From Halobacterium hubeiense (GTDB lineage Archaea > Halobacteriota > Halobacteria > Halobacteriales > Halobacteriaceae), in contig NZ_LN831302.1 of assembly GCF_001488575.1 (NCBI RefSeq), forward strand, positions 1,364,001 to 1,428,000: 64,000 nucleotides of DNA. The letters run 5' to 3'. A program made the position numbers and the translations under genes. Position 1 is the stretch's first letter; every line of letters starts with the position of its first letter. Below the pieces are notes generated by a model. The model did no database searches. It had not been told where the DNA came from and worked only from the letters and a program-made list of their open reading frames with translations. Positions 1 through 64,000 of this stretch are shown one piece after another.

Positions 1-2
1 AG

Positions 3-806
3 CGGCGGATGGCCGAGAAACAGGCGCGCAAGGAGCAACGCGAGGCCGACGAGGCCGCCGCCGCAAACGAGATTCAGGGCGAGACGGTGGAGCTGAAAGT
101 GTTCCGCTACGACCCCGAGATCGAGGGCAAGGAGGAGCCGCGCTTCGACTCCTTTACCGTGCCCTTCGAGAAGGGGATGACCGTCCTCGACGCGCTCATC
201 TACGCGCGCGACGAGTACGACTCCAGTCTCACCTTCCGGCACTCCTGCCGGCAGGCGGTTTGCGGGTCGGACGCGTTCTTCGTGAACGGCCGCCAGCGGC
301 TCGGCTGTCAGACCCAGATTGCGGACCTCGACGGCCCCGTCCGGGTCGAACCGCTCCCCCACCAGGAGGTCGTCAAGGACCTCGTGGTGGAGATGGACCA
401 CTTCTACGACCAGATGGAGTCCGTCGATCCGTTCTTCGACCCCGACGAGACGCCCGACGACGAACTCGAAGAGCAGCGCCAGGACCGCGAGAACCGCGAG
501 AAGGTCAAGCTCTCGACGCGCTGCATCTGGTGTGGCGCGTGCATGTCCTCGTGTAATATCGCCGCGGGCGACAACAAGTACCTCGGCCCGGCGGCCATCA
601 ACAAGGCCTACCGCTTCTACATGGACGAGCGCGAGGGCGAGAACAAGCGGCAGGAGCGCCTCGAAATCATCGAGGCCGAACACGGCGTCTGGCGGTGTCA
701 GACCCAGTTCTCGTGTACGAACGTCTGTCCGAAGGACATCCCGCTCACCGAGCACATCCAAGAGCTGAAGCGCGAAGCGGTCAAGCAGAACCTCAAATTC
801 TGGTAA
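3..806 (+). CDS. sdhB: Succinate dehydrogenase iron-sulfur subunit (5' end probably outside window)
   Basis: Iron-sulfur subunit of succinate dehydrogenase (complex II), passing electrons from the flavoprotein to the membrane anchor. Numbering from the Met at 9, a plant-type ferredoxin domain has C80, C85, D88 and C100 for [2Fe-2S] (Asp as third ligand, as in E. coli SdhB). C172, C175, C178, C182 and C230, C236, C240 serve the [4Fe-4S] and [3Fe-4S] clusters. The frame stays open to the window edge (two Arg codons precede Met9), and halophile homologues usually carry a longer acidic N-terminus, so translation probably begins upstream. sdhA starts 1 nt after the stop, the usual halophile order with sdhC and sdhD upstream. 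Confidence 0.95.
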   Translation, partial: RRMAEKQARKEQREADEAAAANEIQGETVELKVFRYDPEIEGKEEPRFDSFTVPFEKGMTVLDALIYARDEYDSSLTFRHSCRQAVCGSDAFFVNGRQRLGCQTQIADLDGPVRVEPLPHQEVVKDLVVEMDHFYDQMESVDPFFDPDETPDDELEEQRQDRENREKVKLSTRCIWCGACMSSCNIAAGDNKYLGPAAINKAYRFYMDEREGENKRQERLEIIEAEHGVWRCQTQFSCTNVCPKDIPLTEHIQELKREAVKQNLKFW

Positions 807-807
807 C

Positions 808-2640
808 ATGTACGAGCACGACGTAATCGTAGTCGGCGGCGGCGGCGCGGGGCTCCGAGCCGCAATCGCCGCCCACGAGGAAGGCGCAGACGTAGCAATC
901 GTCACGAAACTCCACCCGGTGCGCTCGCACACGGGCGCCGCGGAGGGCGGCATCAACGCCGCCCTGCAGGACGGCGACTCCTGGGAGGACCACGCGTACG
1001 ACACGATGAAGGGGTCGGACTACCTCGGCGACGCCCCCGCAGTCGACACGTTCGCGCAGGACGCCCCCGAGGAGGTCATCCAGCTGGAACACTGGGGGAT
1101 GCCGTTCTCCCGCGAGGAGGACGGCACGGTCAGCCAGCGGCCGTTCGGCGGCCTCTCCTTCCCGCGGACGACGTACGCGGGCGCCGAGACCGGCCACCAC
1201 ATGCTCCACACGCTGTACGAGCAGGTGGTCAAGCGAGGCATCGAGGTGTACGACGAGTGGTACGTCAGCCAGGTCGCGGTCACGGACGAGGACGACCCCA
1301 ACGAGCGCGACTGCCACGGCGTCGTCGCGTGGGACGTCCAGAGCGGCGAAATCGCGGGCTTCCGCGCCCGCGACGGCGTGATTCTGGCGACCGGCGGCCT
1401 CGGGCAGGCGTTCGACCACACGACGAACGCCGTCGCCAACACCGGTGACGGCGTCGCCATCGCGTACCGCGCTGGCGTCCCGATGGAGGACATGGAGATG
1501 ATTCAGTTCCACCCGACGACGCTCCCCTCGACGGGCGTCCTCATCAGCGAGGGCGTTCGCGGGGAGGGCGGCATCCTCTACAACTCCGAGGGCGAGCGCT
1601 TCATGTTCGAGTACGGGTACGCGACCAACGACGGCGAGCTCGCGTCCCGCGACGTGGTGGCGCGCGCGGAACTCACGGAAGTGCAGGAGGGCCGCGGCGT
1701 CGAGGACGAGTACGTCTACCTCGACATGCGCCACCTCGGCGAGGAGCGCATCACCGACCGGCTGGAGAACATCCTCCACCTCGCGCGCGACTTCGAGGGC
1801 GTGGACGGCTTGGAGGAGCCGATGCCGGTCAAGCCCGGCCAGCACTACGCGATGGGCGGCATCGAGGTCAACGAGCACGGCGAGACGTGCATCGACGGCC
1901 TCTACGCGGCCGGCGAGTGCGCGTGCGTGAGCCTCCACGGCGGCAACCGCCTCGGCGGGAACGCGCTCCCTGAGCTGCTCGTGTTCGGCGCTCGCGCGGG
2001 CCGCCACGCCGCGGGCGCGGACATGCCCGAGCCGAAAATCGAGACCGGCCCCGAGCCGGACGCCGAGCGCGAAGACCTCGGCGTGCCGGTCGGCGAGCCC
2101 GGCGCGAAGGAAGCCGCCGCCGACGGTGGCGCCGTCGAGAACCCCGCCAGCGACCCGAAGGCGGTCGTCGAAGCGACCGCGGAGACCGAGCGCGAGCGCA
2201 TCGAGACGCTGCTGGAGCGCGAGGACGGCGTCAACCACGCCGACGTGCGCGCGGACCTCCAGGAGTCGATGACGGAGAACGTCAACGTGTTCCGGGAGGA
2301 GGAGAACCTCAAGCAGGCGCTCCGGGACATCCAGGACGCCCGCGAGCGCTACCAGGACGTCTACGTCGCGGACAAGTCCCGGACGTTCAACACCGACCTC
2401 CAGCACACCATCGAGACGCGGAACCTGCTGGACGTCGCGGAGGCCATCACGATGGGCGCGCTCGCTCGCGAGGAGTTCCGCGGCGCGCACTGGCGCAAGG
2501 AGCATCAGGAGCGCAAGGACGACGAGTACCTCAAGCACACGCTCGTCTCGTGGAACGACGGCGAGCCCGAACTCTGGTACCGCCCGGTCATCCTCGAAGG
2601 CGACGAGCAGACCTACGAACCGAAGGTCCGCTCGTACTGA
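808..2640 (+). CDS. sdhA: Succinate dehydrogenase flavoprotein subunit
   Basis: Catalytic FAD subunit of complex II that oxidises succinate to fumarate; 610 aa, normal for the family. The N-terminal dinucleotide-binding motif GGGGAGLRAA lies at about residues 10-19. H41 in the RSHTGAAEGG stretch is at the position of the covalent FAD-histidine. The substrate-site motif QFHPTTLP and the C-terminal helical domain are present. A roughly 40-residue acidic stretch (about 405-450) separates the FAD fold from the C-terminal domain, which is longer than in bacteria and looks like a halophile insertion. Transcribed with sdhB (1 nt spacing). The convergent neighbour is the XapX gene. Confidence 0.96.
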   Translation: MYEHDVIVVGGGGAGLRAAIAAHEEGADVAIVTKLHPVRSHTGAAEGGINAALQDGDSWEDHAYDTMKGSDYLGDAPAVDTFAQDAPEEVIQLEHWGMPFSREEDGTVSQRPFGGLSFPRTTYAGAETGHHMLHTLYEQVVKRGIEVYDEWYVSQVAVTDEDDPNERDCHGVVAWDVQSGEIAGFRARDGVILATGGLGQAFDHTTNAVANTGDGVAIAYRAGVPMEDMEMIQFHPTTLPSTGVLISEGVRGEGGILYNSEGERFMFEYGYATNDGELASRDVVARAELTEVQEGRGVEDEYVYLDMRHLGEERITDRLENILHLARDFEGVDGLEEPMPVKPGQHYAMGGIEVNEHGETCIDGLYAAGECACVSLHGGNRLGGNALPELLVFGARAGRHAAGADMPEPKIETGPEPDAEREDLGVPVGEPGAKEAAADGGAVENPASDPKAVVEATAETERERIETLLEREDGVNHADVRADLQESMTENVNVFREEENLKQALRDIQDARERYQDVYVADKSRTFNTDLQHTIETRNLLDVAEAITMGALAREEFRGAHWRKEHQERKDDEYLKHTLVSWNDGEPELWYRPVILEGDEQTYEPKVRSY

Positions 2641-2691
2641 CGGCGCTCCGTCTCCGAATCTTTCTCGGCGAGAACGCGACTAGTCCGGCAG

Positions 2692-2886
2692 CTACACGCC
2701 CAGCGCGTCCAGCAGGTCGAAGCCGAAGCCGAAGTGCTTGACGAGCCGGTAGCCCAGCCAGATGCCGACGATGCCCATGACGCCGGCCAGCGACGGCGGC
2801 GCGGGAATCGGGATGCGGAGGGACGCGAACACCACGCCGACGGCGATGCCGGTCAGCGTCGCGGCGACGACGAAAGCGACGTTCAT
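2692..2886 (-). CDS. XapX domain small membrane protein
   Basis: A 64-aa protein with two predicted membrane helices (residues about 3-21 and 29-47) joined by the IPxPAPPSLAGV-type loop and the GIWLGY motif typical of the XapX family. The family is named from a xanthosine-utilisation locus in enterobacteria and its biochemical role is unknown. It stands between sdhA (convergent) and the ferritin-like gene, 45 nt away on the same strand. The ATG at 2886 gives an N-terminus that begins directly with the first helix, as in homologues. Function not inferred beyond a membrane location. Confidence 0.8.
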   Translation of the reverse strand: MNVAFVVAATLTGIAVGVVFASLRIPIPAPPSLAGVMGIVGIWLGYRLVKHFGFGFDLLDALGV

Positions 2887-2931
2887 GGCCGTAGCTGAGG
2901 GCGGGCGGCGGCAAAAGCAGCGCGAAACGCG

Positions 2932-3387
2932 TCAGTCCGAGCGGTACTCCTTGCGGTAGCCGCGGAACTCCGTGCGGTGGGCTTCCTCGTCGGCGAGAAT
3001 CGTCACCGCGAGGTCCTCCGTGACGGGGTCGTCGGCGTCCTCGGCGGCGTCGATGAGGTCGCGGTACGTGTCGATCGCGTCCTCCTCGGCGTCGAGCACG
3101 CCGTCGATGACCGACAGCACGTCGGTGGTGTCCTCGGGCGGCTGGAGGCTGTGCTGGTGGGCTTCGAACTCCGCGGACGCGGGCGGCTGTTCGTCCAGTT
3201 GCTTGAGCCGCTCGCCGAGCTGTTCGGCGTGGGAGAGTTCCTCCTGGATGTCCGTCTGGAGGGACTCCTTGATCTCCTCGGCGCGCACGCCGTCGAGGAC
3301 GATGGAGTTGGTCATGTAGTTCATCACGGCCTCGATTTCGTCGCCGTACGCCTTCCGTAGCAGTCGCGTGACTTCCTCGCTCGTCAT
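2932..3387 (-). CDS. Ferritin-like (rubrerythrin/Dps-type) di-iron protein
   Basis: A 151-aa four-helix protein. It has two ferritin-like half-sites: an early Glu plus EELSHAEQ (about residues 50-57), and EEDAIDTY plus DEEAHRTEF (about 132-140), that is, two ExxH-type pairs able to bind a di-iron centre. The likely role is iron storage or peroxide handling in the cytoplasm. It matches the short ferritin-like family common in halophiles rather than classical bacterioferritin, since no heme-binding Met is evident. A TATA-like sequence (forward tcttaaag, 3411-3418) sits about 25 nt upstream of the ATG, so the transcript is probably leaderless. The substrate (iron versus peroxide protection) cannot be decided from sequence. 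Confidence 0.8.
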   Translation of the reverse strand: MTSEEVTRLLRKAYGDEIEAVMNYMTNSIVLDGVRAEEIKESLQTDIQEELSHAEQLGERLKQLDEQPPASAEFEAHQHSLQPPEDTTDVLSVIDGVLDAEEDAIDTYRDLIDAAEDADDPVTEDLAVTILADEEAHRTEFRGYRKEYRSD

Positions 3388-3446
3388 ACCGGCGACTACG
3401 CGTGGCGGTCTTAAAGAACCAGGTGGCGGTTCCGGATTGGCGAAAG

Positions 3447-4733
3447 CTACTCGCCGCGGACGTCGTCCATGTGGTCGATGCGCTCCTGCAGCAGCGCGTC
3501 CGTGCCGATGTCGCGGCGCACGCGCAGTCCTTCGGGGAGGTCGCCGAGCGCGGCGCTGGCCTCGGCTTCGGCGTCGGGAATCGAGGAGCCGAACCCGACG
3601 ACGGCGTACGACCGCGACGTGGTGGTGTAGATGCCGTCCTCGCGGGCGTCCACGCTCGCGTAGAACAGCTCGGCGTCGTCGAGGTCGGCGGCGTCGATGG
3701 TGACGCGGGTGCCGCCCTCGGGATTCGTCGGGTAGCCGTCGGGGACGACGTACTTGCAGACGGTGGCGACGTCCGCGAACTCGGGGTCCGGGAGCGGGTC
3801 GTCGTCGCGGGCCGCCGTGAGCACGTCGATGAGCGGCGTCTCCATCGTCGGGAGCGTGTTCAGCGCCTCGGGGTCGCCGAAGCGCGCGTTGAACTCCACG
3901 ACCTTCGGGCCGTCGTCGGTGAGCATGAACTGGCCGTAGAGGACGCCGCGGTACTTCGGGAGCGCGTCCACGACGGCTTCCAGCGTGTCAACGCAGGCCT
4001 CGTACTCGTCGTCGGTGACGAACGGGAGCGTCCAGTCCGGGCCGGTGTAGCTTCCCATGCCGCCCGTGTTCGCGCCCTCGTCGCCTTCGAGCGCGCGGCC
4101 GTGGTCGTGGGCGACCGGCGTCGGCCGGACGTCGCGGTTCGCGACGAACGCCTGCACGGTGACCTCCTCGCCGACGAGGCGCTCCTCGACGACCCACTCG
4201 TCGTGCTCGGAGGAACGCACGTAGTCGGCCGCTTCCGCCTTGGACAGTTGGTCGCCGGTGACGCGGACGCCCTTCCCGCCCGTCAGGCCCGCGGGCTTGA
4301 CGGCGACGTCGCCCTCGACGGACTCGACGTAGTCGGCGGCCGCGTCCGAATCCTCGAACGTCTCGAACGCCGCTTGGCCGGGGACGTCGTGCTCGGCCAT
4401 GAACTCCCGCTGGAACGTCTTGTCCGTCTCGATGCGGGCGTCGGCCTGCTTCGGGCCGAACGCGTAGACGTCCTCGTCGTCGAGCGCGTCCACGACGCCC
4501 GCGGCCAGCGGTCCCTCCGGGCCGACGACGGCGAGCGTCGCGTCCACGTCCAGCGCGTAATCGACGACCGCGTCGGGGTCCTCGGTGTCGAGTTCGCGGA
4601 AGCCGTCCGCGAGTTCGGCGATGCCCGGGTTGCGGTTGCCCGCGGCCGCGTACAGTTCGCAGTCGCCCGCGAGTTCGTCGGCGATGGCGTGCTCGCGGCC
4701 GCCGCCGCCGACCAGCAGGACTCGTTCGGTCAT
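3447..4733 (-). CDS. purD: Phosphoribosylamine-glycine ligase
   Basis: GAR synthetase, which joins glycine to 5-phosphoribosylamine with ATP in step 2 of purine synthesis. 428 aa, normal length. The N-terminal motif GGGGREHAIA (about residues 9-18) and the ATP-grasp loop GLTGGKGVRV are clear. Near the end of the ATP-grasp domain NARFGDPEALN supplies the Mg/ATP-binding residues. The start is the ATG at 4733, supported by a TATA-like element 26-32 nt upstream. It is monocistronic here, divergent from the DUF255 gene. Confidence 0.96.
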   Translation of the reverse strand: MTERVLLVGGGGREHAIADELAGDCELYAAAGNRNPGIAELADGFRELDTEDPDAVVDYALDVDATLAVVGPEGPLAAGVVDALDDEDVYAFGPKQADARIETDKTFQREFMAEHDVPGQAAFETFEDSDAAADYVESVEGDVAVKPAGLTGGKGVRVTGDQLSKAEAADYVRSSEHDEWVVEERLVGEEVTVQAFVANRDVRPTPVAHDHGRALEGDEGANTGGMGSYTGPDWTLPFVTDDEYEACVDTLEAVVDALPKYRGVLYGQFMLTDDGPKVVEFNARFGDPEALNTLPTMETPLIDVLTAARDDDPLPDPEFADVATVCKYVVPDGYPTNPEGGTRVTIDAADLDDAELFYASVDAREDGIYTTTSRSYAVVGFGSSIPDAEAEASAALGDLPEGLRVRRDIGTDALLQERIDHMDDVRGE

Positions 4734-4758
4734 GTCCGGTGAGAGTAAGCAAGCAAGT

Positions 4759-4765
4759 GTAAATC
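4759..4765 (-). promoter_or_regulatory. TATA-like box of purD
   Basis: On the minus strand the sequence gatttac lies 26-32 nt before the purD ATG. Transcription would then begin at or near the start codon, as in typical leaderless haloarchaeal messages. Confidence 0.5.
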
Positions 4766-4825
4766 TTCCCCTACTCCGCCAGCGTGTTGTACGCGTTCGT
4801 GTATCGGGCGTGCCGCGAGAGTGGG

Positions 4826-4831
4826 TTTTAC
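4826..4831 (+). promoter_or_regulatory. TATA-like box of the DUF255 gene
   Basis: The T-run ttttac, unusual in this GC-rich DNA, lies 25-30 nt before the ATG at 4856. This favours that start over the longer reading frame that begins at 4784, because transcription would start near 4856. Confidence 0.5.
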
Positions 4832-4855
4832 CCGCCGGCGCGCCCTCGTTGGGGT

Positions 4856-7021
4856 ATGTCCGACCCCACCGCGCGGAACCGGCTCGACGAGACCGCGAGC
4901 CCGTACCTCCGCCAGCACGCCGACAACCCCGTGCACTGGCAGCCGTGGGACGAGAAAGCGTTCGAGGCCGCCCGCGAGCGCGACGTCCCCATCTTCCTCT
5001 CCATCGGCTACTCGGCGTGCCACTGGTGTCACGTCATGGAGGAGGAGTCCTTTTCCGACCCCGAGGTCGCCGAGGTGCTGAACGAGCACTTCGTCCCCAT
5101 CAAGGTCGACCGCGAGGAGCGCCCGGACGTCGACTCGCTGTACATGACCGTCTGTCAGGCCGTCCGCGGTGGCGGCGGCTGGCCGCTGTCGGCGTTCCTC
5201 ACGCCCGAGAAGGAGCCGTTCTACGTCGGGACGTACTTCCCGAAGGAGGCCGAGCGAAACCAGCCCGGCTTCCTCCCGCTGACGAAGCGCGTCGCCAAAG
5301 AGTGGGACCAGAACCGCGACGAGCTGGAGGAGCGCGCCGACCAGTGGATGAGCACCGCGCGCGGCGAACTGGAGTCGCTGCCCGACCCCATCGAGGTCGG
5401 CGACGAGAGCCCGCTGCTCGCCGCCGCGGACGAACTCGCGCGCGCCGCGGACGGCGACCACGGCGGGTTCGGGCGCGCGCCGAAGTTCCCGCAGGCCGGC
5501 CGCGTGAGCGCGCTGCTACGCGCTCACCATCGAGAGCGAGGTGACGGCGAGATGGGGACGCGCTACGGCGACGCCGCCCGGCACGCGCTCGACGCGATGG
5601 CCGACGGCGGCCTCTTCGACCACCTCGGCGGAGGCTTCCACCGCTACTGCACGGACGCCGACTGGACGGTGCCGCACTTCGAGAAGATGCTGTACGACCA
5701 GGCCGCGCTCGCCGAGTTGTACGTCGACGGCTACCGGCTGTTCGGCGACCAGCGGTACGCCGACGTGGTCGACGAGACGCTGGCGTTCGTGGACCGCGAA
5801 CTCGGCCACCCCGACGGCGGCTTCTACGCGACGCTTGACGCCCGCAGCGCGCCGCCCTCGAATCCCGATGGTGACCACGAGGAGGGCGCGTTCTACGTGT
5901 GGACGCCCGACGAGGTGGCGGACGCGATTGGCGAGTACGCCGGCGAAGCGCCCAGCGACGAGTCGGACGACTTCCTCGCGGACGTCTTCTGCGCGCGATA
6001 CGGCGTGGACGCGGCAGGGAACTTCGAGGACGGGCAGACGGTGCTCACGGTGTCCGCGACCCTGTCCGAACTCGCGGACGACTTCGAGCGCTCCGAGGGC
6101 GAGATTGCGAGCGCGCTCGACGCCGCAGCGGAGCGCCTGCGCGTGGCTCGCGAGGACCGGCCACGGCCTGCGCGCGACGAGAAGGTGCTCGCAGGCTGGA
6201 ACGGCCTGATGGCGCGAGCGTACGCGGAAGCCGGCCTCGCGCTCGACGACTCGTACGCCGAGCGCGCCGCCGACGCAATCGAGTACGTCCGCGGGACGCT
6301 GTGGGACGGCGAGCGATTGTCTCGCCGGGTCATAGACGGGGACGTCGCCGGCGTGGGCTACGCGGAGGACTACGCGTACCTCGCGGCAGGCGCGCTCGCG
6401 ACCTACGAGGCGACCGGCGACCACGACCACCTCGGGTTCGCGCTCGACCTCGCGGACGCCCTGCTCGCGGAGTGCTACGACGCGGAGACCGGCGCGCTCT
6501 ACGAGACGCCCGAATCCGTCGAGGACGTGGGCGTGCGCTCGCAGGACGTGGCCGACGGGCCGACGCCGTCCCCCGTCGGCGTCGCCGCCGAAACCCTGCT
6601 CGCGCTGGACGCGTTCGACCCCGACGCGGGCTACGGGGACGCCGCGGGCGCGATGCTCGAACGGTACGGCGGCCGCGCGGAGACCACGCCGACGAGCCAC
6701 GCGACGCTCGCGCTCGCCGCCGATACCCGCGCCGAGGGGCTCCTGGAGGTCACGGTCGCCGCGGACGCGCTCCCCCGCGAGTGGCGCGAGACGATTGGGG
6801 CGTCGTACCTCCCGCACCGCCTACTGACCGTTCGGCCGCCCGCGGAGTCCGGGCTAGCGGCGTGGCTGGAGGACCTCGGACTCGGGGACGCGCCGCCGGT
6901 GTGGGCCGAGCGGAGCGCGGCCGACGGCGAGCCCGCGGCGTACGTCTGCCGGCGCGCGTGCTCGCCGCCCGTGACGACGACCGCAGAAATCGCGGAGTGG
7001 CTCGCGGAGTTCCGCGCCTAG
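4856..7021 (+). CDS. DUF255 (YyaL/SSP411-type) thioredoxin-domain protein
   Basis: A 721-aa protein of the widespread YyaL/SPATA20 family. The N-terminal domain carries the characteristic NPVHWQPW motif and a thioredoxin-like CHWC site (C55, C58). It is followed by a long alpha/alpha-barrel resembling six-hairpin glycosidases (GGGFHRYCTD, DEKVLAGWNGLM). The molecular function of the family is not established; redox or sugar-epimerase-like roles have been suggested. The start at 4856 is chosen from the promoter and family alignment; the upstream in-frame ATG at 4784 lies before the TATA-like box. Its stop codon overlaps the stop codon of the convergent small thioredoxin gene at CTAG (7018-7021), pairing two thioredoxin-fold genes tail to tail. 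Confidence 0.9.
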   Translation: MSDPTARNRLDETASPYLRQHADNPVHWQPWDEKAFEAARERDVPIFLSIGYSACHWCHVMEEESFSDPEVAEVLNEHFVPIKVDREERPDVDSLYMTVCQAVRGGGGWPLSAFLTPEKEPFYVGTYFPKEAERNQPGFLPLTKRVAKEWDQNRDELEERADQWMSTARGELESLPDPIEVGDESPLLAAADELARAADGDHGGFGRAPKFPQAGRVSALLRAHHRERGDGEMGTRYGDAARHALDAMADGGLFDHLGGGFHRYCTDADWTVPHFEKMLYDQAALAELYVDGYRLFGDQRYADVVDETLAFVDRELGHPDGGFYATLDARSAPPSNPDGDHEEGAFYVWTPDEVADAIGEYAGEAPSDESDDFLADVFCARYGVDAAGNFEDGQTVLTVSATLSELADDFERSEGEIASALDAAAERLRVAREDRPRPARDEKVLAGWNGLMARAYAEAGLALDDSYAERAADAIEYVRGTLWDGERLSRRVIDGDVAGVGYAEDYAYLAAGALATYEATGDHDHLGFALDLADALLAECYDAETGALYETPESVEDVGVRSQDVADGPTPSPVGVAAETLLALDAFDPDAGYGDAAGAMLERYGGRAETTPTSHATLALAADTRAEGLLEVTVAADALPREWRETIGASYLPHRLLTVRPPAESGLAAWLEDLGLGDAPPVWAERSAADGEPAAYVCRRACSPPVTTTAEIAEWLAEFRA

Positions 7022-7377
7022 AGCTGCTCGGCGAGGTAGACCGCCGGCGAGACGCTCTCCTCCTCGACGAAGCGCGCGAGCTCCTCGCCGTCGCGCTCGA
7101 TGATGATGGTCGGGATGAGTTCGATGCCGTACTCCTCGACCTTCGGGCCGTACTTCTCGCCGTCCTCGCGCTCGACGGGGTACTGCTCGACGTTCTCGAC
7201 GCCCGCGGCGTCCAGCGCGGCCGCGAAGTCCGGGAGCTGGCTGCGGCAGTCGCCGCACCAGTCGGCGCCCCAGACGTGGACGGTCACGTCGTCGCCGAGG
7301 CTCTCGAACGCTTCCACGACCTCCGGGTAGGACTTCGCGTCCCACGCCGGGTTCGGCTCCATCGTGTTCAGGCTCAT
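7018..7377 (-). CDS. Thioredoxin family protein
   Basis: A 119-aa single-domain thioredoxin fold with the active site WCGDC (C41, C44) and the cis-Pro region LIPTIII. The CGDC active site differs from canonical CGPC and is seen in many halophile thioredoxins/glutaredoxins. The likely role is cytoplasmic disulfide exchange. The start is placed at the ATG at 7377 (MSLNTMEPN); a further upstream ATG would add nine residues without homology. It overlaps the DUF255 gene by 4 nt at the stop codons. Confidence 0.85.
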   Translation of the reverse strand: MSLNTMEPNPAWDAKSYPEVVEAFESLGDDVTVHVWGADWCGDCRSQLPDFAAALDAAGVENVEQYPVEREDGEKYGPKVEEYGIELIPTIIIERDGEELARFVEEESVSPAVYLAEQL

Positions 7378-7467
7378 AGCTATCAGTTGGCGTGGCGCGG
7401 GCAAAAGGCTCGCGCTCGCGGCGACGGCCCCACAGACTCATTTGCGAGCACGTACCAGTCCGCGGTG

Positions 7468-8211
7468 ATGAGTGTCATCGAGGCCGACTCCCTGCGGAAG
7501 GCCTACGGGGACGTGCGGGCCGTGGACGGACTCGACCTCGCGGTCGACCGCGGCGAAGTGTACGGGTTCCTCGGGCCGAACGGCGCCGGGAAGACGACGA
7601 CCATCGAGATTCTGACCGGCCAGCTCCGCCCGGACGGCGGCCGCGCGGCGGTGTTGGGGACGGACCCCGCGAACGAGCCCGTCGAGACGCGGCGCCGGGT
7701 CGGCGTCCTTCCCGAGCAGCAGACGCCGCCGAGCTTCCTCACGCCCACGGAGTTCTTCGAGTTCGTCGGGCGCGTGCGCGGTCTGGACGACGAGACGGTG
7801 GCCGAGCGCGTCGAGGAGTGGAGCCAGCGCCTCGGATTCGCGGCGAAACTGGACACGCTGTGCGCGGACCTCTCGCGGGGCCAACAGCAGAAGGTGATGC
7901 TGACGCAGGTGTTCGTCCACGAGCCCGACGTGGTGGTCATCGACGAGCCGCTGGCGAACCTCGACCCAATCGTCCAGGAGCAGGTCAAGCGCTACCTCCG
8001 GTCGTACGCCGAGGACGGCAACGCGGTGTTCCTCTCGACGCACAACATCGACGTCGCCGAGGACGTCTGCTCGCGGGTCGGAATCGTGACGAACGGCCGG
8101 GTCGTCGCGGAGCGCGACGTCGCCGACACCGAGACTGACCTGCTGGACGCGTTCCTCGACGCCGTGGAGGGCGCGGACCCGCGGGACACGCCGGCGGGCG
8201 GGGTGCAGTGA
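7468..8211 (+). CDS. ABC transporter ATP-binding protein
   Basis: A 247-aa ABC ATPase with Walker A GPNGAGKT (36-43), signature LSRGQQQKV, and Walker B VVVIDEPLANLDP followed by an H-loop (FLSTH). It belongs to the ABC-2/NatA-like exporter class. The permease gene begins inside its stop codon (1-nt overlap), so the two form one translationally coupled transporter. The ATG at 7468 is preferred over the GTG at 7465 because the protein then starts like homologues. Substrate unknown. Confidence 0.92.
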   Translation: MSVIEADSLRKAYGDVRAVDGLDLAVDRGEVYGFLGPNGAGKTTTIEILTGQLRPDGGRAAVLGTDPANEPVETRRRVGVLPEQQTPPSFLTPTEFFEFVGRVRGLDDETVAERVEEWSQRLGFAAKLDTLCADLSRGQQQKVMLTQVFVHEPDVVVIDEPLANLDPIVQEQVKRYLRSYAEDGNAVFLSTHNIDVAEDVCSRVGIVTNGRVVAERDVADTETDLLDAFLDAVEGADPRDTPAGGVQ

Positions 8212-9635
8212 TGGCGTCGAGGACGTGGCTGGTGTTGCGCGCGATGGCCCGCGAGGAACACCGCCTGCACGCGGCGCTGTTCGGCGGCCAGCGCTTCGGC
8301 GCGGTCCCCGTGTTCGTCGCGGTCGCGAGCGCGGCGACCGTCGGCGCGCTCCAGTTCACCGGCACGGACGCGGCCGCAATCGCGGACGGCGCGCGCGTGC
8401 TCGCGCTCGCGTTCGGCCTCTACACGGGGACCGCCGGACTGGTCGGCGACGACCTCCTGGAGCGCGCGCTCGGCGAGACCGAGGTGCTGCTCTCGACGGC
8501 GGGCTACCTGCCGCTGTCGCGGCGCCGGCTGCTCGGCGCGTTCCTCGTGAAAGACGCCGCCTACTACGCGGTGTTGTTCTTGCTACCGATTTGCGCGGGG
8601 TTCGCGCCGCTGGTCGCGACGGGCGCGCTCGCGCCGGCGGCGCTGGGCTCGCTGTGGGTGTCGCTTTTGGTCGCGTTCGTCGTCGGGATGGTCGCCACGT
8701 TCGCGGCCATCGCGGCCCGCACGCGCGGCGTCCCGTCGTGGGCGCTCGGTGTCGTCGTCGCCGGCGGCGCCGGAGCGGTCTGGGCGACGGGGAACGCGGC
8801 CGCCGCGTGGAACGCCGTCGTCGCCACCAGTTTCCTGCACGCGCTCGCGGTGCTGGCGGCCGCGCTCGCCGCCGGCGCCGCGGCGCTCGCCGTCTACGTC
8901 CCGACGCACCGCGACCCCGCCGAGACCCGACCGAACCAGTTCGGGCCGCTCGCGGACGCCATCGGCGACGAGAACGGGCTCGTCGCGCGCACGCTGTTGG
9001 ACCTCGCACGCTCCAGCGGCGGCCTCCTCAAGCCCGTCGTGTCGGCGGCGATTCTGCTCGCGCTCGCGGCGTTCCTCGTGGACGTCGCCGCGCGCATCGT
9101 TGGCGTCACCCCGAAGCCCGGCGTCTTCTTCGGGACCGTCCTCGCGCTGAGCGCGTTCACGACGTACAACTGGCTGACGCAGTTCGACAGCGTCGAGGAG
9201 TACCTCCTGTTGCCGGTGTCGGTGCCGGCGGTGTTCCGCGCGAAGCGCACCGCGTTCCTGCTGACCGGGCTCCCCACGTCGGTGGCCGCCTACGTCGTCG
9301 TGCTCGCCATCTACGACGTATCGCTGGTGGACGCCGCCGTCGGGCTGGCGCTGCTCGGCGGGCTCTCGGTGTACCTGTTCGGCGTGACGGTCGCGCTGGC
9401 GGGCTTCGACCCGAACGAGTTCCTCTTCGACGTCCGGCGGTTCGCGCTGTTCACGGCCGGCGTCGCCGTCCCCCTCGTCCCGGTGCTACTGGTCGCGTTC
9501 GCCACCGTCTCCGGCCCGATTTCGGGGGCGTACGCCGGCACGCTCGTCGCCGCCAGCGCCGCCCTCGCCGCGGTCGGGGTGGGCCTCTCGCGGCGCGCCG
9601 GCCCGCGCTGGGCGGCCGTCTACGCGGCCGGGTAG
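8211..9635 (+). CDS. ABC-2-like transporter permease
   Basis: A 474-aa integral membrane protein with about 10-12 hydrophobic helices in an Ala/Val/Leu-rich sequence, no signal peptide, and no soluble domain of note. It is paired with the ATPase directly upstream (ATG at 8211 overlapping that gene's TGA), so it should be the membrane half of an exporter. The GTG at 8208 is an alternative start and would add one residue. Nothing in the sequence identifies the cargo. Confidence 0.85.
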   Translation: MASRTWLVLRAMAREEHRLHAALFGGQRFGAVPVFVAVASAATVGALQFTGTDAAAIADGARVLALAFGLYTGTAGLVGDDLLERALGETEVLLSTAGYLPLSRRRLLGAFLVKDAAYYAVLFLLPICAGFAPLVATGALAPAALGSLWVSLLVAFVVGMVATFAAIAARTRGVPSWALGVVVAGGAGAVWATGNAAAAWNAVVATSFLHALAVLAAALAAGAAALAVYVPTHRDPAETRPNQFGPLADAIGDENGLVARTLLDLARSSGGLLKPVVSAAILLALAAFLVDVAARIVGVTPKPGVFFGTVLALSAFTTYNWLTQFDSVEEYLLLPVSVPAVFRAKRTAFLLTGLPTSVAAYVVVLAIYDVSLVDAAVGLALLGGLSVYLFGVTVALAGFDPNEFLFDVRRFALFTAGVAVPLVPVLLVAFATVSGPISGAYAGTLVAASAALAAVGVGLSRRAGPRWAAVYAAG

Positions 9636-9707
9636 GCCGGTGTCGAAGGCGGCGAGGACTGACGGTGCCCGCCACACGTTTAGTGGGGGACTACCTAGAC
9701 GTGGCTA

Positions 9708-10709
9708 ATGAAGGACAGCATCCTCGAAGCCATCGGGTCGCCGCTGGTCCGCGTCCCCGCTCCCGAGGGCGCGACCGTCGCGGCGAAACTCGAGGCGTTC
9801 AACCCCGGGGGGTCCGCGAAGGACCGGCCCGCCCGAGAGATGGTGCTGGCCGCGGAGCGCGAGGGCCACGTCTCGCCGGGCGACCGCCTCGTAGAGGCCA
9901 CCAGCGGGAACACGGGCATCGGCCTCGCGGTCGTCGCTGCCGCGCGCGGCTACGACCTCACCATCGTGATGCCGGCGTCGATGTCCGAGGAGCGACGCCG
10001 CCTGCTGCGCGCGTACGGCGCGGACCTCGAACTCGTCGAGGGCGGCATGGAGACCGCCAACGAGCGCGCCGACCGGATGGCCGCCGAGGACGGCGGGTTC
10101 CGCGTCAGCCAGTTCGAGAACCCCGCGAACCCGCGGGCGCACTACCGGACGACCGCCGAGGAGATAATCGACCAAGTGGAGGGCCGCGAGATAGACGCGT
10201 TCGTCGCCGGCGTCGGTACCGGTGGGACCATCACGGGCACCGCGACCCGGCTCAAGGAGGAGTACCCCGACATGGAGGTCGTCGCGGTCGAACCCGAGGA
10301 GAACGCCGTGCTCTCGACCGGCGAGTCCGGCGACGACGACTTCCAGGGGATGGGACCGGGGTTCGTCAGCGACCTCCTCGACCGCGACCTCATCGACACC
10401 GTGGAGCGCGTCGCCGTCGAGGACGCCGAGGCGACCGTCCGCGAGCTCGCGCGCGAGCAGGGCATCCTCGTCGGGCAGTCCAGCGGCGCCGCCTACGTCG
10501 CCGCCGAGCGCGTCGCCGAGCGCATCGCCGAACCCGGGCTGAACTGCCCGGAAGCCGACTTCGACGCCGCCGACCTCGCGGACGCCGGCATCGACGAGGA
10601 CGCCCTCGCCGACGGCGGCACGCCCGACTACGACGACTGCCCGCTCGTGGTTACGGTGTTCCCGGACTCCGGCGAGCGCTACCTCTCCGCGGGCGTCTTC
10701 GACGCCTGA
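9708..10709 (+). CDS. cysK: Cysteine synthase family PLP enzyme
   Basis: O-acetylserine (or O-phosphoserine) sulfhydrylase-type enzyme of fold type II, 333 aa. K38 in GGSAKDRPA is the PLP Schiff-base lysine. EATSGNTGIG binds substrate and GVGTGGTITG binds the PLP phosphate. The C-terminus ends with the family motif PDSGERYLS, but an extra acidic insert of about 30 residues, bracketed by two Cys (about 281 and 313), interrupts the last alpha/beta unit. A TATA-like cgtttag lies about 30 nt upstream. The convergent neighbour's stop codon abuts directly. Cystathionine beta-synthase activity cannot be excluded. Confidence 0.9.
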   Translation: MKDSILEAIGSPLVRVPAPEGATVAAKLEAFNPGGSAKDRPAREMVLAAEREGHVSPGDRLVEATSGNTGIGLAVVAAARGYDLTIVMPASMSEERRRLLRAYGADLELVEGGMETANERADRMAAEDGGFRVSQFENPANPRAHYRTTAEEIIDQVEGREIDAFVAGVGTGGTITGTATRLKEEYPDMEVVAVEPEENAVLSTGESGDDDFQGMGPGFVSDLLDRDLIDTVERVAVEDAEATVRELAREQGILVGQSSGAAYVAAERVAERIAEPGLNCPEADFDAADLADAGIDEDALADGGTPDYDDCPLVVTVFPDSGERYLSAGVFDA

Positions 10710-11162
10710 TTACGCCTCGAACTCGGCTTCTGTCACGCGCACGACCACGGTCTCCTCGACGTCCCGGAGGTCGTAGTCGGGACGCTCGCCCTGCACGCGC
10801 GTGACGTACATCGGCTCGACGAGTTCGCCGTCCTCCACGCCGTAGACCTTCAGCCGCGCGTCCGTCTCCGGCGCGCGCACGTCCCCGTCCCGGACGGCCG
10901 CGGCGAGGTCGCGGGAGAGCCACTCGTCGTCGGCCACGGACGGTTCGAGGACGAACGCCTCCTCGGCGAGCCGGACGAGATACCAGTTCAGGTCGTTCAA
11001 AAGCGACACCGCGGCGCCGAGGCTCACGGTGTCCACGGCGACCGTGTTCTCGTACGGCGACCTCACGTCGTAGGTCGCTAGTGCGCGCCGCGCGGTTTCG
11101 TACGCGAACAGCTCCGTGCGAAGGTCCACCTCCGGCTTGCCGACGATGCAGACGCGCGTCAC
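10710..11162 (-). CDS. Conserved halophile protein coupled to thiI
   Basis: A 150-aa acidic protein that I cannot assign to a characterised family. It begins TRVCIVGKPEVDL and contains a YENTVAVD segment, and it has no membrane helix or signal peptide. The GTG start at 11162 overlaps the thiI stop codon (GTGA, 4 nt), so it is the second gene of a thiI operon and translationally coupled. This suggests, without proof, a role tied to tRNA thiolation or thiamine sulfur transfer. A longer frame beginning at 11213 would lie inside thiI and is less likely. Its stop codon abuts that of the convergent cysK. Confidence 0.75.
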   Translation of the reverse strand: MTRVCIVGKPEVDLRTELFAYETARRALATYDVRSPYENTVAVDTVSLGAAVSLLNDLNWYLVRLAEEAFVLEPSVADDEWLSRDLAAAVRDGDVRAPETDARLKVYGVEDGELVEPMYVTRVQGERPDYDLRDVEETVVVRVTEAEFEA

Positions 11163-12337
11163 GCCGGCACCCCCTCCGAGACTTCGATGCCGTCGGCGAC
11201 CGCGTCGGCCCACGCGAAGAGGTCGTCGGGTTCGTCCTTGCGGACGCTCTCCATGGACGCGGCCGTCAACGGTTGGTTCGGCGCGAGGCGCTCGCAGCCG
11301 ACGTTCAGCGTGGAGTCGCGGTACGTGCCGACCTCGCGGGCGCGAGCGATTATCTCCTGCTTGTCGAGCGCGAACAGCGGCCGGTGGACCGGGAGGTCGG
11401 TGACGCGGTCTACGACCGCGAAGTTCGCGGCGGTCTGACTGGACTTCTGCCCCAGCGACTCACCCGTGACGACGCCGACGGCGCCGACCTGTTCGGCGAG
11501 CCGTTCGGCGACCCGGTACATGAACCGGCGGTACGAGAGCATCCGCGTGCGACCGACCTCGTCGCCGAGGCGTTCGACCGCGTCGCCGGCGTCGGCCACG
11601 CGCAGCCGCAGGTCGAAGTTCGGCGCGTACGCCGCGAGGTTGCGCGCCGTCTCCTCGGCGCGGGCGCGGTGGTCGGGGCCGCCGTACGGCCCGAGGTCGA
11701 GGTACAGCGGGACGACCGGCGAGCCGCGCTTCATCGCCTCCCACGCCGCGACCGGCGAGTCGATGCCGCCGGAGACGAGCGCGACCAGCGGCTTCTGCGT
11801 GCCCAGCGGCATCCCGCCGGGGCCGTCGCGGTGCTCCACGAAGACGAACGCCTCCTCGTGGCGGACCTCCACGGAGAACGTGACGTCGGGGTCGTCGAGG
11901 TCGACTTCCGGTCGGACGTCCTGCTCGACGGCGTGCCAGACGGCGTCCCCGCCCTCGCGGTTGACGTCGTGGCTGCCGAAGTCGTGGTCGCCGACGCGGC
12001 GGGCGTCCACGGCGTACGCGCCGCCGTCGTAGCACTCGCGGGCGGTCAGCGCGAGCGCGCCGCGAATCGAGCGCAGCTCCGCGGGCACCGAGAGCGCGGG
12101 GCTCGCGGAGACGACGCCGAACGTGTCGGCGGCGGCGTCCGCGGCGGCGTCCGGGTCGGGCGTGCGCACGAGCAGGCGGCCCCACTCGCGTTCGACGTCG
12201 CCCGGAATCCCGCGGTCGTCGAGGATGGCTTGGAGGTTCTCGCGGAGCCGGCGCTCCATGTCCGACTGCACCGAACTCGACTTCACGCCGACGTCGCCGT
12301 GCCGGACGACGACGGCGTCCGCACCGGGCGGTAGCAT
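11159..12337 (-). CDS. thiI: tRNA 4-thiouridine synthetase ThiI
   Basis: A 392-aa protein with an N-terminal ferredoxin-like/THUMP RNA-binding region (about 1-165) and a C-terminal PP-loop adenylation domain with SGGIDSP (about 181-187). It activates U8 of tRNA for thiolation, and possibly takes part in thiazole formation. It lacks the C-terminal rhodanese domain of E. coli ThiI, as is usual in archaea, so sulfur must come from another donor. The start at 12337 gives MLPPGADAVVVRHG at the family N-terminus. The nearby cysK and the coupled downstream gene place it in a sulfur-metabolism neighbourhood. Confidence 0.93.
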   Translation of the reverse strand: MLPPGADAVVVRHGDVGVKSSSVQSDMERRLRENLQAILDDRGIPGDVEREWGRLLVRTPDPDAAADAAADTFGVVSASPALSVPAELRSIRGALALTARECYDGGAYAVDARRVGDHDFGSHDVNREGGDAVWHAVEQDVRPEVDLDDPDVTFSVEVRHEEAFVFVEHRDGPGGMPLGTQKPLVALVSGGIDSPVAAWEAMKRGSPVVPLYLDLGPYGGPDHRARAEETARNLAAYAPNFDLRLRVADAGDAVERLGDEVGRTRMLSYRRFMYRVAERLAEQVGAVGVVTGESLGQKSSQTAANFAVVDRVTDLPVHRPLFALDKQEIIARAREVGTYRDSTLNVGCERLAPNQPLTAASMESVRKDEPDDLFAWADAVADGIEVSEGVPA

Positions 12338-12519
12338 GGTAGCAGGAAGCCGACCCGGCAGTAAACACCTATCGCCTGCCGGCGGAGAACACTCGCAGAC
12401 CGGGGGGTCCACCGGGGCGACGCGCACCGAGAACGCGGTCGCCAGCGGCTCCGGACTCGGACGTGGTGAGCGGCGGAATTACGGAAGAACAGCGCGTTCG
12501 CCGAGCGAACTGCGAGCGC

Positions 12520-12786
12520 TTAGATGCGGCCGACTTCCTCGACGCCGACGCTCTCGACGTCGTCGACGTTCGAGAAGGCCTCCTCGACGGCTTCCGTGCC
12601 GCCCGCGTCGTCGGGCACGATGACCGTCGTGAGGAGCGCGGTGAGGCCGAACGCGACCTCCTCGGTCTCGACGCCGTTGATCTTCGCGCCCTCGGGGAGG
12701 GACTCCGAGAGGCGCTCCTCGAGGTCGTCGAGGTCGACGTCGGGGCTCTCCGGCATGACCTTGAGGACGGCGGCGACCTTCCCCAT
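12520..12786 (-). CDS. ef1b: Translation elongation factor 1-beta
   Basis: Archaeal aEF-1beta, the nucleotide exchange factor for aEF-1alpha; 88 aa, the usual length. The [20 protein letters not shown]-terminus and the C-terminal [14 protein letters not shown] match the small ferredoxin-like fold of the family. It is the second gene of a two-gene operon, with its ATG 2 nt after the stop of the zinc-finger gene. This linkage is conserved in halophiles. Confidence 0.95.
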
Positions 12787-12788
12787 CG

Positions 12789-12974
12789 TTACGGCCCCCG
12801 GAACCCGCAGTCGGGACACTCGTAGAGGTTGCTCTGCTTGCGGCACTTCGCGCAGCGGTAGATCTGCTGGCCGCAGTCCGGGCACTTGAACGCGGCGGCG
12901 GTCGTGCCGGAGATGTTGATGCCACAGGACACGCACTTGCGCGCCCGTTTGGCTTCGGTTTCGGTTTCGCTCAT
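12789..12974 (-). CDS. Small double zinc-finger protein (HVO_2753-like)
   Basis: A 61-aa protein with four CxxC knuckles: CVSCG, CPDCG, CAKC and CPDCG, enough for two zinc sites. It closely resembles Haloferax HVO_2753, a two-zinc-finger protein whose loss affects swarming and biofilm formation. The invariant core [18 protein letters not shown] is present. It lies directly upstream of aEF-1beta in one transcript. A TATA-like box (forward gttttaac, 12997-13004) is 23-30 nt before the ATG, so the message is probably leaderless. It may act as an RNA-binding or ribosome-associated protein, inferred only from the neighbour. Confidence 0.9.
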
Positions 12975-13033
12975 ACGTTGTTTTGCGCCCGGACGCGTTT
13001 TAACCGTTGTCTTTCGGCGTCGCCGACCGGTAG

Positions 13034-13603
13034 CTAGCTCCCGGGGAGGATGTCGCCGAGGGCGGCGCCGATGGCCATCGGGAGGAGCGCGACGGCGACC
13101 GTGGACGCGGCGAGCATCGGGTCCGTCCACGAGATGCGGCCCCACGCGGTCAACAACAGCGTCGCCGTGACCGTGGACGCGCCGAGGACGCCGACGAGGC
13201 GGCGCGGGATGACGCCGAGAATCGGGTCCGCGACGCGGACGTCCTGGAACTGCGCGACGTACAGCAGGCCGTAAACGATGACGACGGTGCTTGCGAGGCT
13301 CCCCACGAGCAACGGGAGGTGGCCGGCGAGAAACTCGCCGGCCTCGTTGGTGCCGCCTTCGACGGCCATCGGGATGCCGAACAGGAGGCTTCCCAGCAGG
13401 GCTTCCGCGAGATCGTTGGCGTCGAAGCCGTAGATGACGCGGCCGAACGTCCCCTCGGGCTGCATGTCCGTCGCCATCTCCTTCACTTCGCGGAGCTGTT
13501 GGCGGGCTTCGTCGTCCTCGACGTGGTCGTCTAAGTCTTCGAGTTCGTCGAAGAGGTCCGAGAAGTCCCTTTGGCTCTCGGACGGTCCCGGTGGTGCGCT
13601 CAT
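13034..13603 (-). CDS. DUF2391-like integral membrane protein
   Basis: A 189-aa protein. An acidic cytoplasmic N-terminus of about 65 residues with coiled-coil character is followed by about four membrane helices. The [20 protein letters not shown] segment at the first helix and the [16 protein letters not shown] loop fit, from memory, the DUF2391 family of archaeal membrane proteins. Function unknown. The start at 13603 is supported by a TATA-like sequence (forward cttaaaac, 13627-13634). It is divergent from the YwbE-like gene. Confidence 0.75.
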
Positions 13604-13675
13604 GTACGACGACACAGCCGCCCGGAACTTAAAACGGCCAGCAGTATCTTGGGCGGGGCGTTCGACGGCTCGCGC

Positions 13676-13897
13676 ATGACCGAACAGCCACCGGAGTACC
13701 CGCACCCGAACGAGCTGAAGAAGGGACTGCACGTGGTCATCGAACAGGGACACGGCAAGGAACCCATCGAGGGCGAAGTCGGCGCGGTGCTCGGCGAAGC
13801 CGACCCGGAGGGCGCGCGCGTGAAACTGAAGTCCGGCGCCGAGGGCGTCGTCCGCCGCATCGAGCCCAGCGGGGGCGGCGGTCCGCAGCCGACGTGA
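13676..13897 (+). CDS. YwbE family small protein
   Basis: A 73-aa protein with the small beta-barrel signature of YwbE (DUF2196): ELKKGLHVVIEQ, then GEVGAVLGEADPEGARVKL and GVVRRI, a KOW/SH3-like turn pattern. No enzymatic residues are visible and its role is unknown; the fold suggests RNA or protein contact. It precedes the nop5-flpA operon by 61 nt, but nop5 has its own TATA-like box. Confidence 0.8.
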   Translation: MTEQPPEYPHPNELKKGLHVVIEQGHGKEPIEGEVGAVLGEADPEGARVKLKSGAEGVVRRIEPSGGGGPQPT

Positions 13898-13927
13898 GGG
13901 GCGGCGGTGCTGACGCCACACGAGTGG

Positions 13928-13933
13928 GTTTAA
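13928..13933 (+). promoter_or_regulatory. TATA-like box of nop5-flpA
   Basis: The sequence gtttaa lies 26-31 nt before the nop5 ATG at 13959, with G-rich flanks. Spacing predicts a leaderless transcript. Confidence 0.55.
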
Positions 13934-13958
13934 CCCCGCGCGGCCGGTACGCCTGCAC

Positions 13959-14792
13959 ATGACTGAACAGGGGTGGTTCGTCGGCGTCGAGCCCGGCGAC
14001 GCCGCCGCGATGGGCGAAGCCGTCCGCGAAGGCGAGGCGGACGCGCCCGCGGACTGGCCCGAGCGGGCCGTCGACGCGGGGTTCGCCGACGACGCCGACG
14101 AGTACTACGAGCTGCTGCGGGACGCGACGCTGGCGGGGACGCGGGCCGCCGTCCGCGAGCGCGAGGCCGCCGACGACCAACAACTGATTCACGCGGTGCG
14201 CGCGGCCGCGGACCTCGCGGACGCCGCCAACGAGCTCGCCGAGCGCGGCACGGAGTGGGCGGGCAGCGTCTTCGCGGACGTGGACAGCGGCGTCGAGGGC
14301 GCGCGCGAGGTCGCGGAGCGCGAGCCGGAGAACGCCACCGAGGAGCGCGCGGTCGCGCTCTGCGAGCGCGTCGCGGGCCTCGCCGACGAGCGCGACGATG
14401 TCCGCGAGTACGTCGAGCGGCAGGCGCCGACGGTCGCGCCGAACCTCTCGAACCTCGCGGGGCCGATGCTCGCCGCGCGCCTGATTGCGCTGGCGGGCGG
14501 CCTCGACGACCTCGCGAAACAGCCCAGCGGCACGGTGCAGGTGCTTGGCGCGGAGGACGCGCTGTTCGCGCACCTCCGCGGGCATGCGCCGTCGCCGAAG
14601 CACGGCGCCATCTACACGCACGACTACGTGCGCAACACCCACCCCGAGCACCGGGGGTCGGCGGCGCGCGCACTGGCCGGGAAGCTCTCTATCGCCGCGC
14701 GCATCGACCACTACTCGGGGGACCTGCGGCCCGAGTTGCGGGAGGAGCTGGACGAACGCATCGAGCGCATCCGCGCTCGTGATACGGAATGA
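13959..14792 (+). CDS. nop5: Nop5/Nop56-like box C/D sRNP protein
   Basis: Core protein of the archaeal box C/D RNP, which bridges fibrillarin to the L7Ae-bound guide RNA during 2'-O-methylation of rRNA and tRNA. 277 aa, shorter than non-halophile Nop5 because the lysine-rich C-terminal tail is missing, as usual in halophiles. The coiled coil lies about residues 80-150. The Nop RNA-binding domain contains NLSNLAGPMLAARLIALAGG, the hallmark GAEDALFAHL, and PSPKHGAIYTHDYV. Its stop overlaps the fibrillarin start (ATGA). Confidence 0.95.
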   Translation: MTEQGWFVGVEPGDAAAMGEAVREGEADAPADWPERAVDAGFADDADEYYELLRDATLAGTRAAVREREAADDQQLIHAVRAAADLADAANELAERGTEWAGSVFADVDSGVEGAREVAEREPENATEERAVALCERVAGLADERDDVREYVERQAPTVAPNLSNLAGPMLAARLIALAGGLDDLAKQPSGTVQVLGAEDALFAHLRGHAPSPKHGAIYTHDYVRNTHPEHRGSAARALAGKLSIAARIDHYSGDLRPELREELDERIERIRARDTE

Positions 14793-15418
14793 GTCTCCCA
14801 GAGGGCGTCCAGCGCCGCGAGTTCGATGGCGAGGAAGTGCTCGCGACGCGCGGCGAGCCGGTGTACGGCGAGCCCGTCGTCGAGGGGTGGCGGCGCTGGG
14901 ACGCGTCCCGCTCGAAGCTCGGCGCGACGTTCGCGCACGGCCTCGACACGGGCCTGTCCGGCGGTGACGGCGTGCTCTACTTGGGCGCGGCGAACGGGAC
15001 GACCGTGAGCCACGTCGCGGACTTCGCGGGCCCAACGTACGCCGTCGAGTTCGCGCCGCGGCCCGTCCGCGACCTGCTCGGCGTCGCCGAGGACCGCGGG
15101 AACCTCTTCCCGCTGCTGAAGGACGCGCGCAAGCCCGAAACGTACGCCCACGTCGTCGAGTCCAGGCTGGATGCCATCGTGCAGGACGTGGCGACGCGCG
15201 GGCAGGCCGACGTCGCGCTCGCGAACCGGCAGTTCCTCGCCGACGACGGCCGGTTCGTCGGCGCCATCAAGGCGCGCAGCGAGGACGTCACGCGCGAGCC
15301 CGAGGCCGTCTTCGAGGACGTGTTGGAGCGGCTCCGCGAGGGGTACGAGGTGCTCTCGACCGACCGGCTGGAGCCACACCACGACGACCACCTCGCGGTC
15401 GTCGCGACGCCGAAGTAG
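14789..15418 (+). CDS. flpA: Fibrillarin-like rRNA/tRNA 2'-O-methyltransferase
   Basis: SAM-dependent catalytic subunit of box C/D RNPs, 209 aa. SAM-binding motif I is VLYLGAANGTTVSHVADF (about residues 66-83). The catalytic K-D-K-H set is consistent with the aligned positions (for example DVALANRQF around the catalytic Asp region). Translation is coupled to nop5 by a 4-nt ATGA overlap, the conserved archaeal arrangement ensuring stoichiometric synthesis. Confidence 0.95.
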   Translation: MSLPEGVQRREFDGEEVLATRGEPVYGEPVVEGWRRWDASRSKLGATFAHGLDTGLSGGDGVLYLGAANGTTVSHVADFAGPTYAVEFAPRPVRDLLGVAEDRGNLFPLLKDARKPETYAHVVESRLDAIVQDVATRGQADVALANRQFLADDGRFVGAIKARSEDVTREPEAVFEDVLERLREGYEVLSTDRLEPHHDDHLAVVATPK

Positions 15419-15469
15419 CCGCGATAGGTCGAGGGGGAGACACCCGGTAGCTCCGCCGACTTCCAGAAC

Positions 15470-15476
15470 TATTTAC
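15470..15476 (+). promoter_or_regulatory. TATA-like box of gshA
   Basis: The sequence tatttac lies 27-33 nt before the gshA ATG at 15503. It separates gshA transcription from the upstream nop5-flpA operon. Confidence 0.55.
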
Positions 15477-15502
15477 GGCCGCCACGGGTAACTCCCGCCA
15501 GC

Positions 15503-16612
15503 ATGGACGTGGGTTCGCCGGAAGCGTTCGCGGAACTGGGGACGCTCGGCGTCGAGGAGGAGTTCTTCGTCGTCGGCGAGGACGGCGTCCCGACGGCCGG
15601 CACCGACCGGCTGGTCTACGAGGCAGAGCCGCCGGAGCTGCTGGAGGGACGCCTCGACCACGAGCTGTTCAAGTTCGTCGTGGAGACGCAGACGCCCAAG
15701 CTCGACGGCCCGGGCGACGCCGCAGACGCGGTCCGGGACGTGCGGGCGGCGCTGGTCGCGCACGCCGAGGCCAACGGCTACCGCATCGCCGCCGCGGGCC
15801 TCCACCCGGGCGCTCGCTGGCGCGAACACGAGCACGCCGAGAAGCCCCGCTATCGCTCCCAGCTCGAACGCATCCAGTACCCACAGCACCGCAACACGAC
15901 CGCCGGCCTGCACGTCCACGTCGGCGTGGACGACGCGGACAAGGCGGTGTGGGTGGCGAACCAGTTGCGCTGGCACGTCCCCGTGATGTTGGCGCTGTCG
16001 GCGAACTCGCCGTTCTGGAACGGCTTCGACACGGGGCTGGCGTCGGCGCGCGCGAAAATCTTCGAGGGGCTCCCGAACACCGGGATTCCCACCGAGTTCG
16101 ACTCCTACGCGGACTTCGACCGCTTCGAGCGCCTGATGGTGGAGAACGGCGCCATCGAGGACCGCGGGGAACTCTGGTACGACGTGCGCCCGCACTCCGG
16201 GCACGGCACCGTCGAAGTCCGGGCGCCCGACGGGCAGGCCGACCCCGAGACGGTGCAGGCGTTCGTGGAGTACACGCACGCGCTCGTCGTGGACTACGCG
16301 AAGCGTTACGAGGACGCCGCCGAACCCACGGTCACGGACGTCTTCGGGGACGGCGACCCGAGCGGCGCGCTCCGCCGCGAGGTCTTAGACGAGAACAAGT
16401 GGCGGGCGACCCGACACGGCCACGACGCGGCGTTCGTCCGGCGGGACGCCGGCGGCGAGGTGTCGCTGGGCGAGGTCGTCGAGCGCGAGTGCGAGCGCCT
16501 CGGCGTCGCCGGCATCCGGGACGTCTACGAGGCGGAGTCGGGCGCGAGCGCGCAGCGCCGGCTGCTCGCCGAAGCCGGGGAAGCGGCGCTGTACGAGTCG
16601 CTGGTCCTCTGA
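15503..16612 (+). CDS. gshA: Glutamate-cysteine ligase
   Basis: ATP-dependent ligase of the GCS2 family that makes gamma-glutamylcysteine, the main low-molecular thiol of halophilic archaea in place of glutathione. 369 aa. The N-terminal [10 protein letters not shown] motif holds the metal/ATP-binding glutamates. HVHVGV and [14 protein letters not shown] are the family's substrate and active-site segments. It has its own TATA-like box. It fits the thioredoxin and cysteine-synthase genes nearby as part of thiol metabolism. Confidence 0.94.
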
Positions 16613-16687
16613 GTGGTACCGGGCGAGCCCGCGGGGGGCGAAGAGCTTTTCATCCACACGTCGCTTTTGACCCGAACGAGACGACGC

Positions 16688-17188
16688 ATGTCCGAGGACA
16701 CTACCGACGAGACAGCGGGGGAGGACCAGTCGCCGCGGGACCGACTCGGGGAGGAGAAAGAGCGCGCCGTCGCGGGCTTCGACCAGGGGGTCGTCGACAT
16801 CCTCTCGTGGGTGCTCGACACGGAGACGCGGGCGCGCATCTTCGTCTACCTCCGCCAGCACCCGTGGAGCACCAGCGAGGAGGTCGCCGACGGCACGGGG
16901 CTGTACCCCTCGACGGTCCGCGAGGCGCTCGCGGAGCTCGCCGAGGAGGACGTCGTCGAGCGCCGCAAGCGTCAGAGCGAGGGCGCCGGCAACAACCCCT
17001 ACGAGTACACCGCCATCGCGCCCAGCGACCTCGTGGGCGGCGTCGTCGGCCGCGTGCAGGACGAACTCAACACCGTGTTCAACCTCGACGCGCACCTCGG
17101 CAGCGAGGACGCCGACGCCGCCGACGAACCCGTCCGCATCGAGGTCGAAGCCGCCGACGACGGCGACGAGGACGAACAGCGCTCCTGA
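16688..17188 (+). CDS. Winged-helix transcriptional regulator
   Basis: A 166-aa protein with a winged helix at about residues 45-105: the helix-turn-helix STSEEVADGTGLYPSTVREA and a wing rich in Arg/Lys (VERRKRQSEG). Both termini are very acidic. It resembles the ArsR/TrmB-like single-domain regulators conserved next to gshA in halophiles. No sensor domain is seen. The ATG at 16688 is preferred; the upstream GTG frame starting at 16613 runs through the promoter. Target genes cannot be deduced, but gshA is an obvious candidate by position. Confidence 0.8.
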   Translation: MSEDTTDETAGEDQSPRDRLGEEKERAVAGFDQGVVDILSWVLDTETRARIFVYLRQHPWSTSEEVADGTGLYPSTVREALAELAEEDVVERRKRQSEGAGNNPYEYTAIAPSDLVGGVVGRVQDELNTVFNLDAHLGSEDADAADEPVRIEVEAADDGDEDEQRS

Positions 17189-17227
17189 ACCCAAACTGGT
17201 AAACGCGGCGGGGTCTTCCGCCGGCGT

Positions 17228-17704
17228 ATGAACGTCGCCCTCGGTGGGACGTTCGACCCGATTCACGACGGCCACCGCAAGCTCTTCGAGCGCGCGTTCG
17301 AACTCGGTGACGTCACCGTCGGGTTGACCAGCGACGAACTCGCCGCACAGACGCGCAGCGTCGACCGCGCGGTCCGGCCGTTCGAGGAACGCGAGCAGGA
17401 CCTCCAGGACGAACTCGCGGCCATCGCCGGGGACTACGGCAGCGAGTTCGAGGTGCGGAAGCTGGAGGAGCCCACCGGCATCGCCACGGAGCCCAAATTC
17501 GACGTGCTCGTGGTCTCGCCGGAGACGAAGGCGACGGGCGAGCGCATCAACGACATCCGCGAGGAGCGCGGCCACGACCCGCTGGACATCGAAGTCGTCG
17601 ACCACGTCCGCGCCGAGGACGGCGACATCATCTCCTCGACGCGCATCGTGCAAGGAGAAATCGACGAACACGGCAACATCACGCCCGACCGCGACGGCCG
17701 CTAG
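17228..17704 (+). CDS. coaD: Phosphopantetheine adenylyltransferase (archaeal type)
   Basis: A 158-aa nucleotidyltransferase that converts 4'-phosphopantetheine to dephospho-CoA. The N-terminal GGTFDPIHDGHRKL carries the HxGH-like site in its archaeal form (TFDPIHDGH), and the C-terminal ISSTRIV is the second nucleotide-binding motif. Length and motifs fit archaeal PPAT, which is only distantly related to bacterial CoaD. A TATA-like taaacg lies about 30 nt upstream. Its stop codon lies 1 nt from that of the convergent TFB-like gene. Confidence 0.93.
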   Translation: MNVALGGTFDPIHDGHRKLFERAFELGDVTVGLTSDELAAQTRSVDRAVRPFEEREQDLQDELAAIAGDYGSEFEVRKLEEPTGIATEPKFDVLVVSPETKATGERINDIREERGHDPLDIEVVDHVRAEDGDIISSTRIVQGEIDEHGNITPDRDGR

Positions 17705-17705
17705 T

Positions 17706-18014
17706 CTACCACGTGGGCGCGTCGAACCCGGCTTCCTCCAGTAACTCCTTCCACCGCTGCTGGATGGCGAGCCGGGAGACGTCGGCGGCCTCGGCGACCG
17801 CGGTCTGGGAGCGCTGGTCGCCCGCGATGAGCGCGCCCGCGTAGACGCTGGCCGCGACGACCGCGGGCTTCGACCGCTCCTCGCCCGGCGTCGCCGACAG
17901 GAAGAGGTCTTTGGCAGTCGTCTTCGCTTCCGCGTCCAGTTCCAGCTCGCCAGCGACGCTGTCGAGGTCGTCCAGCCACCGTTGTTGGTCGAACTCGTCG
18001 CCCGCCCGGTACAT
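17706..18014 (-). CDS. Truncated TFB-like (transcription initiation factor IIB family) protein
   Basis: A 102-aa protein corresponding to a single cyclin-like repeat of TFB, including the C-terminal helix-turn-helix region (TAVAEAADVSRLAIQQRWKE). The zinc ribbon, B-reader/B-linker and one of the two cyclin repeats are absent. It cannot recruit RNA polymerase the way a full TFB (about 300 aa) does. It may bind TBP or BRE-like DNA and act as a modulator. The ATG at 18014 gives a compact protein; upstream sequence has no TFB features. Confidence 0.8.
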   Translation of the reverse strand: MYRAGDEFDQQRWLDDLDSVAGELELDAEAKTTAKDLFLSATPGEERSKPAVVAASVYAGALIAGDQRSQTAVAEAADVSRLAIQQRWKELLEEAGFDAPTW

Positions 18015-18163
18015 ACCCCTCCCTTCGGCGCGCCGCACGTAAATCTTCGCCGGCGAACTCGGGGCAAATCGAGTGAATCCGGCGCGACGGTCTCGACGCT
18101 TGAAGGGCCGGGCGGACCTCGTGGCGACCACCGATCCCACCGCTCGCGCTCGCAGTCGCGTTC

Positions 18164-18544
18164 GTGGAACTGTTCGCCGGAACGCCCGCGCAGGCCGGCC
18201 CCATCGACGACTCCGTGGTCGTGTTCGCGGGGAGCCTGCTCGTCGGCGGCGTCGCCATCCACGTCGCCGCCAGCTACGTCGCCGGCGCCGGCGAGTACGG
18301 GGACGCGGTCCTCACCGCGCTGTTCGGCGCTATCGCGTGGGCGCTCCTCGACGGCGTGCCGCTGGTCGGCGGCCTGCTCGCGCTCGTCGCGTGGGTCGGC
18401 GTCATCAAGTGGCGCTACCCCGTCGGCTGGACGCGCGCCGCCATCATCGGCGTCGCCGCGTGGGCCGTCGCAACCGTCGTGCTCGCCGCGCTCACGCTCG
18501 TCGGCGTCGGGTCGCTCGACGCGCTCGGCGTCCCCGGGACGTAA
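18164..18544 (+). CDS. Small integral membrane protein
   Basis: A 126-aa protein with about four hydrophobic helices (around residues 15-40, 45-62, 66-80, 90-118) and almost no charged residues between them except KWRYPVGWTR. I do not recognise the family with certainty. The GTG at 18164 is the only plausible start: an in-frame stop lies at 18101-18103 and no ATG, GTG or TTG lies between. It ends 40 nt before tRNA-Leu. Confidence 0.6.
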   Translation: MELFAGTPAQAGPIDDSVVVFAGSLLVGGVAIHVAASYVAGAGEYGDAVLTALFGAIAWALLDGVPLVGGLLALVAWVGVIKWRYPVGWTRAAIIGVAAWAVATVVLAALTLVGVGSLDALGVPGT

Positions 18545-18583
18545 CGCAATTCTCATTTGCCTGCCTCGGATACGTCGGAGTGC

Positions 18584-18667
18584 GCGCGGGTAGCCAAGCC
18601 AGGAAAAGGCGTAGCGCTTAGGACGCTATCCCGTAGGGGTCCGCCGGTTCAAATCCGGTCCCGCGCA
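18584..18667 (+). tRNA. tRNA-Leu (anticodon UAG)
   Basis: A class II tRNA. The acceptor 18584-18590 (GCGCGGG) pairs with 18660-18666. The anticodon stem TAGCG/CGCTA encloses the loop CTTAGGA, giving anticodon TAG. There is a long variable arm, a T-arm CCGG-TTCAAAT-CCGG, and discriminator A at 18667. No intron and no encoded CCA. Its 3' end is duplicated twice downstream (see repeats). Confidence 0.95.
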
Positions 18668-18668
18668 C
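18645..18668 (+). repeat. tRNA-Leu 3'-end repeat, copy 1 (inside the tRNA)
   Basis: The T-arm plus acceptor 3' strand of tRNA-Leu and the following C. This 24-nt segment recurs exactly at 18757-18780, and 22 nt of it recur at 19031-19052. It is the classical core of a tRNA-located attachment site for a tyrosine-recombinase element. Confidence 0.85.
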
Positions 18669-18716
18669 TGACTGAGTTTTCGAGCGAAGCGAGAAAACGA
18701 AGGAGGGAGCAGGCAC

Positions 18717-18768
18717 GGATTTGAACCCTGGAAGACGAGCGTAGCGAGTCTTCCTTCGGTTCAAATCC
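18717..18768. repeat. 52-nt nested palindrome built from two head-to-head tRNA T-arms
   Basis: An inverted T-arm copy (18717-18727, ggatttgaacc) faces a direct copy (18758-18768). Inside, GGAAGAC (18730-18736) pairs with GTCTTCC (18748-18754) around an 11-nt loop. Both arms are perfect, with only 2-3 nt mismatched between them. Confidence 0.8.
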
Positions 18769-18780
18769 GGTCCCGCGCAC
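18757..18780 (+). repeat. tRNA-Leu 3'-end repeat, copy 2 (att-like)
   Basis: Exact 24-nt repeat of 18645-18668, 112 nt downstream. It is followed by unrelated sequence, as expected of an attachment-site half left by an integrated element. Confidence 0.85.
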
Positions 18781-19030
18781 GTACCTTTTTGCGCCTCGGG
18801 CGTCCTCGCTCACTCCGCTCTCACGGCTCCCGCTGGTCGCCGTTCGAGTACTCCGAGGCCTCCCGCTGGTCGGCCTCGCGCTCGCTGCGGGCACCGCTCG
18901 GCGCAAAAATCTACGCTAAAAAGGCTGAACGCTCGGCTCCGCCTCGCGTTCAGTGAATCGCGCTCACTGCGTTCGCGCGAATGCTCGACAGCTAACTCTC
19001 ACTCCTGAAGTGAGCGAGCATTTCTCGCAA

Positions 19031-19052
19031 CGGTTCAAATCCGGTCCCGCGC
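19031..19052 (+). repeat. tRNA-Leu 3'-end repeat, copy 3 (att-like)
   Basis: 22-nt exact repeat of the tRNA-Leu 3' end, 274 nt after copy 2. The copy diverges just before the tRNA discriminator base, where C replaces A. Confidence 0.8.
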
Positions 19053-19148
19053 CTCTGGAGCGTGAACGAGGGACACCGCTCCAGTTCCACTTTCAGTCCG
19101 GTTGGGTCGCCTTTTTGCCGTGACGCGGCGTGTGCATGGAGTGAAGCT

Positions 19149-19298
19149 ATGTCTACGGAATCCCAGTTGCTCGGCGCGTGCCCGGAGTGCGGGGCGGCCA
19201 TCCCGCCGGGCGCGGTGCTCGTGGAGTACGAGCGCGACGACGGCCCGGTGGTGTACGCGGAGTGTCCGGAGTGCGTGGAGCCGGTTCACCCAAGTTAG
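19149..19298 (+). CDS. Small CPxCG zinc-binding protein
   Basis: A 49-aa protein with CPECG (residues 11-15) and CPEC (39-42), one zinc-ribbon-like site separated by a short beta region (VLVEYERDDGPVVYAE). It belongs to the abundant small CPxCG-type proteins of halophiles; I am not certain of the specific family. The ATG at 19149 follows directly on the tRNA-fragment tract; a longer frame from 19062 would read through the tRNA-derived region and is unlikely. Confidence 0.7.
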   Translation: MSTESQLLGACPECGAAIPPGAVLVEYERDDGPVVYAECPECVEPVHPS

Positions 19299-19349
19299 TG
19301 GTTCTCACGCGTAGTTAGCGGCACGCGGCTTCGTGCTTCCGAACGCTTT

Positions 19350-19363
19350 TGACTGAATAGTCA
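19350..19363. promoter_or_regulatory. Possible TetR operator / promoter dyad
   Basis: GACTGAATAGTCAG contains the inverted halves GACT and AGTC around a short centre, about 20 nt before the tetR-like ATG and overlapping the expected TATA position. Autoregulation is typical for TetR proteins; the assignment is inference from position and symmetry. Confidence 0.35.
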
Positions 19364-19383
19364 GTAAGTCCGGTAAGACCAGT

Positions 19384-19980
19384 ATGGCGGCGCAACCGAC
19401 CGACGAGATTCTGGAGGCGACGTATCGCGCGCTCTGCGAGCACGGCTACGCGGACCTCACCGTGCAGGACATCGCGGACAACTCCGAGAAGAGCAAGGCG
19501 ACGATTCACTACCACTACGACAGCAAGCACGACCTCTTCGAGGCGTTCCTGGAGGACCTCTACGACGACTACACCGACCACGTCGACGACGTCTCCGGGG
19601 AGACCCACCGCGAGCAGTTGCTCGCGCTCGTGGAGTTCTCGCTGGCGGAGGGCGGCGACGTCCCCGGCATCGACTTCCGGACGGCGATGCTGGAAATCAA
19701 GGCGCAGGCGCCCTACGACGAGGGGTTCCGGGAGCGACTCACTGACTTCGACGGCTACCTCGCCGACCGCATCGAGTCGGTCGTCGCGGCCGGCGTCGAG
19801 GCCGGCGAGTTCCGCGACGACGTGGACCCCGAGACGACCGCGGAGTTCCTCGTGACGACCATCAAGGGCGCGCACACGCGGCGCGTCTCCGTGAACCACC
19901 CGCTGGACCGGATTCGGGAGACGCTCGCGGAGTACGTCGAGACCCGTCTGGTCGCCGACGGCGCCGAGGTGACGGCCTGA
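19384..19980 (+). CDS. TetR/AcrR family transcriptional regulator
   Basis: A 198-aa protein with an N-terminal three-helix DNA-binding domain (about residues 8-55). Its recognition region is TVQDIADNSEKSKATIHYHY, followed by DLFEAFLEDLYDDY, the standard TetR pattern. The C-terminal ligand-binding helical domain has no obvious identity. The MATE transporter gene starts within its stop codon (TGATG), so it very likely regulates that exporter in response to a substrate. Upstream gactgaatagtcag (about 19350-19363) is a near-palindrome and a possible operator. Confidence 0.92.
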   Translation: MAAQPTDEILEATYRALCEHGYADLTVQDIADNSEKSKATIHYHYDSKHDLFEAFLEDLYDDYTDHVDDVSGETHREQLLALVEFSLAEGGDVPGIDFRTAMLEIKAQAPYDEGFRERLTDFDGYLADRIESVVAAGVEAGEFRDDVDPETTAEFLVTTIKGAHTRRVSVNHPLDRIRETLAEYVETRLVADGAEVTA

Positions 19981-21452
19981 TGGGGCTGCGGAGTAGCCTC
20001 GCGGCCGCGTTCAAGGGCCCCGAGGAGTTCGACCTGACGTCGGGCGGCATCGGGAAGCCGCTGTTCTTCCTCGCGATGCCCATCGTCGTCACGAACCTCT
20101 TCCAGACGGCGTACAACCTCGCGGACACGTTCTGGCTCGGCCAGTACAACACCGACGCCCTCGCCGCCATCAGCTTCGCGTTCCCGATGGTGTTCCTGCT
20201 CATCTCCCTTGGCATGGGCATCTCGGTGGCCGGCAGCGTCCTCGTCGCCCAGTACACCGGCGCCGGCGAAGAGCGACAGGCCGAGTACGCCGCCTCCCAG
20301 ACGGTCACGTTCGCGGTCCTCGCGTCGCTGCTGTTGGGCGGCGTCGGCTACTTCTTCGTCGGGGACTTCCTCTCGTTGATGGGCGCGTCCGCGGACGTCC
20401 TCCCGCTGGCGTCCAGTTACATGGAGGTCGTCGCGCTCGGGCTGGCGGCGATGTTCGGGTTCGCCGTGTTCATCGCGCTGATGCGCGGCTACGGGGACAC
20501 CATCACGCCGATGCTGGTGATGTTCGGGTCGGTCGTGCTGAACATCGTCATCGACCCGTTCCTCATCTTCGGGTGGACCGTCGTGGAGAACGCGCCCGTC
20601 GTCGGCACGGTCGCGTTCCCCGAGATGGGGATTCAGGGGGCGGCGGTTGCAACGGTCTCTTCGCGCGCGCTCGCGCTCGTGGTCGGCCTCGCCATCATGT
20701 TCCGCGGCAACCGCGGCATCGAAATCAACCTCCGGGACATGGCGCCGGACTTCGGGTACCTCCGGCGGCTCGCCCGCATCGGCGTCCCCGCGTCCATCGA
20801 GGGGACGGGGCGCGCGCTCTCGATGAACCTCCTGCTGTTCATCGTCGCGACGTTCTCCGACCCCGTGGTGGCCGCGTACGGCATCGGTACGCGGGTGTTC
20901 TCGGTCATCGTGCTCCCGGCCATCGCCGTCGCCCGCGGCGTCGAAACCATGACCGGGCAGAACATCGGGTCCGGGAAGCCCGACCGCGCGGAGGCCGCCG
21001 CGGCCCTCGCCGCGAAAGTCCTGTTCGGCCTCCTCACGGTGGTCGGCGTCCTCGTGTTCCTGGCGCCCGAACCCATCGTCTCCGTGTTCGTCGGCGCCGG
21101 CCAGGAGAACGCCGACCAGGTGGTCTCCATCGGCGCGGAGTTCCTCCGGTACGTCGCGCTCACGTTCGGGTTCATCGGCATCATGCGGGCGTACACCGGG
21201 AGCTTCCGCGGCGCCGGGAAGACGCTGACCGCGGCCGCCATCTCCGTGCTGACCCTCGGCGTGATTCGCTTCCCGGTGGCGTGGGTCTCCGCGGAGTCGC
21301 TGGGCGAGACCGGCATCTGGCTGTCGTTCGCGGTCTCGAACGTCGTCGGCGCCGCCATCGCCTACCTGTGGTACCGGCGCGGCACGTGGCGCGACGTCGA
21401 CCTCACGGACTCGGAGGTCGCCGGCGCGGACGCCGCCACGACCGACGACTAG
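19980..21452 (+). CDS. MATE family efflux transporter
   Basis: A 490-aa transporter with 12 predicted helices in two homologous halves. The N-terminal segment SGGIGKPLFFLAMPIVVTNL, the TAYNLADTFWLG helix and the later MTGQNIGSGKPDRAE loop are diagnostic for MATE proteins of the archaeal/NorM-DinF branch. It exports cationic compounds by Na+ or H+ antiport. The ATG at 19980 overlaps the stop of the TetR gene, making one coupled operon. Confidence 0.93.
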   Translation: MGLRSSLAAAFKGPEEFDLTSGGIGKPLFFLAMPIVVTNLFQTAYNLADTFWLGQYNTDALAAISFAFPMVFLLISLGMGISVAGSVLVAQYTGAGEERQAEYAASQTVTFAVLASLLLGGVGYFFVGDFLSLMGASADVLPLASSYMEVVALGLAAMFGFAVFIALMRGYGDTITPMLVMFGSVVLNIVIDPFLIFGWTVVENAPVVGTVAFPEMGIQGAAVATVSSRALALVVGLAIMFRGNRGIEINLRDMAPDFGYLRRLARIGVPASIEGTGRALSMNLLLFIVATFSDPVVAAYGIGTRVFSVIVLPAIAVARGVETMTGQNIGSGKPDRAEAAAALAAKVLFGLLTVVGVLVFLAPEPIVSVFVGAGQENADQVVSIGAEFLRYVALTFGFIGIMRAYTGSFRGAGKTLTAAAISVLTLGVIRFPVAWVSAESLGETGIWLSFAVSNVVGAAIAYLWYRRGTWRDVDLTDSEVAGADAATTDD

Positions 21453-21494
21453 CGACCTGCACTTCTTTCGGGAGGCGCGTCGAACCCACCGTCG

Positions 21495-22103
21495 ATGCCC
21501 GATTGGTCTCGCCGACGTGCCCTCCACGCACTCGGAACGGCGACGGCGGTAGCGCTCGCTGGGTGTAGCAGCAGCGACGACGACGGTTTCGAGGAGCCGC
21601 CCGGCGGCGGGCGGGGCGACCGAGTAACCGACTACGAACTCCGAACCGTGCGCGCGTCCGCCGCCGAGCCCGTGTTCTGGAAGGGCGAGCGACCCGCTGA
21701 CGGGGAACCGTCGGTCGGCGGCCACGCGTACGTCGCCACCGAGGACGACCTCGCGGACGTCTCGTTCGGTGACGGCGGGCCGGCCGAGGAGCTGGAGGCG
21801 TTCGTGCGCGCGACCGACTACGGCTCGGAGTCCGCGCTCCTCCAGCAGCGGCCGGTCCGGGAGTGCTACGACCTCCGCTTCCGCGGCGTGTGGCGGGAGG
21901 ATGACGGCTTCCAGACGTCGTTCTGTTCGTACCTGCGACCCGCGGACGTGGCCTGTTCGAGCGGCGACAGGCAGACCGTCGCGGTCGCCATCCGGTTCCC
22001 GTTCGTCGAGGACGACGTCACGTCGATGGGGTCGAGCTGGAGCAGCAGCTGCGATAGACGCCCCGACCCGGTCGTCGCCGACAGCGGGGGTGACGAGTCG
22101 TGA
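21495..22103 (+). CDS. Tat-exported lipoprotein of unknown function (A)
   Basis: A 202-aa protein. The N-terminal twin-arginine signal (WSRRRALHALGTATAVALAGC) ends in a lipobox with the lipid-attachment Cys at about residue 24, so it should be anchored on the outer face of the membrane. The mature part is acidic and rich in Cys (CYDLRF, SFCSY, ACSS, SSCDRR), suggesting one or two disulfides. No known domain recognised. The downstream lipoprotein begins in its stop codon (GTGA). Confidence 0.75.
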   Translation: MPDWSRRRALHALGTATAVALAGCSSSDDDGFEEPPGGGRGDRVTDYELRTVRASAAEPVFWKGERPADGEPSVGGHAYVATEDDLADVSFGDGGPAEELEAFVRATDYGSESALLQQRPVRECYDLRFRGVWREDDGFQTSFCSYLRPADVACSSGDRQTVAVAIRFPFVEDDVTSMGSSWSSSCDRRPDPVVADSGGDES

Positions 22104-23455
22104 CCGAGCGGAGCCGGCGCGCGTTCCTCGCGGCCGCGGGGAGCGCCGCGCTCGCGACGACGGCGGGGTGTTCGGACCTGCCGGTCGTCGGGGACGACAA
22201 CGGGGGCGTCGAGTACGACACCGAGCGGTTGCAGTCCGTCGCCGAGCCGGACGCAGAGCCCGCGTCGCCGACGTACCCCGGTCCCGTCCCGGACGCGCTC
22301 GCGGCCGACCACTACGAGCGCGGCCGCGAACTGCTCGCCGCGGTGCCGGCGGAGCCGGAGATTCCGAACGAGGCCGTCGCGGAGGAAGTCGCGGCTGACC
22401 GCGCGGGCGTCGCCGACGCGCTCGCGGACCCACCCGGGGACGTCGCCACGCTCGACGCGCTGGACGAGTGGCGCCGCGACCGCGCGGAGGCCGCCGAGGT
22501 CCGGGGTGCCTACGCGGCCGCGACCGGAACCATCGACCCCGAGGCGCTGCGGGAGCGCCGCGCGGCGGTGCGCGAGGACCTCCACGCGTTCCGCGGCGAC
22601 TGGGCGTACGAGGCGCAGAGCGTCGTCGAAGCGGTCGTCGTCCACGAGCGGCTGGAGCTGCTCGCGCGGGACGCCGAGAACGCGTTGGTCGCCGAGCAGC
22701 GGTTCCCGGACGACCCGAAGCGCGCGGTCTCGACGGTGGGTTCGCTGGTCCGCGGCGTGGAGGCGGCGAGCGCGAACGTAGCCGACGCCGCCGCGCTGCG
22801 GGACGCCTACCGGGAGTCGTCGATGACCAGCTACCGGGACGCCGTCGCGACCGCCGCGTCGCGGTTGCAGGCGGTGACACTGTCCACGCGGCGCCGCGTC
22901 GCGCCGTACGTCGACGCCGAGGCCGAACCGGCGGACTTCGACCGAGAAATCACTGACACGCCGGCCGAGCGGTTGTTCAGCCGGGCGGCGCTGGACGCAC
23001 GGACCGCCGTGGAGACCACCGAGTCGGCGTTCGGCCGCGACGAGTACGCGCAGGCGGTGACCCGCAGCGGCCGCGCGCTCGTCGCACTCGTGGCGCTCGA
23101 AGCCGCCGTCGAGGCAATCCGGGACGGCGAGTACGGGATGCCGTCCTCGACGGAGGCCGTCGTCGAAGCGCGCCAGCGGGCCGTGGACGCGCTCGAAGCG
23201 GTCGCCGCGGGGCCGCTGGCCGACCGCTTCGCGTGGCAGGCGCGACAGACGTTCGACGACGCCGACCACGAACTCGGCGGCTACCGCAACTACGAGTACG
23301 ACGACGACCACCCGGACCGCGACGACGTCCGGGACGCGGTCGCGAACTACGCGCTCGTCGCTCACGCCGCCGACGCGGTCGCGACCGTCGCCGAGCGCGT
23401 CCGCGACGAACTGCGGGCCGCGGCCGGCGAGGACGGCGACTCCGGGTCGGCGTGA
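22100..23455 (+). CDS. Tat-exported lipoprotein of unknown function (B)
   Basis: A 451-aa protein with a Tat signal (RSRRAFLAAAG) and lipobox TAGC (Cys about residue 24). The mature part is almost entirely alpha-helical with long Ala/Glu/Arg heptad-like stretches (about 80-400), so a coiled-coil or helical-bundle surface protein is likely. No catalytic motif seen. It is translationally coupled to the preceding lipoprotein by a GTG start overlapping its TGA. The two probably work together at the cell surface. Confidence 0.75.
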   Translation: MTERSRRAFLAAAGSAALATTAGCSDLPVVGDDNGGVEYDTERLQSVAEPDAEPASPTYPGPVPDALAADHYERGRELLAAVPAEPEIPNEAVAEEVAADRAGVADALADPPGDVATLDALDEWRRDRAEAAEVRGAYAAATGTIDPEALRERRAAVREDLHAFRGDWAYEAQSVVEAVVVHERLELLARDAENALVAEQRFPDDPKRAVSTVGSLVRGVEAASANVADAAALRDAYRESSMTSYRDAVATAASRLQAVTLSTRRRVAPYVDAEAEPADFDREITDTPAERLFSRAALDARTAVETTESAFGRDEYAQAVTRSGRALVALVALEAAVEAIRDGEYGMPSSTEAVVEARQRAVDALEAVAAGPLADRFAWQARQTFDDADHELGGYRNYEYDDDHPDRDDVRDAVANYALVAHAADAVATVAERVRDELRAAAGEDGDSGSA

Positions 23456-23507
23456 GGCCGGCGAATCACGGCAGGCGACTGTCAGACGGGCGGACGACGG
23501 GCGCTAA

Positions 23508-23515
23508 CCTTTTTG
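23508..23515 (+). promoter_or_regulatory. TATA-like box of the dacZ operon
   Basis: The T-run cctttttg lies 26-33 nt before the dacZ ATG at 23541, giving a leaderless transcript that would carry dacZ and the two downstream membrane genes. Confidence 0.5.
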
Positions 23516-23540
23516 CGCGTGGGGCGGCTTCCTCCAGTAA

Positions 23541-24353
23541 ATGGCCAGGCCACCGGAACTCCTCGAGGACGTGCTCGACGGCATCGACGCGTTGCTCGTG
23601 TTCTCGCCGAGCGGCGCGTACTACGACCGCGTGAAAGACGTCGAAGGTGCGGACGTGGTGGTCGTCGCCACGGAGAACGCCGTCGGCGCGGAGACGTTCG
23701 TGGAGCTGCCGCTGGCGTTCGAGGACGTCAAAGAGCGCATCCGGTTCGGCATCGAGGGCGCGCTCTCGGAGGGCGTCGTCGAGGACGGCGACGCGCTCGG
23801 CTGTGCGGCGCCGCTGTTCGGCGACGACGTCGACATGGTCGCGCGCACGAAAGTCGACGAGTCCCGTCACTCCGGCATCTACGACCTGTTCGCGAACTCG
23901 CGGGCCGAGCCCGGCGTCATCCGGGACGTCTTCGAGGTCGCCATCGAACTCGGGAACAAGGGACAGAAGGGCGAGCCCGTCGGCGCGCTGTTCGTCGTCG
24001 GGGACGCCGGGAAGGTGATGAACAAGTCCCGGCCGCTCTCCTACAACCCCTTCGAGAAGAGCCACGTCCACGTCGGCGACCCCATCGTGAACGTGATGCT
24101 CAAGGAGTTCTCGCGGCTGGACGGCGCGTTCGTCATCAGCGACTCCGGGAAGATCGTGAGCGCGTACCGCTACCTCGAACCGGGCGCGGAGGGCACGGAC
24201 ATCCCGAAGGGACTGGGCGCGCGCCACATGGCCGCGGGCGCCATCACGCGGGACACGACCGCGGTCGCCATCGTGCTCTCGGAGTCCGACGGCCTCGTGC
24301 GGGCGTTCAAGGGTGGCGAACTCGTCCTCGAACTGGACCCCGAGGAGTACTGA
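23541..24353 (+). CDS. dacZ: Diadenylate cyclase DacZ
   Basis: Makes cyclic di-AMP from two ATP. 270 aa. The C-terminal DAC domain shows the catalytic DGA (194-196) in LDGAFVISDSG and the RH motif (R228, H229) in LGARHMAAG. The N-terminal half is the archaeal DacZ-specific domain (about 1-125). It matches the euryarchaeal enzyme shown in Haloferax to be essential and dose-sensitive, with effects on osmotic behaviour. It heads an operon with an MscS-like channel (1 nt spacing). Confidence 0.93.
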   Translation: MARPPELLEDVLDGIDALLVFSPSGAYYDRVKDVEGADVVVVATENAVGAETFVELPLAFEDVKERIRFGIEGALSEGVVEDGDALGCAAPLFGDDVDMVARTKVDESRHSGIYDLFANSRAEPGVIRDVFEVAIELGNKGQKGEPVGALFVVGDAGKVMNKSRPLSYNPFEKSHVHVGDPIVNVMLKEFSRLDGAFVISDSGKIVSAYRYLEPGAEGTDIPKGLGARHMAAGAITRDTTAVAIVLSESDGLVRAFKGGELVLELDPEEY

Positions 24354-24354
24354 C

Positions 24355-25131
24355 ATGCAAGTCGACTTCAGCCAGGTACTGGACCCCGACTTCCGGTACG
24401 TGCTCGCCGTCGCGGTGCTGTTCGCGGGACTGATTCTCGGCTACCTCGTCGGCCGCGTGAACGAGCGCCTGCTGTTGGCGCTGGGCGTCGACGACGCCGT
24501 CGAGGGGACGAGCATCGAGCGGATGGCCCACGACGTGGGGTTCTCGACGGTGTCGCTGCTCGCGCGGCTGACGTCGTGGATAATCTACGCGTTCGCGGTG
24601 CTGGTGGCGCTGGAGGTCGCGAAGCTCACCGTCCAGGACGCGGTCTGGTATCCGGTCGTCGGCTTCCTGCCGTCCGTGGTCATCGCGGTCGCGGTGCTGT
24701 TCTTCGGCGTCATCGCGGGCGACAAGGCGGAGCTGTTCGTCAGCGAGCGCCTGCGCAGCGTGAAGGTGCCGGAGATGTCGATTCTCCCGAAGATCGTGAA
24801 GTACAGCGTGTTGTTCGTCGCGGCGCTGGTCGCGCTCTCGCAGGTCGGCGTCGCGATAGACGCGCTGCTGGTGTTGCTGGCGGCGTACGTCGGGGCGCTC
24901 GTCCTGTTCACCGTGGTCGCCACTCACAAGCTGTTGACGTCGGCGGCGTCGGGCGCCTACCTCCTGTTGCGCCAGCCGTACGGCATCGGCGACCGCGTCG
25001 CCATCGGCGAGCACGAGGGCATCGTACAGGAGGTGAACGTGTTCGTGACGCGCGTGGAGGACGACGGCCGGGAGTACGTGCTCCCGAACCACCTCGTGTT
25101 CGACCGCGGCGTGGTCGTGGTCCGCGAATGA
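24355..25131 (+). CDS. MscS-like mechanosensitive channel
   Basis: A 258-aa membrane protein. Five helices (about residues 12-30, 60-85, 95-118, 140-165, 170-195) are followed by a short MscS-type beta domain with RQPYGIGDRVAIGEHEGIV and the EYVLPNHLVFDRGV motif. The alpha/beta C-terminal vestibule of bacterial MscS is missing, so the cytoplasmic cage is reduced. It lies directly behind dacZ in one operon, which suggests a link between c-di-AMP signalling and osmotic release. The start at 24355 follows the dacZ stop by 1 nt. Confidence 0.88.
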   Translation: MQVDFSQVLDPDFRYVLAVAVLFAGLILGYLVGRVNERLLLALGVDDAVEGTSIERMAHDVGFSTVSLLARLTSWIIYAFAVLVALEVAKLTVQDAVWYPVVGFLPSVVIAVAVLFFGVIAGDKAELFVSERLRSVKVPEMSILPKIVKYSVLFVAALVALSQVGVAIDALLVLLAAYVGALVLFTVVATHKLLTSAASGAYLLLRQPYGIGDRVAIGEHEGIVQEVNVFVTRVEDDGREYVLPNHLVFDRGVVVVRE

Positions 25132-25691
25132 GTCTGGTGGCTTCGGCCGCGACGGTCGGGACGTGGGCCGTGCTGACGGCCGTCGGGTACGCCGCGGTCG
25201 CCGGCGACGACCGCCGCGAGTGGGCGCGCGAGCACGGGGCGCGGGCGGCGCTGTGGCTCGGCGCGCTCGCGAGCGTACTGGTGGCCGTCGCCGCGGGCTC
25301 GTTCTCGGTGTACGAGCAGGCGGGCGTCTACGTGCTCGCGGTCGCGGGCGTGGTCGGCTACGGCGCGGGCGTCACGGCGGCCGCGGGCGCGGCCGGGCTG
25401 GCCGACGCGGCGGCCGGCGACCGGGCGACGCTCGCGCGCCGCCTGCGGGCGTTCTGGTACGCGTCGGCGGCCTACTTCCGGGAGGCGCGGGCGGCGTTCG
25501 TGCTGGCGTTCGTGGCGTTCGCGCTGGCCGCCGTCGTCGCGGGCGTCTCCGTCGACCCCGTGTTGCGTGCGGTCGGCTCGTTCTCGGTCGGCGGCGCGTT
25601 CGCGAGCCTCACCGCGCTCGCCGCGACCGGCGTGTTCGTCCCGGGGAGCTACGACGAGGAGGCGGCCGAGCGCGTCCGCGCGACCCACTAG
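25128..25691 (+). CDS. Membrane protein of the dacZ operon
   Basis: A 187-aa protein with five or six hydrophobic helices and an Ala/Val-rich composition. The family is not recognised. The ATG at 25128 overlaps the channel gene stop (ATGA), so it is the third cistron of the dacZ operon and translationally coupled. No catalytic motif. Its stop codon shares CTAG (25688-25691) with the convergent acetyltransferase gene. Confidence 0.75.
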   Translation: MSLVASAATVGTWAVLTAVGYAAVAGDDRREWAREHGARAALWLGALASVLVAVAAGSFSVYEQAGVYVLAVAGVVGYGAGVTAAAGAAGLADAAAGDRATLARRLRAFWYASAAYFREARAAFVLAFVAFALAAVVAGVSVDPVLRAVGSFSVGGAFASLTALAATGVFVPGSYDEEAAERVRATH

Positions 25692-26203
25692 CGGTCCAGC
25701 GGTTCCGCGGGGACGCCGGCGACGGTCTCGCCGTCGGGGACGTCTTCGACGACCAGCGAGTTCGCGGCGACCTGCGCGTCCTCGCCGATAGTGACGCCAG
25801 GGAGGACGACTGCACCGGCGCCCACCATCGCGCGGTCGCCGACGACGACCTCGCCGGTGCGGTACTCGTCCTGGAGGAACTCGTGGCACAGCAGCGTGGC
25901 GTCGTAGCCGACGACGGCGTCCTCGCCGACGGTGACCAGTTCCGGCCAGAAGACGTCGGGCGTGGATTCCAGCCCCCACGCGGCGCCCGCGCCGACGGTC
26001 ACGCCGAGCCGGCGCAGCAGCCAGTTCTTCGCGCGGAGGCTCGGGCAGATGCGCGCGAGCACGACGACGACGTAGTTGAGCGCGACCCGCAGCGGGTGTT
26101 TGGCGTCCGGCCACTGCCACAGGGAGTTTCGGGGGCCGGGCGTCGGATTCCGGTCGAGGCGGTCGTGGCGCGACACGCTCGCGGGTTCGCGGGCGGTCGC
26201 CAT
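25688..26203 (-). CDS. Left-handed beta-helix acyl/acetyltransferase
   Basis: A 171-aa transferase of the maltose/galactoside O-acetyltransferase type. The C-terminal two-thirds has hexapeptide repeats (VVVGDRAMVGAGAVVLPGV, then IGEDAQVAANSLV) and ends with the family tail VAGVPAEPL. The N-terminal 60 residues contain a possible membrane-associated helix (YVVVVLARICPSL). The acceptor is probably a sugar or lipid-linked sugar in the cytoplasm; the precise substrate is unknown. Its stop overlaps that of the preceding convergent gene at CTAG. Confidence 0.85.
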   Translation of the reverse strand: MATAREPASVSRHDRLDRNPTPGPRNSLWQWPDAKHPLRVALNYVVVVLARICPSLRAKNWLLRRLGVTVGAGAAWGLESTPDVFWPELVTVGEDAVVGYDATLLCHEFLQDEYRTGEVVVGDRAMVGAGAVVLPGVTIGEDAQVAANSLVVEDVPDGETVAGVPAEPLDR

Positions 26204-26291
26204 GAACCTACGTGTTCCCCGCAGCGCCGCCGGTACGACTACTGTCGAAGGTAGGATTTATTATCGTCGAACTACAGTCGGCAAACGACGA

Positions 26292-26504
26292 ATGTCTACT
26301 CGACAGCTGCCGACTGGGGTGGAGTCGCCGCGCGGGAAGCTGGTCTACCTCTACCTCTCGACGAACGAGAGCGCGACGCTGGACGAACTCCACGGCGAAC
26401 TCGACGTGCCGCGCATCACGCTGTACAGCGTGCTCAAGACGCTGCGCAGCCGCGGCGTCGTCGAGCAGGACGGCGACAGCTACGTCGCGACCCGTCCGCT
26501 CTAG
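26292..26504 (+). CDS. Small winged-helix DNA-binding protein
   Basis: A 70-aa protein consisting of a single winged helix: LDELHGELDVPRITLYSVLK is the helix-turn-helix and GVVEQDGDSYVATRPL the wing. It resembles minimal MarR/TrmB-like regulators of halophiles. A TATA-like element (ggatttattat, about 26252-26262) lies 30-40 nt upstream. The stop codon overlaps the convergent HEWD gene at CTAG (26501-26504). Target unknown. Confidence 0.8.
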   Translation: MSTRQLPTGVESPRGKLVYLYLSTNESATLDELHGELDVPRITLYSVLKTLRSRGVVEQDGDSYVATRPL

Positions 26505-26668
26505 GACTCCTCGACGGGCGTGAACGTGCCCGTGACGTCCCACGAGTGGACGCAGTAGACGTCCCCGACCTCGTCGTCCACGCGCCAGTTCCCCGTCTCG
26601 TCGTCCCAGCGCTCCGAGCGCCCGCACTCCGTGCACGTGCGCTCTCTCGGGGCTCGAATCTCGGTCAT
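26501..26668 (-). CDS. HEWD family small zinc-ribbon protein
   Basis: A 55-aa protein. An N-terminal knuckle CTECG (about residues 12-16) and a C-terminal CVHSWDVTGTF correspond to the conserved Cys-His-x-Trp-Asp pattern that names the HEWD family of halophile proteins. Here Ser replaces the usual Glu. Function unknown. It ends inside the stop codon of the winged-helix gene. Confidence 0.75.
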   Translation of the reverse strand: MTEIRAPRERTCTECGRSERWDDETGNWRVDDEVGDVYCVHSWDVTGTFTPVEES

Positions 26669-26770
26669 CACGCGTACGCAGTCGGCCCGCCGGCTTGAGT
26701 GTTCTGTCCGCGACGATTTCGACAGCCCTCGGTCCAAACAGTTACGGCGTCGGCGACTCGCGTCTGCGGC

Positions 26771-27736
26771 ATGCAGTTCGGCATTCTCTCCACGGCGAAC
26801 ATCGGCGACGAAGCGGTCGTCCCCGCGATTGCCGCCACTGACCACGAGGTGCGCGCAGTCGCGTCCCGGAGCGCGGACGCCGCGGCCGCGTACGCCGACC
26901 CTCACGGCATCCCCGAGACGTACGACTCCTACGACGCCCTGCTGGACGCGGACATCGACGCCGTCTACGTCCCGCTCCCGAACGGCCTCCACGCCGAGTG
27001 GACGAAGCGCGCCGCCGACGCCGGCCTCCACGTCCTCTGCGAGAAGCCGCTGGCGTCCGGCGCCGAGGAGGCCGTCGACGTCGTCGAGCACTGCGCGGAC
27101 GCCGGCGTCACGCTGATGGAGGCGTTCATGTACCGCTACCACCCGCGGACGGTGCGCGCCGTCGAAGTCGCGCGCGAGGAGCTCGGCGACCTCCGCCACG
27201 TCCACGCGGAGTTCAGCTTCCAGCTCGGGGACGGCCCAGACGTCCGCCTCGACCCCGACCTCGCGGGCGGCGCGCTGATGGACGTCGGCTGCTACCCCGT
27301 CAACGCCGCGCGCACGTTCCTCGGCGAGCCCGCGCTCGTCTCCGGCCACACCCACGACCGCCGCGACGCGGGCGTGGACACCGAGGTCGCGGCGACCTTC
27401 GAGTTCGACGACGGCGCCACCGCCACCATCGAAGCCGGCTTCGAGACCGGGCTCCACCAGCGCTACCGCGTCGAGGGCACGGACGGCTGGCTGGAGACAG
27501 AGGCCGCGTTCAACCCCGGTCAGTCCGAGACGGTGCTGCGGTGGGGGACCGACGAGAAGACCGTCGAGGAAACGTTCGACCCGGCGGACGCTTACGTGCG
27601 CGAAGTCGAGCACTTCGCGGCCAGCGTGGACGCCGGCCGCGACCCGCTGACCGACGGCGAGGAGGCCGTCGCGAACATGCGCGCCATCGACGCCATCTAC
27701 GAGTCGTCAGCGACCGGCGAGACGATTCCGCTGTAG
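26771..27736 (+). CDS. Gfo/Idh/MocA family oxidoreductase
   Basis: A 321-aa NAD(P)-dependent dehydrogenase. The N-terminal Rossmann fold (GILSTANIGDEAV) is followed by the catalytic EKP motif (91-93) and the C-terminal alpha/beta domain with FMYRYHP and DVGCYPVNAAR. The family oxidises cyclic sugars or inositols; the MDVGCYPVN region is typical of xylose/glucose dehydrogenase and dihydrodiol dehydrogenase-like members. No sugar cluster is next to it, so the substrate remains open. Confidence 0.9.
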   Translation: MQFGILSTANIGDEAVVPAIAATDHEVRAVASRSADAAAAYADPHGIPETYDSYDALLDADIDAVYVPLPNGLHAEWTKRAADAGLHVLCEKPLASGAEEAVDVVEHCADAGVTLMEAFMYRYHPRTVRAVEVAREELGDLRHVHAEFSFQLGDGPDVRLDPDLAGGALMDVGCYPVNAARTFLGEPALVSGHTHDRRDAGVDTEVAATFEFDDGATATIEAGFETGLHQRYRVEGTDGWLETEAAFNPGQSETVLRWGTDEKTVEETFDPADAYVREVEHFAASVDAGRDPLTDGEEAVANMRAIDAIYESSATGETIPL

Positions 27737-27820
27737 TCGCGGCGTCGCCGTTCGTGACTGCAGGCGAGCCGGCGCGCGGCACGCAGGAGCGAACCCGAAC
27801 GACTGCCGTTCACCGAACTC

Positions 27821-28048
27821 ATGGACCGAGAAACTACGACGTCGGCCGTCTCGACGGTGGTGAAGTACGTGGGGATGTTCGCAGTGGCGAGACTCACGGC
27901 GGGCGTCGTGCTCGCCATCGTTCCCCAGTCGTATTTCCACCGGCCCACCGTGCTGTCCACGTTCGCGGAACTCGCGCTCGTCGTGGCCTCGCTATACGTG
28001 GGGCTGGTAGCCGTGAACAGAGTCGAAGCAGCCGTGTTCGAGGACTGA
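27821..28048 (+). CDS. Small two-helix membrane protein
   Basis: A 75-aa protein with two hydrophobic segments (about residues 15-35 and 47-65) and acidic ends. No family recognised. It is kept because it has a clean ATG, a membrane-protein composition unlike the antisense shadows of the region, and lies in an otherwise empty interval. Confidence 0.5.
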   Translation: MDRETTTSAVSTVVKYVGMFAVARLTAGVVLAIVPQSYFHRPTVLSTFAELALVVASLYVGLVAVNRVEAAVFED

Positions 28049-28075
28049 GTGCCTCCAGCGGCCGAATCGTGGGGG

Positions 28076-30472
28076 TCAGGCGTGCTCGCTCCAGAACAGG
28101 TCTAACTGGTCGCCGAGGAACTCCGGGGTCATGCGCGTGAACTCCTCGCGCTCGCCGGGGCCGAGGTATTCGAAGACGGAGTGGCGCGCGCCCTCGACGT
28201 ACCGCTGGCCGACGAACGCCCGCACGCCGACTTCTTCCGGGCCGCGAATCACGCGCCCGATGGCCTGTCGCGCGCGCCGCACCGCCGGCACCGTCAGCGC
28301 GTACTCGAAGGCGTGGTCCTCGCCGAACGCGTCCGCGTACGCCCGGCGGACCGCGCGAACTCTGGGCGACCCGACGTTCACCAGCGGGACGCCGACGACG
28401 GCGCACGCCGCGAGTTTGTCGCCGTCGTAGTCCACGCCCTCCGTGAGCGTGCCGCGGGTGCTGGTCACCATCACTTTGCCGTCGCCGCGGAAGAACTGGC
28501 GCTTGAGCGCGTCCGTGTCCTCGTTGCTGGAGGACTCGTCGACGAGCACGGGCTTCTCGACGGCGTCTTCGAGGTAGTCGCCAGCCCACGCCGCTTCCCG
28601 GTAGTTCGGCATGCAGACGAGGACGTTCCCCGGCGAACGCGCGATAGTCCGGAGGACGTAGCGGTACTGCTCGCGGGTCTGGTTCTCGTTCTCGCTGGTG
28701 GGGTCGCCGCGGTTGCGCGCGGTGAACGGCGTCGCGTCCACGGTGAAGCTCGCGCGGTTCTCCTCGGGGAATCGGAGATCGTAACGGCGCTCCACGACCG
28801 GCCGGGCTTCCGCGTCGCCCGCGCCGGCTTCGAGTCGGTCCAGTCCCGTCACCTCGCGGAAGACGTCCAGCGGCTCCAGCGTCGCACTCATCAGCACACC
28901 CCCACCGAGCCCCGAGAACGTCTCGCGGAGCGCGCGCGCCGGCATGCAGTTGTACGTCACGAGCGCGGGCGTGTACGCCTCCGCCCACGCCGCGCCGGCG
29001 CGCCCCGACTCCTTGGGCGCGTGCTCCAGTTCGATTTCCCGGAAGTACGTCGCGTGGTCGCGTTCCCACCACCGCTGGAGGGTGACGCCGACCGCGCCGC
29101 AGACCGCCGAGCGGTCGCCGTCGTCCTCCAGAATCGCCGCGACCGCGGTGCCGATGTCCGCCAGCGACCGCCACAGCCCGCCCGTGTAGCCGTGCTGTTC
29201 GGCCCACCGCGTGAGGTCGTCGGGCTCGTCGGTCTCGGGGTCCCGGAGCGGAATCTCGTGGTCGTACTCCGGGAGGTCGCGGGGCCGGTTCGGGTCGTGG
29301 CCCTCGTTGGCGAGGTACTCGGCCACCCGGTCGTCGAGCCACTCCGAGACGTCGTCGAGGAACTCCACGGCCTCCCGGACGGCGTCGATGGTGACCTCGT
29401 AGCTCTTCAGTTCGTCCCGGACCTGCTGGCGGTTCGACTCGCTCTGCTTGGCGGTCGTGAGCAGCTGCCGGAGGTCGTTGCGGGCGCGAGCGAGCGTGTG
29501 CCGGCCCACCCTATCGGAGAGCAGGTCGCGCACGCGCTCCTCCAGGCGGTGGGCTTCGTCCACCACGACGAACGTGCGCTCGTCGAGGAGGTGTTCGGTG
29601 AGCCCGCGCGTGCTCGGGTCGAAGAGGTGGTTGTAGTTCCCGATGACGACGTCCGCGTGGTCGAGCATGACCTGCTGGACGCGGTGCGGGCAGGTGCCGT
29701 ACTCGACGGCCGCCGGCAGGAAGTCCTCGCTGGTGGCGACGTTGTAGTCGCCGACGTCGAAGCCGACCGGCGACCCCTTGTTCCGGCCGTACCAGTCGGC
29801 CTCGAACGGGCAGAACAGCGGCGGGTCGCCGTCGGCGAACTCGTCGGGCGCGCTCGGCTGGACGGGCACGTACGGCGAGTCCGCGCCGTCCGTCCGCAGG
29901 GGGTTCTCCGAGAGGTTGTGGTCGGCGTCCGCGCGGGCCGAGCGCGCGAGGTCGCGGGCCTTCGCGGGGTCCCACCACGGCTCGTCGAGCGCGTCCGCCG
30001 CGCGCAGGTCCGTCAGTTCCCGGGCGTCCTGCCCGTCGAAGCTCCCGCCACCCTCGTCGGCTTCTACGAGGCCCGCCGTGTTCTCCCGGAGGTCTTCACA
30101 GCGGTCGTGGACGCTGGCGTCCGGCGGGAACACGTCCTCGCGGCCGTACGGGCAGAGGTCCCGCTTCCCGACGAGCGCGACGCCGTTCAGCGGTTCCTCC
30201 AGCCCCGAATTCATCTGCCGGAGGTCGGCGACGAACTGCTGGAGCTGCTGTTTCACGGGGGTGACGACGAACACGCGCTCGTAGTCGTCGGTGCGGCGCA
30301 CGAGCTGGGCGGCCGCGGTCAGCGCGGCCATCGTCTTCCCGGTGCCGCAGGGCCCCTCCATCGCGAGGTAGCCGCCGCGCTCGCCGGCGTCGATGGCCGC
30401 GTCGATGGCGTCGGCCTGCTGGTCGTAGGGCTCGTCGAACCCGAAGAAGTCGCGCCAGTCGTCGTCGCCCAT
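28076..30472 (-). CDS. rad3: Rad3/XPD-like (DinG-type) DNA helicase
   Basis: A 798-aa superfamily 2 helicase. Walker A is GPCGTGKT (40-47), and C107, C125, C221 and C261 are spaced to bind the Fe-S cluster typical of XPD-like enzymes. The DEAH box is at 305-308. SATLEPLDVF is motif III-like, and motif VI is QAIGRVIRG. It should unwind DNA 5' to 3' in repair. The Fe-S domain (about 105-265) is much expanded by acidic sequence compared with archaeal XPD. Family members are often duplicated in halophiles. The next gene downstream is a signalling operon on the opposite strand. Confidence 0.92.
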   Translation of the reverse strand: MGDDDWRDFFGFDEPYDQQADAIDAAIDAGERGGYLAMEGPCGTGKTMAALTAAAQLVRRTDDYERVFVVTPVKQQLQQFVADLRQMNSGLEEPLNGVALVGKRDLCPYGREDVFPPDASVHDRCEDLRENTAGLVEADEGGGSFDGQDARELTDLRAADALDEPWWDPAKARDLARSARADADHNLSENPLRTDGADSPYVPVQPSAPDEFADGDPPLFCPFEADWYGRNKGSPVGFDVGDYNVATSEDFLPAAVEYGTCPHRVQQVMLDHADVVIGNYNHLFDPSTRGLTEHLLDERTFVVVDEAHRLEERVRDLLSDRVGRHTLARARNDLRQLLTTAKQSESNRQQVRDELKSYEVTIDAVREAVEFLDDVSEWLDDRVAEYLANEGHDPNRPRDLPEYDHEIPLRDPETDEPDDLTRWAEQHGYTGGLWRSLADIGTAVAAILEDDGDRSAVCGAVGVTLQRWWERDHATYFREIELEHAPKESGRAGAAWAEAYTPALVTYNCMPARALRETFSGLGGGVLMSATLEPLDVFREVTGLDRLEAGAGDAEARPVVERRYDLRFPEENRASFTVDATPFTARNRGDPTSENENQTREQYRYVLRTIARSPGNVLVCMPNYREAAWAGDYLEDAVEKPVLVDESSSNEDTDALKRQFFRGDGKVMVTSTRGTLTEGVDYDGDKLAACAVVGVPLVNVGSPRVRAVRRAYADAFGEDHAFEYALTVPAVRRARQAIGRVIRGPEEVGVRAFVGQRYVEGARHSVFEYLGPGEREEFTRMTPEFLGDQLDLFWSEHA

Positions 30473-30566
30473 TCGGTAGACGGTGGGGCGTCACGCGGTA
30501 TGAACGTACGGATTGCCGACCGCGGGGGCCGGTGGATTCTTCCGTGAAAGCGCGCTTCGGGTGCGT

Positions 30567-33500
30567 ATGAGACAGGGGGAGGCGCCGGCCGACGGAGGCG
30601 TGTCGCGCCGGCGGTACGAGGCGCTGGCGGCCGCCGTGGACGGCGCCGTCCTCGACGTGGACGCGGACGGACGGGTCACCGGCGTCGGCGAGCAGTTCGT
30701 CGAACAGACGGGGTACGGGAGCGAGGAAGTCGTGGGCGAACCGCTCGCGGCGCTGTTCGGTGACGACGCCGGCCGCGTCGAGCGCGCGCTCGACGACCTC
30801 GGGAGTTCAGACGCGACGCTGACAGTCAGCGTCGAGTCCGCCGGCGGCGAGTCGGCGCCGTTCGAGTTGCAGTTGCGACGGGTGAGCACGGACGGCGGAG
30901 CCGGCGCCGTCGGCGTGCTCTCCCCGACCGACACCGACGAGCCCACGCACGGCCCGGCGGAGCGCCAGCGCGTACTCCACGACGTCTACGACGTGACGAC
31001 GGACGCCGACCGGTCGTTCGAGGAGCGGACGCGGGCGCTGCTGTCGGTCGTCCGGGAGACCGTCGGCACGGAGTACGCGTCGCTGTCGAGAGTCGAGGGC
31101 GGCGACTACGCCTTCGAACTGGTGGACGGCGAGGGAGCGCTGCCGGTCGAGTTCGGCGAGGAGTTCGCGCTCGAGGAGACGAACTGCGAGCGCGTCGTGG
31201 AGACCGAGGAGACGGTCGTCTTCCGGGACATCGCGGCGGACGCGCAGGGGTTCGAGGAGCGCGCGGCCAACGCCGACCTCGGGCTCTCGTGTTTCCTCGG
31301 CGCGCCGGTCGTCGTGGACGGCGACGTGCAGGCGACGTTCTGCTTCCTGGACTCGGCGCCGCGGCCGGAGGGGTTCTCCGAGTGGGAGGTCACGCTGGTC
31401 GGCCTCGCGGCCGAGTGGGTCGGCTACGAGCTCGCCCAGCGGCGCACCCGCGAGCGGCTGGAGCGGCGCAACGACGCGCTCGAAGCGTCGCGGCGGCGCT
31501 ACCGCACGCTCGCACAGAACTTCCCGAACGGCGGCGTCGGCGTCTTCGACGACGACCTCCGGTACACGCTCGTGGACGGGACGATGTGGGACGACCTCCC
31601 GCTGGACGCCGGCGATGTCGAGGGGGAGACCATCTGGGAGGCGCTCCCCGAGGACGCCGCCGCCGACCTCGAACCCGTGTTCCGCGGGGCGCTGGACGGC
31701 GAGACGGACAGCGCGGTCTCGACGCTCGGCGGACGCACCTACCGGGTGTGGGCGGTCCCGCTCCGGGACGCCGACGGCGAGGTCACGGCGGGACAGAGCT
31801 TCGCGGTCGACGTCACCGACCAACAGGAGCGCGAGGCGGCGCTCGCGAACGCGAAAGAGCAGATGGAGGCCGCCGCGGAGGCGGGCGCGGTCGGCACGTG
31901 GGAGTGGCACGTCCCCGAGGACCGGTTCGTCGCCGACGCCGCGCTCGCGCGCCTGTTCGGCGTCGACCCCGAGCGCGCCCGCGAGGGCGTGCCGCTGTCC
32001 GAGCTCGTCGCCTCGATTCACGAGGACGACCGCGAGCGCGTCGCCGCCGCCATCGACGAGGCCGTCGAAACCTGCAGCGACTACGAGGAGGAGTACCGCG
32101 TCTACGACGCGGACGGCGACGTGCGCTGGGTGGTCGCGCGCGGGCACGTCGAGTGCGAGGACGGCGAGGCGGTGACGTTCCCGGGCGCGATTACGGACAT
32201 CACCGAGCAGAAGCGCGCCGAGCGGGAAATCGAGCAGCACCGCGAGCAACTGGCGACGCTGTTCGAGGTGCTTCCTGTCGGGGTCATCGTCGCAGACGCC
32301 GACGGCGAACTCGTGGAAGCCAACGGCATCGCGAAACGCATCTGGGGTGGTGCGGACTTCGACGCCGAGTCAGTCGAGGAGTACGACCGGTACACGGCGT
32401 GGTGGGCCGATTCCGGCGAGCGCGTCGAATCCGACGAGTACGCGCTCGCTCGCGTGCTCGACGGCGAGCCGGTGGTCGAGCCCGACGTCTACGACATCGA
32501 GGCCGCCGACGGCTCCGAGCGCGTCATCGAGGTCCGCGGGATGCCGGTGTACGACGACGGCGACGTGGCCCGCGGCGTCATCACGATGACCGACGTCACC
32601 GAGCGCGCCGAGCGCGACCGCACGCTCGAACGCCGCGCGCACCAGCAGCGCGTGGTCGCGGACCTCGGGCAGCGCGCGCTCGACGCCGACGACCTCGACG
32701 AACTGATGGCGCAGGCCGCCGAGCAGGTCGCCGACGCCCTCGACAACGACTACTGCAAGGTGTTGGACCTCGACGACGACGCGCGCGAACTGCTGTTGCG
32801 CCAGGGCGTCGGCTGGGACGACGGCATCGTCGGGAACGCGACCGTGGACGCCGACGACAATTCGCAGGCGGGGTACACGCTGGTCTCCGAGGAGCCCGTG
32901 GTCGTGGACGACCTCGCCGCCGAAGACCGGTTCAGCGGCCCCGAACTGCTCACCGCCCACGGCGTCGAGAGCGGCGTCAGCACCATCATCGGGTCGCCTG
33001 AGGAGCCGTGGGGCATCCTCGGAACGCACGACACCAGCCGCAAGCAGTTCTCCGCGGAGGACGTCAACTTCGTGCAGAGCGTCGCGAACGTCCTCGCGGA
33101 CGCCATCGAGCGCGAGCGCTACGACGCCGAGCGCGAGCAGCTCGTCGCGGACCTCGCGGAGTCCAACGAGCGCCTCGAACAGTTCGCGTACGCGGCCTCC
33201 CACGACCTCCAGGAGCCGCTCCGAATGGTCTCCAGCTACCTCTCGCTCATCGAGGACCGGTACGGCGACGAACTCGACGAGGATGGGCGAGAGTTCCTGG
33301 AGTACGCGGTCGACGGCGCCGACCGGATGCAGGAGATGATAGACGCGCTGCTGGAGTACTCCCGCGTGGACCGCGGAGACTCCTTCGGGCGCGTCGATCT
33401 CGACGCGGTGTTCGCGGACGTCTGCCGGGACTTCGAGGTGAAAATCGACGACAGCGACGCGACCGTCGTCGCGGAGTCGCTGCCGACGGTCGCCGGCGAC

Positions 33501-33842
33501 GAGGACCAGCTCCGGCAGGTGCTGGGGAACCTCCTGAGCAACGCCATCGAGTACGGCGGCGAGGAGCCGACGGTCCGCGTGTCCGCCGAGCGCGGCGACG
33601 GCGAGTGGGTGGTCGCGGTCAGCGACGACGGCATCGGCATCGACCCGGAGCACGCCGACCGCATCTTCGAGGTGTTCCAGCGGCTGCACACGCACGACGA
33701 ACACCCGGGGACCGGCGTCGGGCTGGCGCTCGTCCAGCGCATCGTCGAGCGCCACGGCGGCGATGTCCGCGTGGAGTCGACGCCCGGCGAGGGGGCAACG
33801 TTTTACTTCACCATCCCCGACAGGAACCAACGCGATGATTGA
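30567..33842 (+). CDS. Multi-PAS/GAF sensor histidine kinase (phytochrome-kinase-like)
   Basis: A 1091-aa soluble sensor kinase with no membrane helix. Approximate order: PAS (10-105), GAF (135-300), PAS (310-420), PAS (430-555), PAS (556-680), GAF (690-860), HisKA with ASHDLQEPLRM (His about 878), and HATPase with NLLSNAIEYGG (N box), DDGIGID (G1) and GTGVGLALV (G2). The HDLQEP phosphoacceptor box is that of the cyanobacterial-phytochrome kinase branch. It partners with the CheY-like gene overlapping its 3' end by 8 nt. The upstream in-frame ATG at 30513 is a possible but unlikely start. Confidence 0.9.
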   Translation: MRQGEAPADGGVSRRRYEALAAAVDGAVLDVDADGRVTGVGEQFVEQTGYGSEEVVGEPLAALFGDDAGRVERALDDLGSSDATLTVSVESAGGESAPFELQLRRVSTDGGAGAVGVLSPTDTDEPTHGPAERQRVLHDVYDVTTDADRSFEERTRALLSVVRETVGTEYASLSRVEGGDYAFELVDGEGALPVEFGEEFALEETNCERVVETEETVVFRDIAADAQGFEERAANADLGLSCFLGAPVVVDGDVQATFCFLDSAPRPEGFSEWEVTLVGLAAEWVGYELAQRRTRERLERRNDALEASRRRYRTLAQNFPNGGVGVFDDDLRYTLVDGTMWDDLPLDAGDVEGETIWEALPEDAAADLEPVFRGALDGETDSAVSTLGGRTYRVWAVPLRDADGEVTAGQSFAVDVTDQQEREAALANAKEQMEAAAEAGAVGTWEWHVPEDRFVADAALARLFGVDPERAREGVPLSELVASIHEDDRERVAAAIDEAVETCSDYEEEYRVYDADGDVRWVVARGHVECEDGEAVTFPGAITDITEQKRAEREIEQHREQLATLFEVLPVGVIVADADGELVEANGIAKRIWGGADFDAESVEEYDRYTAWWADSGERVESDEYALARVLDGEPVVEPDVYDIEAADGSERVIEVRGMPVYDDGDVARGVITMTDVTERAERDRTLERRAHQQRVVADLGQRALDADDLDELMAQAAEQVADALDNDYCKVLDLDDDARELLLRQGVGWDDGIVGNATVDADDNSQAGYTLVSEEPVVVDDLAAEDRFSGPELLTAHGVESGVSTIIGSPEEPWGILGTHDTSRKQFSAEDVNFVQSVANVLADAIERERYDAEREQLVADLAESNERLEQFAYAASHDLQEPLRMVSSYLSLIEDRYGDELDEDGREFLEYAVDGADRMQEMIDALLEYSRVDRGDSFGRVDLDAVFADVCRDFEVKIDDSDATVVAESLPTVAGDEDQLRQVLGNLLSNAIEYGGEEPTVRVSAERGDGEWVVAVSDDGIGIDPEHADRIFEVFQRLHTHDEHPGTGVGLALVQRIVERHGGDVRVESTPGEGATFYFTIPDRNQRDD

Positions 33843-34287
33843 GCACCGCGACGGCGACCCCGTCGACATCCTGCTCGTCGAAGACAACCCCGGGGACGTG
33901 CGCCTCACCCGGGAGGCCTTCGCGGAAGCGCACATCAACAACGACCTCCACGACGTCAACGACGGCGAAGCCGCCCTCGACTTCCTCCACCAGCGCGGCG
34001 ACCACGCCGACGCCCCGCGCCCCGACCTGATATTGCTCGACCTGAACCTCCCGAAAGTCGACGGCCTCGACGTCCTCGAAGCGGTGAAGTCCGACGACGA
34101 CCTGCGGACGATTCCGGTCGTCGTCCTCACCAGCTCCGAGGCCGAGGAGGACGTCGCGCGAAGCTACGAACAGCACACGAACGCGTACCTCACGAAGCCC
34201 ATCGACCCCAACGAGTTCGTGGACGTGATTCGGTCCTTCGAGCGGTTCTGGTTGACGCTCGTGGAACTGCCGCCGACCCCGGAGTGA
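33835..34287 (+). CDS. CheY-like response regulator (RcpA type)
   Basis: A 150-aa single receiver domain. The acidic pair EDNPGD (about 16-21), phosphoacceptor D69 in LILLDLNLPKVDG, and the LTSS and TKP segments are all present. There is no output domain. This is the type that partners phytochrome-like kinases. It overlaps the kinase gene by 8 nt and is followed after 1 nt by the Bat-type regulator, so phosphate could be shared among the three proteins. Confidence 0.92.
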   Translation: MIEHRDGDPVDILLVEDNPGDVRLTREAFAEAHINNDLHDVNDGEAALDFLHQRGDHADAPRPDLILLDLNLPKVDGLDVLEAVKSDDDLRTIPVVVLTSSEAEEDVARSYEQHTNAYLTKPIDPNEFVDVIRSFERFWLTLVELPPTPE

Positions 34288-34288
34288 C

Positions 34289-36328
34289 ATGAGCGAGGAC
34301 GCCCGCCCGAGAATCCTGCTGGTCGAGGACAACCCCGGAGACGCCCGCTACATCCGCGAGCTGCTCGACGACGCCGTCTCGCTGGAAGCCCGGTCGTTCG
34401 ACGGCGACGCGCTCGTGGACCGGACCCGCGGAGCGCAAGCGGACCCGGTCGTCCACGAGTCGCGCCTCGACGACGCCCTCGACTACCTCGACGACGCCGG
34501 AGCCGACGTCGTCCTCCTCGACCTCGGGCTCCCCGACAGCACGGGGCTGGAGACGCTCACGACGCTGCTGGACCACCACGCCGCGGTCCCGGTCGTCGTC
34601 CTGACCGGGCTCACCGACCGCGAGGTCGGGATGGAGGCGCTGCGCCGGGGTGCCGAGGAGTTCCTCGTGAAAGACGAGATCAACCCCGAGTTGCTCGTGC
34701 GCTCGATTCACCACGCCATCGAGCGGCGCGCGCACCGCCGCGAGCAGAAGCGCTACGAGACGCTCATCGAGGAGTCCACGGACGTCAACGCCATCGTCGA
34801 CCCCGACGGCACCGTCCAGTACGTCACGCCCTCCGCCGAGTACGTGCTCGGGTACGACCCCGACGAGCTGGCCGGCGAGAACGCCTTCGAGTACGTCCAT
34901 CCCGACGACCAAGTCGCGGTCCGCGAGGAGTTCGACCGGCTCGCGGGCGACCCCGACTACCGCGCGACGGTGGACTTCCGGCTCCGGTGTGCGGACGGCT
35001 CGTGGGTGTTCCTCGACGCGCGCGGCCGGAACCTCCGCGACGAACCCGCGATAGACGGGTTCGTCGTCTACACCCGCGACGTCACCGAGCAACGCGAGTA
35101 CGAGCGCCGGCTGGAAGCCCAGCGCGAGCGCCTCGCCGCGCTGAACCAACTGAACGATGTCGTCAACGGGGTCGCGGGCGCGGTCGTCGACCAGTCCACG
35201 CGGGAGGAGATCGAGCGCATCGCCTGCGAGCGCCTCGCGGCGTCGCCGTCCTACGAGTTCGCGTGGGTCGGCGAGCCCGACCCCGAAACCCAGGAAGTGA
35301 ACGTGCGCGCCAGCGCCGGCACGGACGGCTACCTCGACGACGTGTCGCTGTCCGTGGCGCCCGGCGACCCGGCCAGCGAGGGGCCGACCGGGCGCGCGCT
35401 CCGCACCGGCGAGATGCAGACCGTCCTCGACGTCGACGACGACAGCGACTACGAGCGGTGGCGCGACCTCGCCGACGAGTACGGCTTCCGGTCGTCGGCC
35501 GCCATCCCGATTCGCCACGAGGACACCACCTACGGCGTGCTGAACGTCTACGCCGACCGCTCGGACGCGTTCCGCGAGCAGGAGCGCACCGTCGTCGAGC
35601 ACCTCGGGCACCTCGTCGGGCACGCCATCGCGGCCGCCGAGCGCAAGCAGGCGCTGATGAGCGACGCGGTCGTGGAACTGGAGTTCCGGGTCCGCGAAAT
35701 CGCGGACGCAGTCGGTGCCGACACCGTCCCGGAGACGCCGATAGCGCTGGAGCGGACGGTCTCCGTCGACGACGGCGAGTTCCTCGTCTACGGCACCGTC
35801 GACGAGGACGGCGTCGACGACCTCCGGCGGTTCACGGAGACTGTGTCGTTCTGGAAGTCGTTTGACGTCGTCGGGGAGGACGTCGACGGCGTGCGGTTCG
35901 AACTCCGGCTGTCGGACCCGCCGCTGATGTCGGAGGTGGCGTCGCTGGGCGGGTCGGTCCGGCGGGTCGTCCTCGGCGAGGACCTCCGCTTGACCGCGCA
36001 GTTCCCGCAGGACACCGACGTCCGGGAGGTCGTGAGCGCGATTCGGGACGCGTACGACTCCGCGGAGGCGGTGGCGCGCCGGCAGGTCACCGAGCGCGAC
36101 CAGCGCGCCGACCACCTCGCGGACGTCTGGTCGGACGCGCTCACCGAGCGCCAGCGCACCGTCGTCGAGACGGCGTACTACGCGGGCTTCTTCGAGTGGC
36201 CGCGCGCGACCAGCGGCGAGGACGTCGCCGAGTCGCTGGACATCTCCGGGCCGACGTTCTCACAGCACCTGCGCGCCGCCGAGAACAAGATTTTCGCGCG
36301 CCTCGTCGGCGACGACGCCGCGGATTAG
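34289..36328 (+). CDS. Receiver-PAS-GAF-Bat type HTH transcription regulator
   Basis: A 679-aa protein. Its receiver domain (about 8-130) has D78 as phosphoacceptor (VVLLDLGLPDSTG). A PAS domain (about 155-275), a GAF domain (about 305-450), and a bacterio-opsin-activator-like region (about 455-675) follow, ending with the HTH-10 sequence ERQRTVVETAYYAGFFEWPR and FSQHLRAAENKIF. It is therefore a direct output regulator for the kinase two genes upstream, combining phosphorylation input with small-molecule or redox sensing. It ends in TTAG, overlapping the stop of the next gene on the other strand. Confidence 0.9.
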   Translation: MSEDARPRILLVEDNPGDARYIRELLDDAVSLEARSFDGDALVDRTRGAQADPVVHESRLDDALDYLDDAGADVVLLDLGLPDSTGLETLTTLLDHHAAVPVVVLTGLTDREVGMEALRRGAEEFLVKDEINPELLVRSIHHAIERRAHRREQKRYETLIEESTDVNAIVDPDGTVQYVTPSAEYVLGYDPDELAGENAFEYVHPDDQVAVREEFDRLAGDPDYRATVDFRLRCADGSWVFLDARGRNLRDEPAIDGFVVYTRDVTEQREYERRLEAQRERLAALNQLNDVVNGVAGAVVDQSTREEIERIACERLAASPSYEFAWVGEPDPETQEVNVRASAGTDGYLDDVSLSVAPGDPASEGPTGRALRTGEMQTVLDVDDDSDYERWRDLADEYGFRSSAAIPIRHEDTTYGVLNVYADRSDAFREQERTVVEHLGHLVGHAIAAAERKQALMSDAVVELEFRVREIADAVGADTVPETPIALERTVSVDDGEFLVYGTVDEDGVDDLRRFTETVSFWKSFDVVGEDVDGVRFELRLSDPPLMSEVASLGGSVRRVVLGEDLRLTAQFPQDTDVREVVSAIRDAYDSAEAVARRQVTERDQRADHLADVWSDALTERQRTVVETAYYAGFFEWPRATSGEDVAESLDISGPTFSQHLRAAENKIFARLVGDDAAD

Positions 36329-37320
36329 AACTGCGGAAGCGAGAGCGGCACCGACCCCTTCGCGTAGCCGTCCACGGAGCCGTCCGGCCGCACGCGGAAG
36401 ACGACCGCGGGCCGGTGGCCGACGTCGGGCCGTTCGCCGCGGACGCGGCGCCACTCGTCGTCGGGGAACGACGAGCAGTCCACGAACAGGACGGCGCCGC
36501 CGCCGTGGGCTTCCAGCTGGCCGCTGGTCTTCGTCTCCGCGGTCTCCTTGACGGCGCGAATCGGGGTGTCGGCGGCGCGGTCGTTCGTCGGCACCGGCCG
36601 CGTCACCTCCACGAGCACGCCGTGTTCGCCCTCGCGGTCCGCGCGGAAGTCCAGCGAGTGACCCGTCGTCACCTCGATTTCGGGCGTAATCTCGTAGCCG
36701 GCCTCGTGGAGCAGCCACGCGGCGTGGAACTCGCTCATTGCGGCGCTCGCGCGCGCCAAGTCGAGGAACTCGGAGGTGCCGAGTTTCCCGGCCATCACGT
36801 GTCGCTCGTCGTCGAGGACGCCAATGTCGAGGAACTCCTCGTAGAACGCCAGCGCGTCCGCGGGGTCGGCGTCCGGGAAGCCCGCGGCGTGCTCGCTGAA
36901 GAACGCGCGCGTCGTCTCGCGGCCGTCCTTCGACATGAACACGGGCAGGAAGAACCACGACAGCGTGGGGTAGTCCGCGAGCCACGGCGACTGCTCGTGC
37001 AGTTCCGCCAGGAACTCGCGTTGCGCCCACTCGGAGACGTCCTCGGGGGCTTCGGCGAACGACTGCTTGTCCGTGCGCCACAGCGCTTCCGGCGTCTCGG
37101 TGTTGCCGAGCCACCAGCCGCCGTCGCGGTTCCAGCAGAACAGCGCGGTGTCGCCGTTGTCCACGTCGAAGCGCCGCGCGTCGTACCCCTCGGGGGGTTT
37201 GAACCACGGCGTCGAGCTACTCGCGCCGAGGTTGTCGTCGAGGTCCCGGTAGAGCAGGTCGCGGACGCGGTCGGCACTCCACGACTCGGTCGAGCGCCGG
37301 AACCGCAGCGGTTTCGCCAC
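36325..37320 (-). CDS. DUF5784-like conserved halophile protein with possible nuclease-fold core
   Basis: A 331-aa acidic protein that I recall as DUF5784, conserved in halophiles and of unknown function. The N-terminal MAKPLRFRRSTESWSADRVR and WWLGNTETPEALWRTDKQSF blocks are characteristic. The second half contains HSLDFRAD, then GVLVEVTRP about 10 residues later, then FVDCSSF. That spacing resembles the D...ExK/T core of PD-(D/E)xK nucleases, although the Lys is replaced by Thr. It ends within the stop codon of the Bat-type regulator (TTAG, 36325-36328). Function not claimed. Confidence 0.75.
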   Translation of the reverse strand: MAKPLRFRRSTESWSADRVRDLLYRDLDDNLGASSSTPWFKPPEGYDARRFDVDNGDTALFCWNRDGGWWLGNTETPEALWRTDKQSFAEAPEDVSEWAQREFLAELHEQSPWLADYPTLSWFFLPVFMSKDGRETTRAFFSEHAAGFPDADPADALAFYEEFLDIGVLDDERHVMAGKLGTSEFLDLARASAAMSEFHAAWLLHEAGYEITPEIEVTTGHSLDFRADREGEHGVLVEVTRPVPTNDRAADTPIRAVKETAETKTSGQLEAHGGGAVLFVDCSSFPDDEWRRVRGERPDVGHRPAVVFRVRPDGSVDGYAKGSVPLSLPQF

Positions 37321-37375
37321 ACTCGGCGTTGGTCGGCGGCAGTGATGAGTCTGTCGTCGGCGCGCGGGCCGGCGG

Positions 37376-37609
37376 TTAGACGAACTCCAGTTCCTCGGGC
37401 GCGTAGGTGACGGCGTCGCGGCCGTAGTCGTCGAAGCGGACGACGACGCGCGGCCCGTCGCTGCCCGGGCGGAGGTCGGTGACGACGCCGTCGTCGCCGA
37501 AGTGCTGGTGGCGGTCGTAGCCGTGAACCGCGAGCTTCGCCTTGTCGGCGGACTGCCGCGCGACGCGTACCGGTTGACCGAGGCGCAGGTCTGACGACGA
37601 TTGTGTCAT
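37376..37609 (-). CDS. Small SH3/KOW-like protein
   Basis: A 77-aa protein. A small beta-barrel pattern is visible: GQPVRVARQ, then DDGVVTDLRPGSDGPRVVVRF and a YAPEELEFV end, as in KOW or Tudor-like folds. No zinc site or membrane helix. The ATG at 37609 gives MTQSSSDLRLG. It is divergent from the DUF2249 gene, and the shared 108-nt intergenic region carries a CGAA-N4-TTCG palindrome that could serve both. Confidence 0.7.
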   Translation of the reverse strand: MTQSSSDLRLGQPVRVARQSADKAKLAVHGYDRHQHFGDDGVVTDLRPGSDGPRVVVRFDDYGRDAVTYAPEELEFV

Positions 37610-37664
37610 GTCACTACGTACCACAGTATCTGTAATGAACGTTTCGGCATTCCGGCGGTTCGAG

Positions 37665-37676
37665 CGAATATATTCG
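37665..37676. promoter_or_regulatory. CGAA-N4-TTCG palindrome (NarO-like site) before DUF2249 gene
   Basis: CGAATATATTCG is a perfect palindrome whose end is 41 nt before the ATG of the DUF2249 gene. The same motif type precedes the genes at 47330 and 48370 at almost the same distance. In Haloferax the CGAA-N4-TTCG repeat is associated with oxygen-responsive NarO control of denitrification genes. Confidence 0.6.
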
Positions 37677-37717
37677 GGAGAACACGCTCCCGCGGCGACG
37701 GCCAACCCACGACTGCG

Positions 37718-37951
37718 ATGGCAGCCAAAACACTCGACCTGCGCGAGGTACCGCCGCCCGAGCGCCACCCCAAGATACACGACGCCTTCGAGGAGTTAGA
37801 CAGCGGCGAGGCGCTGGAACTCGTCAACGACCACGAGCCCAAGCCGCTGTTCTACGAGATGCAGGCGGAAGTCGACTCCTTCGACGCGGACGCCTACGAG
37901 GTCGAACAGCGCGGCCCCAGCGAGTTCGTCGCGAAACTCCCGAAGGCCTGA
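37718..37951 (+). CDS. DUF2249 domain protein (single domain)
   Basis: A 77-aa protein forming one DUF2249 domain: LDLREVPPPERHPKIHDAF, then ELVNDHEPKPLFYEM, with the conserved His of NDHEPKPL. DUF2249 proteins occur in denitrification and heme/hemerythrin contexts but have no proven function. A second copy with four domains lies at 48370. Both genes share a CGAA-N4-TTCG palindrome at similar spacing, suggesting co-regulation under low oxygen. Confidence 0.85.
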   Translation: MAAKTLDLREVPPPERHPKIHDAFEELDSGEALELVNDHEPKPLFYEMQAEVDSFDADAYEVEQRGPSEFVAKLPKA

Positions 37952-38162
37952 CCCGGAGACTGCCTCCTGCGTCGTACCCGCCTCACTCGCCGGCAACACG
38001 CCGGCACTCCCGACCCACCGCCGGCGCGCGGCGCCCGCGCGTCGGCATCTCCCATCACCAGATTCCCCCTCATCACCACGCTCCCCTCTCATCGCCACAC
38101 CACACTTTCCTCACCTCCACTGCGCCACACCCGGCGCCACATTCGGCGCCGCGCACGGCCGG

Positions 38163-38639
38163 TCAGTCGGCGTCGTCGCGCTCGTCGCCGGCTGCTTTCT
38201 CCATCGTGACGCGGTGCGGGGCGTAGCCGCGGCGCTCGTAGAGGCGGCGCGCGGCCTCGTTGTCCCACAGCGCCTCGACGGCGAGCACGTCCGCGCCCGC
38301 GTCGCGAAGCTGCCGCTCGGCGTAGTCCAGCAGCGCCGAGCCGACGCCCTCGCCGCGGGCGTCCGCCACCACGTAGAGGTTGTCCACGACGCCGCGCGTG
38401 GCGTCCGTCTCGAAGAATCCCGTCTCGACGTGGAACATCACGAACCCGACCGGCTGGCCGCCGCGCCGGACGACCGCGCAGTCGCCGGTGTGGACGTACT
38501 GCGCGACGAGGTCGCGGGCCTGCTCGCGGTTCTCCGCGGCGCGCAGGTGCGAGCCGTGCGCGCGCTGCTCGCTGGCGAGCGCGACCCACAGCTCCGTGAC
38601 CGCCGCGACGTCGTCCCCGGTCGCCGGCGTCACCTCCAT
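38163..38639 (-). CDS. GNAT family N-acetyltransferase
   Basis: A 158-aa acetyl-CoA-dependent transferase. The acetyl-CoA-binding motif A is VVADARGEGVGSALLDYAER (about 92-111), followed by VEALWDNEAARRLYERRGY, which is motif B. The acceptor is not predictable. 37 nt separate it from the upstream pgk gene on the same strand. The interval downstream (37952-38162) is a C/T-rich, gene-free tract. Confidence 0.88.
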   Translation of the reverse strand: MEVTPATGDDVAAVTELWVALASEQRAHGSHLRAAENREQARDLVAQYVHTGDCAVVRRGGQPVGFVMFHVETGFFETDATRGVVDNLYVVADARGEGVGSALLDYAERQLRDAGADVLAVEALWDNEAARRLYERRGYAPHRVTMEKAAGDERDDAD

Positions 38640-38676
38640 CCGCGTCCCTCCACGGTCGGTCTCGTCGGCGCCGCCG

Positions 38677-39873
38677 TCACCGCAGCGCCTCCACGGCCGG
38701 GAGCGGCTCGCCCGTGAGCAGTCGGAGTGCGGCGCCGCCGCCGGTGCTCACGTGCTCGAACCCCGAGAGGCCGAACTGCCGGATGGCCGCCGCCGTGTCG
38801 CCGCCGCCGACGATGGTGTAGTCCGCGCGCGTCGCCGCCTCGAAGACGCCGCGCGTGCCGTCCGCGAACGCCGCCTCCTCGAAGACGCCCGCCGGCCCGT
38901 TGAGAATCGCGGTGCCGGTCGATTCGAGGACGTCGGCGTACGCGGCGACCGTGTCGCTGCCGACGTCCTTGAGGGGTTCGTCGCGCCCCGGCGGGAGCTC
39001 CTCGACGCCGAGTTCGACGCGCTCGCCGTCGCGCTCGACGGCGACGTCCTCGGGCACGTGGATGTGGTTGCCGTACTCGTAGAGGAGCGCGTCCGCGCGC
39101 TCGATTGCCGCCTCGTAGCCGCGGTCCTGAATGAACTCCGTGCTCGCGCGGCCGACGTCGACGCCGGCCGCCGTGAGGAAGACGTTCCCGACGACGCCGG
39201 TGACCAGCACGTCGTCGGCGAGGTCGTTCGCGAGCGCGTGCTCGACGACCGTCACGGAGTCCGGGACCTTCGCGCCGCCGACGACGTACGTCCGCGGCGT
39301 CGGCGTCTCCTCGATGGCGCCGAGCACGTCCAGCTCGGTCTCCATCACGCGGCCCGCGTACGACTCCAGTCGCTCGGGGAACCCGACTAGCGACGGCTGC
39401 GAGCGGTGCGCGGCCGCGAACGCGTCGTTGACGTACGCGTCCAGCACCGGGGAGAGCCGCTCGACGAGGAAGGTCTCCGCGGCGCGCTCCGGTGAGAACT
39501 CCATGTACTCCTCGCTGTAGAAGCGCGTGTTCTCCAGCAGGACCGCGGTGCCCGCGTCGAGGGCGTCGACGGCGTCCCGCGCCTCGGCGGAGAACGTCGC
39601 GTCGCAGTACGAGACCAGATTGTCGAGCAGTTCGTCGAGCCGGTCGGCGTGGGCTTCGAGGCGCTCGAACTCGTCGCCGCCCGGCCGCCCCTGGTGGGCG
39701 AGAATCGCGACGCGCGCGCCGCGGTCGAGCAGTTCGTCGAGCGTGTCCACGTGCGCCCGGAGGCGGGCGTCGTCGGCGAGCGTTCCGTCCTCGGCCAGCG
39801 GGCTGTTGATGTCGACCCGCACCCCGACTGCGGCGTCCGCGGCGTCGAGGTCGTCGAGGGTCCGTATCGCCAT
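38677..39873 (-). CDS. pgk: Phosphoglycerate kinase
   Basis: A 398-aa glycolytic/gluconeogenic enzyme interconverting 1,3-bisphosphoglycerate and 3-phosphoglycerate with ADP/ATP. VRVDINSPLAEDG (about 17-29) and LAHQGRPGGDEF are the substrate-binding loops. NDAFAAAHRSQPSLVG follows, and VVGGGDTAAAI near the C-terminus binds the nucleotide. As in other halophiles the usual DFNVPL motif reads DINSPL. A GNAT gene follows in the same direction. Confidence 0.95.
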   Translation of the reverse strand: MAIRTLDDLDAADAAVGVRVDINSPLAEDGTLADDARLRAHVDTLDELLDRGARVAILAHQGRPGGDEFERLEAHADRLDELLDNLVSYCDATFSAEARDAVDALDAGTAVLLENTRFYSEEYMEFSPERAAETFLVERLSPVLDAYVNDAFAAAHRSQPSLVGFPERLESYAGRVMETELDVLGAIEETPTPRTYVVGGAKVPDSVTVVEHALANDLADDVLVTGVVGNVFLTAAGVDVGRASTEFIQDRGYEAAIERADALLYEYGNHIHVPEDVAVERDGERVELGVEELPPGRDEPLKDVGSDTVAAYADVLESTGTAILNGPAGVFEEAAFADGTRGVFEAATRADYTIVGGGDTAAAIRQFGLSGFEHVSTGGGAALRLLTGEPLPAVEALR

Positions 39874-40071
39874 GTGGTGGGACCGAGAGAAGCGGCGGGC
39901 ATAGGCGTTTCTGTACGTCGCGGCCAGTCACGCGCCCGAATTCGGGTATTCGGACGCGAGTAAACGTCGGCGGCGTGCGCTCGGGGTCGGTTGTGGGATG
40001 GGACGTGGCGGCGAGTCCGTGGACGGCAGACGGACTGATACTCCGCTATCAGACCGGCTGACACGCCGGCG

Positions 40072-40617
40072 TCAGACCGGCTGGCACTCGGGGCAGAGCA
40101 GTTGGCCGTTGACGTCCACGAGTTCGTGGGCGAGACCGCCGCAGCTCTCGCAGACGCCCTGCTCGCTGTAGCTGTCCGCCGAGGGCGCTTGCTCGCTGCC
40201 CGTCGGCGGCGCGGACGGGGCTGCGGGCGCGCCGCGGAGCTGTTTCTCGACGGTCGGCGCGACGTCGCGGGCTTCCACGACCCCGTGGACGCCGTCGTCG
40301 TCGGTGACGAGCACGCGCGGGTCGCCCGTCCGCCCCATCAGGTCGGCGGCGTCCGCGACCGAGGCGTCCAGCGACAGCGACTCGGGCGGGCCGTCCATCA
40401 CGTCCGCGGCGGTGACCGCGTTCGGGTCGTGGCCGTCCAGCAGCGCGTCCATCACGGACTCGGCGGTGACGACGCCAACCGGCTCGGCCCCCCGGAGGAC
40501 GACCGCGCTGTTGGTGTTCTCCGCCCGCATCAGTTCCACCGCGTCGAGGAGTTCGTCGGACTCGCTGACGCCGACGAACTCCTGTGAGAGCACGTCCCTG
40601 AGCGCTAACTGCGTCAT
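40072..40617 (-). CDS. CBS-pair protein with C-terminal zinc ribbon
   Basis: A 181-aa protein. Two CBS domains (about 5-60 and 70-125) can form one adenosyl-nucleotide-binding Bateman module. A Pro/Ala-rich linker follows, then a CESCG...CPEC zinc ribbon (about 155-178). CBS proteins sense energy status (AMP/ATP) or SAM, and the ribbon may contact nucleic acid or a partner protein. The ATG at 40617 (MTQLALRDV) is preferred over the upstream ATG at 40632. A stretch of about 200 nt without genes separates it from pgk. Confidence 0.85.
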   Translation of the reverse strand: MTQLALRDVLSQEFVGVSESDELLDAVELMRAENTNSAVVLRGAEPVGVVTAESVMDALLDGHDPNAVTAADVMDGPPESLSLDASVADAADLMGRTGDPRVLVTDDDGVHGVVEARDVAPTVEKQLRGAPAAPSAPPTGSEQAPSADSYSEQGVCESCGGLAHELVDVNGQLLCPECQPV

Positions 40618-40849
40618 GTGAACACGTAGCACGCAGTCGGGCTAAAAGGTATCCCCACAACGCGTATGAGGGGCGGCAGCGAAGGTCTGTGGGACCGATG
40701 CGGCGCGCCAGCGGGATGGTCGTCGCGCGTCCGGTGGCCGCGTGACTGTCACCGCGGATTCGTAACTGTTGCCGCGAGAGGAGGATGTGGCAGCGCTGAC
40801 GGCGCCGAACCGCGGGATTCAACACCGCTGCCTCCCCTCGCGTGTAGCA

Positions 40850-41584
40850 ATGACCATCCCGTCGTTCGCTATCGGCATCGCCGGGGGCACGGGCGCCGGC
40901 AAGACGACGGTAGCGCGCGAGATTACCGACAACGTCGAGGAGGCGGCCACCCTCATCCCGCTGGACAACTACTACAAGGACCTCAGCCACATGGACTTCG
41001 AGGAGCGGGCGACCGTCAACTACGACCACCCCTCGGCGTTCGAGTGGGACCTCCTGCAGGAACACCTCGACGCCCTGCTCTCCGGGCAAGCCGTCGAGAT
41101 GCCCCAGTACGACTTCTCCGAGCACCTCCGAAAGGAGGAGCGAGTCACCGTCGAGCCCACCGACGTCATCGTGCTGGAGGGGATTCTCGCGCTCTACGAC
41201 GAGGACGTCAACGACATGCTCGACCTCCACATCTACGTCGAGACCGACGCCGACGTCCGCATCCTCCGGCGCATCGAGCGCGACGTCGTCGAGCGCGGCC
41301 GCGAGCTGGAGGGCGTGATGGACCAGTACCTCTCGACGGTGAAGCCGATGCACGAGCAGTTCATCGAACCCACGAAGAAGGACGCCGACATCATCATCCC
41401 GGAGGGCGCCAACGCCGTCGCGGTCAACCTCCTCGAAGAGAAAGTGCAGGCCGAGAGCTCCGAGATGGCGGAGTGGGCGGTGCGCGGCGACGAGGAGCGC
41501 TACGAGCGCGAGTTCACGGACGGCGACGCCGACGACGACAGCGAGGCGGAAGCCGACGCGAGCGCGCCCGAGAACTCGGAGTAG
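40850..41584 (+). CDS. udk: Uridine kinase
   Basis: A 244-aa P-loop kinase that phosphorylates uridine/cytidine in pyrimidine salvage. The Walker A is GGTGAGKTT (about 12-20). The PLDNYYKD motif, DHPSAFEWDLL and LEGILALYDEDVNDM are diagnostic of Udk. The last 35 residues form an acidic tail absent from bacterial Udk. The start at 40850 is chosen because upstream in-frame sequence lacks similarity. The 230-nt interval upstream has no recognisable gene. Confidence 0.94.
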   Translation: MTIPSFAIGIAGGTGAGKTTVAREITDNVEEAATLIPLDNYYKDLSHMDFEERATVNYDHPSAFEWDLLQEHLDALLSGQAVEMPQYDFSEHLRKEERVTVEPTDVIVLEGILALYDEDVNDMLDLHIYVETDADVRILRRIERDVVERGRELEGVMDQYLSTVKPMHEQFIEPTKKDADIIIPEGANAVAVNLLEEKVQAESSEMAEWAVRGDEERYEREFTDGDADDDSEAEADASAPENSE

Positions 41585-41648
41585 CGCGGGAGTCGCGAGT
41601 GCGCGGTAGTTCTGTCGTCGGTACGGAGGAGAATCGACTGTCGCCGGC

Positions 41649-41975
41649 CTACCGCTCGGGCGGGTGGTAGTCCCAGACGTTCGCGCGGCGCAGGCCGTCG
41701 CCGACCGCCTTGTGGAAGTCCACCTTCGTCTCGAAGGTGTCCTCCTCGACGTGTTCGAAGATTTCCTCGACGGAGAGCACCTTCTCGTGGTTGACGCGGA
41801 CCGGCCAGTCGCCGAACTCCTCGACGAACGCCGATTTCTCCAGCGGGAAGTCGTCTTCCTCGTCGGTCATCTTCGAGAGGACCGCCATGTCGTAGTTGCG
41901 GCCGCCCTCGCTGCCCTTCTCGCCGTCGGGGTCGTGGACCCAGTCCCGGCCCGAGGGGTCTTCCATCTCTGCCAT
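41649..41975 (-). CDS. Conserved halophile protein (DUF5785-like)
   Basis: A 108-aa acidic protein starting MAEMEDPSGRDWVHDPDGEK, which I recall as a conserved DUF5785 protein of halophiles. It has a DFPLEKSAFVEEFGDWPVR centre and an alpha-helical second half, with no cysteines or membrane helix. Function unknown. It lies between udk (convergent) and tRNA-Ser. The ATG at 41975 is preferred over 42002. Confidence 0.7.
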   Translation of the reverse strand: MAEMEDPSGRDWVHDPDGEKGSEGGRNYDMAVLSKMTDEEDDFPLEKSAFVEEFGDWPVRVNHEKVLSVEEIFEHVEEDTFETKVDFHKAVGDGLRRANVWDYHPPER

Positions 41976-42066
41976 ACCCGTGACGTTCGCCGCCGGCCCC
42001 AAAACCGTTTCTCAATCCGCGCAGGGGATTTTCGACTGCTCGGGCGACGAGTCGCGGAGAAGTCAG

Positions 42067-42148
42067 CGGTGAGGCTGGGATTTGAACCCAGGAGGCTGAC
42101 GCCACCGGTTTTCAAGACCGGCGCAATAGGCCGCTCTGCCACCTCACC
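42067..42148 (-). tRNA. tRNA-Ser (anticodon UGA)
   Basis: A class II tRNA. The acceptor 42142-42148/42068-42074 (GGTGAGG/CCTCACC on the minus strand) is followed by discriminator G, as required for Ser. The anticodon stem CCGGT/ACCGG holds the loop CTTGAAA (anticodon TGA). There is a long variable arm and T-arm CTGGG-TTCAAAT-CCCAG. No intron and no encoded CCA. Confidence 0.95.
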
Positions 42149-42207
42149 GCGCGAGCGGTCGTACGACGAGTGGACGGTTGAAACTGTCGTTGTCCGGCAG
42201 TCGGGAG

Positions 42208-42231
42208 GCCCCCGCCCCCAGATTTCGAGTG
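42208..42231 (-). repeat. ORB-like origin repeat 1
   Basis: On the minus strand it reads CACTCGAAATCTGGGGGC and continues into a G-run. It shares the CAnTnG-nAAA core and G-string with the other four copies around orc1. Confidence 0.6.
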
Positions 42232-42294
42232 TTCGACGGTGGAGCGGTGGGCGGCGATTACCCGTCGGGGTGAGTGCGCTGTGACGGGAACACG

Positions 42295-42314
42295 CCCACC
42301 CCGTTTTGCAAGTG
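42295..42314 (-). repeat. ORB-like origin repeat 2
   Basis: On the minus strand it reads CACTTGCAAAACGGGGTGGG, identical for 20 nt to the plus-strand copy at 43934. Confidence 0.75.
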
Positions 42315-42408
42315 TTCTCGCGAGAAATTCAGGGAGCGACGACGGCGCCGGACGAGCGGCCGTTCGAAGCGATATCGGAATCAGGCGATAGGGCGCTAAT
42401 TACGCGGT

Positions 42409-42426
42409 TTATTGAGGTTATTGAGG
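42409..42426 (+). repeat. Tandem TTATTGAGG repeat in the AT-richer segment
   Basis: Two contiguous exact 9-nt units within the least GC-rich part of the intergenic region upstream of orc1. This is a plausible part of a duplex-unwinding element. Confidence 0.5.
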
Positions 42427-42508
42427 CGCAGGGTGTGGCAGGAACTTCGGGGAGGAACGAGTGAAACAGACCGAACACGCGAAACTACCGAAACGATAGA
42501 ACCGAGGG

Positions 42509-42516
42509 TATTATAG
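42509..42516 (+). promoter_or_regulatory. TATA-like box of orc1
   Basis: The sequence tattatag lies 29-36 nt before the orc1 ATG at 42545; a short or absent leader is expected. Confidence 0.55.
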
Positions 42517-42544
42517 TGGACGGGCAGAAAGCGACTCGCAAGCG

Positions 42545-43729
42545 ATGAAGACGCCGTTCCGCGACCGCGTCGAGCTGTTCACCAACAAGGACGTCCTCAA
42601 GGACCACTACGAGCCCGAGGAAATCCTCGAACGCGACGAGGAAATCGACCAGTACGCCAACGCCCTCCAGGACGTCGTGGACGGCTGGGAGCCGGACAAC
42701 GTCTTCGTCTACGGGAAGACCGGCGTCGGGAAGACCGCGGTGACGCGGTACATGATGGACGCCCTCGAGTACGAGGCCGAGGAGCGCGAGGGCGTCGACG
42801 ACGTGGTGAGTGTCGAAGTGAACTGCCACCACCACCCGTCGTCGTACCAGGCCGCCATCGCGCTCGTGAACGAACTCCGCGCGGACACCGACCGCGACCC
42901 GCTCACGACGGGGCTATCGACCTCGGACGTCCTGAACGCGCTGTTCGACGAAATCGAGGCGCGCGAGGGCACCGTGCTCATTGTGCTGGACGAAATCGAC
43001 AACCTCGGCGACGACGACATGCTGCTCTACCAGCTCCCGCGCGCGAAGACCAACGGCAACATCTCGGACTCGCAGGTCGCGGTCGTCGGCATCTCGAACG
43101 ACTACACGTTCCGCAACGACCTCTCGCCGAAGGTCCAGGACACGCTCTGTGAGCGCGAGATCAAGTTCCCGCCGTACGACGCCAACGAACTCGTCACGAT
43201 TCTCACCGACCGAGCCGAGCGCGGCCTCCGCGGGGACGTTCTCGAAGACGGCGTTATTCCCCAATGCGCAGCCCTCGCTGCTCGCGACCGCGGGAGCGCG
43301 AGGCAGGCCATCGACCTCCTGCGGGAAGCCGTCAACGTCGCCGTCGAGGACGGCCGCGAGGTCGTCTCCGAGGAGGACGTGGACACCGCAGTCGAGCGCG
43401 TCGAGCGCGGCCGCATCAAGGACTCCATCAAGGACCTCACGACCCACGGCCAGTACGTCCTGCTCGCGGTCACGCAGATGTCAGTCAGCGGCGAGACGCC
43501 GGCTCGCGCGAAGGAACTCTACGAGGTCTACGAGGAGGTCGCCGCCGAGTACGCCGCCGAACCCCTGAGCCAGCGCAGCGTCCACGACCACCTCAACGAC
43601 CTCTCGATGCTGGGGTTCCTGCGCCAGCACGACCGCAACTACGGCCGCGGCGGCGGGCAGTTCTTCGAGTACGAGCTCGACGTCGACGCCGAGATGGTCC
43701 GCGAGGCGATGGCCGACGAAGCCGAGTAG
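42545..43729 (+). CDS. orc1: Orc1/Cdc6 family replication initiator
   Basis: A 394-aa AAA+ initiator that binds ORB elements and recruits MCM. It has Walker A YGKTGVGKT (about 58-66), Walker B VLIVLDEIDNL, sensor-1 GISNDYTFRNDL, and the arginine-rich box ARDRGSARQAIDLL. A C-terminal winged helix (about 300-390) contains SQRSVHDHLNDLSMLGFL. It closely resembles the initiator linked to the conserved chromosomal origin of halophiles rather than the divergent plasmid types. ORB-like repeats occur on both sides of the gene. Confidence 0.94.
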   Translation: MKTPFRDRVELFTNKDVLKDHYEPEEILERDEEIDQYANALQDVVDGWEPDNVFVYGKTGVGKTAVTRYMMDALEYEAEEREGVDDVVSVEVNCHHHPSSYQAAIALVNELRADTDRDPLTTGLSTSDVLNALFDEIEAREGTVLIVLDEIDNLGDDDMLLYQLPRAKTNGNISDSQVAVVGISNDYTFRNDLSPKVQDTLCEREIKFPPYDANELVTILTDRAERGLRGDVLEDGVIPQCAALAARDRGSARQAIDLLREAVNVAVEDGREVVSEEDVDTAVERVERGRIKDSIKDLTTHGQYVLLAVTQMSVSGETPARAKELYEVYEEVAAEYAAEPLSQRSVHDHLNDLSMLGFLRQHDRNYGRGGGQFFEYELDVDAEMVREAMADEAE

Positions 43730-43860
43730 CGGGTTCCGTCTTCTTCCTCCACTTCTCTCCACTTCCCATCTCCATCTCGCCTGTACTACTTATTCCACAC
43801 CACCTATTCCACCTACTCAATCGCTTTCCGCCGCATCCTCGCTGCTAGTTCTCTCTCGAA

Positions 43861-43882
43861 CATTCGAAAACCGGGGTGGGGG
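43861..43882 (+). repeat. ORB-like origin repeat 3
   Basis: Reads CATTCGAAAACCGGGGTGGG and two more G. Same core and G-string as repeats 2 and 4. Confidence 0.7.
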
Positions 43883-43933
43883 AGACTCTCATCCCCTCGC
43901 TCTCGACGCTCCCCACTAGCTTCGCGCTGACTT

Positions 43934-43956
43934 CACTTGCAAAACGGGGTGGGGGC
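43934..43956 (+). repeat. ORB-like origin repeat 4
   Basis: Begins CACTTGCAAAACGGGGTGGG, identical over 20 nt to repeat 2 on the opposite strand. Confidence 0.75.
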
Positions 43957-43989
43957 CCTCGCCCGAAGACCCTCGTCGCTCTCGAACAA

Positions 43990-44006
43990 CACTTGCAAAC
44001 GGGGGT
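43990..44006 (+). repeat. ORB-like origin repeat 5
   Basis: Reads CACTTGCAAACGGGGGT, one A shorter in the A-run; the G-string then turns into CCCC. Confidence 0.65.
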
Positions 44007-44030
44007 CCCCGGGGACGAGTCCCGAGAATC

Positions 44031-44795
44031 TCACTCCCGGACGAGCACGCGCTCGCCGTCCTCCTCCTCGACGCGGAGGCCGAGGTCTTCGACGTACGCG
44101 GTCGTGAACGCGGGGACGACGCGGCCCGCGGCGCGGCGCGCGCGCAGTTCCGTGACCAGCGAGACGAGGTCGTCGCCGGTGCAGACGCGCGTCTGCTCGT
44201 GGAGGAAGTCGATGTCGTGGCCGGCGTCCACCGCGCGCGCGGTCACGTTCTCGATTTCTGGTGCGTCCCACGCGCCCTCGAAGTCGATGGGCTCGCGGAA
44301 GCCAGCGAAATAGAGGCTGCCGCCCCGAGAGGGGCCGACGACGACGGGGTTCCGACGGAGCTTCAGCGCCGCGCTGTCGACGTGCTTGCGCGCGACCAGC
44401 GGCGCGTCGGGTTCGAGGACGGCGACCGACGCTACGTCCTCGGCGTCCAGCAGGTGCGTGACCGTGTTCCCGACGCGGGCGTGCTTCGACGACCCGACCT
44501 GCACTTCGACGCGCGCGTCCGCCGCTTCATCCTCGTCGAGCACGTCCTCGACGAAGTCGCGGACTTCCCGCTCGGCGTCCGCCCCCTCGGGGACGTGTTC
44601 GTCGGGGAGCAGGTCGTCCGGCCGGTAGTTCACGAGGAGGTCGCCGCCGCTGTCGGTCACCGCGCGGAACGCGTCGGCGGCCATCGCCTCGTACAGCGAG
44701 ACGGCTTCGCGCTCGGAGAGCGGCGACGTGGCTGCCAGTTCCGGGAGTACGAGTCCTTCCCGCGGCGGGTCGACGGGGACGGCGACGACAGTCAT
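44031..44795 (-). CDS. Conserved origin-adjacent protein, nucleotidyl/glycosyltransferase-like
   Basis: A 254-aa protein beginning TVVAVPVDPPREGLVLPEL. It contains LLVNYRPDDLL, a central VASVAVLEPDAPLVARKHVD segment and the VVGPSRGGSLYFAGF motif. This layout recalls TIGR04282/DUF2064-type GT-A-fold transferases (a strand ending near a DA/DP pair, then G(P/S)xRGG), but no metal-binding DxD is clear. Its position beside the orc1 origin appears conserved in halophiles. The activity is unproven. Confidence 0.65.
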   Translation of the reverse strand: MTVVAVPVDPPREGLVLPELAATSPLSEREAVSLYEAMAADAFRAVTDSGGDLLVNYRPDDLLPDEHVPEGADAEREVRDFVEDVLDEDEAADARVEVQVGSSKHARVGNTVTHLLDAEDVASVAVLEPDAPLVARKHVDSAALKLRRNPVVVGPSRGGSLYFAGFREPIDFEGAWDAPEIENVTARAVDAGHDIDFLHEQTRVCTGDDLVSLVTELRARRAAGRVVPAFTTAYVEDLGLRVEEEDGERVLVRE

Positions 44796-44883
44796 ACGTG
44801 GTCCTCGGTTCGGGGGACGCTTGAACGCCGCGGTACGCCGGCCTCGTTCGCGCCGCCGACTAGCCGACGCGGGGCGCGCTCCG

Positions 44884-45516
44884 TCACCGCCCGCGTCGCC
44901 CCTTCGTCTGCCGGTAGTCGGTGTCGAGCAGGTCGAGGAAGAACTCGACGTACTCCTCGCGCTGGGCGTCGGTCTGGTCCGCGGGGTGAATCATCGGCGC
45001 GAGCTCGAACCCGCGCCCGCGAATCGTCGTCGCGTGGCACTCCTCGACGTCGAGGTCGTCGGCGGGCGTGGTGGTGTACTCTTTCCCGAGTTCCGTCAGC
45101 GCGCGCTGGCCGACCGGCACGAGCACCTCCGGATTGATGATGCGGATGTCGGCGTTCAGGTACGGCTCGCAGGTCGCGACCTCCTCGTCGCTGGGCTCGC
45201 GGGCGGGATGACGACAGCGCGTCAGGTACGTCAGGTAGGCGTTGTCCAGTTCGGGCTCGTCGCTGGACGGCAGCGAGTAGTTCAGGCCGACGCTCCCGAG
45301 GACGTGCTGGAAGCGCTCGCCCGCCTCGTCGCCCGTGAACGGGACGCCGGTCTGCTCGGCGCCCTCACTGGGGGCTTCGCCGACGAACACGAAGTCCGCG
45401 CCGACGTCGCCGTAGCCGTGGACGACGCGCTCGCGGACGTCGCAGAGCCCGGGACAGTTCCGGCAGTCCTCGTCCATCCCGTAGGGGTTCTGCGGGCCGT
45501 CCTGGTGGGCGTCCAT
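44884..45516 (-). CDS. udg: Uracil-DNA glycosylase, Fe-S (family 4/5) type
   Basis: A 210-aa DNA-repair enzyme that removes uracil from DNA. CRNCPGLC (C18, C21, C25) and later Cys (TRCRHP, ATCEPYL) provide the [4Fe-4S] ligands. FVGEAPSEGAEQTGVPFTG is the family's active-site motif. IHPADQ, where HPA replaces the usual HPS of the DNA-binding loop, lies near the end. The ATG at 45516 (MDAHQDGPQNPYG) is preferred over longer frames. It is upstream of the transferase-like gene on the same strand, so origin, initiator and repair genes are clustered. Confidence 0.9.
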   Translation of the reverse strand: MDAHQDGPQNPYGMDEDCRNCPGLCDVRERVVHGYGDVGADFVFVGEAPSEGAEQTGVPFTGDEAGERFQHVLGSVGLNYSLPSSDEPELDNAYLTYLTRCRHPAREPSDEEVATCEPYLNADIRIINPEVLVPVGQRALTELGKEYTTTPADDLDVEECHATTIRGRGFELAPMIHPADQTDAQREEYVEFFLDLLDTDYRQTKGRRGR

Positions 45517-45577
45517 CTGGTCGGGAGTGAGGCCCGCGCGCAAAAAGCCGCTTCGCTCGGCCGCGACGCCAGCGCGC

Positions 45578-45922
45578 TCACTTCCGCGTTCGGTCGTCGC
45601 GAGGCGGGTCGTCGCGGAGCGCGTGGAGGTGTTCGTCGCAGACGGTGGCGGTGGCCTCCGTGACCTCGTAGGCGACGGTGGAGACGAGCGCGGCGTCGTC
45701 GCGCCGGCAGTCGGGCACCCACTGCGGGAGCGCGTAGAAGCCGTCCCGGTCGCAGAACGCGCAGCCGTCGACGCCCCGCCAGCGGCCGCGTTCAAGGCTG
45801 CGGCCGAACTCCGCGCGCTCGCAGTTCACGCAGAGCGCGCCGACGCGGACGCCGCCGACGGTGTCGACGACCGCGCGGTTGTAGCCCGCGGGTTCGCCGC
45901 ACGCGATGCACCGTTGGCCCAT
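45578..45922 (-). CDS. Cys-rich zinc-binding protein
   Basis: A 114-aa protein with four Cys pairs or Cys/His pairs: CIACG (about 5-9), CVNCE (31-35), CAFCD (54-58) and CDEH (96-99). Two zinc sites are likely, in the manner of a treble-clef or ribbon pair. No family recognised. It is upstream of the uracil-DNA glycosylase on the same strand with a 61-nt gap, so a shared transcript is possible. Confidence 0.75.
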   Translation of the reverse strand: MGQRCIACGEPAGYNRAVVDTVGGVRVGALCVNCERAEFGRSLERGRWRGVDGCAFCDRDGFYALPQWVPDCRRDDAALVSTVAYEVTEATATVCDEHLHALRDDPPRDDRTRK

Positions 45923-46045
45923 CGCCGTGAGGACGCGCGGCCGCCGGCATAAGCCTGACTAAGAGGCCTATAGACCACTCTGTTCGGCGCTGCCGTCGGT
46001 GAGTTTCGACCACCCGGAAAACGGACCACCGAGTCGGTCGCCGAG

Positions 46046-47197
46046 CTACTCGTTGCGCGGGCTGCTCGGGTGGTAGTCGGTGTCGTACTCGCCGGGCTGG
46101 CCGTCCAGCCGGTCGGGGTTGACGCGGCCGCCCAGCAGCATGAAGTCCAGCATCGTCACGTTCAGCATCGCTTCGACGACCGGGACGCCGCGCGGCGGCA
46201 GCACGGGGTCGTGGCGGCCGACGACCTGAATCTCCTTCTGCTCGCCGGTCTCCCAGTCCACCGTCTGCTGTTTCTTCGGAATCGACGTGGGCGCGTGCAG
46301 GGTGACTTCGCCGTAAATCGGCTCGCCGGTCGTAATCCCGCCCTGCAGGCCGCCGTGGTCGTTCTCGACGGGCACGGGGTCACCATCGTCTCCGAATTCC
46401 CAGTCGTCATTGTGCTCCTTCCCGGGAATCGTCCGCGCGTCGCGGCCGCGTCCGAACTCGAAAGCCGTGCTCGCGGGCACCGACATCATCGCCTGCCCGA
46501 GTCGGGCCTCCACGGAGTCGAAGCGCGGCGCGCCGAGTCCGCGCGGCACGCCCCGGATCTCGAAGTAGATGGAGCCGCCGATGGAGTCGCCGCGCTCCTG
46601 GTAGTCCTCGATGAGCTCCTGCATCTCCTCGGCGGTCTCGGGGTGCGCACAGCGCACGTCGTTGTCCTCGGTGTGTTCGAGCATCTCCTCGAAGGAGACC
46701 TCGGGCGCCTCCACGTCGCCAATCTGGTTGACGTGGGCTTTCACCTGCACGCCCTCGTGCTCCAGCACTTCCTTGGCAATCGCCCCCGCCGCCACCCAGT
46801 TGACGGTCTCGCGGGCCGACGAGCGCCCGCCACCGCCCCAGTTGCGTGTGCCGAACTTCGCGGAGTACGTGAAGTCGCCGTGGGACGGCCGGGGCGCGGT
46901 GACGAACGGCTCGTACTTCCCGGACTCGGCGTCCTTGTTCTGGATGGTCATGCCGATGGGCGTGCCCGTCGTGTAGCCGTCCTGCACGCCGGAGTTGATT
47001 GTCACCTCGTCGGGCTCCCCCCGCGAGGTCGTAATCATCGACTGGCCGGGCTTGCGGCGGTCGAGCTCGCGCTGAATCGTCTCCTCGTCGAGTTCGAGGC
47101 CCGCCGGACAGCCCGAGACCACGACGCCCATGCCGGGGCCGTGGCTCTCGCCGTACGTCGTCACCTGGAACAGTCGCCCGAACCGATTGCCGTTCAT
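46046..47197 (-). CDS. aroC: Chorismate synthase
   Basis: A 383-aa enzyme catalysing the last common step of aromatic synthesis (EPSP to chorismate, with reduced FMN). It has YGESHGPGMGVVV near the N-terminus, GGGGRSSARETVNWVAAG, and DHGGLQGGITTGEPI, the three family signatures. The ATG at 47197 gives MNGNRFGRLFQVTTYGE. aroA and tyrA follow within 12 kb, though not in the same operon. Confidence 0.96.
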   Translation of the reverse strand: MNGNRFGRLFQVTTYGESHGPGMGVVVSGCPAGLELDEETIQRELDRRKPGQSMITTSRGEPDEVTINSGVQDGYTTGTPIGMTIQNKDAESGKYEPFVTAPRPSHGDFTYSAKFGTRNWGGGGRSSARETVNWVAAGAIAKEVLEHEGVQVKAHVNQIGDVEAPEVSFEEMLEHTEDNDVRCAHPETAEEMQELIEDYQERGDSIGGSIYFEIRGVPRGLGAPRFDSVEARLGQAMMSVPASTAFEFGRGRDARTIPGKEHNDDWEFGDDGDPVPVENDHGGLQGGITTGEPIYGEVTLHAPTSIPKKQQTVDWETGEQKEIQVVGRHDPVLPPRGVPVVEAMLNVTMLDFMLLGGRVNPDRLDGQPGEYDTDYHPSSPRNE

Positions 47198-47278
47198 TAC
47201 CGGAGCATACGTCCCGAGGGGCTTATGGCTTGCAGTCCGCGCAACCGCTCCCGCCCCGACTGCCCCGCACCGAACATG

Positions 47279-47290
47279 CGAACGGATTCG
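47279..47290. promoter_or_regulatory. CGAA-N4-TTCG palindrome (NarO-like) before the DtxR-like operon
   Basis: CGAACGGATTCG ends 39 nt before the ATG at 47330. An additional CGAACATG sits just upstream (47271-47278), which could be a second half-site. Confidence 0.55.
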
Positions 47291-47329
47291 GGAGTCGGCT
47301 TTCCCGCGTGGGCGTGCTACCAGTTCACA

Positions 47330-47812
47330 ATGGCTGCCACGACGCCGACAGCGACGCGGTGTGGGTGTGCGCGACCGCGCGACTGCGTGGACCGCCGCAC
47401 CGGCAGGTACCTCACGGCGGTCTACTGGCTCGCGGCGGGCGAGGACCGCTCGCGGGTCAGCACGGGCGCGGTCAGCGACCGCCTCGGCGTGACGCCGGCG
47501 ACGGTCACCGAGACGTTCGCCGAACTCGCCGCAGCTGACCTCCTCGACTACGAGAAGCACGCCGGCGTGCGGTTGACCGAGCGCGGGCGGGCGGTCGCCG
47601 GCGAGCTCGCGTACCGCCAGTGCGTCGTCCGCACGTTCTTCGCGGCGGAACTGGGCGTCGAGTTCGGCGCCGACGAGGGCTACCAGTTCGGCTACGTGCT
47701 CCCGGAGAGCGGCGTCGAGAACCTACGTACTCGCATCGACCACGCGCCCGGGGACTGCTGTACCGAGCGCGCAGCCGACGCCGACTGCCTCTGCGAGGCG
47801 CGCGCGAACTGA
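47330..47812 (+). CDS. DtxR/MarR-like regulator with two cysteine clusters
   Basis: A 160-aa protein. The winged helix (about 25-95) has VSTGAVSDRLGVTPATVTET as helix-turn-helix, close to DtxR/MntR. The following dimerisation helix keeps the DtxR shape, but the metal-binding ExxxEH is replaced by DEGYQFGYVLPES. Instead there are eight cysteines: C11, C13, C19 at the N-terminus, C98 in the helix, and C143, C144, C153, C155 at the C-terminus. An Fe-S cluster or redox-active thiols are plausible. It is coupled (TGATG) to a Moco-binding protein. Confidence 0.8.
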   Translation: MAATTPTATRCGCARPRDCVDRRTGRYLTAVYWLAAGEDRSRVSTGAVSDRLGVTPATVTETFAELAAADLLDYEKHAGVRLTERGRAVAGELAYRQCVVRTFFAAELGVEFGADEGYQFGYVLPESGVENLRTRIDHAPGDCCTERAADADCLCEARAN

Positions 47813-48309
47813 TGTCGGGCCTCGAAGTCCACGACGTTCCGGACGGCGTCGATCCCGACGCGTGGCACCTCGACGTGACCGGCGCCGTCGCGAGCGAGCT
47901 AACGTTCGACCGCGAGGACCTCCGCGCCCTCCCCGTAGAGACGTTCACGGCGGACTTCACGTGCGTCGAGGGGTGGGTCGCCGAGGACCTCTCGTGGCGG
48001 GGCGTCCGCGTCGGCGACGTGCTCGACCGCGCGGCCCCCACGGCGGCGGCCAGCCACGCGCTCGTGCACGCGATGGACGGCGAGTACGCCTGCTCGTTCC
48101 CCCTCAACGACCTCGCGGACGCCGTGCTCGCGCTGGAACTCGACGGCGCCGCGCTCCCGGTCGAACACGGCGGCCCCGCGCGCCTCGTCCCGACCGGCGA
48201 GGCGGACTGCTGGGAGAGCGTGAAGTGGGTCGCGGAGCTGACCGTCACCGAGTCCGCGCCCGAGGACGCCGACACCGCCGAGTCCATCGCGCTGTCGCGA
48301 GTCGGGTAG
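47812..48309 (+). CDS. Molybdopterin-binding domain protein (sulfite-oxidase fold)
   Basis: A 165-aa single Moco-binding domain. FTCVEGW holds the invariant Cys (C51) that ligates Mo in sulfite-oxidase/YedY-like enzymes. GVRVGDVLDRAAP and GGPARLVPTG complete the fold. There is no Tat signal, heme domain or dimerisation domain, so it is a minimal, probably cytoplasmic member. Its ATG overlaps the regulator's stop codon, tying the two together. The substrate is unknown. Confidence 0.85.
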   Translation: MSGLEVHDVPDGVDPDAWHLDVTGAVASELTFDREDLRALPVETFTADFTCVEGWVAEDLSWRGVRVGDVLDRAAPTAAASHALVHAMDGEYACSFPLNDLADAVLALELDGAALPVEHGGPARLVPTGEADCWESVKWVAELTVTESAPEDADTAESIALSRVG

Positions 48310-48319
48310 CCCGCGACCG

Positions 48320-48331
48320 CGAACATATTCG
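48320..48331. promoter_or_regulatory. CGAA-N4-TTCG palindrome (NarO-like) before the four-repeat DUF2249 gene
   Basis: CGAACATATTCG ends 38 nt before the ATG at 48370 and matches the Haloferax NarO-type sequence CGAACATGTTCG at 11 of 12 positions (one central base differs). It lies inside a larger dyad, CCCGCGACCG (48310-48319) and CGGTCGCGGG (48345-48354). Confidence 0.65.
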
Positions 48332-48369
48332 ACTCTGTTGCTATTCGGTCGCGGGCGTTGTGTCCGCGT

Positions 48370-49431
48370 ATGCACTCGACTGTCGACGTCACCGACACCG
48401 ACCGCGAACAGCGCCGCGACCGCGTCTTCGACCGCCTCGACGACGCCGAGGTGGGGGAGACGGTCGCCGTCACCGCCGACCGCGACGTCCACCCGACGCT
48501 CTCCCAGTACGCCATCGCGCGGGACGCCGCGCTCGACCGCTCCTACGAGCAGACGGGGCCGGAGTGGGAGGTCCACGTCACGAAGCGACCGCCCGAGGAA
48601 GCCGACGACCCCTACGCGTTCGACGTGCGGAACCTCCCGCCGGCGCGCCGCCACGCCGTCCTCACGGACACGTTCGACCTGCTCGAACCCGGCGAGTCGT
48701 TCGTGCTCGTCAACGACCACGACCCCGAGCCGCTCTACCACGAGCTCTCCTCGACGCACGGCGACGTGGTCGGGTGGTCCTACGAGCAGGAGTCCGCGGG
48801 CGAGTGGCGCGTCGAAATCTCGAAGACCGGCGAGCCGGCGGCCGACGACGACGGCGCGACCGCGACGTTCGACGTCCGCGAGATTCCCAAGCCCGACCGC
48901 CACCCCACGATTCACCACCGCTTCGCGAACCTCGACGCCGGGGACTCCCTCGACGTCATCGCGCCCCACGAGCCGAACCCGCTGCGCCGGGAGTTCCGCC
49001 AGCAGTACGGCGACGGCTTCGAGTGGGAGGTCCGCGAGCGCGACCCCGGCGAGGTCCGCGTCCGCATCACGAAGACCGACGCGGACGGGGACCGGAGCGA
49101 ACCGGACGACGCGAACGCGGACGAAAACGCCGACGCCGACACCGAGGACTTGACCGTCGTGCAGGAGTTGGACGTCCGCGACCGCCCGCCCGCCCAGCGC
49201 CACGAAGCCATCTTCGACGCGTACGCCGACCTCGACGCCGGCGAGGCGTTCGTGCTCGTCAACGACCACGACCCGAAGCCGCTGTACCACCAGTTCGAGG
49301 CCGAAGCCGGCCCCGAGTTCCGCTGGGAGTACCGCGCCCGCGACCCCGGCGAGTTCCGCGTGCTTGTCGGGCGCGCCGACGCCGCGGACCCCCAGTCGAG
49401 CCCGCCCGAGGACGTGGAAGCGCCGTTCTGA
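48370..49431 (+). CDS. Four-repeat DUF2249 protein
   Basis: A 353-aa protein made of four DUF2249 units (about 1-75 degenerate, 85-155, 165-235, 260-335) joined by acidic linkers. Repeats 2 and 4 keep FVLVNDHDPxPLYH. Repeat 3 has DVIAPHEPNPLRR, so the His-Pro pair is retained. Repeat 1 has lost the NDH motif. It is the large sibling of the single-domain protein at 37718, and a NarO-like palindrome precedes both. The proposed low-oxygen role rests on the shared site and on known DUF2249 gene contexts. Confidence 0.85.
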   Translation: MHSTVDVTDTDREQRRDRVFDRLDDAEVGETVAVTADRDVHPTLSQYAIARDAALDRSYEQTGPEWEVHVTKRPPEEADDPYAFDVRNLPPARRHAVLTDTFDLLEPGESFVLVNDHDPEPLYHELSSTHGDVVGWSYEQESAGEWRVEISKTGEPAADDDGATATFDVREIPKPDRHPTIHHRFANLDAGDSLDVIAPHEPNPLRREFRQQYGDGFEWEVRERDPGEVRVRITKTDADGDRSEPDDANADENADADTEDLTVVQELDVRDRPPAQRHEAIFDAYADLDAGEAFVLVNDHDPKPLYHQFEAEAGPEFRWEYRARDPGEFRVLVGRADAADPQSSPPEDVEAPF

Positions 49432-49463
49432 GCGCGGTTCGACCCCGTCGCCGCTACCGCTCG

Positions 49464-50696
49464 TTACACCAAGTCGTCGAGTCGCGCGACGCCGAACGGG
49501 ACGAGCGCCTCGTCGGGGTGGAGGCCGCCGTGCATCCCCGCGAGGGACAGTTGTTCGGCTTCGTCCGCGTACCAGAGCCCGCCCTCGCGCGGGACCACCA
49601 CCAAATCGCCGCTGTTCCGTTCGAACGCCGGACCCGGCTCGCCCCGTCCCCACAGCCTCTCGGCGAGCGCTTCCTGTCTGGAGAGCACGAGTGCGTCGCA
49701 GTCGGAGAGGCAGGCTCGCGCGGCCTCCTCGTCGGTCACGCGCAGGTGGACGTTCCGGGGGCCGCCGAGCACGAGCGGTGTCCCCGAGCAGTCCGCGGGA
49801 ACGTACTCCAGCACGCCCGTCGCGTCGAGTTCGGTTCTGTCCGCGTCCCGAATCGGCACCTGCCCGTGGTCCGCGACCAGACAGACCGCCGTCTCCTCGG
49901 CCACGTCGTCGTCGAGCGTGCCGAGCGCACGTTCGAGCGCGTCGCAGACCGCCGCGACCTGCGCGCCGTACAGTTCGCTGTCCGGGCCGCGCTCGTGGGC
50001 GACCGCGTCGACAGTCGGGTAGTAGGCGTACGTGTACGACGGCGCGTCTGCCGACCGGAGCACGTCCCGGACGGCGAGCGCGAACTCGGTCGCCCGCTCG
50101 TAGTGGTGGGTGGTCGCGCCGACCAGTGCGCCGTCGTCGTACCCCGTCCCGTAGTCCGGTTCGACGACGTGCGAGTCGACGCCAGCCTGACCCAGACGGT
50201 CGTATATCGGGTCGCCGTCGAAGAGCTCGCCGGGACTGACCGAGACGTTGCCGTCGTCTTTCGCCGCGTACGGCAGCGTCTCGTAGACGGTGTCGCCCAC
50301 CGGGTCGTAGCCGTTCCAGCCGAGCAGCCCGTGTTCGACGGGATCGCGGCCAGTGTGCATCGTCGTCACGCAGGCGGCGGTCTCGGAGGGGTACGTCGAC
50401 GTGAGCGGCGTCACGCGGCCGGCGTCGACGAACGACCGGAGCAGCGACACGTCCCCGTGGACGCGCTCGAACTGCCGGAAGCCGAGTGCGTCGACGAACA
50501 GCACCAGCACGTGCTCCGCCCGACCGTCCACGCCGTCGAGCGCGCGGTCCGGGAGCGTCGCTCCGAGGTCCGCGTCCAGCATCGACGCTGCGGTCGCCGG
50601 CACCCGCGAGAAACAGAACCCGTCGTAGTCGGGGCGAACGAACCCCTCCGCGAGTTCGGTGGCAGCGAGCTCCCCGGCGAGGGCGGTATCGAGCAT
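49464..50696 (-). CDS. Alkaline phosphatase superfamily phosphodiesterase/phosphopentomutase-like protein
   Basis: A 410-aa metal-dependent hydrolase of the nucleotide pyrophosphatase/phosphodiesterase group. LFVDALGFRQFE carries the first metal Asp. STYPSETAACVTTMHTG provides the nucleophile Thr/Ser. YPTVDAVAHERG, ADHGQVPI and GGLHPDEAL supply the remaining Asp/His ligands. No signal peptide is present, so it should be cytoplasmic. The substrate is unknown. Confidence 0.88.
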   Translation of the reverse strand: MLDTALAGELAATELAEGFVRPDYDGFCFSRVPATAASMLDADLGATLPDRALDGVDGRAEHVLVLFVDALGFRQFERVHGDVSLLRSFVDAGRVTPLTSTYPSETAACVTTMHTGRDPVEHGLLGWNGYDPVGDTVYETLPYAAKDDGNVSVSPGELFDGDPIYDRLGQAGVDSHVVEPDYGTGYDDGALVGATTHHYERATEFALAVRDVLRSADAPSYTYAYYPTVDAVAHERGPDSELYGAQVAAVCDALERALGTLDDDVAEETAVCLVADHGQVPIRDADRTELDATGVLEYVPADCSGTPLVLGGPRNVHLRVTDEEAARACLSDCDALVLSRQEALAERLWGRGEPGPAFERNSGDLVVVPREGGLWYADEAEQLSLAGMHGGLHPDEALVPFGVARLDDLV

Positions 50697-50782
50697 ACCA
50701 CCGAATCTACCACACCCGTAGAAAACACCACTGGTCGTCTGCCACGTCCTCGCATACGCGGTCGAGGGCCCCGGACGGCCGA

Positions 50783-52066
50783 CTACCGCTCGACGGCGGC
50801 GCCGAGGTCGCCGAGCGCGTCGAAGAAGTCGGGGAAGGAGACGTCCACGTGCTCGCCGCCCTCGATGGTCGTCTCGCCGTCCGCGACGAGCGCGGCGACC
50901 GACAGCGCCATCACGATGCGGTGGTCGCCGCGGCCGTCCACGCGCGCCCCCGAGAGGTCGCTGTCGCCGCCGTGGACGACGAGTTCGTCCTGCCGTTCCT
51001 CGACGGCCGCCCCGAGTTTCGCGAGTTCTTCGGCCATCGCGGACACGCGGTCGGTCTCCTTGTAGCGGACGTGCTCGGCGTCCGTAATCGTGGTCGTGCC
51101 CTCGGCGGCCGCGCCCAGCACCGCGATGGTCGGCAGGAGGTCGGGGGTGTCAGCGACGCCCACCGTGATGCCGTCGAGGTCGCTGCGACCCACGACGATT
51201 TCGCCGTCGTCCTGCCGCCACTCGACGTCTGCGCCCATCTGCCGCAGGACGTCCACGATTGCGGCGTCGCCCTGCTCGCTGGGGTGGGCGCCCTCGACGA
51301 CGACCTCCTCGCCGCCCGCGAGCGCGCCCGCCGCCAGCAGGTACGACGCCGACGAGAAGTCCCCGGGGACCGCGTACTCGCCGTCCGCGGGCTCGTAGGT
51401 CTGCCCGCCCGGCACCCGGTAGCCGTTCTCGCGCTCCTCGGCGGTCACGCCGAACGACTCCAGCACGTCCAGCGTGATGTCGACGTACGGCGCGGACTTC
51501 AGCTCGGTCGTCAACTCGATTTCGACGCCCTCGTCGGTGAGCGCGCCCGCCATCAGCAGCGACGTGACGAACTGCGAGGAGACGTCGCCCGGCATCTCCA
51601 CGTGCCCGCCCTCGATGGGGCCGTCGACAATCAGGGGCGCCTGCCCGTTCCCGCGGGTCGAGCGCGCGCTCCCGCCGAGGTCCGCGATGGCGTCCAACAG
51701 CGGGCCCTGCGGCCGCGAGCGAAGTGACCGGTCGCCCGTGAGCACGGTCGTGCCGTCCGCGAGCGCGGCCGCACCGGAGACGAGTCGCATCGTCGTCCCG
51801 GAGTTCGCGCAGTCGATGACGTCCGCGGGGACGTCCGGCGCGCCACCGAACCCCGTAATCTCCCAGTCGGCCTGCACGCGCTCGGCGTCGCCGCCGAAGT
51901 GATCGACGGCGCGCGCGGTCGCCTTCGTGTCCGCGCTCACGAGCGGGTTCCGCACGAGCGCGCCCCCGGCGTACCCCGCCGCGAGGAGCGCGCGGTGCGT
52001 GTAGCTCTTCGACGGCGGGGCGCGAGCGGTTCCCGACACCCGGGAGTTCCCGACAGTGACGTCCAT
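50783..52066 (-). CDS. aroA: 3-phosphoshikimate 1-carboxyvinyltransferase (EPSP synthase)
   Basis: A 427-aa enzyme joining PEP to shikimate-3-phosphate. [15 protein letters not shown] (about 16-30) is the shikimate-binding lysine loop. [11 protein letters not shown] (residues 87-97) binds PEP, and DRSLRSRP carries the arginines. [15 protein letters not shown] lies near the C-terminus. The ATG at 52066 gives [12 protein letters not shown]. It supplies the substrate of aroC encoded 3.5 kb away. Confidence 0.96.
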
Positions 52067-52115
52067 GGGCGAGGCGACGGCGGCGGCCGCCATCAGGGTT
52101 CCGACGCCGGCGACT

Positions 52116-52247
52116 ATGCACGGCAGTGAACGCCCACCACGACATCGACGTGACTTCCTGAAAGCCTCGGCGCTCACTCTGAACGGCCCCGCTATCCCGG
52201 CGACCACCGGAGCGGCGACTGATTCGCCGGCTGAAACTGGGTGGTAG
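52116..52247 (+). pseudogene. Orphan Tat signal peptide (remnant of a secreted protein)
   Basis: A 43-aa frame whose residues 10-22 read [13 protein letters not shown], a textbook twin-arginine signal, followed after 21 residues by a stop. The rest of a Tat substrate is missing, so this looks like the 5' stub of a deleted or decayed gene. Confidence 0.5.
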
Positions 52248-52290
52248 GCGAATCCGTATCTGAACACCGCCGACGGCCCGGTGCAAACAG

Positions 52291-52296
52291 TTATAG
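52291..52296 (+). promoter_or_regulatory. TATA-like box upstream of the USP-domain gene
   Basis: ttatag, preceded by A-rich aaacag, would start transcription near 52320, ahead of the ATG at 52409. It suggests the USP frame is still expressed or was until recently. Confidence 0.4.
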
Positions 52297-52408
52297 TGGC
52301 GAGCGACAACTATCACTCGAACTGTCTATCGCTCGTTGCGGGCGACAAAAGCCGTCGCCGGATTTCGTCCGGCGAGTAATCAAATCCCGCAGTCGCAACC
52401 CACGCGCA

Positions 52409-52996
52409 ATGCCAGAACTCCCCAACAAATCGCTGTCGGCCGCAGCCACTAGTGTTCAACCGAGCGACCCGAACGCCGTCGACACACCGCGACGCCACCT
52501 CAAACGACCGGTTGGCTATACTAGCGACGTAATCGTTCGCCAAGAGTTCGGCCTCACTGACGTTGCGGGCCTCGAGGACGTGACAATCGAGCATTACGGC
52601 CCTGGAACGAATCAGGCGATAAACTCACTGCTCGTCCCGGTAGCAGGCGGCCCCAACAGCCGTGCGGCTGTGGCGCTGGCGAGTAGTATCGCTTCGGAGT
52701 GGGGCGCCTCGATTACACTGCTGACAGTCATCTCGGAGGACACTACAGACGACCAGAGACGAGACGCTGGCCGACGGCTGGATACGTACACCGACGTCGT
52801 GACCGGCAGTACCGTCGAGACGGCCCTCGTTCGCAGCGACGATGTTGTCCCGACGATAGCAGCGGAAAGCGACACACACGAGCTCCTCGTGATTGGCGCG
52901 TCCGAGCGGTCACTGTTCGAGCGATTTTTCCGCGGGTCGGTTCCCAACGAGCTCAGGCAAGAAACACACGCACCGATATTCGTGGTCAGCCAATAG
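52409..52996 (+). CDS. Universal stress protein domain protein (possible transporter-tail remnant)
   Basis: A 195-aa protein. The USP fold occupies about residues 68-193 (NSLLVPVAGGPNSRAAVALA, then VIGASERSLFERFFRGSVP, the nucleotide-binding loop). Residues 1-65 are not USP-like. In-frame sequence continues upstream to 52241 without an ATG. The GxNQAxNSLLVPV style and FFRGSVPNEL are typical of the C-terminal USP of amino-acid permease fusions, so this may be the surviving tail of a larger transporter. Codon usage is less GC-rich than in neighbours, and the start codon is uncertain. Confidence 0.65.
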   Translation: MPELPNKSLSAAATSVQPSDPNAVDTPRRHLKRPVGYTSDVIVRQEFGLTDVAGLEDVTIEHYGPGTNQAINSLLVPVAGGPNSRAAVALASSIASEWGASITLLTVISEDTTDDQRRDAGRRLDTYTDVVTGSTVETALVRSDDVVPTIAAESDTHELLVIGASERSLFERFFRGSVPNELRQETHAPIFVVSQ

Positions 52997-53270
52997 GGCC
53001 GTTCCGAGGGAGTCTCACTGCTCCCGAACCGCCGGTGCGTCCCGGACGCACTCACCACACCGAAGCGACGCCTCGGTCGGTAACTCGGGGTGAGATACTC
53101 TCTCAGGGAGGATACGAGCCGATCGGGGCGCGGTGAGATCCGTCGAGTACCTCGCGATACTCAGTACGGGACGTTTCCCGGCAGTGTGTCGGTTCTCTGG
53201 TCTCTCGCTTTCCGGCTCGCGGATGGCCGGAGGCGGTAGGATTTTGCGGCGGCCGCGACGACTCCCCGGC

Positions 53271-54446
53271 ATGGACCGCGACTTCGCGCGCCTCGACGAG
53301 TTCCTCGACGAGCAGGGACTGGACGGGTACGCGTTCCACGACGACGGCTCGAACAGCGACCTCTACTACGTCACCGGCTTCGACGCTCCGGACCCGTACT
53401 TCGCCGTCTACACGCCCGAGGAGACCGCCGTGCTGGTCTCCTCGCTGGAGTACGGCCGCGCGAAACAGGAGAGTCGCGCGGACACGGTCAAGCGCCACGC
53501 CGACTACGACTACCGACAGAAGCACGCCGAGCACGGCGAACGCGAGGCGGAGGCGATGATGGCCGCGGAGTTCCTCGCAGACGTCGGCTGCGAGTCGCTG
53601 GCCGTCCAGGAGCGGTTCCCCGTGGGTGCCGCGGACCTGCTCCGCGAACAGGGCGTCTCCGTCGAGCCGGACGAGGACGGCGTCGTCACGGACGTGCGCG
53701 CGACGAAGACCGACGAGGAAGTCGAGCACGTGCGGACCGCCCAGGAGGCCAACGAGGCCGCGATGGCGCGCGCGGAGCAACTCATCAGGGGCGCCGACGT
53801 CGGCGAGGACGGCGTCCTCCGCCACGACGGCGACGCGCTCACCAGCGAGTTCGTCAAGCAGGAAATCGAAATCGAGTTGCTGCGGCACGGCTGCGCGCTC
53901 GACGAGACTATCGTCGCCTGCGGACGGGACGCCGCCGACCCCCACGACCGCGGGAGCGGGCCGCTGGAGGCGGGCGAGTTCGTCGTCGTGGACATCTTCC
54001 CGCGGGACAAGGCATCGAAGTACCACGCGGACATGACGCGGACGTTCCTCGTCGGCGAACCCACCGACACCCAACAGGAGTGGTACGACGTCACCCACGA
54101 GGCGATGCGGGCCGCGCTCGACGCCGTCGAACCCGGCGCGACCGGCGAGGACGTCAATCAGGCGGTCGTGGACGTCTACACCGACCACGGCTTCCCCACC
54201 GTCTACACGGACCCCGAGACCGAGACGGGGTTCATCCACTCGACGGGCCACGGCGTCGGCCTCGACGTCCACGAGCAGCCGTCGCTCTCGCAGGGCGGCG
54301 AGGAACTGCGCCCCGGCCACGTCATCACCATCGAACCCGGGCTCTACGACCCCGAGGTGGGCGGCGTCCGCATCGAGGACATCGTCGTCGTCACCGAGGA
54401 CGGCTACGAGAATCTGACGGACTACGAGATTTCGCTCGCGGCGTGA
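53271..54446 (+). CDS. pepQ: M24 family peptidase (Xaa-Pro dipeptidase-like)
   Basis: A 391-aa two-domain peptidase. The creatinase-like N-terminal domain (about 1-130) precedes a pita-bread domain with the five metal ligands in order: Asp (VVVDIFP), Asp (HADMTRT), His (STGHGVGLDVHE), Glu (TIEPGLY), Glu (VRIEDIVVV). It cleaves Xaa-Pro bonds during peptide recycling. The ATG at 53271 follows a 270-nt interval with no convincing gene; the longer frame from 53133 is not supported. Confidence 0.92.
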   Translation: MDRDFARLDEFLDEQGLDGYAFHDDGSNSDLYYVTGFDAPDPYFAVYTPEETAVLVSSLEYGRAKQESRADTVKRHADYDYRQKHAEHGEREAEAMMAAEFLADVGCESLAVQERFPVGAADLLREQGVSVEPDEDGVVTDVRATKTDEEVEHVRTAQEANEAAMARAEQLIRGADVGEDGVLRHDGDALTSEFVKQEIEIELLRHGCALDETIVACGRDAADPHDRGSGPLEAGEFVVVDIFPRDKASKYHADMTRTFLVGEPTDTQQEWYDVTHEAMRAALDAVEPGATGEDVNQAVVDVYTDHGFPTVYTDPETETGFIHSTGHGVGLDVHEQPSLSQGGEELRPGHVITIEPGLYDPEVGGVRIEDIVVVTEDGYENLTDYEISLAA

Positions 54447-54447
54447 C

Positions 54448-55407
54448 CTACTCGCGCTCGCGCTCGCCGGGCGTCGGGCGCTCGCTGGCCAGCCGAATCG
54501 AGTAGTTCACCAGCGACTCCATGCGGTCCAGCGACTCCATCGCGGACGCCAACTCCGGGCTGTCGCCGCCGGCCGCGCGCGCCGCCTCTAAGTCCTCTCG
54601 GAGCACGTCGATTGACTCCAGCAGGTCCGAGGACAGCAGGTTCGTCAGCTCGATGAGGTGGTCGCCGCGCTGGGCGTCCTCGTCGTCGACGACCGTCCGG
54701 AAGTGCACGGAGAGCCCGTCTTCGGAGGGGAACGCCCGCACCTCGAAGGTCTTCTCTAGGGGTCGGAAGTGCTCGCGGAACGTCACCGGCTCCTGGGCGG
54801 CCATCGCTCGGTGGTACTCCGTGTAGAAGTCCGTGCCGACCGCGCCCGGGAACGCGTCCCAGACGTTCTCCCCGATGACGTCGTCGGCGTCCACCTCCAG
54901 GATCTCCTCGGCGGCGCTGTTGACGTACGTGAACCGCCAGTCGCGGTCGAGCGCGAAGAAGCCGTCCGTGATGCGCTCGTAGACGTTCCGCGCGAGGTCG
55001 TTCAGCATCGCGACGTCCTGCTCGGCGCGGTAGGACGCAGCGGCGTCGTGGCACGCCTCGGCCAGCGCGCCCAGCGGGTCGGCCTCCTCGTCGTCGCGGA
55101 CGTAGTCGGTGACGTCCAGCGAGATGGCGTCGCTGGCTATCGAGTCGGCGTCCGCCGTCTCGTAGACGACCACCGGGACCGCGGGGTCAGTGTCGCGCAC
55201 GAGCCGCAGGAGCCGCAGGCCGTCCGTCCCGTCGGCCGCGTGTGCGACGGCGATGCAATCGACGGCCTGCTCGGAGAGCACGTCGAGAGCGTCGGCCGCG
55301 GAGGAGAGCGCGGTCACTGTCAGCGGCGCGTGCTCGGGGAGCGCGCGCTCGGCCGCCGCGCGCGTCCGCTGGTGCGCGCTGACGAACAGGACGTTCAGTT
55401 CACCCAT
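54448..55407 (-). CDS. Pseudo-receiver/PAS signalling protein
   Basis: A 319-aa protein. The N-terminal domain (about 3-115) folds like a receiver (NVLFVSAHQRT, VPVVVYETAD), but the phosphoacceptor position reads VDCIAVAH, with Ala where Asp is expected, so it cannot be phosphorylated normally. The PAS domain (about 135-240: DGFFALDRDWRFTYVN) is intact. The C-terminal 70 residues form helices like a truncated HisKA without a catalytic domain or H-box. It is the third gene of the kinase-HalX operon. Confidence 0.85.
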   Translation of the reverse strand: MGELNVLFVSAHQRTRAAAERALPEHAPLTVTALSSAADALDVLSEQAVDCIAVAHAADGTDGLRLLRLVRDTDPAVPVVVYETADADSIASDAISLDVTDYVRDDEEADPLGALAEACHDAAASYRAEQDVAMLNDLARNVYERITDGFFALDRDWRFTYVNSAAEEILEVDADDVIGENVWDAFPGAVGTDFYTEYHRAMAAQEPVTFREHFRPLEKTFEVRAFPSEDGLSVHFRTVVDDEDAQRGDHLIELTNLLSSDLLESIDVLREDLEAARAAGGDSPELASAMESLDRMESLVNYSIRLASERPTPGERERE

Positions 55408-55443
55408 GACGGGGGTTCGTCGGCTTGTAGGGCCGCCCGCGGG

Positions 55444-56028
55444 TTAGTCACTTGTGGCTTCGTCGCGGGTCTGGAGGTCGTGGAACACCGCGAGGAAGTC
55501 CTCGTCGTCGAGGTCGGCGACGCGCTGGTCGAGCTCCGAGCGGAGCTCGCGGATGTCCTCGCAGAGCTTCTGGTAGCGGTCGTCGCCCGCGAGCTCGGCG
55601 TCGGTCTTGGTCGTCTCGATGGTCGCTCGCTTGGACGCCAGCGCGAAGTACCGCTGGACCTCCTCGTTGTACAGCGAGCGCGCGAGCAGCTGCTTGACGA
55701 GCGCCTCCAGCTCGTCGCGCTCGACGGGCTTGACGACGTACGAGTCGAAGCCGAGTTCGAGCGTGTCGAAGTCGGGGTCGACGGCGGTCACCATCGCGAC
55801 CTGACAGTCGAGGCCGCGCTCGCGGATGGTGTCGAGGACGTCGTCGCCGGAGCGCTCGGGGAGCCGGCGGTCCAGCAGGACGACGTCGACTGCCTCGTCG
55901 AGTTCCTCGAGCGCGTCCGCGGCGCTGTACGCCGTTCGCACGTCGTAGCTGTCCGCCAGCCAGTCGGCGAACAGGTCCGCGAGTTCGCGCTCGTCCTCGA
56001 CGACGAGCACCGTCGCCGGTTCGGGCAT
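55444..56028 (-). CDS. HalX-domain response regulator
   Basis: A 194-aa protein. The receiver domain (about 5-120) has the acidic pair ED (11-12), phosphoacceptor D53 (VVLLDRRLPERSG) and the VVKPVERDEL switch. The HalX domain (about 130-190, RYFALASKRATIETTKTD) is a halophile-specific output or oligomerisation module of unknown action. It lies 54 nt downstream of the kinase and 36 nt before the pseudo-receiver gene. Confidence 0.9.
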   Translation of the reverse strand: MPEPATVLVVEDERELADLFADWLADSYDVRTAYSAADALEELDEAVDVVLLDRRLPERSGDDVLDTIRERGLDCQVAMVTAVDPDFDTLELGFDSYVVKPVERDELEALVKQLLARSLYNEEVQRYFALASKRATIETTKTDAELAGDDRYQKLCEDIRELRSELDQRVADLDDEDFLAVFHDLQTRDEATSD

Positions 56029-56082
56029 CTCTGTCTGACCAAGTTCGTCGGTTCGGTTAACTCTTTCCCGCCGTGTCCCGGG

Positions 56083-57450
56083 TCAGTCCGCCGACGGCAG
56101 GCGGATGCACACGGTGTTCTCGTCGGGCACGGCGACCGTGGCGCCGCAGTGGCGGGCGAGCCAGTAGACCGTCCACAGCCCGATGCCGGAGCCGTGCTGG
56201 AGGGACTCCTCGGTGACGCCGGCGAGCGCGCGGCGCTCGTGCTCGGGAATTCCGGGGCCGTTGTCGGACACGCGGACGTCCACGAGGTCGTCGCCGTCGG
56301 CCGCGAGGGTCACGCGGGGCGGGTCGCTGTCGTTGTGCTCGACGGCGTTCGTCAGGAGTTCGCGGACCGCCAGCCGGAGCCGGGCGTCGACCTCGGCGTT
56401 CGCATCGACGGCGGCCTCGAAGACGGCCTCGGGGTGTTGAGAGCGGGCGCGCTGGAGTTCCGCGTCGAGGAGGTCGTCGAGGGGCGCGGTGTTCGCGTCG
56501 TCCTCCCCGAGCACGCGCTCGACGACGCGGGCCTTCTCGCTGACCGCTAGCAGGTCTTCGGCCGCGGACACGATGCTCTCGATGTCCGCGTCGTCGTGGC
56601 GCTCGGCGAACCGCTCGGCCCGCCCGAGCACGACGTTCAGGGAGTTCCGGACGTTGTGCCGGAGGACGCGGTTCAGCACGCGCAGGCGCTGGTCGCGCTC
56701 CTCGCGGGTGGTGACGTCACGCGCCACGAGGACGTAGCCGCCGTCGCCCAGCGACGTCATCGACAGCTCCTGTGGGTACGTGCGGCTGTCCTCGCGGCGC
56801 GCGAGCACTTGCCCGTGCCAGTGGTCGTCGCTGTCCCCGTTGGCGTCCAGCTCCTCGAAAACATCTCGGAGGCGGTCCTCGGCGCTCTCCGGGTAGTACT
56901 CGCGCCAGTGCGTGCCGGCGACGCCGCCGTCGGTCCGGTACTCCTCGCGGAAGGCGTCGTTGGCGTAGACGACGCGCCGGTCGGCGTCGAGGACCGCGAC
57001 GCCGTCCATCGCGGCGTCGAGCGCGCGCTTGAGCCGGACCTGGACGCGGGAGCGGTGGCGCGCCCGCTCGCTGTACGTCCCCGCGACGGCGGCGCCGAGC
57101 GCCCCGACGCTCGTGTGCTGGACGAACACGTGATCGACCGTCGTCCCGTCGCCGTACCCGCCGACGAACATCGTCCAGAGGCTGAGCGCGAGGACGCCGC
57201 CCGCGCCGCCGACCGCCCACGCGGCGACGGTCGTGGCGCGCGCCCGGTCCCGCCCGAGGTACCGGAACCACACGCCGTACGCCAGCAGCGCGACCGACGG
57301 CCCCACGGTGGTCGCGACGACGACCGGCTGGTGGTGCCCGTGGTCCCCGAAGTGAGCGACAGCAGCCGCCGTGAGCACCGCTCCGAGGCCCGCGACGAGC
57401 CAGTCGAGGGCGGATTGCTCGCTCGGTTCGCTGGCGTCTAACTGCGGCAC
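56083..57450 (-). CDS. Membrane-bound PAS sensor histidine kinase
   Basis: A 455-aa kinase. Four hydrophobic helices (about 17-37, 43-62, 73-97, 112-125) form an N-terminal membrane sensor. A PAS domain (about 140-245: DGVAVLDADRRVVYAND) follows. The DHp helix contains VLRHNVRNSLNVVLGRAERF (His about 266), the halophile-typical HNVRN box. HATPase has ELLTNAVEHN, DNGPGIPEHE and GSGIGLWTV. It is the first gene of a three-gene operon whose likely phosphate acceptor is the HalX protein. Confidence 0.9.
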   Translation of the reverse strand: MPQLDASEPSEQSALDWLVAGLGAVLTAAAVAHFGDHGHHQPVVVATTVGPSVALLAYGVWFRYLGRDRARATTVAAWAVGGAGGVLALSLWTMFVGGYGDGTTVDHVFVQHTSVGALGAAVAGTYSERARHRSRVQVRLKRALDAAMDGVAVLDADRRVVYANDAFREEYRTDGGVAGTHWREYYPESAEDRLRDVFEELDANGDSDDHWHGQVLARREDSRTYPQELSMTSLGDGGYVLVARDVTTREERDQRLRVLNRVLRHNVRNSLNVVLGRAERFAERHDDADIESIVSAAEDLLAVSEKARVVERVLGEDDANTAPLDDLLDAELQRARSQHPEAVFEAAVDANAEVDARLRLAVRELLTNAVEHNDSDPPRVTLAADGDDLVDVRVSDNGPGIPEHERRALAGVTEESLQHGSGIGLWTVYWLARHCGATVAVPDENTVCIRLPSAD

Positions 57451-57584
57451 GGGCGACCGGAACCCGTGGGGGCATAAAAATCCACGCGTCGAATTATCAG
57501 CGGCGGAAATCGGGGCGGTTCGGCGCCGCTGCGCGGGCGGCGTGAACGAACTGCTTTTGCCGGGGCGGCCGCTATCGGAATCCG

Positions 57585-58316
57585 ATGGACGTACTCGTGG
57601 TGGGGGCCGGCGACGTCGGCCGCTGGTTCGCGGAGCTGGTCGACGCGCCGGTGACGTTCACCGACGTGGACGCCGAGCGCGCGAGAGCGGCCGCGACGGA
57701 GCTCGACCGCCGAGCGGCGGCCGTCCCGCTGGACACCGAGGAGTCGTTCGGTATCGTCGCCGTCGCCGTGCCGATGGGGGCGGCCGTCGACGCCATCGAG
57801 CGCCACGCCGGCCGCGCCGAGCAGGCGGTCGTGGACTTCACCGGCGAGATGCGCGCGCCGCTTTCAGCGATGGCGGAGACGGCGCCCGCCCGCGAGCGCG
57901 TGAGCTTCCACCCGCTGTTCGCGCCCGAACACGCGCCGGGCCGCATCGCGGTCGCGGAGAGCGCGCCCGGGCCGGCGACCGACCGCGTGCGCGAGTGGCT
58001 CGACGCCGCTGGCAACGACCTCGTGGACGTCGGCGCGGCCGAGCACGACGACGCGATGGGGACGATTCAGGGGCGGGCGCACGCCGCCGTGCTGGCGTTC
58101 GCGCTCGCGGCCGACGACGTGCCCGAGGAACTCGCCACGCCGGTCTACGAGGACCTCGCGGCGCTCGCCGAGCGCGTGACCGGCGGGAACGCACGCGTGT
58201 ACGCCGACATTCAGGACGCCTTCGGCGGCGCGGACGACGTGGCCGCGGCCGCACAGCGGCTCGCCGACGCCGACCGCGAGGCCTTCGAGGAGGTGTACGA
58301 GGATGCCGGTCGATAG
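57585..58316 (+). CDS. tyrA: Prephenate dehydrogenase
   Basis: A 243-aa NAD(P)-dependent enzyme of tyrosine synthesis. The Rossmann motif is GAGDVGRWFAEL (about 7-18). Then VVDFTGEMRAPLSAM and RVSFHPLFAPEHAPGR follow, with the catalytic His and the Arg-rich prephenate site. It is shorter than bacterial TyrA and lacks an ACT domain, as in other halophiles. Its last 14 nt overlap the Rsm22-like gene. The T/A-containing tgcttttgc about 30 nt upstream is a possible promoter. Confidence 0.9.
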   Translation: MDVLVVGAGDVGRWFAELVDAPVTFTDVDAERARAAATELDRRAAAVPLDTEESFGIVAVAVPMGAAVDAIERHAGRAEQAVVDFTGEMRAPLSAMAETAPARERVSFHPLFAPEHAPGRIAVAESAPGPATDRVREWLDAAGNDLVDVGAAEHDDAMGTIQGRAHAAVLAFALAADDVPEELATPVYEDLAALAERVTGGNARVYADIQDAFGGADDVAAAAQRLADADREAFEEVYEDAGR

Positions 58317-59748
58317 GGCGGCGATTCTGGACTCGGCGAAGTACCTGCGAGACGTGCGGCCGCTGGACCCCGACGAACTCCGGGAGTACGTCGCCGACCA
58401 GCCACACGAGGCGGTCGTCCGGCAGGTGCTGCGCGAGCACGCCGCGGATCTCGGCCTCGTGGAGCGCGAGGACGGCACGTTTGTCCCCGCCAGCGACGAG
58501 CCAGTCCACCCTGACTTCGACGGCGTGGACGCGCTCCCCCGGCGGTACGAGCGCGTCGTCGAGGACTTGCTCGTCGAGCAGTGGGGCACCGACTGGCACC
58601 GCGGCGACTCCGGGAAGCGCCTGCGGGAGACGATTCGCCGCTTCAAGGAGCAGTACTACCGCCAGCACGCCGTCGAGTACGACGAGGAGGTCGCGCTCGG
58701 GTACGCAATCTACCACCTCGCGACGTACTACGCGGCGATTCAGTACGCGCTCGCGGACCTCGCGGCGGGCGGCGTGCTCTCCGGGGACCTCCGCGTGCTG
58801 GACGTGGGCGCGGGCGTCGGCGGCCCCGCGCTCGGCCTGTTTGACTTCCTGCCCGACGACGCGCTCGTGGAGTACCACGCCGTCGAGCCGAGCGACGCCG
58901 CGGACGTGCTGGACGAACTGCTCGACGAGACCGGGCGGAACGTCCACCCGACGATTCACCGCGAGACCGCCGAATCCTTCGACCCGGACGGCGAGTACGA
59001 CCTCGTGCTGGCGTGTAGCGTGCTCAGCGAACTCGACGAACCCGTGGCGACCGCCCAGAAGTACGTGGACGCGCTCGCCGAGGGCGTTCCCGAGAGCGAA
59101 GCGACCGGGAGCTCGTCGCGCGAGCGACGCGAGTGCGACGGTGGGACGTTCCTCGGGCTCGCACCCGCAGACAAGAACACGAGCACGCACCTCCGCGAGG
59201 TCGAACGCGACCTCGAAGCGCGCGGCGCGACCGTCTACGGCCCGACGCCGCGGCTGTGGCCGGGCGAGCGTCCCAGCGACCGCGGCTGGACGTTCGACGA
59301 GCGCCCGGACGTCGCGGTGCCGAGCTTCCAGGAGCGGCTCGCGGGCGCGAGCCAGCGCCCCTCGGAGTTCTCCCACACCGAGGTGCGGTTCTCGTACTCG
59401 CTGCTGCGCACGGACGGCGTCCGCCAGCACGATGTCTCGCTGTCCGCCGACCGGCTGTTGAAGCTCGCGGACGCCGACGACTGCGTCACCGACCGCGTGG
59501 ACGCGGTGCTGGCGAAGCTCTCCCGGAACCTCGCCGAAGACGGGAATTCGCTGTTCAAGGTCAGCGACGGCAGCGAGCGCGAGGACTGTTACGCGGTGCT
59601 GGTGCGGCCGACGAGCCTCAACCGCGACCTCGAGCGCGCGGACTACGGCCAGTTGCTCTCCGTGGAGTCGGCGCTCGTGCTCTGGAACGACGACGAGGAG
59701 GCGTACAATCTGGTCGTCGACGAGGAGACGGTCGTCGACCGCGCGTAG
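58303..59748 (+). CDS. Rsm22-like SAM-dependent methyltransferase
   Basis: A 481-aa methyltransferase. An N-terminal helical region (about 1-160) contains RRYERVVEDLLVEQWG and the YHLATYYAAIQYALADL segment. SAM motif I is VLDVGAGVGGPALGLF (about 165-180), and the motif IV-like VLACSVLSELDEP follows. The C-terminal half is acidic. It resembles the small-subunit Rsm22 family; unlike mitochondrial members, no four-Cys Fe-S cluster is evident. It overlaps tyrA by 14 nt and is translated in a different frame. Confidence 0.8.
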   Translation: MPVDRAAILDSAKYLRDVRPLDPDELREYVADQPHEAVVRQVLREHAADLGLVEREDGTFVPASDEPVHPDFDGVDALPRRYERVVEDLLVEQWGTDWHRGDSGKRLRETIRRFKEQYYRQHAVEYDEEVALGYAIYHLATYYAAIQYALADLAAGGVLSGDLRVLDVGAGVGGPALGLFDFLPDDALVEYHAVEPSDAADVLDELLDETGRNVHPTIHRETAESFDPDGEYDLVLACSVLSELDEPVATAQKYVDALAEGVPESEATGSSSRERRECDGGTFLGLAPADKNTSTHLREVERDLEARGATVYGPTPRLWPGERPSDRGWTFDERPDVAVPSFQERLAGASQRPSEFSHTEVRFSYSLLRTDGVRQHDVSLSADRLLKLADADDCVTDRVDAVLAKLSRNLAEDGNSLFKVSDGSEREDCYAVLVRPTSLNRDLERADYGQLLSVESALVLWNDDEEAYNLVVDEETVVDRA

Positions 59749-59777
59749 GGCCCCGGACGGGTCGCCGCGTGAGCCGG

Positions 59778-59785
59778 TATTTTAT
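59778..59785 (+). promoter_or_regulatory. TATA-like box of the Lrp-type regulator
   Basis: tattttat lies 26-33 nt before the ATG at 59811, one of the clearest TATA boxes in the window; the transcript should be leaderless. Confidence 0.6.
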
Positions 59786-59810
59786 GCTGGTTCGTCCGCG
59801 AGAGCGACGT

Positions 59811-60290
59811 ATGACACTGGAAGGTCTCGACGACCTGGACAAGCAGATACTGCACGCGCTCCAGGAGGACGCCCGCAGCACGTCCTCGCAGAACATCGCC
59901 GACAGCGCGGGCGTCTCCGCGAGCACGGTCCGCAACCGCATCCAGCGACTGGAGGAGCGCGGGATACTGCGGGGCTACCACGCGGACGTCGACTACGAGC
60001 TGTCCGGCTACCAGCTGTACACGCTCATCGTCTGCACGGCGCCCGTGACGCGCCGCGAGGAGCTGGCGGCGCAAGCGTTGAGCGTGCCGGGCGTGGTGCG
60101 CGTCGAGGAGGTGATGACGGGCTCGGAGAACGTCCACGTCTCCGCCGTGGGGACCGACAGCGACGACTTGAGCCGCATCGGCCGCGACCTCGACGACCTC
60201 GGGCTGGAGGTCGTCGACGAGGACCTCATCCGGAACGTCCACTCCGGCCCCTACGAGGGCTTCGACACCGGCGTATCGGACGAGGAGTGA
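59811..60290 (+). CDS. Lrp/AsnC family transcriptional regulator
   Basis: A 159-aa protein. The helix-turn-helix (about 8-60) reads LDDLDKQILHALQEDARSTS, then GVSASTVRNRIQRLEERG. The C-terminal alpha/beta domain (about 65-135: LYTLIVCTAPVTRREELA, VRVEEVMTGSENVHV) is the RAM ligand-binding fold. It precedes a TrkA-N gene and an amino-acid permease in the same direction, so it is the likely regulator of that transport system. Confidence 0.92.
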   Translation: MTLEGLDDLDKQILHALQEDARSTSSQNIADSAGVSASTVRNRIQRLEERGILRGYHADVDYELSGYQLYTLIVCTAPVTRREELAAQALSVPGVVRVEEVMTGSENVHVSAVGTDSDDLSRIGRDLDDLGLEVVDEDLIRNVHSGPYEGFDTGVSDEE

Positions 60291-60334
60291 TTATATTCCT
60301 TATATTTTGACGACTTAGCAGAAAGTCCGGTTAG

Positions 60335-60339
60335 TTTAT
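60335..60339 (+). promoter_or_regulatory. TATA-like box of the TrkA-N gene
   Basis: tttat, in an AT-rich patch (60291-60340), 68-72 nt before the ATG at 60407. The transcript should start about 60362-60368, right at the leader hairpin. Confidence 0.45.
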
Positions 60340-60361
60340 GCGGTTCCGTCCGGTACGAGTG

Positions 60362-60399
60362 GGTGAGTAGCGACACCCGAAGCGGCGGGTGCGCTCACC
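60362..60399 (+). promoter_or_regulatory. Leader hairpin before the TrkA-N gene
   Basis: GGTG (60362-60365) pairs CACC (60396-60399), AGCG (60369-60372) pairs CGCT (60392-60395), and CACCCG (60374-60379) pairs CGGGTG (60386-60391) around a six-base loop AAGCGG. This gives 14 base pairs with two small bulges, ending 7 nt before the ATG. The position suggests a 5'-leader structure controlling expression. Confidence 0.5.
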
Positions 60400-60406
60400 A
60401 ACGCAC

Positions 60407-60832
60407 ATGAGTTCATCCGAACACGCGACAGACCGGACGCGGCAGGGGGAGGACGCGGTATTCGTCGTCGGCGGGGGCGCCGTCGGTCGCGCGGTCGCCG
60501 ACCGACTGGCGGCCGACGGCGAGACGGTGACGCGCGTCGACCGGTCGCCGACGACCGACCCGCCACCCGGACAGACCGTCCGGACAGTCGATGCACTGGA
60601 CGCCCACTCGCTGCGGGGGGCCGGCCTCGACGAAGCGACCACGGTGCTCGCTCTCGAACCCGACGACGCCACCAACCTCCTCGTCGCACAGCTCGCGCGC
60701 ACCACGTTCGGCGTCGAGCGCGTGCTCGTCCGAACGAACGACCCCGACAGAGCGTCCGCCTTCGAGCTCGGCGGCGTCGAGACCGTCGACGCCGCCGCGG
60801 CGCTCGCCCGCGCCGTCGCCGACCGGTGGTAG
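60407..60832 (+). CDS. TrkA-N (NAD-binding) regulator of transport
   Basis: A 141-aa protein consisting of a single Rossmann domain: VFVVGGGAVGRAVADRLAAD (about 18-37), VDRSP after the second strand, and a DDATNLLVAQLAR helix. It is the NAD-binding part of TrkA/KTN domains without a TrkA-C partner domain, and regulates transporters in an NAD(H)-dependent way. It lies between the Lrp regulator and the permease. The start is the ATG at 60407; the GTG at 60389 would place the start inside the leader hairpin. Confidence 0.85.
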   Translation: MSSSEHATDRTRQGEDAVFVVGGGAVGRAVADRLAADGETVTRVDRSPTTDPPPGQTVRTVDALDAHSLRGAGLDEATTVLALEPDDATNLLVAQLARTTFGVERVLVRTNDPDRASAFELGGVETVDAAAALARAVADRW

Positions 60833-60901
60833 CGTGCGGGCGAACGGCCGCTCTATCGAGCGCACAGCGCGACGACCACCCCGTCTCACACTCACTCTCT
60901 C

Positions 60902-63082
60902 ATGAAAACACTCGAACGAGACCTCGGCCTCGGCGCCGTCTTCGCCATCAGCGTCGGCGCCATGATCGGCAGCGGCATCTTCATCCTCCCCGCGCTCGCG
61001 CTCGGCATCGCGGGTCCCGCGGTGATAGTGGCGTACCTGCTGGCCGGCCTGCTCGTCGTCCCGGCCGCCCTCTCGAAGTCCGAGATGGCGACCGCGATGC
61101 CGGAAGCCGGCGGCACCTACCTCTACATCGAGCGCGGCATGGGGCCCGTACTGGGCACCATCGCGGGCGTCGGCACGTGGTTCTCGCTGTCGTTCAAGAG
61201 CGCGCTCGCGCTCGTCGGCGGCGTCCCCTACCTCGTGTTGCTGTTCGACCTCCCCGTCAAGCCCGTCGCGCTCGGGCTCGCGGCGTTCCTCATCCTCGTG
61301 AACCTCCTCGGCGCGAAGCAGACCGGCCGCCTGCAGGTCGTCATCGTCTCGGTGATGCTCGCGGCGCTGGGCTGGTTCGTCGCCGGCAGCGCCACCAAGA
61401 CCCAGCCCGAGAACTACCAGAACTTCTTCACCGGCGGCGTCGAGGGCCTGCTCGCCGCGACCGGCCTCGTGTTCGTCTCCTACGCGGGCGTCACGAAGGT
61501 CGCCAGCGTCGCCGAGGAGGTCGAAGACCCCGGGAAGAACATCCCCATCGGCATCCTCGGGTCGCTGGCGTTCACCACCCTGCTGTACGTCGGCATCGTC
61601 GCGGTGATGGTCGGCGTCACCGAGGCCGGCAGCGTCGCCGGCTCCGCCACCCCGGTCGCGGTCGCCGCGGAGGTCACGCTCGGCCAGTGGGGCGTCTACG
61701 CGGTCATCGGCGCGGCGCTGCTCGCGCTCGTCTCCACCGCCAACGCCGGCATCCTCTCGTCGTCGCGGTACCCGTTCGCGATGAGCCGCGACCAGCTCGC
61801 GCCGCCCACGTTCGCCGAGATTCACGAGCGGTTCGGCACGCCGACGACCGCCATCACGCTCACGGGCGCGGTCGTCCTCGCGCTCATCGCGTTCGTCCCC
61901 ATCCTCGAAATCGCGAAGCTCGCGAGCGCGTTCCAGATTCTCGTGTTCGTGCTCATCAACTTCGCGCTGGTCGCGTTCCGCGAGGGCTCGACCGAGGGCT
62001 ACGACCCCGAGTTCGAGTCGCCGCTGTACCCGTGGATGCAGGCGTTCGGCGTCCTCAGCGGCGTCGTGTTGCTCACCCAGATGGGGTGGGTGCCGCTCGT
62101 CGGCGCGGTCGTCATCACCGTCGGGAGCGTCGCGTGGTACTTCGTCTACGCTCGCTCGCGCATCCGCCGCGAGGGCGCCGCCACGGACGTCATCCGGCGG
62201 CGGCTCGGCCGCGACGTGCTCACGGAGACCGAGGCGTTCGTCGACGGCGAGTTCGCCGACGATGAGACGCCGGAGGTGCTGGTCGCGCTCACCCGGGAAG
62301 CCGACACCGAGCGGGAGCGCGCGCTCCTGTCGCTGGCCGCCGACCTCGTCCGGCCGGAGGGCGGCCGCGTCGTCGTCGTTCGCTTCGACGAGGTGCCCGA
62401 CCAGGCGCCGCTGGACCACGCCGCGGAACTGCAGTCGCCCGCAGACGTCCGCTTCGAGGAGCAGACCGGCGACCTCGCCGACGAGTTCGACGTCGACGTC
62501 GAGTACGGCGAAATCGTCAGCCACGACACCAAACACGCCATCGTGAACTACGCCGAGCACCGCGGCGTCGAGGCCATCGTCGCCGAGCACGAGCGCCTCC
62601 GCCTGCGGTCGCGGCTGCTCGGCGACCCCATCGACTGGGTCGTCCGCCACGCCCACTGCGACGTGTTGCTCGTGGAGAACCGCGGCTACGACGACCCCCA
62701 GCACGTCGTCCTCGAAGGGGACGGCGGGCCGTTCGACCCGGCTTCGGTCGTCGTCGCCGACGCGATTGCGGGCGAAACCGGCGGCCACGTCACGCTCCGC
62801 TCCCCGCTGGGCGACGACCTGCCGGAGACGCGCACCGAGACGATTCGAGCCTACCAGAGCGAACTCGCGGGGCTGCTGTCCGCGCCGGTCCGAACGCGCG
62901 ACCGGTCGGCCGACGGCACCGACCCCGACGTCGTGATTCGGACGGGCGTACAGAGCCGCGTCCGCGGCGGGCGCGGCGACTACTCGCCGAGCGCCGCCGA
63001 CTCCACCGAGGTCACGGTCTATCCCCGGGAGTCGCGACGGCCGGGGTTCGCGCGCCGGGTCGTCGAACGCCTCGTGTTCTGA
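60902..63082 (+). CDS. APC amino-acid permease with C-terminal universal stress domain
   Basis: A 726-aa transporter. Residues 1-430 have 12 membrane helices of the amino acid-polyamine-organocation family: GAMIGSGIFILPALALGIAG is the signature of helix 1, and the ESTANAG-like STANAGILSSSRYPFAMSRD loop follows. Residues about 454-600 form a USP-like domain (VLVALTREADTERER), and a further 120 residues look like a second, degenerate USP. Such permease-USP fusions take up amino acids under nucleotide or stress control. It is downstream of the TrkA-N gene (69 nt). Confidence 0.9.
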   Translation: MKTLERDLGLGAVFAISVGAMIGSGIFILPALALGIAGPAVIVAYLLAGLLVVPAALSKSEMATAMPEAGGTYLYIERGMGPVLGTIAGVGTWFSLSFKSALALVGGVPYLVLLFDLPVKPVALGLAAFLILVNLLGAKQTGRLQVVIVSVMLAALGWFVAGSATKTQPENYQNFFTGGVEGLLAATGLVFVSYAGVTKVASVAEEVEDPGKNIPIGILGSLAFTTLLYVGIVAVMVGVTEAGSVAGSATPVAVAAEVTLGQWGVYAVIGAALLALVSTANAGILSSSRYPFAMSRDQLAPPTFAEIHERFGTPTTAITLTGAVVLALIAFVPILEIAKLASAFQILVFVLINFALVAFREGSTEGYDPEFESPLYPWMQAFGVLSGVVLLTQMGWVPLVGAVVITVGSVAWYFVYARSRIRREGAATDVIRRRLGRDVLTETEAFVDGEFADDETPEVLVALTREADTERERALLSLAADLVRPEGGRVVVVRFDEVPDQAPLDHAAELQSPADVRFEEQTGDLADEFDVDVEYGEIVSHDTKHAIVNYAEHRGVEAIVAEHERLRLRSRLLGDPIDWVVRHAHCDVLLVENRGYDDPQHVVLEGDGGPFDPASVVVADAIAGETGGHVTLRSPLGDDLPETRTETIRAYQSELAGLLSAPVRTRDRSADGTDPDVVIRTGVQSRVRGGRGDYSPSAADSTEVTVYPRESRRPGFARRVVERLVF

Positions 63083-63127
63083 CCGGCGCCGACACGCTTT
63101 TTCCCCGGCGGGGTGACTCCCCGCGTA

Positions 63128-63160
63128 ATGACAGACGCGCTGGGGGCCGCGTGGCGATGA
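63128..63160 (+). other. Ten-codon mini-ORF overlapping the surE start
   Basis: ATG at 63128 followed by nine codons (peptide MTDALGAAWR) and TGA at 63158-63160, which overlaps the surE ATG at 63157 (ATGA). It could be a translational-coupling leader or simply a chance frame. Confidence 0.3.
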
Positions 63161-63933
63161 GCGAGGAACCCGAGATTCTGGTCACCAACGACGACGGCAT
63201 CGACGCGCCGGGGATTCGAGCGCTCGCGGAGGGCCTCGACGACGTCGGGAACGTGACGGTGGTCGCGCCGACGACGGACAAGAGCGCGACCGGCCGCGCG
63301 ATGTCCCGCGAGGTCACCGTCGAGGAGCACGAACTCGGGTACGCCATCGACGGGACGCCGACCGACTGCGTGGTCGCGGGGCTGGAAGCGCTCGGCCCGT
63401 ACCCGGACGTGGTGGTCGCGGGCGTCAACGAGGGCGCGAACCTCGGGATGTACGTGCTCGGGCGGTCGGGCACCGTCAGCGCGGCCGTCGAGGCCGCGTT
63501 TTTCGGCGTGCCCGCAATCGCGTCGTCGCTGTTCCTCACCGAGGCGGACTTCGGCGAGCCGACGGAGCCGTCGGACTACGAGGCCGCCGTCGAGGCGACC
63601 ACGTACCTCGTCGAGCACGCCCTCGACGCCGGCGTCTTCGAGCACGCCGACTACCTGAACGTGAACGCGCCCCACCCGGGCGCGGACGCGTCCGGCGAGA
63701 TGGTCGTCACCCGCCCCTCCCACGGCTACGACATGACCGCCGACCGCGACGGCGGCACCATCACGCTCCACGACCGGATGTGGGACCGGATGGACGAGGG
63801 CGACATCCCCGACCCGCCGGGGACCGACCGCCGCGCGGTCGTCGACGGCCACGTCTCCGTCTCGCCGCTCACCGCGCCCCACACCACCGAGCACCACGAG
63901 GCGCTGGACGCGCTCGCGGAGACCTACGACTAA
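63157..63933 (+). CDS. surE: 5'/3'-nucleotidase SurE
   Basis: A 258-aa metal-dependent phosphatase acting on nucleoside monophosphates. The N-terminal TNDDGIDAPGI holds the two metal-binding Asp. APTTDKSATGRAMS provides the Ser/Asn region, and VAGVNEGANLGMYVLGRSGTVSAAVEA carries the rest of the active site (Asn and Ser). The ATG at 63157 is favoured over the in-frame GTG at 63151; both are inside the overlapped mini-ORF region. It is monocistronic on present evidence. Confidence 0.92.
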   Translation: MSEEPEILVTNDDGIDAPGIRALAEGLDDVGNVTVVAPTTDKSATGRAMSREVTVEEHELGYAIDGTPTDCVVAGLEALGPYPDVVVAGVNEGANLGMYVLGRSGTVSAAVEAAFFGVPAIASSLFLTEADFGEPTEPSDYEAAVEATTYLVEHALDAGVFEHADYLNVNAPHPGADASGEMVVTRPSHGYDMTADRDGGTITLHDRMWDRMDEGDIPDPPGTDRRAVVDGHVSVSPLTAPHTTEHHEALDALAETYD

Positions 63934-63960
63934 CCTTCCTCATTAACCCTCGCAGCCAGC

Positions 63961-63966
63961 TATTTA
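63961..63966 (+). promoter_or_regulatory. TATA-like box for the next gene
   Basis: tattta lies 27-32 nt before an ATG at 63993, exactly the spacing of a leaderless haloarchaeal gene. Confidence 0.45.
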
Positions 63967-63992
63967 CGCCGCGGGTGTGAATCACACGCTCG

Positions 63993-64000
63993 ATGTCGTC
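63993..64000 (+). CDS. Start of the next gene (truncated by window end)
   Basis: ATG TCG TC at the right edge, preceded by a well-placed TATA-like box. Only two full codons are visible, so no product can be named. Confidence 0.35.

Follow-up and report, generated by a model that had tools for sequence, protein, structure and literature searches.

An ORB-flanked orc8 cassette in Halobacterium hubeiense as a candidate secondary replication origin

Gene content and ORB layout of the orc8 locus

The window analyzed here, a 64,000-nucleotide stretch of the Halobacterium hubeiense genome (G000:C1:1364001-1428000), belongs to a 3.13-Mb genome in four contigs, with contig C1 measuring 2,510,607 bp. 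It carries an intact gene for an Orc1/Cdc6 initiator of 394 amino acids (42545..43729, plus strand) featuring AAA+, Cdc6 lid and winged helix domains. To the left lies tRNA-Ser(TGA) (42066..42148, minus strand), whose conserved upstream block spans 42173-42197, and to the right a CofC-like gene (44031..44795, minus strand). All four orc8 knockout primers published for strain NRC-1 (PMC1906834) bracket the ortholog of H. salinarum DSM 3754 (L034) in the correct order and with no more than one mismatch each, and the gene is therefore orc8; the name orc1 used in an earlier note on this DNA is incorrect, and orc10 is ruled out by the same primers.

With Orc8 as query, C1 also holds oriC1/orc7 at ~3 kb, a distant Orc at 2.43 Mb (29%) and a marginal match at 1.81 Mb (25%, E 1.9e-5); the remaining Orc genes found are located on C2-C4. 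If C1 is a closed circle, orc8 and oriC1 are 1.1 Mb apart (44% of the circle). The nearest Orc8 paralog in the genome (L097, G000:C2:128356-129528) shares 43% and is probably not orc10, because two orc10 primers have no match at its H. salinarum ortholog. As a separate observation, the Orc7 match in G001, G002 and G003 (L207-L212) falls into two parts around residues 173-188, both in a single open frame, which resembles an insertion.

Two minus-strand ORBs precede orc8, namely ORB1 (AACACTCGAAATCTGGGGGCGGGGGC, 42208..42233) and ORB2 (AACACTTGCAAAACGGGGTGGGCGTG, 42291..42316), and three plus-strand ORBs follow it, namely ORB3 (AACATTCGAAAACCGGGGTGGGGGAG, 43859..43884), ORB4 (TTCACTTGCAAAACGGGGTGGGGGCC, 43932..43957) and ORB5 (AACACTTGCAAACGGGGGTCCCCGGG, 43988..44013). 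All five are recovered by matrix score and all except ORB4 by a degenerate 18-mer pattern, ORB2 and ORB4 also by an exact 16-mer, and ORB1 and ORB2 each form a conserved block. The earlier note had described five G-string copies in this arrangement, and its particulars hold: the copies at 42295 and 43934 are identical over CACTTGCAAAACGGGGTGGG (20/20), and the G-strings of all five are directed away from the gene. As an inventory it was nevertheless incomplete, having overlooked a sixth ORB at 12388 and an array of G-string-less repeats at 42473-42503.

These repeats are rare elsewhere. In the 3.13-Mb genome, the exact 16-mer CACTTGCAAAACGGGG occurs only in the copies at 42295 and 43934, and at three mismatches its count is down to about the level of the reversed-pattern control. 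A 20-column ORB matrix built exclusively from 28 ORBs of six other Halobacterium genomes assigns 25.7-33.2 bits to the five copies around orc8; one other site exceeds 14 bits (26.3) in 1.12 Mb of same-chromosome stretches, some of them overlapping, and the window holds one additional high scorer at 12388 (25.8 bits). With zero mismatches allowed, a whole-genome scan with the 18-mer pattern returns four of the orc8 copies together with the 12388 site; ORB4 (43932) is missed because it begins with TT where the pattern fixes AA, and reversed 18-mers give no match in this genome. The motif is thus not widespread by 16-mer, matrix or 18-mer counts, and the equal density throughout the genome that the earlier note had named as a refutation is not observed in them. 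That the repeats are due to chance or composition and have no binding function can practically be dismissed: G-runs and GC-rich words are common at ~70% GC, but this explanation is contradicted by the cross-species matrix and by the phylogenetic footprint described below, as well as by the whole-genome pattern counts and by reversed controls that are almost all zero.

Both spacers adjoin orc8, and they contain two (upstream) and three (downstream) ORB-like repeats with the halophile G-string. PMC3528665 uses an intergenic region adjacent to orc/cdc6 and at least two such repeats to recognize an origin of this type. The ORB/Orc module is real, and its kind is the published haloarchaeal orc/cdc6-adjacent origin. 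The flanking of the initiator gene by two ORB sets, previously regarded as unusual, is not new, since PMC3528665 already described in 2012 ORBs in both intergenic regions of several genes, among them Halobacterium orc8 and orc10 and Haloarcula cdc6E.

Cassette borders, empty sites and a remote ORB

Comparison with empty sites delimits an ORB-orc8-ORB cassette of ~1.83 kb (42198..44030), which contains ORB1, ORB2, orc8 and ORB3-5 and no other gene between its borders. No orc8 ortholog is present in two congeners with 99% completeness (G007 and G012); there, only ~10 bp or less separate the tRNA-Ser upstream block (GAAACTGTCGTTGTCCGG) from the stop codon of the CofC-like gene. Three other genera (G019, G023, G024) likewise have tRNA-Ser adjoining the CofC-like gene, with an empty cassette site, so this arrangement is probably the ancestral one. 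G007 and G012 are a clade inside Halobacterium; none of three trees supports a particular position for it, and either a loss of the cassette in this pair or its primary absence would fit. In G011, which matches Halobacterium sp. KA-4, ~230 extra bases lie between tRNA-Ser and the usual upstream block (L038, ~870-1126).

Orthologs beyond the genus occupy other sites, between purF and a tRNA-Leu gene in Halarchaeum and adjoining tRNA-Arg in Haloprofundus. Halarchaeum G018 lacks a full orc8 and retains only the part encoding the C terminus of Orc8, between the end of purF and tRNA-Leu (L136, G018:C1, ~2900-3559); this remnant is a decayed orc8 copy. Insertion by an integrase at a tRNA 3' end, the classical route, was considered and rejected, the cassette being located on the 5' side of tRNA-Ser and no duplicated tRNA piece being visible by eye at its borders.

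The sixth ORB (beginning AACACTCGCAGACCGGGG; 12388..12413, plus strand) is situated 30 kb from orc8, with the EF-1-beta gene on one side and the thiI start on the other. Its 18-mer is identical and occurs once each in nine orc8-bearing genomes, with the variant AACACTCGAAGAGCGGGG in a tenth, and its place upstream of thiI was confirmed in G000, G001, G003, G004, G005, G008, G010 and G011 (G002 and G006 were left out). The thiI flank can be aligned in G007 and G012, but the ORB is absent and neither genome has an exact 18-mer match; as these are sister genomes, the joint absence of remote ORB and orc8 represents one evolutionary contrast. The remote ORB may serve in titration or regulate thiI. 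Outside the orc8 locus, more exact ORB matches occur in some species (G002:C1:213456, 2693118 and 2812259; G005:C1:1086899 and C4:92798; G006:C3:10006; G003:C1:883463; G008:C1:1052429), of which at least those in G006 and on C1 of G005 seemingly lie inside genes; they are possibly extra Orc8 sites or chance.

Near relatives that either carry or lack the intact cassette offer a natural experiment on a closely defined unit. In combination with the co-distributed remote ORB, the gain or loss of a secondary archaeal origin therefore becomes directly testable, as does the control of an archaeal initiator by distant binding sites, as for bacterial DnaA. More speculatively, and with low probability in our view, the cassette could be a minimal mobile replicator, devoid of integrase or other genes, that settles 5' of tRNA genes (Ser in Halobacterium, Leu in Halarchaeum, Arg in Haloprofundus) and then gained or kept the distal thiI ORB as a datA-like titration or timing site for archaeal Orc1/Cdc6.

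Upstream spacer, skew and origin activity

In the Halobacterium orthologs, orc8 is preceded by two ORBs on the minus strand and followed by two or three on the plus strand (three in most, two in H. salinarum; the third copy in G003 has one G changed). When the upstream regions are aligned, conservation marks the tRNA-Ser upstream element, ORB1, ORB2 and a fourth block next to the start codon, and the spacers diverge freely. The start-codon-side block consists of GAAAC/AGAAC units at 9-bp spacing that run into a TATA-like box. In the window, this promoter-proximal array is located at 42473..42503 (plus strand; spacings of 8, 9 and 9 bp), and its first unit is a G-string-less ORB core (AACACGCGAAAC, 42474-42485, AACAC-G-CGAAAC) on the strand opposite to ORB1 and ORB2. 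Counted over 11 distinct orthologs, those of Halarchaeum and Haloprofundus among them, there are 26 'GAA' pairs at lag 9, compared with 0.64 on average and never more than 5 in 2000 letter shuffles, a figure that does not translate into a probability because the related sequences are not independent. The conserved TATTATA box (42509..42515, plus strand), a putative promoter element, lies ~30 bp before the orc8 ATG, a spacing that would suit a leaderless transcript.

In each of the 13 orthologs scanned, the 60 bp of lowest stability within the upstream spacer fall on this same block (42456..42515 in the window), which is our candidate unwinding element. An AT-rich stretch at ~42395-42430 was dropped for this role because the relatives do not retain it. 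Downstream of the gene, the tract 43762-43821 is unstable in the window, and no low-stability stretch with a conserved place was found across the relatives scanned. In archaeal origins proven by function, inverted ORBs flank an AT-rich unwinding element. At orc8, the upstream low-stability stretch is bordered by full ORBs on a single side, opposite which lies the G-string-less core, and 1.5 kb including the gene separates the full inverted arms. A full G-string ORB facing ORB1 and ORB2 is absent from the orc8 upstream spacer in Halobacterium, where only the G-string-less array occurs; in Halarchaeum nitratireducens (L033) a full G-string ORB facing the upstream pair is present.

GC skew, measured on sampled stretches, changes over 50 kb from +0.011 to -0.021 at orc8, in the same direction as at oriC1 of this genome (+0.034 to -0.010). 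The inflection that had been proposed as a check is thus found with the sign of oriC1, but its size is also reached elsewhere: the 50-kb difference amounts to 0.028-0.032 in five orc8-bearing genomes and to 0.019 and 0.009 at empty sites, in comparison with a 95th percentile of 0.027 and a 99th of 0.032 in a null set that includes orc8 itself. As an origin signal, the switch is suggestive only: other places match its size, synteny of the left flanks does not extend across clades, part of the skew comes from gene orientation, and an orientation-corrected measure is inconsistent.

Coker et al. reportedly observed in 2009 the largest chromosomal peaks near orc7 and orc10. In NRC-1, the region next to orc8 failed to support autonomous replication, and the gene could be deleted and is dispensable (PMC1906834). 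Marker-frequency reports on NRC-1 orc8 conflict, with activity cited second-hand in PMC3528665 versus a review that lists only orc7 and orc10 (PMC4010727). The earlier claim of an active chromosomal origin is supported only in part: the skew switches in the oriC1 direction, with a weak effect, and in NRC-1 autonomous replication failed and orc8 is dispensable. We read the orc8 locus as probably a weak or backup chromosome origin.

These data bear on two further readings. We consider it rather unlikely that orc8 is a fully active origin used in every cycle, in which both ORB sets would be the two arms of one large gene-containing origin, as formerly suggested: outward G-strings as at oriC1, the sign of the skew switch and the activity cited in PMC3528665 speak for it, but the failed autonomous replication and dispensability in NRC-1, the omission of orc8 from the review and the conserved low-stability stretch upstream of the gene, and not within or beyond it, speak against it. 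An unlikely reading, too, is that no working origin exists and that Orc8 and its ORBs are kept as a regulator for autoregulation, for transcription control (e.g., of thiI) or as an initiator sink. The same NRC-1 results, the lack of orc8 in two congeners, its truncation in Halarchaeum G018 and the remote ORB at the thiI promoter would fit such a role, whereas the skew switch at the locus in five genomes, the full ORB arrays retained on both sides over the genus and a related module with a canonical inverted ORB pair (G023, see below) do not.

The reading that we favor, with modest confidence, is that the locus represents the Halobacterium orc8 replicator-initiator module and acts as a secondary origin. 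Orc8 would bind its own family of G-string ORBs; the two tandem upstream ORBs, together with the promoter-embedded array in the low-stability stretch, would form a putative initiation site and at the same time autoregulate orc8, as the position of the array at the TATA box may allow Orc8 both to melt the site and to repress its own promoter. The three downstream ORBs are expected mainly to titrate or regulate Orc8, by analogy with oriC2D of Haloarcula hispanica, and the origin would fire weakly or conditionally, 1.1 Mb from oriC1 on the 2.51-Mb chromosome. In Halobacterium, the upstream spacer, with no facing G-string ORB, may be a weakened initiation site, and this weakening would then explain the negative autonomous replication in NRC-1.

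In favor of this orc8 module are ORBs that keep their place and strand while the spacers diverge and that are rare elsewhere, the intact initiator and its orthology by primers, the presence or absence of gene and ORBs as a unit, and a remote ORB found only where orc8 occurs. The conserved low-stability promoter array, also seen before the Orc gene of G023, the skew switch that is smaller at empty sites, and the precedent of the Haloarcula array (PMC3936714) point in the same direction. Counting against it are the NRC-1 results (PMC1906834), the lack of inverted full G-string ORBs on both sides of the low-stability stretch, a skew effect that is small, partly due to gene orientation and matched elsewhere, and three downstream ORBs where oriC2D has 11.

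Comparison with known systems

The predicted orc8-proximal origin of NRC-1 and H. salinarum R1, as presented in PMC3528665, has the orthologous gene and ORBs in both flanking intergenic regions, and differs in belonging to another species. In H. hispanica, oriC2-cdc6E with oriC2D likewise combines ORBs upstream of the initiator gene with a second array downstream, and a cognate ORB cluster directly downstream of the initiator gene, typical of oriC2, is also found at orc8. The 11 downstream ORBs of oriC2D nevertheless contrast with three in the window, and oriC2D is a demonstrated negative regulator (PMC3936714), whereas such a role is predicted for the orc8 array. The oriC2 type is also characterized by a downstream array that reduces the activity of the origin and shows none of its own. 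Unlike oriC2, orc8 lacks a full G-string ORB in the gene-side part of its upstream spacer.

Within the same genome, oriC1-orc7 (C1, ~2.3-4.6 kb) resembles orc8 in that outward G-string ORBs and a stretch of low stability adjoin an orc/cdc6 gene. Its inverted ORB pair is, however, only ~0.2 kb apart around an AT-rich stretch with the gene outside the pair, and both initiator and ORB core sequence are different. The Orc7-type initiator with GTTCCACTCGAAACGAAGGGG-type ORBs that marks the oriC1 family does not occur at orc8, and oriC1 is a separate locus. For oriC1 of H. hispanica, loss of either inverted ORB or mutation of the G-string impairs autonomous replication (PMC3936714).

In another genus, an Orc module with a 41% identical Orc (G023:C1, ~364.8-366.6 kb; L225/L238), for which no publication was found in the PMC open-licence literature, displays the same layout, with ORBs upstream (two, minus strand) and downstream (plus strand) and 9-bp repeats before a TATA-like box. 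These 9-bp repeats contain the module's own ORB core AACACTTACAA. Unlike orc8, it has an additional plus-strand G-string ORB upstream, which yields a canonical inverted pair, and the ORB core AACACTTACAAT. ORBs with the latter core also occur in G007, a genome without orc8, at C2 ~88.7 kb (L233), next to an Orc-like sequence whose match is split in two. No mention of the cassette borders, the promoter array or the remote thiI ORB was found in the readable text of the PMC open-licence literature searched, PMC3528665 among it. With respect to the literature searched, the flanking of orc8 by ORBs was thus already known, and what is new here is the cassette defined by its empty sites, the promoter repeat array and the remote ORB at thiI.
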